A stretch of 18,153 nt of DNA, taken from the NCBI GenBank assembly GCA_016209995.1, contig JACQVC010000218.1, positions 1-18,153 on the forward strand, written 5' to 3'. Below the pieces are notes generated by a model that ran no database searches, had not been told where the DNA came from, and saw only the letters and a list, made by a program, of their open reading frames with translations. This DNA comes from Gemmatimonadota bacterium (GTDB lineage Bacteria; Gemmatimonadota; Gemmatimonadetes; Longimicrobiales; Gaopeijiaceae). Numbering within the stretch: the first letter of the stretch is position 1; each line of letters opens with the position of its first letter. Shown piece after piece: positions 1 to 18,153 of this stretch. A program made the translations under genes and the position numbers.

Positions 1-27
1 GGCGATGCGCCCCGGGTCGAGTTCACA

Positions 28-65
28 GGCTAGGACCCGGACAGGCTCCTAGCCGGTTCCTTTCT
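28..65 (+). terminator. Probable Rho-independent terminator of an upstream gene
   Basis: GGCTAGGA at 28-35 and TCCTAGCC at 47-54 form a perfect 8-bp stem with an 11-nt loop, followed by the pyrimidine-rich tract GGTTCCTTTCTC. The tail is T-rich only on the + strand side, so it would end a transcript entering from the left edge. The gene it serves is outside the window. The tail is not a pure T run, so termination may be moderate. Confidence 0.55.
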
Positions 66-81
66 CGGGAGGGGGCAGCGA

Positions 82-111
82 TTGCACGGCGGCGGCCAGC
101 GGCGTTATGTT
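82..111 (+). promoter_or_regulatory. Weak candidate promoter for the SPOR-smc unit
   Basis: TTGCAC (82-87) and TATGTT (106-111) are separated by 18 bases and lie after the upstream terminator hairpin and about 175 bases before the first coding region. The match to a sigma-70-type consensus is poor, especially the -35. The rest of 1-286 shows no convincing gene: long reading frames on the minus strand here run antisense into the next gene and look like high-GC shadows. Confidence 0.22.
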
Positions 112-286
112 GGCCGGGGGAGCGAGGCTTGGTCCCTGGCTCGACAGGGTGGCTCGCACGGGAGCCGGGCGTTCGTGACATGGTAAGTGACGCGCGGTTC
201 CGAGGGTTCCACGCCGGACGGATCGGCGAAGTTTCACTGCACAAACCAATGTCTGCCGGCGACGATGCCAGCTGCGCGGCTCGAGA

Positions 287-2044
287 GTGATGAGGAACGC
301 ACTTCCTGAGTGGCAGCCGTTCGACTTCAACTTGGGCGTCGTGCCGCCCGACGTCGCAGCACTGATGACGGGTGGGGGTGACGGGACGGTGGTGGTGTTT
401 GCGGCGGCGACAGGGGCGGAAGCGGATGACTGGGCGCCCCGTGCGGTCACGACGCTGGCCGCCCACTGGGGTGAGCACGCGCCTGTCTGCCTCGCGGACG
501 CGGGAATCGCGAATCCACGGCTGCACGACGTGCTGGGCGAGGAGAACGGTGAAGGCGTAGTCGACGCGCTCGTATACGGAGCCTCGGTCGGGCGTGTATC
601 GACCAACGCGGCGGGCGGCTCGTTCGTCTTCGTTCCCGCCGGCACGCCGACACCCGATCCGGAAGGCGTACTGCGTCACGAACGTTGGCCGGACCTGATT
701 CGCGAGCTCACCCGACCGGGTGCGACGCTCTTGGTGTACGTGCCGCTCCACCTCCCTGGTTTCGAGGCGCTGGCCACGCGCGCGTCCGCACTCGTGCTTC
801 TGGCGCGCTCGGGCGAGGACGTCTCCGACGCGGCTGCGGGCCTGCCAGTGACCGCGGTGCTCGGGCCTCCGGTAGAGGCGGAAGAAGCGACGGGTTTGGA
901 GTTCGAGGGACTGCCGGCGGGCGACATCGAGTGGGGCAGGGAGACCGAGGAGGTAAGGGAGGCTGCAACGCCCGCGGCCGACGATTGGACCACGGGGCTC
1001 GATCAGATGAAGTGGGAGGCGGAGCCCGTGAAACCGGTCGAGGCGCAGCCCGACACCGGCGAATGGGATCTCGCGCCTGACTTCGAGGTAGAGCACGAGA
1101 CCCAGCCCGAAACCTATACCCGACGCAACGAGTTACGTGGGGGCCCCTTAGAAGCCGAGCCCGCGCAGGCAGGTCGCTGGGATCCGAGCCCCGAAGCGCG
1201 CACCAGCGACGAGCCCGAGCCTCTCGTCGTGAGGAGCACGTCGGCGGAGATCGAAGAAGCGACGACCGCCCAGGAGTCGGACGCTACGACCGCGATGGGC
1301 GCTACCGCCGACGAGTCGCCCAAGGTGTCCTTGTCGCCGACCTTCAAGGTTGCGGTGGCGGAATCCAGGAAAGGCAGGACGCCGCCGCGCCAAACCGGAC
1401 GGCCGTCCTCCATCTCCCTGATCGGACTCATCGTGGCGCTCGCCGCGGCCGTCTGGTACTACGGCATCGAGAGGGCGCCGCTGCCATTCCTGGACGCCGG
1501 CGCGCCGGTAGACGCAGACGCGGAAGTCGAGCTTCCGGTGGTTCCTCAGGGCCGGCCGCTGCCGCTCTCACTGGCGCTCGGCGCCTATAGCACGCTCGAG
1601 GAAGCCGAGGCGCAGCTCGCCGTCATCACGGCCGCGAACCCCTCGTTGGTTCGCCTCAGCGCGCCCGTGGTCGTGAATGGTCAGATGTTCTACCGCGTGC
1701 TGGTGGGGGCCGTGCCGGACTCGGCGGGCGCGCAGGTGCTCGGCGAACGCCTGGTGGCCGCCGGTCTGGGGGGTGGGGACGCGCTGCTGCGCGATGCGAC
1801 CCTCGCCTTCGACCTCGCGGCCTTCCCGGATCGGGGACTGGCAGACCGCCGAGTTCGTGAGTTGGCGGACCTGCTCATCCCGGCCTATGTCGTAACAGTG
1901 CCTCAGAGCGACGGATCCGAGCGCTACCAGGTTTACGCCGGCGGCTACGCGAACGAGCAGGAGGCGTCCGCCATGCGCGAGTTGTTGAGGACAAACGGCA
2001 TCGACGTTCCCCTGGCTCCACGCAGAGGTCGGCCCTCCGCATGA
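287..2044 (+). CDS. SPOR-domain membrane protein with degenerate kinase/MinD-like N-terminus
   Basis: A 585-residue protein. Residues about 30-195 follow the layout of bacterial tyrosine-kinase (CpsD/Wzc) or MinD-like P-loop domains: a beta strand VVVFAAA, then VCLADAGIANPRLHDVLG where the family has LLIDADLRRPxLHxxFG, then FVFVPAGTPTPDP where it has VLPAGxxPPNP. The lysine loop is missing (TGAEADDW stands there) and the second motif's aspartate pair is changed, so nucleotide binding is doubtful. Residues 198-373 are an acidic low-complexity linker. Residues 374-392 are a membrane helix preceded by a basic stretch, placing the N-terminus in the cytoplasm. Residues about 426-500 and 532-580 look like two SPOR repeats, which in known proteins bind denuded septal peptidoglycan. 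The start is GTG 287 or the adjacent ATG 290. The stop overlaps the smc start (ATGA), implying translational coupling. A division- or segregation-linked role is inferred. Confidence 0.8.
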   Translation: MMRNALPEWQPFDFNLGVVPPDVAALMTGGGDGTVVVFAAATGAEADDWAPRAVTTLAAHWGEHAPVCLADAGIANPRLHDVLGEENGEGVVDALVYGASVGRVSTNAAGGSFVFVPAGTPTPDPEGVLRHERWPDLIRELTRPGATLLVYVPLHLPGFEALATRASALVLLARSGEDVSDAAAGLPVTAVLGPPVEAEEATGLEFEGLPAGDIEWGRETEEVREAATPAADDWTTGLDQMKWEAEPVKPVEAQPDTGEWDLAPDFEVEHETQPETYTRRNELRGGPLEAEPAQAGRWDPSPEARTSDEPEPLVVRSTSAEIEEATTAQESDATTAMGATADESPKVSLSPTFKVAVAESRKGRTPPRQTGRPSSISLIGLIVALAAAVWYYGIERAPLPFLDAGAPVDADAEVELPVVPQGRPLPLSLALGAYSTLEEAEAQLAVITAANPSLVRLSAPVVVNGQMFYRVLVGAVPDSAGAQVLGERLVAAGLGGGDALLRDATLAFDLAAFPDRGLADRRVRELADLLIPAYVVTVPQSDGSERYQVYAGGYANEQEASAMRELLRTNGIDVPLAPRRGRPSA

Positions 2045-5000
2045 GACTCAAGGCCCTTCAGCTCCAAGGGTTCAAGTCGTTCCCCGATCGCACCGAGCTC
2101 GAGTTTCATCCGGGCATCACCGCGATCGTCGGGCCCAACGGCTGCGGCAAGTCGAACATCAGCGATGCCATCCGCTGGGTTCTCGGTGAGCAGCGTCCTT
2201 CGGCCATCCGCGGCGCGCGCATGGAGGAGGCCATCTTCCAGGGTACGGTGTCACGGCGGCCCGTGAATCGAGGGTCGGTGACCATGGTGCTGACGAATGA
2301 GGATGGCCTGTTCCCGGTGCCGTTCGGCGAGGTGGAGATCTCGCGAACGGTGTTCCGCGGAGGCGGCAGCGAGTATGCGCTCAACCGCTCGCCTTGTCGA
2401 CTGCGCGACGTTCTGGACCTTTGTCGCGACACCGGACTGGGCGCGAACGCTTACTCCGTGATCGAGAATCGCATGATCGATGTGATCCTCTCGGATCGGG
2501 CCGAGGAACGCCGGGGCTTGTTCGAGGAAGCCGCCGGCATCGGCAAGTACAAGGATCGTCGCAAGGCTGCGCTCCGCCGGCTGGAGGCCGCCGAGGTCGA
2601 CCTGGCGCGGCTGGAAGACCTGATCGCGGAAGTCGAGTCCAAAGTGCGGTCGCTGGCGCGGCAGCGGTCGCGCGCGCAGCGCTGGGAGGAGCTGCGTGCG
2701 CGGCGCCTGGCCGTCGAGCTGGCGGTGGTTCGTGAGGAGCTGCGCGCCATCGAGCAGACCCTCGAGGCCGTGGAAGCCGCGCTCAGCCGGCGCGGCGAGG
2801 ATCGGGACGCGGTGGCCGCGGCGCTGACGGCGGCCGAGACTGAGCTGGAGGCCCTGCGCATCGAGCGTCTGGAGGCCGAGCGCGCGAGGGTGGAGGCGGC
2901 CACGCGGGTGGACGCGGTCAGAGACCAGCTCGTGCGCTGGGAGAAGGACTTGGCCGTGGCGGAGGAGCGGGCCACACACGGGCGGCGGCGCCTCGCGCAG
3001 ATCGAGGAAGAGCGCAGTCAGGCCAGTCAGCGGATTCAGGAGCTGAGCGCGGAGCTGGCCAGTCTCCAGGAATCCAGGGTCCGGCTACAAGCCGAGACCG
3101 ATGCCTCTGCGTCGCGGTTGGCGGAGGCACGCATCCGCAGCGAGGAGCTGCGCGTGCGGTTGGGGGAGGCACGGCACGCGCTCTCGGCCAGCGCCGAGCG
3201 CGAGCAGGAGATCATGCGGCGCATGGCGCAGCTCGAGGGAGACGCAGACGCGGCCGACGCCCAGGCCGCCGAACTGTCGCGCCATGTCGAGCGTCTGGCC
3301 AAGGACCTGGATGCGACATCCAGCACGCTGTCTGCGCTGCGCGAGCAAGGGGATCTCTTCACGGACCGGCTCGAGCGCCTGGCTCAGGATGTTGCGGCGG
3401 CGCAGGCCGCGCTGGCGGAGGCCGCAGGTCTGGTTGCCGACGCCCGCGCACGCGCGCTGGCGGCACGGGAGCATGAGCGTGCCGCAGAGGACCTGGCCGG
3501 CTCGCTCGAGGCCCAGCATTCGGCGCTCGCTGCGATGGAGCGCGATCGCGAAGGGCTCGCTCCCGTGGTGGCCGCTGCGCTGGCCGCCGGCGATGGCGAT
3601 GTTCTCGGCACGCTCGCGGACTTCATTGTGGTGCCCGCCGGGCTCGCCCGCTCGGTCGAGCTGTATCTGGGGCCGCTCCTGCACGCGGTGGTCGTGCGGG
3701 ATCGCCGGTCGGCCGATCGCATGCGCAGGTGGTTCACGGAGAGCTGGAGCGCGGGCGGTGGACTCATACTGCTTCCCGCGGACTCGAGCTCGGTTGGCGC
3801 CACCCACGGCGCTGCGCTTCCCGGTGGCGTGAGCGGCCGCGGCGCCGGAGAGGGGTGGGTGCGCGCGCTCCTCGCCGGCGTGGAGCTCGTCGAAGAGAGC
3901 GACCTGCTGACGGCCGGCGCGACAGGCCGTACCCGGCTTTCGCCGTCCGGTGCGTCGATCGACAGCCTCGGGGTCATCCGCGTAGGGAACCCCTTGGGCG
4001 CGGCAGGCGCGCTCGAGCGACGCGAGCGCATGGAGCGCCTGGCGCACGAGAAGGTCCAAGCCGCGCGCGAGGCTGCGCAGGCGCGGACGGCGCGCGAGCA
4101 GGCCGAAGCGGGCGTGCAAGCCGCTGAAGAGGCGGTGCGAGCCCGGCACGAGGCGCTGCGCGGCGCCGAGGATCGGCTGCGGGGCGCGGAGGCCGGACTG
4201 GCAGCCCAACAGGATCAGCATGCGCGCGTGGATCGCGATCAGGGTGAGCTGTTGCGCCAGCTCGAGGGCGCGCGGGCCACGCGTGACCGGGCGCTGCAGC
4301 GAGCCCGGGACTCGCGCAACGATCGCGCCGCCCTCGAGGCGCAAGCAGCAACCATGCGTGCGGCCCGAGACGCGGCCCGTGCCGCGCTCACGCGCAGCGA
4401 GTCCGAGTGGGAAGCCGCGCGCGGAGAGGAGGTCGCACGAGGAGTGACCGCCGCCCGAGTCGGCAGTGAGCTGGACAGGACCGTGGAACGACAGCGGGAC
4501 GCGGAGCTGGCGAAGGGCGAGTGGACCGGCAAGGTGGAACTGCTCGACCGCGAGGAGCAGGCGCTGCGCGCGATGCTGGCCGAGGTCGAGGCCCTGAAGG
4601 CGCGGGCGGACGCGGAGCTCGAGCGACTGTTCGCGGAGCGCGATACCGCGGAAGCGCAGCTGCGCGAGCGCGAAGCCACGCACGTGGCGGCCACAGAGCG
4701 CGTAGACGAGGTGGACCGTAAGGTGAAGGCCGCCCGCAACGCCGAGCGCACCACGACGGAAGAAAGACATCGTCTGGAGTTGGAGCGCCAGGAGCTCACT
4801 CAGAAGAGACAGCGCATTCACGATCGCATCGAGAACGAGTGGGGTAGTCCGTTCGAGGCGTTGGCGGCCGAGACGGCGCCTGCGGTCGGCGAGCCGGATG
4901 CTCTGCGCGCCGAGCTGGAAGAGATCGTAGCGGGCATCACTCGTCTGGGACCGATCAACATGCTGGCCATCGAGGAGCACGAAGAAGAGAGCCGCCGCCT

Positions 5001-5568
5001 CGGTTTCCTGCGTGACCAGCGCACCGATCTCGTGGCCGCGCGGGATGACCTACGCTCGGCCATCCGCCGGATCAACGAGACGGCCACGCGTATCTTCCAA
5101 GAGACGTTTGCCGCCACACGCACGAACTTCCAGGCTACGTTCGCGCGGCTGTTCGAAGGCGGCGAGGCGGATCTGTGGCTCAGCGAACCCGATGATCCGC
5201 TGGAGTCCCCGATCGAGATCTACGCGTCGCCCAGGGGTAAACGCACGCAGCGGATCGATTTGCTGTCCGGTGGCGAGCGGGCGCTCACCGCGCTCGCGCT
5301 GCTATTCGGAATCTATCTCGTGAAGCCGAGCCCGTTCTGCGTGCTCGATGAGGTGGACGCGCCGCTGGACGAAGCGAATATCGGCCGCTACACGCGACTC
5401 CTCGAAGAGTTCAAGCACGACACGCAGTTCGTGGTGATCACGCACAACCCTCGCACGATCGAAGCGGCGGAGTCCATCTACGGGGTCACGATGGAGGAGC
5501 CGGGGGTGAGCACGATCGTGGGTGTGCGGCTCGATGACGCACTGCGCGCGAACGATTCGGCGGCGTAG
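2041..5568 (+). CDS. smc: Chromosome segregation protein SMC
   Basis: Full-length bacterial SMC, 1175 residues, the usual size. SMC dimers with ScpA/ScpB entrap DNA and compact and individualise the chromosome. Visible parts in order: N-terminal ATPase half with Walker A GPNGCGKSN at 31-39; first coiled coil from about 165 to 500, rich in Glu, Arg and Ala; hinge from about 505 to 655 (GTLADFIVVP, LGPLLHAVVVRD, then GVIRVGNPLG); second coiled coil to about 1000; C-terminal half with signature LSGGERALTALALLF starting at 1075 and Walker B CVLDEVDAPLDEAN around 1100-1113. All catalytic motifs are intact. ATG 2041 overlaps the stop of the SPOR gene by four bases. No scpA or scpB is present in the window. 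Assignment is secure. Confidence 0.98.
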   Translation: MRLKALQLQGFKSFPDRTELEFHPGITAIVGPNGCGKSNISDAIRWVLGEQRPSAIRGARMEEAIFQGTVSRRPVNRGSVTMVLTNEDGLFPVPFGEVEISRTVFRGGGSEYALNRSPCRLRDVLDLCRDTGLGANAYSVIENRMIDVILSDRAEERRGLFEEAAGIGKYKDRRKAALRRLEAAEVDLARLEDLIAEVESKVRSLARQRSRAQRWEELRARRLAVELAVVREELRAIEQTLEAVEAALSRRGEDRDAVAAALTAAETELEALRIERLEAERARVEAATRVDAVRDQLVRWEKDLAVAEERATHGRRRLAQIEEERSQASQRIQELSAELASLQESRVRLQAETDASASRLAEARIRSEELRVRLGEARHALSASAEREQEIMRRMAQLEGDADAADAQAAELSRHVERLAKDLDATSSTLSALREQGDLFTDRLERLAQDVAAAQAALAEAAGLVADARARALAAREHERAAEDLAGSLEAQHSALAAMERDREGLAPVVAAALAAGDGDVLGTLADFIVVPAGLARSVELYLGPLLHAVVVRDRRSADRMRRWFTESWSAGGGLILLPADSSSVGATHGAALPGGVSGRGAGEGWVRALLAGVELVEESDLLTAGATGRTRLSPSGASIDSLGVIRVGNPLGAAGALERRERMERLAHEKVQAAREAAQARTAREQAEAGVQAAEEAVRARHEALRGAEDRLRGAEAGLAAQQDQHARVDRDQGELLRQLEGARATRDRALQRARDSRNDRAALEAQAATMRAARDAARAALTRSESEWEAARGEEVARGVTAARVGSELDRTVERQRDAELAKGEWTGKVELLDREEQALRAMLAEVEALKARADAELERLFAERDTAEAQLREREATHVAATERVDEVDRKVKAARNAERTTTEERHRLELERQELTQKRQRIHDRIENEWGSPFEALAAETAPAVGEPDALRAELEEIVAGITRLGPINMLAIEEHEEESRRLGFLRDQRTDLVAARDDLRSAIRRINETATRIFQETFAATRTNFQATFARLFEGGEADLWLSEPDDPLESPIEIYASPRGKRTQRIDLLSGGERALTALALLFGIYLVKPSPFCVLDEVDAPLDEANIGRYTRLLEEFKHDTQFVVITHNPRTIEAAESIYGVTMEEPGVSTIVGVRLDDALRANDSAA

Positions 5569-5986
5569 GCACCTTCTCGGCTGCGCGGCCGTCCTCTTCT
5601 GCACGTCCACATTGGGCGCTCAGGACCCTGGTGCCGGGCCGCCCGCCACGCTGCTGCACCAGAACTTCCCCAATCCATTTCCACGCCCGGATCTGGGCCG
5701 CGCGGACACCCACGTGTGGTTCGATCTGCAGCAGCGCGGATCCGTGCAGCTCACCATTCATGACGTGCGAGGAGCTCTCGTGCGGCGGCTGATTCCCGCC
5801 CCGGGTTGCGGGCCGGTCGAGCTCGATCCAGGCTTCTATGGCCGCTCCGACAGCGGCGATCCCTGTGTACTGCTGAGGTGGGATGGCCGCGACGATTCGG
5901 GCCGCGCGGTCGAGTCGGGCGTCTATCTTCTGCGACTACGGGCACTCGGAACCGAACAGATTCGCCACGTCGTGTTCTGGCCGTAG
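5534..5986 (+). CDS. Small exported FlgD-Ig/T9SS-tail-like protein
   Basis: About 150 residues from ATG 5534 (a GTG at 5522 is an alternative start). Residues 6-29 look like a signal peptide: a basic run RTIRRRRH, a hydrophobic stretch LLGCAAVLFCTSTLGA, then QDPG. The mature part carries NFPNPF at 44-49, IHDVRGALVRRL at 75-86 and LRWDGRDDSGRAVESGVYLLRL at about 114-135 (signature spans). This pattern belongs to FlgD-like Ig domains and type IX secretion tail-like C-terminal modules, which normally sit at the end of large secreted proteins. Here the module is the whole protein. Two cysteines (92 and 111) bracket an insertion and could pair. It overlaps the last 35 bases of smc in another frame, so it is probably expressed with it. 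Specific function unknown. Confidence 0.72.
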   Translation: MTHCARTIRRRRHLLGCAAVLFCTSTLGAQDPGAGPPATLLHQNFPNPFPRPDLGRADTHVWFDLQQRGSVQLTIHDVRGALVRRLIPAPGCGPVELDPGFYGRSDSGDPCVLLRWDGRDDSGRAVESGVYLLRLRALGTEQIRHVVFWP

Positions 5987-5992
5987 AGGTTT

Positions 5993-6013
5993 AGGCTCCT
6001 AACCCCAGAGCCT
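5993..6013 (+). promoter_or_regulatory. Hairpin abutting the start codon of the metallo-hydrolase gene
   Basis: AGGCTC (5993-5998) and GAGCCT (6008-6013) form a perfect 6-bp stem with a 9-nt loop whose last base touches ATG 6014. A competing pairing, GGTTTAGG with CCTAACC (5989-6004), overlaps it. No clear Shine-Dalgarno sequence is visible, so initiation may be affected by this fold or depend on coupling from upstream. No T run follows, so it is not an ordinary terminator. Confidence 0.35.
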
Positions 6014-6778
6014 ATGATCAGACTCACCGTGCTCGGGTCCGGTACGCTGCTGCCGGATGCTCAGCGAGGCTCGCCGGCGCATTACGTCGAGGCGGGCGAT
6101 GCGCGGCTGCTCCTTGACTGCGGTGCCGGCACGCTCCATTCGCTCGCGCGGTGGAACGTCGATTGGCGGCGTCTGAGCCATGTCGCCCTCACACATTTCC
6201 ACGCCGACCACATCGGTGAGCTGGCCGCGCTGCTGTTTGCGTTCAAGTACGGTCTGGGTGACGGTCGCGGCGAACCTCTGACCTTGATCGGTCCGCGAGG
6301 AACGCTCGGCCTGCTGCAGCGCCTGCGCGACGCGCATGGCGACTTCGTCCTGGAACCCGGAGTAGAGCTGGTGATTCGGGAGCTCGACGAAGGCGCGGGG
6401 GTCGAGGTCGGCGACCAGGTTTGGCTGCGTTCACACCCGACGGTGCATGCGTCCCCTTCCGTCGCGTATCGCTGCGAGCGTGGGACCCGGGCCGTCGGTT
6501 ACACGGGCGACGCTGGTTGGAGCGACGGCCTTGCCGCCTTTATGGCCGGCGTGGACGTGCTCGTCTGCGAGTGCTCCGTCCCGGATTCATCCGCCCTGGA
6601 GACGCACCTGAGCCCGAGCACCGTGGCCCGCTTGGCGAGCGTCTCTCGTCCCGGACTCGTGGTGATCACGCACGTATATTCTCTCCTGGATCCCGTGGAG
6701 GTGCCGAGACTGGTGTACGACGCCGGCTACCATGGCCCCGTCATTTCCGCTGTCGATGGGCTGACCTTCTCCGTATGA
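6014..6778 (+). CDS. RNase Z-like MBL-fold metallo-hydrolase
   Basis: 254 residues of the metallo-beta-lactamase fold in the RNase Z/ElaC-like group. The metal ligands are visible: HFHADH at 61-66, His144, Asp166 in GYTGDAGW, and His220 in VVITHVY; THLSP at 197-201 resembles the tRNase Z region carrying an additional conserved histidine. The N-terminal LTVLGSGTLLPDAQRGSP matches the family opening. True RNase Z enzymes mature tRNA 3' ends and are usually about 300 residues or more with an extended exosite arm. This protein is shorter and shows no obvious arm, so it could instead be a related phosphodiesterase of the YhfI type. It starts 27 bases after the preceding gene. Fold assignment is secure; tRNA substrate is not. 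Confidence 0.85.
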   Translation: MIRLTVLGSGTLLPDAQRGSPAHYVEAGDARLLLDCGAGTLHSLARWNVDWRRLSHVALTHFHADHIGELAALLFAFKYGLGDGRGEPLTLIGPRGTLGLLQRLRDAHGDFVLEPGVELVIRELDEGAGVEVGDQVWLRSHPTVHASPSVAYRCERGTRAVGYTGDAGWSDGLAAFMAGVDVLVCECSVPDSSALETHLSPSTVARLASVSRPGLVVITHVYSLLDPVEVPRLVYDAGYHGPVISAVDGLTFSV

Positions 6779-6820
6779 TGGGGGTAGCCTGGGAGCCTGT
6801 ACGAGTATTGGCTCTCAGGG

Positions 6821-6837
6821 CCTGGCGGACGGCCAGG
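6821..6837 (+). other. Short hairpin in the gap before the DAHP synthase gene
   Basis: CCTGGC (6821-6826) pairs with GCCAGG (6832-6837) around a 5-nt loop. The 120-base gap 6779-6898 shows no other structure, no T run and no clear promoter. It may be a chance fold in GC-rich DNA or a modest leader element. Confidence 0.2.
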
Positions 6838-6898
6838 GTCCGGCCAGATACTGTTCCGAGAATCGCAGGCGACAGCTAACCCGAAGGCAGAGCAAGAC

Positions 6899-7945
6899 AT
6901 GTTGATCGTGATGAAGCACGGCGCGTCCGAGGAAGAGGTGCGCCAGGTTATCGACACCATTGAAGATATGGGCTATGAGGCGCGCCCGATCCCGGGGCGC
7001 CAGCGCACGGCGATCGGGCTCATCGGCAACGACGGGAAGGTCGATTCGAGCCGCCTCGTGGGGCTAGCGGGCGTGCTCGAGGTAATCCCGGTTACCCAGC
7101 CCTATAAGCAGGTATCCCGGGAGTGGAAGGACGAGCCCACGATCATCGTTCTCGCCAACGGAACGAAGATCGGGGACAACGAGGTCGCCGTGATGGCCGG
7201 TCCGTGCGCCGTCGAAAGCGAGGAGCAAATCCTCGGGATCAGCCGCTACCTTCGCGGTGCCGGCGCGACCGTCCTCCGGGGTGGGGCGTTCAAGCCGCGC
7301 ACCTCGCCGTATGCCTTCCAGGGGCTGGGGGTCAGAGGGCTCGAGCTGCTGGCCCGAGCCCGGGAAGAGACGGGGTTGGCGGTCGTGACCGAGGCGCTCG
7401 ACCCCGAATCCGTGGACGTGGTGGCGGAATACGCGGACATGATCCAGATCGGTGCCCGCAACATGCAGAACTACTCCCTGTTGCGGAAGGCAGGGGCTTC
7501 CGGGAAGCCGGTGCTGCTCAAGCGCGGTATGGCCGCGACCATCACGGAGCTGCTGCTGGCCGCAGAGTACCTGCTGGCCGAGGGGAACGATCAAGTGGTG
7601 CTCTGTGAGCGGGGGGTGCGCAGCTTCGATACGTACACACGCAACCTTCTCGACCTCACCGCCATCCCGGTCGTGCATGCACTGTCGCATCTTCCGATCA
7701 TCGCGGATCCCAGCCACGGCACGGGGATCCGCGCGAAGGTGACCCCGATGGCTCGGGCGGCCATCGCCGCGGGAGCCGACGGCATCATCGTCGAGGTCCA
7801 CCCGGACCCGGACCACGCGCTCTCGGACGGCGGACAGTCCTTGTATCCCGACCAGTTCAAGGAGCTGATGGACCAGATCGCCGTGATCGCGAGCGCGATC
7901 GGACGCCGACTGGTTTCGCCGCTGGTTCCTCAAAACGTGGGATAG
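6899..7945 (+). CDS. aroF: 3-deoxy-7-phosphoheptulonate (DAHP) synthase, AroF/AroA(Bsu) type
   Basis: Condenses phosphoenolpyruvate and erythrose 4-phosphate, the first step of the shikimate pathway to aromatic amino acids; cytoplasmic and metal-dependent. Of 348 residues, 1-70 form the ferredoxin-like regulatory extension of the type I-beta subgroup (MLIVMKHGASEEEV..., as in Thermotoga). The barrel follows with MAGPCAVES at 99-107, LRGGAFKPRTSPYAFQGLG at 126-144, IGARNMQN at 184-191, LLKRGM at 206-211, ERGVRSF at 237-243, IADPSHGTG at 268-276 and EVHPDPDHALSDGGQSL at 299-315. No chorismate mutase domain is attached. ATG 6899 has a weak AAGG 11 bases upstream. The N-terminal extension suggests feedback control by an aromatic end product, as known for related enzymes. 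Confidence 0.96.
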   Translation: MLIVMKHGASEEEVRQVIDTIEDMGYEARPIPGRQRTAIGLIGNDGKVDSSRLVGLAGVLEVIPVTQPYKQVSREWKDEPTIIVLANGTKIGDNEVAVMAGPCAVESEEQILGISRYLRGAGATVLRGGAFKPRTSPYAFQGLGVRGLELLARAREETGLAVVTEALDPESVDVVAEYADMIQIGARNMQNYSLLRKAGASGKPVLLKRGMAATITELLLAAEYLLAEGNDQVVLCERGVRSFDTYTRNLLDLTAIPVVHALSHLPIIADPSHGTGIRAKVTPMARAAIAAGADGIIVEVHPDPDHALSDGGQSLYPDQFKELMDQIAVIASAIGRRLVSPLVPQNVG

Positions 7946-8023
7946 TGGAGGGATAGAGTTCCCATCCGCGCATTCCCGCGCACTTTCCCAAAGCGTAGGC
8001 TTCGCAACCAGGGAGAGATCCTC

Positions 8024-8425
8024 ATGCGCAGCCATAAGCTGGGGCGGGCCGGCGAGAACCTGGCCGCCCGCCACCTCGAGCGCCGTGGCTGGCGTATCGT
8101 CGAGCGCAACGTGCGCTTCGGCCACAGGGAGATCGACCTCATCGCGGCGAAGGGCGATGTCATCGCGTTCGTCGAGGTGAAGGCGCGCGCCAGCGCGGAG
8201 TTCGGTCACCCGCTCGCCGCCATCACGCACCGCAAGCGCCAGGAGATCCGGACCGTAGCCTCGGAGTGGCTGAGACGTGCTCGCCCCGGAGCGGTCACAC
8301 TCCGCTTTGATGCGGTATCCGTTCTGTTCCGCGAGAACAAGCCGCCGCTCATCGAACACGTCGAGGATGCCTGGCGGATCACCCAGCGGTTCTCGCACGG
8401 ACCAAGGAGGCGAGTCTTTGAGTAG
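8024..8425 (+). CDS. yraN: YraN/UPF0102 family nuclease-like protein
   Basis: 133 residues, the usual size of the family. Visible features: LGRAGENLAARHLERRGW at 6-23, then the PD-(D/E)XK-like core with REIDLIA at 35-41 and FVEVKAR at 49-55, in which Glu36, Asp38, Glu51 and Lys53 would form the metal site. The family resembles Holliday-junction resolvases, but its biological role is poorly defined. A good Shine-Dalgarno sequence, GGGAGAG at 8011-8017, lies 6 bases before ATG 8024. The C-terminus is basic (HGPRRRVFE). It is followed by the long RNA-bearing gap. Its distance to the upstream aroF-type gene is 78 bases, with no visible terminator. Confidence 0.93.
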   Translation: MRSHKLGRAGENLAARHLERRGWRIVERNVRFGHREIDLIAAKGDVIAFVEVKARASAEFGHPLAAITHRKRQEIRTVASEWLRRARPGAVTLRFDAVSVLFRENKPPLIEHVEDAWRITQRFSHGPRRRVFE

Positions 8426-8447
8426 CCTGCGGGGCTGAACTTACGAT
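8418..8447 (+). promoter_or_regulatory. Candidate promoter for the structured RNA segment
   Basis: TTGAGT (8418-8423), overlapping the end of the yraN gene, and TACGAT (8442-8447) are separated by 18 bases and would start transcription near 8454. Each box matches four of six consensus bases. It is supported mainly by position: an ORF-free structured region ending in a strong terminator follows. Confidence 0.33.
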
Positions 8448-8484
8448 CAGGTGTTCGCTGGTACCACCATTCCGCAGCTAAGGT

Positions 8485-8562
8485 GCTCCCGTGGTGGAAC
8501 TGGCAGACACACCTGAGCGTCACTCAGGCGGGCGCAAGCCCCTGGGGTTGACCTGCGGGCGC
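8485..8562 (+). pseudogene. Degenerate tRNA-Leu-like sequence
   Basis: The segment reads like a class II tRNA-Leu: GCTCCCG (8485-8491) as acceptor, TG, D-arm GTGGAACTGGCAGACAC (8494-8510), a perfect 5-bp stem CCTGA/TCAGG (8512-8516, 8524-8528), a variable arm GGGC-GCAA-GCCC (8530-8541) and a 3' strand CGGGCGC (8556-8562) pairing with the acceptor at six of seven positions. It cannot be a normal tRNA: the anticodon loop GCGTCAC lacks U33 and any leucine anticodon, and the T-arm (8542-8555) is only 14 nt with no TTCRA loop or proper stem. It may be a decayed tRNA gene or a tRNA-like domain of a larger RNA. The resemblance to tRNA-Leu is far too long for chance. Confidence 0.5.
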
Positions 8563-8777
8563 TGATTTGGCCACGCCGAGGCGCCGTCGGCCGTATTCAG
8601 GAAACCGTTCGCACGGAACCTGTGGCGGCGTCCTCGGTCGCCTCGCAGAGGGCCACACTCGTCCTTTGGGACCAGCATGAGGGCTGCTCGGCTCCGAATC
8701 CCCCCGGGAGCACGCTTCTTTTGACATTGACAAGGCCGACGCACGACGCAAAATTACTTGAGTGACGCTCAGGTGTG
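8508..8777. repeat. 270-bp unit bounded by 21-base inverted repeats
   Basis: The arm at 8508-8528 is complementary to 8757-8777 over 21 positions, with a single G-T pair at 8527/8758. Similarity extends outward, with gaps, to 8488 and 8794, where CCCGTGGTGG meets CCACCACGGG. Each arm is itself nearly palindromic (CTGAG-CGTCA-CTCAG), so each can also fold alone. The 228 bases between hold no transposase. This could be the closing helix of an RNA or the ends of a MITE-like element; no target-site duplication is evident. Confidence 0.65.
8727..8754 (+). promoter_or_regulatory. Weak internal promoter candidate before the downstream repeat arm
   Basis: TTGACATTGACA at 8721-8732 contains two overlapping perfect -35 boxes. 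CAAAAT at 8749-8754 lies 16 bases after the second one. A transcript from it would start near 8761 and consist of about 70 nt: the right arm, a GTGGTGG-TTA-CCACCAC hairpin and the terminator. Confidence 0.25.
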
Positions 8778-8796
8778 GTGGTTACCACCACGGGGT

Positions 8797-8830
8797 AGCC
8801 CGGGAGCCAGTGGTTCCCGGGCTCTCTTTT
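8797..8830 (+). terminator. Strong Rho-independent terminator
   Basis: AGCCCGGGAGCC (8797-8808) pairs with GGTTCCCGGGCT (8812-8823) over 12 bp, with one G-U pair and a 3-nt loop, followed by CTCTTTT (8824-8830). It lies about 370 bases past the end of yraN and before the SRP RNA promoter, so it most likely ends the structured RNA segment upstream. Confidence 0.85.
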
Positions 8831-8875
8831 CGCTGAGCCTCACCCGCACAACCCAATTTCACCCATTACCTCCGG

Positions 8876-8905
8876 TTGACACTGGTGAGTACGGCCGCGT
8901 AGCTT
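8876..8905 (+). promoter_or_regulatory. Probable promoter of the SRP RNA gene
   Basis: A perfect -35 box TTGACA (8876-8881) and a -10-like TAGCTT (8900-8905) are separated by 18 bases. A start 7 bases later falls at about 8912, which matches the beginning of the closing helix of the SRP RNA. It sits directly after the preceding terminator. Confidence 0.65.
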
Positions 8906-8912
8906 TGAAAGA

Positions 8913-9012
8913 GTGGCCCCAGGTCCGCAGGGCGCGAGCCCACTAACCCGTCAGGACCCCGCAGGTAGCAGCGGTACGTGCGGCGGACGTCGCTGCGGGT
9001 TGCCTGGGGCTT
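8913..9012 (+). ncRNA. ffs: Signal recognition particle RNA (small bacterial 4.5S type)
   Basis: About 100 nt forming one long rod. Closing helix GCCCCAGG (8916-8923) pairs with CCTGGGGC (9003-9010); TCCGCAG (8924-8930) pairs with CTGCGGG (8993-8999); further short helices GCC/GGC, CAC/GTG and ACC/GGT lead to the apex. The Ffh-binding core is present: GTCAGG (8950-8955) opposite AGCAGC (8967-8972), separated by an ACC/GGT helix. In E. coli this helix is UCC/GGA, so the change is compensatory. The apical loop is CCGCA, five bases, not the usual GGAA tetraloop. The RNA works with Ffh and FtsY to target nascent membrane proteins. Its position directly before dnaX is a recurring arrangement in bacteria. 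The final helix followed by TTCTTCTC may serve as its own terminator. Confidence 0.88.
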
Positions 9013-9030
9013 CTTCTCATCCCAACCGTG

Positions 9031-9036
9031 TATAAT
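9031..9036 (+). promoter_or_regulatory. Perfect -10-like TATAAT just before dnaX
   Basis: TATAAT occurs at 9031-9036 in very GC-rich surroundings, one base before the proposed TTG start. No matching -35 box lies 16-18 bases upstream, and the expected start point near 9043 would fall after the TTG. It may be a promoter for a near-leaderless transcript or simply AT-rich sequence that opens the start site. Confidence 0.22.
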
Positions 9037-9037
9037 A

Positions 9038-10789
9038 TTGTCAAACAAGGCGTTAGCGCGTAAGTACCGCCCGCGTCGCTTCGCGGAGGTCGCGACCCAG
9101 GAGCACGTCTCACGGACGCTCAAGCGCGCGGTGGCGAGCGGCCGCGTGGCGCATGCCTATCTGTTTTGCGGTCCGCGCGGCGTTGGCAAGACGACGCTTG
9201 CGCGCGTGCTGGCGATGGCCCTCAACTGCCCGCGGCGAGGAGAGGACGGAGAGCCGTGCGGCGAATGCGAGAGCTGCGAGCGGATCTGGGGAGGGCACAC
9301 GTCGCTGGATGTTGTCGAGATCGACGCCGCCTCGAACCGCGGCGTGGACGATGCGCGTGATTTGCGGGAACGGGCGATGTACGCGCCATCCGACGCAGGC
9401 CGTCATAAGGTCTACATCGTGGACGAGGCGCACATGCTCACGCGCGAAGCGTGGAACGCGCTGCTGAAGGTTCTGGAGGAGCCGCCGCCTCGGGTCATCT
9501 TCGTGTTTGCGACGACGGAGCCGCACAAGATCCAGCAGGCGGCGGCTCCGATCCTCTCGCGTTGTCAGCGTTTCGATTTCCGGCGCATCGGAGTGCAGGA
9601 CATCGTGGCCCGGCTCGAGGAGGTGCTGAGCCGGGAGCAGATGGCCGCTCCGGAAGCGGCGCTGTGGACGATCGCGCGCAAAGCCGATGGCGCCCTGCGT
9701 GATGCGTTGTCCCTGCTGGATCAGGTGCTGGCGTTCACGGACGGCGACGTGACTGACGAGTCCGTGCGCAGCGTGCTCGGACTCGTGCCCCAGGAGCGCT
9801 ACCTGGAGCTATGCGAGATCGTGCTGGGGCGCCGGCCCGGAGATGTCTTCCGCTTCGTCGAGCAGCTCGTCGAGGAAGGGTACGACCTGATCGAGTTCTA
9901 TCATGGCCTGGCCGACGGCCTGCGCACGCTTCTGCGGCTACGTCTCGACCCTGCGGATTCTCCCCCGGATCTGCGTCCTGATCTCAGCGAAGCGTATGCG
10001 GAAAGAGCCGCGCGCTTCGAGGCGGGCGACCTCGTGCGCATGCTAGGGCTGGCGGCGGATCTGGAGACAGACGGGAGTTTGCGCAAGGCGGCGCAGCCGC
10101 GGATTCTCATCGAGATGCTGCTCCTGCGCTATGCGTACCTGGAGCGCACCGTCGAGGTCGAGGAGCTGATCCGCCGGCTGGGCAGCCCGGAGGTTGTGGG
10201 AACGGGCAGCGCCGGCAACCCCGGAGCGGGGAAGGGCGTGGCCTCGCCGAAGGCGTCGCCGGCGCGACAGGGGTCGTCACCAGAGCCGGAGATGCACGGC
10301 CGCGCTGCAGGCCCGGCAGTACGTGAGACCGCGCCGGTCGCGACGCGCACACCGACCGCACCAGCCGCATCGGTCGTACGAGCCTCGACTGAGCCGTCTC
10401 CCGTTCCGGGTGCGAGCGACCCGCCGGCCGCACTCGAGGCGGCCTGGGAACGGATGCTACAGGAAGGCGCCGGTCTGCCGCAGGGCCTCAAGGCTTTCCT
10501 ACGCATGGCGAAGGTGGTGCCGGCAGAAAAGGGGTGGGCCGTCGTGCAGATGCCACCCGGACCGGGTCTCGATCGCCTGCAGGCCGTACGGGTGCGCGCC
10601 CAGGTGGAGGCGGCGTTCCGGGCGGCCCTGGGGGCGGACGTTCGCATAGCGGTCGAGGGGGCCGGAGAGCCGCTGGAGCGGCTGAGTACGGAGGCCGCTC
10701 GCCGCGAGCGGCTGGAGCGCTTGCTGGCGCGGGAACCCGTTCTGGGACGAGCGGTAGAAGAACTGGACCTTGAACTCTTGGACTCGTAG
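9038..10789 (+). CDS. dnaX: DNA polymerase III subunit gamma/tau
   Basis: AAA+ clamp-loader subunit that, with delta and delta', loads the sliding clamp and organises the replisome. With TTG 9038 the protein is 583 residues and opens MSNKALARKYRPRRF, matching the family start; an in-frame GTG at 8978 would lie inside the SRP RNA and is unlikely. No Shine-Dalgarno is visible. Motifs: Walker A GPRGVGKT at 45-52, zinc-binding cysteines 64, 74, 77 and 80, Walker B VDEAH at 128-132, SRC with arginine finger at 174-176. Residues to about 370 form the clamp-loader core. Next comes an Ala/Pro/Gly-rich linker at about 385-465 and a C-terminal domain of about 110 residues, which in tau contacts the polymerase. 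I saw no frameshift signal for a separate gamma form. It is followed by ybaB and recR. Confidence 0.95.
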   Translation: MSNKALARKYRPRRFAEVATQEHVSRTLKRAVASGRVAHAYLFCGPRGVGKTTLARVLAMALNCPRRGEDGEPCGECESCERIWGGHTSLDVVEIDAASNRGVDDARDLRERAMYAPSDAGRHKVYIVDEAHMLTREAWNALLKVLEEPPPRVIFVFATTEPHKIQQAAAPILSRCQRFDFRRIGVQDIVARLEEVLSREQMAAPEAALWTIARKADGALRDALSLLDQVLAFTDGDVTDESVRSVLGLVPQERYLELCEIVLGRRPGDVFRFVEQLVEEGYDLIEFYHGLADGLRTLLRLRLDPADSPPDLRPDLSEAYAERAARFEAGDLVRMLGLAADLETDGSLRKAAQPRILIEMLLLRYAYLERTVEVEELIRRLGSPEVVGTGSAGNPGAGKGVASPKASPARQGSSPEPEMHGRAAGPAVRETAPVATRTPTAPAASVVRASTEPSPVPGASDPPAALEAAWERMLQEGAGLPQGLKAFLRMAKVVPAEKGWAVVQMPPGPGLDRLQAVRVRAQVEAAFRAALGADVRIAVEGAGEPLERLSTEAARRERLERLLAREPVLGRAVEELDLELLDS

Positions 10790-10801
10790 CAACTTGCAAA
10801 C

Positions 10802-10853
10802 GGCCCGCGAGTGCTCCTTCTGGTCGGATCCGAGAGGGGGCCTGTTCTTTTTT
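10802..10853 (+). terminator. Weak terminator- or attenuator-like structure between dnaX and ybaB
   Basis: GGCCC (10802-10806) can pair with GGGCC (10838-10842), helped inside by CTC/GAG (10814-10816, 10832-10834), and the sequence TGTTCTTTTTTG follows. The loop is long and the stem short, so full termination is doubtful; partial attenuation is possible. Confidence 0.28.
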
Positions 10854-10885
10854 GCGGTGCGGAATCTCACAGGGAACCGGACGCG

Positions 10886-11209
10886 ATGACGAACTTTGCG
10901 CAACTCCTCCAGATGGGCCAGCAGATTCAGGCCCGTTTGACACAGTTGCAGGATGAGCTGGGCTCGAAGACGGTGACCTCATCGGCGGGGGGCGGGATGG
11001 TTACCGTGACAGCGGATGGCCGAGGTCGGATCCGGGAGGTTCGGATCGATCCAAGCGTTTTGGCTGCGGCCGACGTAGATATGGTGGAGGATCTGGTCCT
11101 CGCGGCCGTGTCGGAGGCCCAGAACCGAGCTCAGGGGATGTACGAGGAGGAGCTGAAGAAGCTGACCGGCGGGCTGCCGTTCCCGAATCCGTTTTCCAAC
11201 CTCCTCTAG
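10886..11209 (+). CDS. ybaB: YbaB/EbfC nucleoid-associated protein
   Basis: 107 residues from ATG 10886, with AGGGAA upstream. An in-frame ATG-less extension to 10811 has no family similarity, so the internal ATG is preferred. Family features: N-terminal helix NFAQLLQMGQQIQARLTQLQ, VTSSAGGGMVTVTADGRG at 30-47 and the IDPS/V-D-MVEDLVLAAVSEAQ helix at 54-79, closing with LPFPNPF. YbaB dimers bind DNA with little specificity. The gene sits between dnaX and recR, as in most bacteria, and starts 96 bases after dnaX. The link to recombination repair is suggested by this conserved neighbourhood. Confidence 0.95.
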   Translation: MTNFAQLLQMGQQIQARLTQLQDELGSKTVTSSAGGGMVTVTADGRGRIREVRIDPSVLAAADVDMVEDLVLAAVSEAQNRAQGMYEEELKKLTGGLPFPNPFSNLL

Positions 11210-11222
11210 GATAGCGCGTTTC

Positions 11223-11816
11223 GTGTCGGTCATTGAGGATCTGACCGGCGAGCTGACGCGTCTGCCCGGCATCGGTCCGAAGACGGCGCAACGTCTTGTC
11301 TACCACCTGATGAAGGGTGCCCCCGAGGATGCCCTGCGCCTGGCGCACGCGCTGGAACAGCTCGTGCAGCGGATTCGGCGCTGTGAGCGGTGTGGGAACT
11401 ATGCCGAGGAGCCACTGTGCGCCGTGTGCTCGAACCCTCGTCGTGATCCCGGGCTGATTTGCGTGGTGGAGGAAGCTGCGGACGTGGATGCCGTGGAACG
11501 GGGCGGTGGCTACCGCGGGCTGTATCACGTGCTGGGCGGCCGGCTGTCGCCGCTGGACGGCGTGGGACCCGAACAGCTCGACATCGAGCGACTCGTCGAG
11601 CGGATTCAGTCGTCGGGCGAAGCGCTGCGGGAAGTGATCGTGGCGACGAGCGCGAACGTAGAGGGGGAAGCGACCGCCGTGTACCTGGAGAAGCGTGTGC
11701 GTGGGCTGGGCCCTCGCGTAACGCGGCTCGCGCGAGGGATTCCGGTGGGCAGCGACTTGGAATACGTCGACGCTTCCACCATCGCGGAGGCGCTGGCGGG
11801 CCGCAGAGACATGTGA
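11223..11816 (+). CDS. recR: Recombination mediator RecR
   Basis: 197 residues, the standard length. RecR with RecO (and RecF) helps load RecA on SSB-coated gaps. Features: helix-hairpin-helix LPGIGPKTAQRLVYHL at 14-29; zinc finger C54-C57-C66-C69 (CERCGNY...CAVC); Toprim domain with ICVVEEAADVDAVE from 79 and YHVLGGRLSPLDGVGPE at 101-117. The start is GTG 11223, with AGGA overlapping the ybaB stop about 11 bases upstream; only 13 bases separate the two genes, indicating one transcript. Confidence 0.97.
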   Translation: MSVIEDLTGELTRLPGIGPKTAQRLVYHLMKGAPEDALRLAHALEQLVQRIRRCERCGNYAEEPLCAVCSNPRRDPGLICVVEEAADVDAVERGGGYRGLYHVLGGRLSPLDGVGPEQLDIERLVERIQSSGEALREVIVATSANVEGEATAVYLEKRVRGLGPRVTRLARGIPVGSDLEYVDASTIAEALAGRRDM

Positions 11817-11831
11817 CGGCAGAATTCCTTG

Positions 11832-11876
11832 CCCCACGCAACGATTCTCCCTGCGTGGGGACCCCGGAGGACGGGG
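11832..11876 (+). promoter_or_regulatory. Two consecutive hairpins, the second carrying the ribosome binding site
   Basis: CCCCACGCA (11832-11840) pairs perfectly with TGCGTGGGG (11852-11860) around an 11-nt loop. Directly after it CCCC (11862-11865) can pair with GGGG (11873-11876), presenting GGAGGA (11866-11871) in the loop, 9 bases before ATG 11881. There is no T run, so the first hairpin is more likely an mRNA stabiliser, processing site or translational element than a terminator. GGGG at 11857-11860 could also compete for the CCCC. Confidence 0.45.
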
Positions 11877-11880
11877 CGAC

Positions 11881-12195
11881 ATGAATCGTACACTTCGAAC
11901 GACGGCTCTGACACTGCTGGCCGCGGCGGCCACAGCAGCGCTCGTATTGTTTCTCCTGCGCGACCAGATGCGTCGGCATCGCCGCGATCTTTTCAGTCCG
12001 CGGGCGCTCCGGCGGCTGGCTGCGCTGGGGGTCATGTCGCTGCGAGTCGCGAGCGTCGACGATATCCTGTTGTTGCGGGATTTCATCGCCAACGAGCCGC
12101 GGCCGTTGCTTCGAGCCAGAGCGCGCGCGATTCTGGAGCGCATGGAACGCCAGGTGCTAGGCGCGACCGGCTCAGCGCTGGAGCGGGCAGGATGA
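11881..12195 (+). CDS. Small membrane-anchored protein of unknown function
   Basis: 104 residues, not recognised. A hydrophobic segment at about 8-26 (TALTLLAAAATAALVLFLL) is followed by a very basic stretch RDQMRRHRRD, which by the positive-inside rule suggests a signal anchor with the C-terminal part in the cytoplasm. Residues 38-100 are helical and Arg/Leu-rich (SPRALRRLAALGVM, LLRDFIANEPRPLLRARARAILERME), reminiscent of a short HEAT-like helical pair. GGAGGA lies 9 bases before ATG 11881. Its last bases overlap the Roadblock gene by ATGA, so it is translationally coupled to the GTPase module and may act as its membrane anchor; that role is inferred. Confidence 0.75.
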   Translation: MNRTLRTTALTLLAAAATAALVLFLLRDQMRRHRRDLFSPRALRRLAALGVMSLRVASVDDILLLRDFIANEPRPLLRARARAILERMERQVLGATGSALERAG

Positions 12196-12698
12196 CGCTG
12201 GAGACCCACGGCAGTTGGTCCTTCAGCGAGGCGGACGTTGCCGAGATCGAGAAGCGGCTGGGCAGTCTGATCGCGGAGTCGAAAGGGCGTAGCGCCTTTC
12301 TGGTGGACCGGACGGGCCAGCTCATCACTACGGTGGGAGATACGAACGGGCTCGACGGTATGGCGCTGGCCTCGCTGGCTTCCGCGAATTTCTCGGCCAA
12401 CGACCAGCTTGCCGGCCTGGTGGGTGAGCGTGATTTCAGCTCGCTGGTGCACCAGGGTGAGCGGGTGTCACTCTATATGGCGGACGTGGCTCGGCGGGTC
12501 ATCCTCGGCGTTCTTTTCGATCAGCAGACCACACTCGGGCTCGTGCGCTTGAAGGCGGGGCTGGCCGTCGCAGCCTTGACCGAGCTATTCCGGGAGCTGT
12601 TCGCCCGGTTCGAGGCGGGGGCGCGACCCCTGAGCATGGAGGCAGGATGGGTGAACGAGGCCGAAGATGAGGTCGAGCGGCTGTTCCGAGAGAGTTAG
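12192..12698 (+). CDS. Roadblock/LC7-domain protein, MglB-like GTPase regulator
   Basis: 168 residues from ATG 12192; the reading frame stays open upstream, but the ATGA overlap and the domain boundary fix this start. The Roadblock/LC7 fold spans about 14-125: helix EADVAEIEKRLGSLIAES, strand AFLVDRTGQLITTVG, helix LDGMALASLASANFSANDQLAGLVG, then strands FSSLVHQGERVSLYMADVARRVILGVLFD and the closing helix. Such proteins (MglB in Myxococcus) act as GTPase-activating partners and dimeric scaffolds for MglA-type small GTPases. The gene for such a GTPase follows 30 bases later. The C-terminal tail after 125 is amphipathic and acidic. The assignment as partner rests on adjacency. Confidence 0.85.
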   Translation: MTLETHGSWSFSEADVAEIEKRLGSLIAESKGRSAFLVDRTGQLITTVGDTNGLDGMALASLASANFSANDQLAGLVGERDFSSLVHQGERVSLYMADVARRVILGVLFDQQTTLGLVRLKAGLAVAALTELFRELFARFEAGARPLSMEAGWVNEAEDEVERLFRES

Positions 12699-12728
12699 CA
12701 CGCCGCTGAGCACCGAGGGGTCCTGCCT

Positions 12729-13307
12729 ATGTCGATGATCAACTACGCCAGTCGGGAGATCAACTGCAAAATCGTCTACTACGGACCCGGTCTGGGGGGC
12801 AAGACGACCAATCTCGAGTACATCTTCGAGAAGGTGAACCCGGAGACCCGCGGCAAGATGATCTCGCTGGCCACGGAGACAGAACGGACTCTGTTCTTCG
12901 ATTTTCTGCCTGTGGATCTGGGCTCGATCCGCGGCTTCAAGACCCGCTTCCATCTCTACACCGTGCCTGGGCAGGTGTACTACAACGCCAGCCGCAAGCT
13001 GATCCTGAAGGGAGTCGATGGAGTCGTGTTCGTTTCGGACTCGCAGATGGAGCGCATGGACGCGAATATCGACTCGATGCACAACCTGTACGAGAACCTG
13101 GCGGAATACGGCTATGACTTGAGGGAGATGCCGTTCGTGATCCAGTATAACAAGCGGGACCTCCCCAGCATCGTGGGCCTGGATGAGTTGCGGGCTCAGC
13201 TCAACCCTGACAGCGTACCGGACTTCGAGGCCGTGGCGGTGAAGGGAATCGGGGTCTTCGACACGCTCAAAGCGGTGAGCAAGCTCGTGCTCAAGTCGCT
13301 CAGCTGA
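12729..13307 (+). CDS. mglA: MglA-like small Ras-family GTPase
   Basis: 192 residues, very close to Myxococcus MglA from memory. It opens [19 protein letters not shown]-loop GPGLGGKT is at 19-26 (Myxococcus has Cys at the second variable position). Other motifs are [15 protein letters not shown] at 47-61, TVPGQ at 78-82 (the family's Thr in place of the DxxG aspartate), NKRD at 141-144 and the tail [13 protein letters not shown]. MglA switches between GTP and GDP states to set cell polarity and pole-directed motility. AGGGG at 12716-12720 lies 8 bases before ATG 12729; an ATG two codons later is possible. No motility genes are in the window, so the effector is unknown. Confidence 0.95.
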
Positions 13308-13957
13308 TGGCGATGCAACCCCGGTGGTTGACCCCTCCCAATGTGATCACGGCGACCCGGATCGCGCTTTGCCCCGCCATCTTCTTCCTGGCGCTGGCTC
13401 CCAGCCTGCTGTCGCGAACTCTCGCCTTCGCCCTTTTCCTGGTCGCCAGCATGAGCGACCTGTGGGACGGCTACCTGGCCCGGAAACACGGCTGGATCAC
13501 CGACACGGGCAAGCTCCTGGATCCGATTGCGGACAAGCTGCTCCTGGCGTCGACGTTCGTGCCCTTCTACATCCTGTCGCGCGGAGACCGGGCGGTTGGC
13601 GCACTACCCTGGTGGGGCGAGTTGCCGCTGTGGGTGCTACTGGTGGTGTTTGGGCGCGAGCTGTTCGTGACCCTGTTTCGCAGCTATGCGGCCCGGCGTG
13701 GGATCGTGATTCCGGCCGGCAAATCCGGTAAGTACAAGGCGTTGTCGCAGAATCTCTTCTCGGGTTCGCTCCTGCTGTGGTACGCGCTCGAGACGGCGGC
13801 GCAAGGTGCTGCCTGGCGCGGATCGGCGTGGGATGGTTGGTCGGCATTTCACGGGGCGTTCGTGGGCGCGAGCTTGGCGCTCGCGGTGATCCTCACGGTG
13901 TACTCGATGCTGGACTATCTGTGGAGCTATCGCGGCGTCGTGCTGCGGGGGGTGTGA
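13307..13957 (+). CDS. pgsA: CDP-diacylglycerol-glycerol-3-phosphate 3-phosphatidyltransferase
   Basis: 216 residues, integral membrane. Makes phosphatidylglycerol phosphate from CDP-diacylglycerol and glycerol 3-phosphate at the cytoplasmic membrane, the committed step to phosphatidylglycerol and cardiolipin. The CDP-alcohol phosphotransferase motif is complete: D51-LW-D54-G-YL-A58-R59, G68, D72, D76. The N-terminal PPNVITATRIALCP is typical of PgsA rather than PssA, and several hydrophobic helices follow (about 19-50, 78-92, 107-120, 145-160, 183-205). ATG 13307 overlaps the GTPase stop by one base (TGATG). Because the whole CDP-alcohol family shares the motif, the exact acceptor is slightly uncertain. 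Confidence 0.92.
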   Translation: MAMQPRWLTPPNVITATRIALCPAIFFLALAPSLLSRTLAFALFLVASMSDLWDGYLARKHGWITDTGKLLDPIADKLLLASTFVPFYILSRGDRAVGALPWWGELPLWVLLVVFGRELFVTLFRSYAARRGIVIPAGKSGKYKALSQNLFSGSLLLWYALETAAQGAAWRGSAWDGWSAFHGAFVGASLALAVILTVYSMLDYLWSYRGVVLRGV

Positions 13958-15273
13958 CGGTAAGCGGAGCGGCCGCGGTTCCCCGCGTCGAGATCGTCAC
14001 CGTTGGGGATGAGCTGCTCTCGGGTCAGAGCATCGACACGAATGCGGCGTGGCTGGGCCGGCGGCTGGGAGAGCTCGGCTTCGACGTAGTACGGCGGGCG
14101 ACCGTCGGGGACCGTGCGGAGGACATTCGCGCGGCGGTGGGCGGTGCGGCCGCACGCGCGGATGTCGTCCTCGTGACCGGCGGCCTGGGTCCGACACCCG
14201 ACGATATCACGAAGGACGTCGTCGCCGCGCACTGCGGCTTCCCCCTCGTCATCGACGAGGCGCTGCTGGAGGAGCTGCGCGAGCGCTTTCGCAAGCGCGG
14301 CTACACCGAGTTGCCCGCGTCGAACCGTCGCCAGGCGGAAGTTCCGGCGGGCGCGCGGGTCCTGCGGAATCCGCGCGGTACTGCGCCGGGCCTGGTGCTC
14401 GAGCTGGACGGTTCCACCGTGATCCTGCTTCCCGGCGTCCCGCGCGAGCTGAAGGGTCTCATGGATCCTCAGGTGGTGACGTACCTGGAGCAGCGGTTCG
14501 GGAGCAGACTCGCGCCGGTTCGTCATCGTCTGATCCGGACTACCGGCATCGCCGAGTCGGCGCTGGCCGATCGCATCGCGCGCGCGATCGGGGCGGACGA
14601 CATCGCCCCGGTAGCGCTGGCGTTCCTGCCGGACCTCACGGGCGTCGACCTGCGGCTGACGGTTAGGGGGGTGGCGGATCGTGTCGAGGCGGAGGCTCAT
14701 CTGGATCGCGTGGCACATCTCCTGGCGCCCGCCGTGGAGCCGTACCGCTACACGACCGACGATGAGGATGTTGCGGCGGTCGTGGGACGGCTGTTGCGGG
14801 CGCAATCGCTGACCCTGGCGGTAGCGGAAAGTTGCACGGGCGGTTTGGTGACGAAGCGGCTCACGGACCACGCGGGAGCATCGGATTATGTGGTCGGTGG
14901 CGTGATCGCCTACGCGAACGACGTGAAGGTGGCCGAGCTGGATGTGGACAGCGAGCTGCTGGAGTCCGAGGGTGCGGTTTCCGAGGAAGTCGCGCGCGCC
15001 ATGGCCTCGGGAGTAGCGCGCAGGTTCGGCGCGGATGCCGGACTGTCCGTGACGGGAATCGCGGGGCCCGGTGGCGGAACGCCCGCGAAGCCCGTGGGGA
15101 CGGTATGGCACGCGGTCGCACTGAGCGGCTCGGTGACGGCTGTGCGCGAGCACTTCCCGGGCGACCGGGAGGAGATCCGGACCCGAGCCGCCCAGGCCGC
15201 GCTCGCTCACCTGTGGGCACGCCTGCGGCGGGGCTCCCACGCCAACGAACCTTTGCGGGGGGCAGGGGATTGA
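13954..15273 (+). CDS. cinA: CinA family protein: MoCF-like domain plus NMN amidohydrolase domain
   Basis: 439 residues from GTG 13954, which overlaps the pgsA stop (GTGA); the frame is open further upstream but only as a shadow of pgsA. The N-terminal MoaB/MogA-like domain (about 10-180) shows EIVTVGDELLSGQSIDTNA, LVTGGLGPTPDDITKD and LLPGVPRELKGLM; in CinA proteins it can have ADP-ribose pyrophosphatase activity. The C-terminal domain (about 272-428) shows AESCTGGLVTKRLTDH, VVGGVIAYANDVK, VSEEVARAMASGVARRFGAD and VTGIAGPGGGTPAKPVGTV, the PncC signature of nicotinamide mononucleotide deamidation in NAD salvage. Length is near the family norm. The old link to competence is by name only. Confidence 0.95.
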   Translation: MTVSGAAAVPRVEIVTVGDELLSGQSIDTNAAWLGRRLGELGFDVVRRATVGDRAEDIRAAVGGAAARADVVLVTGGLGPTPDDITKDVVAAHCGFPLVIDEALLEELRERFRKRGYTELPASNRRQAEVPAGARVLRNPRGTAPGLVLELDGSTVILLPGVPRELKGLMDPQVVTYLEQRFGSRLAPVRHRLIRTTGIAESALADRIARAIGADDIAPVALAFLPDLTGVDLRLTVRGVADRVEAEAHLDRVAHLLAPAVEPYRYTTDDEDVAAVVGRLLRAQSLTLAVAESCTGGLVTKRLTDHAGASDYVVGGVIAYANDVKVAELDVDSELLESEGAVSEEVARAMASGVARRFGADAGLSVTGIAGPGGGTPAKPVGTVWHAVALSGSVTAVREHFPGDREEIRTRAAQAALAHLWARLRRGSHANEPLRGAGD

Positions 15274-16145
15274 CGGCCGTGGACCTCGTTCGCACGCACG
15301 GCTACCTGGAGGGCGTAGGCAAGCTCCGCCTCCACTATCGCACGTGGGAAGTGCCGAGTCCGCGGGCGGCCCTCGTGGTTGTTCACGGTCACGGCGAGCA
15401 TTCCGGGCGGTACCGCATGTTCGCCGAGGGGATGGTCCCGTACGGCTTTTCGGTGTTCGCGTGCACGCAGCGGGGTCACGGGCGGTCGGACGGCCGGCGC
15501 GGCCACGTCGCGCGCTTCGAGCTGTTGCTCGAGGATCTGGACCGCTTCCGCAGGGAGGTCGAGTCGGTGGTCCCGAGCGGCACGCCGCTCGTCGTAGTGG
15601 GTCACTCGTTCGGCGGCCTGGTCACCATTCGCTATCTGCAGGAGCACGACGCGGTTTTCCGCTGCGCCGTGCTTTCGGCGCCGTGGTTGGGAACGAAGAT
15701 CCCGATCCCGCCCTGGCAGGAAGCGCTCGGTCGCGTGCTCTTGCGGGTTCTGCCCGCTCTGCCGTTTCCCAAGCCCGTGACCCCCGCGCTGATCAGCCAT
15801 GATCCGGAGGTCGTGCGGGCCTACGAGGAGGACCCGCTGGTCCATCACGTGATCACACCGCGCATGTACGCGGAGGTGAAGGCAAACATAGCCGCCGCGC
15901 TGAGCGCACCCGAGCGCATCCGCTGCCCGGTTCTGTTCCTCGTGCCGGGGGCCGATGGGGTCGTGGATTCCGACGCGGCCCTGCGGTTCGCCGATTCGAT
16001 TCCTGACCCGGACGTCACGGTTCGGGTCTACCCGGATCAGCACCACGAGCTGTTCAATGAGCTGATACGCGAGGAAGTGTACGCAGCGGTGGCAGATTGG
16101 GTGGGCCGGGTGCTGAAGAACGCAAGCCTCGAAGCGGGTGTATGA
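15270..16145 (+). CDS. Monoacylglycerol-lipase-like alpha/beta hydrolase
   Basis: 291 residues from TTG 15270, which overlaps the cinA stop (TTGA); GTG 15279 is an alternative start. Serine hydrolase of the hydrolase_4/lysophospholipase group: oxyanion motif HGHGEHSGRY at 39-48, TQRGHGRSDGRRGH at 66-79, nucleophile elbow GHSFGG at 111-116 (Ser113), acid Asp229 in PGADGVVDSD and base His259 in HHELFNE. This arrangement is typical of monoacylglycerol lipases and lysophospholipases, which cleave one acyl chain from glycerides. No signal peptide is seen, so it is likely cytoplasmic or membrane-peripheral. Its neighbour pgsA suggests a link to phospholipid turnover, but substrate is not proven. 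Confidence 0.9.
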   Translation: MTAVDLVRTHGYLEGVGKLRLHYRTWEVPSPRAALVVVHGHGEHSGRYRMFAEGMVPYGFSVFACTQRGHGRSDGRRGHVARFELLLEDLDRFRREVESVVPSGTPLVVVGHSFGGLVTIRYLQEHDAVFRCAVLSAPWLGTKIPIPPWQEALGRVLLRVLPALPFPKPVTPALISHDPEVVRAYEEDPLVHHVITPRMYAEVKANIAAALSAPERIRCPVLFLVPGADGVVDSDAALRFADSIPDPDVTVRVYPDQHHELFNELIREEVYAAVADWVGRVLKNASLEAGV

Positions 16146-16156
16146 TGCGCTGATCT

Positions 16157-16825
16157 ATGGCTAGGAAACGACACGAAGCGTCCGAGCGGAACGTAGGGGA
16201 GGAGGGCACCATCGCCCCGGGGCGCGGGGGAGCGCCCGCGGCGGGCGGCGACTCGCCTGCTGAGCCCGACGCGGAGGCCGAACTGGCGACCCGGCCGGTA
16301 GTCGAGACGCCCGGCGAGCAAGTCGAGGAAGGGATGCAGGGTCAGACGGCTGCGACGGAATTCGGCGCTGACGAGGCGGATCACCTGCAAAGTGAGCTGC
16401 AGGCGCTTACGGATCGGCACGTGCGACTCGCGGCCGAGTTCGACAACTACCGCAAGCGCAGCGAGCGCGAGCGCTCCGAAACCTGGAGTCGCGCCCAGGC
16501 GGATCTGGTGCGGCGGATGCTCGACGTGCTCGATGATCTCGAGCGCGTGACCTCGCACGACCCCGGCGCGACGAGCGCGGAGGTGCTGCTGGAGGGAGTC
16601 GGGCTCGTGCAGCGGAAGTTGGCGAGGATGCTCGAGGACTTAGGACTGGTGGCCTTCGATCCGACGGACCAGCCGTTCGATCCCGCGACCATGGAGGCCG
16701 TCCTGGTCGCGGCGCCGAACGACGGTGAGGCGGAAGACACGGTGGCGCAGGTGTTCCAGAAGGGCTACACGTTCAAAGAGCAGCTCGTGCGCCCCGCCCG
16801 CGTGGTGGTTCGGAAGCACGGGTAA
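16157..16825 (+). CDS. grpE: Nucleotide exchange factor GrpE
   Basis: 222 residues. GrpE dimers release ADP from DnaK and act as a thermosensor of the chaperone cycle. The first 75 residues are a disordered Ala/Gly/Glu-rich tail. A long helix follows (HLQSELQALTDRHVRLAAEFDNYRKRSERE, 76-105), with the family hallmark EFDNYRKR at 94-101. The C-terminal beta domain reads FDPATMEAV at 174-182 and QKGYTFKEQLVRPARVVV at 201-218. The usual HEA histidine is Met here. ATG 16157 follows the hydrolase gene by 11 bases without a clear Shine-Dalgarno. No CIRCE-type repeat and no hrcA or dnaK gene lies in the window. Confidence 0.96.
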   Translation: MARKRHEASERNVGEEGTIAPGRGGAPAAGGDSPAEPDAEAELATRPVVETPGEQVEEGMQGQTAATEFGADEADHLQSELQALTDRHVRLAAEFDNYRKRSERERSETWSRAQADLVRRMLDVLDDLERVTSHDPGATSAEVLLEGVGLVQRKLARMLEDLGLVAFDPTDQPFDPATMEAVLVAAPNDGEAEDTVAQVFQKGYTFKEQLVRPARVVVRKHG

Positions 16826-16875
16826 GCCCAGTGGGCCGCGCATTCCTCAGCAACAGGCTCCTGGATCGTTAGACT

Positions 16876-17994
16876 ATGGCCACGGCGACCAAGGACTACT
16901 ACCAGATCCTCGGCGTATCCGATTCGGCGACGGCCGCTGACATCAAGAAGGCTTACCGTAAGCTCGCCAAGCAGTATCACCCCGACGCCAATCGCACGGA
17001 TCCCGCGGCCGCGGAGAAGTTCAAAGAGATCAGCGAGGCGTACGCCGTGCTCTCGGATGTCGAGAAGCGCAAGCAGTACGACCAGCTACGGCGGTTTGGA
17101 GGCTTCGATTTCCGGCGGCCCGGCGGAGGGCCGGGTGCACCCGGTGGCTTTCGCGTCGACGCCGACACGTTCTCGTTCGAGGACCTGACCGGCTTCGGTG
17201 GTTTGGGGGACCTTTTCAGCTCGATCTTCGGCGGCCGGGCTCGCGCAGCCGGTGCCCGGCCGAGTGGGCCGCGCAAGGGACCGGACGTTGAATACCTGGT
17301 CGAGGTCGAGTTCGAGCTGGCCGCACGGGGAGGCAAGATCCAGATCGCCGTGCCGATCTCCGACGAATGCGCCGTGTGTGGCGGTAGCGGCGCGGAGCCG
17401 GGCACGAAGACGCAGCGCTGCGGCGAGTGCGGGGGCACGGGGAACGTGACCTTCGGTCAGGGCGGCTTCGCCGTCAAGCGACCCTGTCCGGCGTGCTTGG
17501 GGCGAGGCACGATCCCCGAGCAGGCCTGCCGGGCCTGCGGCGGCAGCGGCGTGATGCGCCAGGAGCGACAAATCCAGCTGACCGTGCCCGCCGGCGTCGA
17601 TACGGGCTCCAAGCTGCGACTGCGCGGCCAGGGCGAACGCGGGGCCATGGGCGGTCCCCCCGGCGATCTCATCGTAACGTTCAAGGTCAGACCTCATCGC
17701 TTCTTCCGCCGCGAGGGCCTGGACGTGCAGGTGAGCGTGCCCATCAACGTGGCCCAGGCCACGCTCGGGTCGAAAGTGCGCGTGCGCACGATCCACGGGA
17801 AACGCGTGGTGCTGCGGATTCCTCCGGGGACCCAGTCGGGAACCAAGTTTCGCATCGCCCAGCAGGGGATCCGCAAGGGCGAGCGCGTCGGCGATCAATA
17901 CGTCGAGATCAGGGTCGTCGTGCCCGAAAAGCTCGCCTCCGAGGAAGAGGATGCGATGAGGAAATTCGCGGAGACGGCAGGGCTGAAGTACTAG
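16876..17994 (+). CDS. dnaJ: Molecular chaperone DnaJ (type I Hsp40)
   Basis: 372 residues. Delivers unfolded proteins to DnaK and stimulates its ATPase. J domain at 5-72 with HPD at 35-37; Gly/Phe-rich linker at 75-120 ([11 protein letters not shown]..., DLFSSIFGG); four zinc motifs CAVCGGSG (165), CGECGGTG (182), CPACLGRG (204) and CRACGGSG (218); C-terminal substrate-binding domains with [18 protein letters not shown] and [13 protein letters not shown]. All diagnostic parts of DnaJ, rather than CbpA, are present. ATG 16876 lies 50 bases after grpE, probably in one transcript. No obvious terminator follows the stop codon within 30 bases. Confidence 0.98.
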
Positions 17995-18030
17995 AGTCGT
18001 CCGGCACGGTTGTGACGAGTAATCAACCGC

Positions 18031-18151
18031 TTCACGCGGAGACGCGGAGTTAACAGAGAGTCCGCGCAGAACTGATCTCAATATATTTCCAATCTCTCCG
18101 CGACTCCCACATTGCTCCTGATTTCTTACGTCCTCCGCGTCTCCGCGTGAA
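18031..18151. repeat. Perfect 19-bp inverted repeat bounding a 121-bp unit after dnaJ
   Basis: TTCACGCGGAGACGCGGAG at 18031-18049 is exactly reverse-complementary to CTCCGCGTCTCCGCGTGAA at 18133-18151. Each arm contains the 8-mer ACGCGGAG twice. The 83 bases between are unusually AT-rich (ATATATTTCC, TGATTTCTTACG) and hold no gene. The unit could be a REP- or MITE-like intergenic element or a long-range transcript hairpin. The window ends two bases later, so its full extent is unknown. 17995-18030 shows nothing else. Confidence 0.8.
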
Positions 18152-18153
18152 AC

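Follow-up and report, generated by a model that had tools for sequence, protein, structure and literature searches.

A Leu-type tRNA-like gene and an antisense RNA against its anticodon arm in Gemmatimonadota: a candidate RNA-only toxin–antitoxin or mistranslation switch

One of the questions raised by the 18,153-nucleotide stretch of Gemmatimonadota DNA that was analyzed here (the window) is what lies at positions 8454-8830, between the genes of YraN and DnaX, which NCBIfam confirms on the two sides of the segment. Of the open reading frames of at least 50 amino acids, three on the minus strand (64-75 aa) are contained entirely in the segment and another two extend into it. The fold energy of 8440-8835 is -193.5 kcal/mol, against a mean of -163.1 kcal/mol for dinucleotide shuffles (z -5.5; lower than 100 of 100 shuffles); the reverse strand likewise has a low value (z -4.7), which is to be expected of inverted repeats. 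A sequence-only reading had proposed a single nested non-coding RNA other than RNase P, tmRNA, 6S or a known riboswitch. When the window was scanned with the Rfam covariance models there was no match at gathering score, including the RNase P, tmRNA, 6S, SRP and riboswitch families, and up to E 5 only a sub-threshold SRP match and chance matches appeared. The absence of a known family therefore holds on the sequence level, but the single nested RNA does not, since the segment divides into an interrupted Leu-type tRNA gene and a short antisense RNA gene (Table 1). The SRP-RNA-like sequence, at 8790-9053 upstream of dnaX, overlaps just the end of the segment; with 37.9 bits to RF01854, below the gathering score of 60, it is a probable SRP RNA that has diverged from its family.

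Two putative RNA genes in one segment

The tRNA-like gene has two further copies in the genome of the window. When 39 genomes were searched with the segment, a second copy turned up on a different contig (L003), 82% identical over 250 nt, and a search of 121 genomes with L003 gave a third (L018), where the match breaks off and resumes around an insert. L018 is recognized as a plain tRNA by ARAGORN and by Rfam RF00005 (59 bits, gathering 29). With the inserts omitted, the three copies share a class II cloverleaf with a 7-bp acceptor, D, anticodon, long variable and T arms and A73, and in their alignment this cloverleaf is conserved with compensatory changes. The window copy falls below the RF00005 gathering score and ARAGORN finds no tRNA in the window, because the insert in the T loop interrupts the gene. 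The anticodon loops differ between the copies, being GCGTCAC (Asp-like) in the window, CTCTCAC (Glu) in L003 and CTGGAAC (Ser) in L018; despite this, each copy is followed downstream by the reverse complement of its own anticodon arm. Among other BLASTN matches in genomes of the family, L007 is an ordinary tRNA-Leu, and no element was seen in L002, L011, L013 and L017.

The conserved element begins near 8427, upstream of the segment as first delimited, with a leader in which one of four pairs varies among the three copies and all remain standard pairs. By eye, the leaders (8427-8480; L003 1230-1284; L018 1443-1500) contain 7-9 nt complementary to the 5' anticodon stem and, behind these, a small hairpin, an arrangement that resembles a short version of the trailer. 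A lone leader copy with no tRNA behind it lies at L065 312-349 (G000 contig C484) and is perhaps a decayed element. The Xanthomonas sRNA family sX4 (RF02223), whose consensus looks tRNA-like, aligns weakly (E 0.42) across the tRNA and trailer of L018 (1506-1674).

Table 1. Features of the window copy, in window positions
Feature	Position	Strand	Remark
Leader with small hairpin (CTGCGG 8427-8432 / CCGCAG 8472-8477)	8427..8484	+	similar in the genome's three copies
Leu-type (class II) tRNA-like gene	8485..8712	+	alignment to uninterrupted paralog L018
Acceptor	8485-8491/8705-8711	+	part of tRNA-like gene
D arm	8494-8510	+	part of tRNA-like gene
Anticodon arm	8512-8528	+	part of tRNA-like gene
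Anticodon loop GCGUCAC, anticodon GUC, Asp-like	8517..8523	+	
Variable arm	8530-8541	+	part of tRNA-like gene
T arm	8543-8549/8695-8704	+	part of tRNA-like gene
145-nt insert between T-loop positions 55 and 56	8550..8694	+	homologous 146-nt insert in L003, none in L018
A73 discriminator	8712	+	part of tRNA-like gene
Promoter-like site TTGACA-16-CAAAAT of the putative antisense RNA	8727..8754	+	similar sites in other elements
Short antisense RNA gene overall (putative)	8759-8830	+	antisense, hairpin, terminator
18-nt antisense, perfect complement of 8509-8526 (anticodon arm)	8759..8776	+	
Short hairpin TGGTGG TTA CCACCA behind antisense	8776..8790	+	
Terminator-like stem-loop and T-rich tail	8797..8830	+	

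The 21-bp helix that had been taken to close the nested fold (8508-8528 with 8757-8777) is present, with 18 nt of perfect pairing between 8509-8526 and 8759-8776 and G-U pairs beyond, and it represents the antisense pairing of the anticodon arm with the downstream RNA. The promoter-like site ends 4 nt before the antisense and is the sole such site in 8380-9100 (0.0 expected in shuffles). Also the strong 12-bp terminator was borne out, as a 12-pair terminator-like site at 8797-8823 with a T-rich tail, where about 0.5 such sites are expected in shuffles of the region. Given a promoter-like site in this place, the antisense would be the 5' end of a short RNA that continues into the hairpin and the terminator. 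In the 49 distinct elements collected below, the distance from the best hexamer pair downstream to the matched stretch is 4-8 nt in 48 (14 nt in L118), with a mean promoter-like score of 8.14 against 5.81 in shuffles and a score of at least 9 in 16 of the 49 against 0.8%. The duplex with the antisense is at about -30.5 kcal/mol on average, compared to -2.5 for the anticodon arm alone. The complementarity and covariation of the two RNAs are present in the sequences, and it is the promoter-like sites that suggest separate transcription.

Antisense units can also stand in tandem. L003 has a second promoter-antisense-terminator unit (1690-1820) aimed at a loop like UUGUCAC, for which the 76%-complete genome contains no exact match except the unit itself. 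L233 apparently has three antisense units in a row, up to ~400 nt downstream, of which only the third matches the adjoining tRNA.

One option to be weighed here is that the tRNA-like part and the antisense belong to one transcript in which the long helix is structural. The strong fold of the whole segment would agree with such an RNA, and read-through from the tRNA would yield it. Yet in the window the promoter-like site stands directly before the antisense, with similar ones in other elements, and the long helix cannot form together with the anticodon stem of the cloverleaf, which compensatory changes show to be conserved in its own right; in L233 the cognate unit is several hundred bases away. 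We regard a single cis-folding RNA as very improbable.

Occurrence of the elements in related genomes

Two covariance models were used, one of the leader and body (R1) and one that includes the antisense (R2). Over the order (154 genomes), R1 matched tRNA-Leu in nearly every genome, and two matches in the genus g51 stood out with 87-88 bits against 77 for the next one: L070 (GTC) and L071 (GCG), each with its own matching antisense. In the same order R2 at E <= 1e-8 matched 8 of 154 genomes, which represent three elements and five ordinary tRNA genes without antisense. In the class, at E <= 1e-10, it matched 18 of 394 genomes, and the 16 new loci combine a Leu-type body and a non-Leu anticodon with 10-18 nt of exact antisense, although R2 selects for the antisense and is thus no test for its presence.

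A pattern of the body only (Leu-type D arm, and an anticodon whose middle base is not A) was found at 46 places in 40 of the 394 genomes of the class, and its reversed form at none in these genomes. At 35 of the 46 places a cognate antisense with a score of at least 22 lies within ~400 nt. The same score was reached by 4 of 92 control arms, by 1 of 229 ordinary tRNAs scored alike and by 41 of 2780 non-cognate combinations of loop and trailer. The 11 places without a cognate antisense have the anticodons TGG (4), TGA (2), GTG, GCG, ACC, GGA and TGC. Four Gemmatimonadota loci with Leu-type D arms and the anticodon TGG (L317, L338, L339 and L343) are without cognate antisense and are perhaps another kind of odd tRNA.

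In a public genome collection a narrower pattern gave at least 119 stretches, and among the matches listed a score of at least 22 was found in 15 of 16 from records titled Gemmatimonadota versus 3 of 105 from others. These three, again among the matches listed, are a complete element in an Acidobacteria gp2 MAG (L223), one on a short contig of a Zixiibacteriota MAG (L156), which is possibly misbinned, and L226, which looks like a chance match. In the order of the acidobacterial genome R2 matched 4 of 95 genomes, with one element (L354, the same as L223) and otherwise ordinary tRNA-Leu, one of which (L357) scores 28 for a distant complement; the family of the Zixiibacteriota MAG, as searched, is that genome alone. 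Ten loci in gammaproteobacterial MAGs (L127, L136, L157, L161, L166, L170, L181, L209, L217 and L241) show a Leu-type D arm with CGC, GGC or GGA anticodons and spans of ~96-99 nt, and no downstream antisense. In viral contigs the body pattern gave 71 matches, of which the one with a score of at least 22 is an A/T run, and a pattern of the insert gave two matches whose sequence reads as coding, with no tRNA.

Co-evolution of the anticodon loop and the antisense

In the first five elements, namely the three copies in the window's genome, L070 and L071, both partners have changed in 9 of the 16 pairs that join anticodon arm and antisense, 98.7% of the cells pair, and the signal is lost when the partner is slid by 1-3 columns. 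In the 49 elements, which have 29 loops and 12 anticodons, loop bases 32-38 pair with the antisense in 340 of 343 cells. When the antisenses were dealt at random in 1000 trials the mean was 227.5 and the maximum 252 paired cells, a comparison that describes the pairing and is not a probability, and that overstates it because possession of an antisense was the criterion by which the elements were selected, and because some of them are related and so not independent. Positions 27-31, 39 and 40 are matched as well, while 41-43 are matched much less. The loop and the antisense thus co-evolve base by base in these alignments. The helix that had been singled out in the window is kept by compensatory changes in relatives. 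A decayed insertion, which had been put forward for the case that close relatives lack the segment, does not fit, as the sequence of the helix has changed in the two paralogs of this genome and in other genomes of the class, with the pairing preserved.

Four elements have inserts in the T loop: 145 nt in the window copy, 146 nt in L003, 66 nt in L162 and ~46 nt in L322. The latter two are different from the insert that the window copy and L003 share, and occupy roughly the same position. Between the window copy and L003, four paired positions of the anticodon arm have changed, and in each case the antisense has changed to match. Unless conversion carried the shared insert from one copy to the other, selection was therefore still maintaining the pairing once the insert was in place. 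The inserts could keep all four elements from working as tRNAs, but they may also be spliced out or be tolerated as a fifth arm. The window copy also has C33 in place of U33 and a T-stem mismatch at 49-65, and with its extra arm it may have become a tamed or disabled form, or one that is spliced. The pairing between this copy and its antisense is intact.

The T loops of tRNA genes are common integration sites, and the recurrence of T-loop inserts at about one place could mean that the segment is an inverted repeat acting at the DNA level, part of a mobile element that uses tRNA genes, and has no function as RNA. Against this, G-U pairs occur at drifted positions, which points to RNA pairing, promoter- and terminator-like sites are present and the repeat is confined to the anticodon arm. 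Neither a name among the 8 window proteins searched nor inspection by eye of 10 loci indicated a mobile-element gene, the 8 proteins include no Cas protein, and BLASTN of 8420-8835 against phage and plasmid collections gave no match. We find this explanation hardly credible.

Another hypothesis is that the tRNA-like RNA is a decoy or sponge, which offers its loop to an anticodon nuclease or titrates an antisense whose true targets are ordinary tRNAs. The T-loop inserts would fit a role without decoding, some loops are identical to loops of ordinary tRNAs, such as CTGTCAC of tRNA-Asp, and L003 and L233 carry extra antisense units with no match to the tRNA of the same element. However, the antisense also tracks the stem positions of its own partner (27-31, 39-40), which differ from ordinary tRNAs, and the body, A73 and the cloverleaf have been retained although a loop decoy could do without them. 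This makes a decoy quite improbable.

Borrowed anticodons and a possible mistranslation switch

When the anticodon arm was masked and the elements were compared with 192 ordinary tRNA references, the nearest isotype was Leu in 43 of 43, elements with inserts being possibly cut short. The discriminator is A73 in all 41 ends that were located (two ends were not). A Leu anticodon is absent: the window copy has GUC, and the 49 elements have 12 non-Leu anticodons, which the search patterns demanded and the models R1 and R2 did not. These are CGC (17), GCG (7), GTC (7), GCC (5), CTC (3), GGC (3), GGA (2) and, once each, CGG, TTC, GGT, CAC and GAC. Types with a middle A are under-counted since the body pattern leaves them out; the two Val elements came from R2 and not from this pattern. 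Position 33 is U in 39 elements and C in 10, and position 34 is G, C or U.

Most of the anticodons read very frequent codons. In 11 genes of the window, GCG ranks 1, GAG 2, GCC 3, CGC 5, GGC 7 and GAC 9, and the lower-ranked CCG (13), ACC (21), GAA (24) and TCC (35) are also read; the anticodon GGA, with its rank-35 codon, argues against the targeting of frequent codons. ARAGORN gives uninterrupted elements the identity of the borrowed anticodon (Ser for L018, Arg for L071) and is silent where the T loop has an insert, which shows how such genes escape notice. A review lists LeuRS among the synthetases that select their tRNA without the anticodon, though less so than AlaRS and SerRS (PMC11415595).

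What the sequences show is two genes with promoter- and terminator-like sites, a Leu-type body and a loop that co-evolves with its antisense; that two separate RNAs are transcribed, that the tRNA is leucylated and is silenced by the pairing, that the second RNA is unstable and that the first is toxic is inferred. In the most likely explanation, a mis-decoding tRNA is masked by the antisense RNA, and the two together form an RNA-only toxin–antitoxin or mistranslation switch. RNA 1 would be a leucine-type tRNA (class II body, A73) with the anticodon loop of another amino acid, which may be charged by LeuRS and would then place leucine at, for example, Ala GCG, Arg CGC, Asp GAC or Gly GGC codons. 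RNA 2, an RNA of ~70 nt, would be made just downstream from its own promoter, and its 5' end would pair with the anticodon loop and 5' anticodon stem, so that the arm is opened and decoding is blocked. In the normal state RNA 1 would be silenced; once RNA 2, presumably the shorter-lived one, is lost, RNA 1 would be freed and mistranslation would follow.

That the elements form such a two-RNA, protein-free module, acting as a toxin–antitoxin or abortive-infection switch, we hold to be rather probable. The toxin–antitoxin is favored because most of the anticodons target common codons, presence is patchy, the copies are scattered and no shared partner gene was noticed on inspection of the mechanical flanking ORFs at 10 loci. 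For the fuller reading, a new protein-free toxin–antitoxin or abortive-infection system with re-armed leucine tRNAs as effector and an anti-anticodon small RNA as antidote, in which specificity changes jointly, antidotes can stand in tandem and some copies have a structured T-loop arm, we see an even chance. If a mis-decoding tRNA is silenced in this way, the effector would be built from the decoding machinery itself and the specificity of the antidote would be rewritten by paired point changes; if true, the bacterial use of mistranslation as a weapon or a switch becomes directly testable.

The same anatomy could also serve regulated adaptive mistranslation, in which the odd tRNA is a physiological tool, a possibility that has been discussed for the dual-identity tRNAs of Streptomyces, and the antisense sets its dose rather than acting as antitoxin. 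Naturally mistranslating bacterial tRNAs exist, with a physiological role that is unknown (PMC11415595). The patchy presence (3 of 154 genomes of the order; the pattern in 40 of 394 genomes of the class), the scattered copies and the changing anticodons look more like addiction or defence modules, and a dedicated synthetase gene was not noticed when the flanking ORFs were inspected; we consider this alternative unlikely.

We know of no antisense RNA in bacteria that is directed at the anticodon of a tRNA, and no description of such a tRNA/antisense pair was found in the open-access literature searched. Type VIII toxin–antitoxins such as SdsR/RyeA are two-RNA systems. The ordinary tRNA-Leu (RF00005) has the body, the long variable arm and A73 in common with the elements, which differ from it in the non-Leu anticodon, the linked antisense RNA and, in some copies, the T-loop insert. 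An anticodon is read by an RNA in the T-box riboswitch and a tRNA is mimicked by YrlA, a bacterial Y RNA; in contrast to these, no controlled mRNA or antiterminator was seen at the elements, and a full cloverleaf stands together with an apparently separately promoted antisense RNA.

In CreTA, as described, a rare tRNA is sequestered by CreT, a mini-ORF RNA, whose transcription is repressed by the crRNA-like guide CreA (PMC8501985, PMC10097628). By that description toxin and antitoxin are both RNA and translation is targeted, as we propose here, but RNA 1 has the shape of a tRNA cloverleaf and not of a mini-ORF, and RNA 2 would be a direct antisense of its anticodon arm; the cas genes that accompany CreTA have no counterpart among the 8 window proteins searched. 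The other close system in print is tRNA-ProX/ProRSx, dual-identity mistranslating tRNAs of Streptomyces and Kitasatospora whose biological role is given as unknown (PMC11415595); non-canonical tRNAs are also the subject of PMC7609411. tRNA-ProX has a Pro body, A33, A34 and the linked ProRSx, whereas the elements have a Leu body and mostly C34 or G34, no dedicated synthetase was noticed beside them, and they are linked to an anticodon-arm antisense, which section 17 of PMC11415595 does not mention for tRNA-ProX. What the two have in common, going by that account, is the body of one amino acid's tRNA with the anticodon of another, together with departures at position 33.
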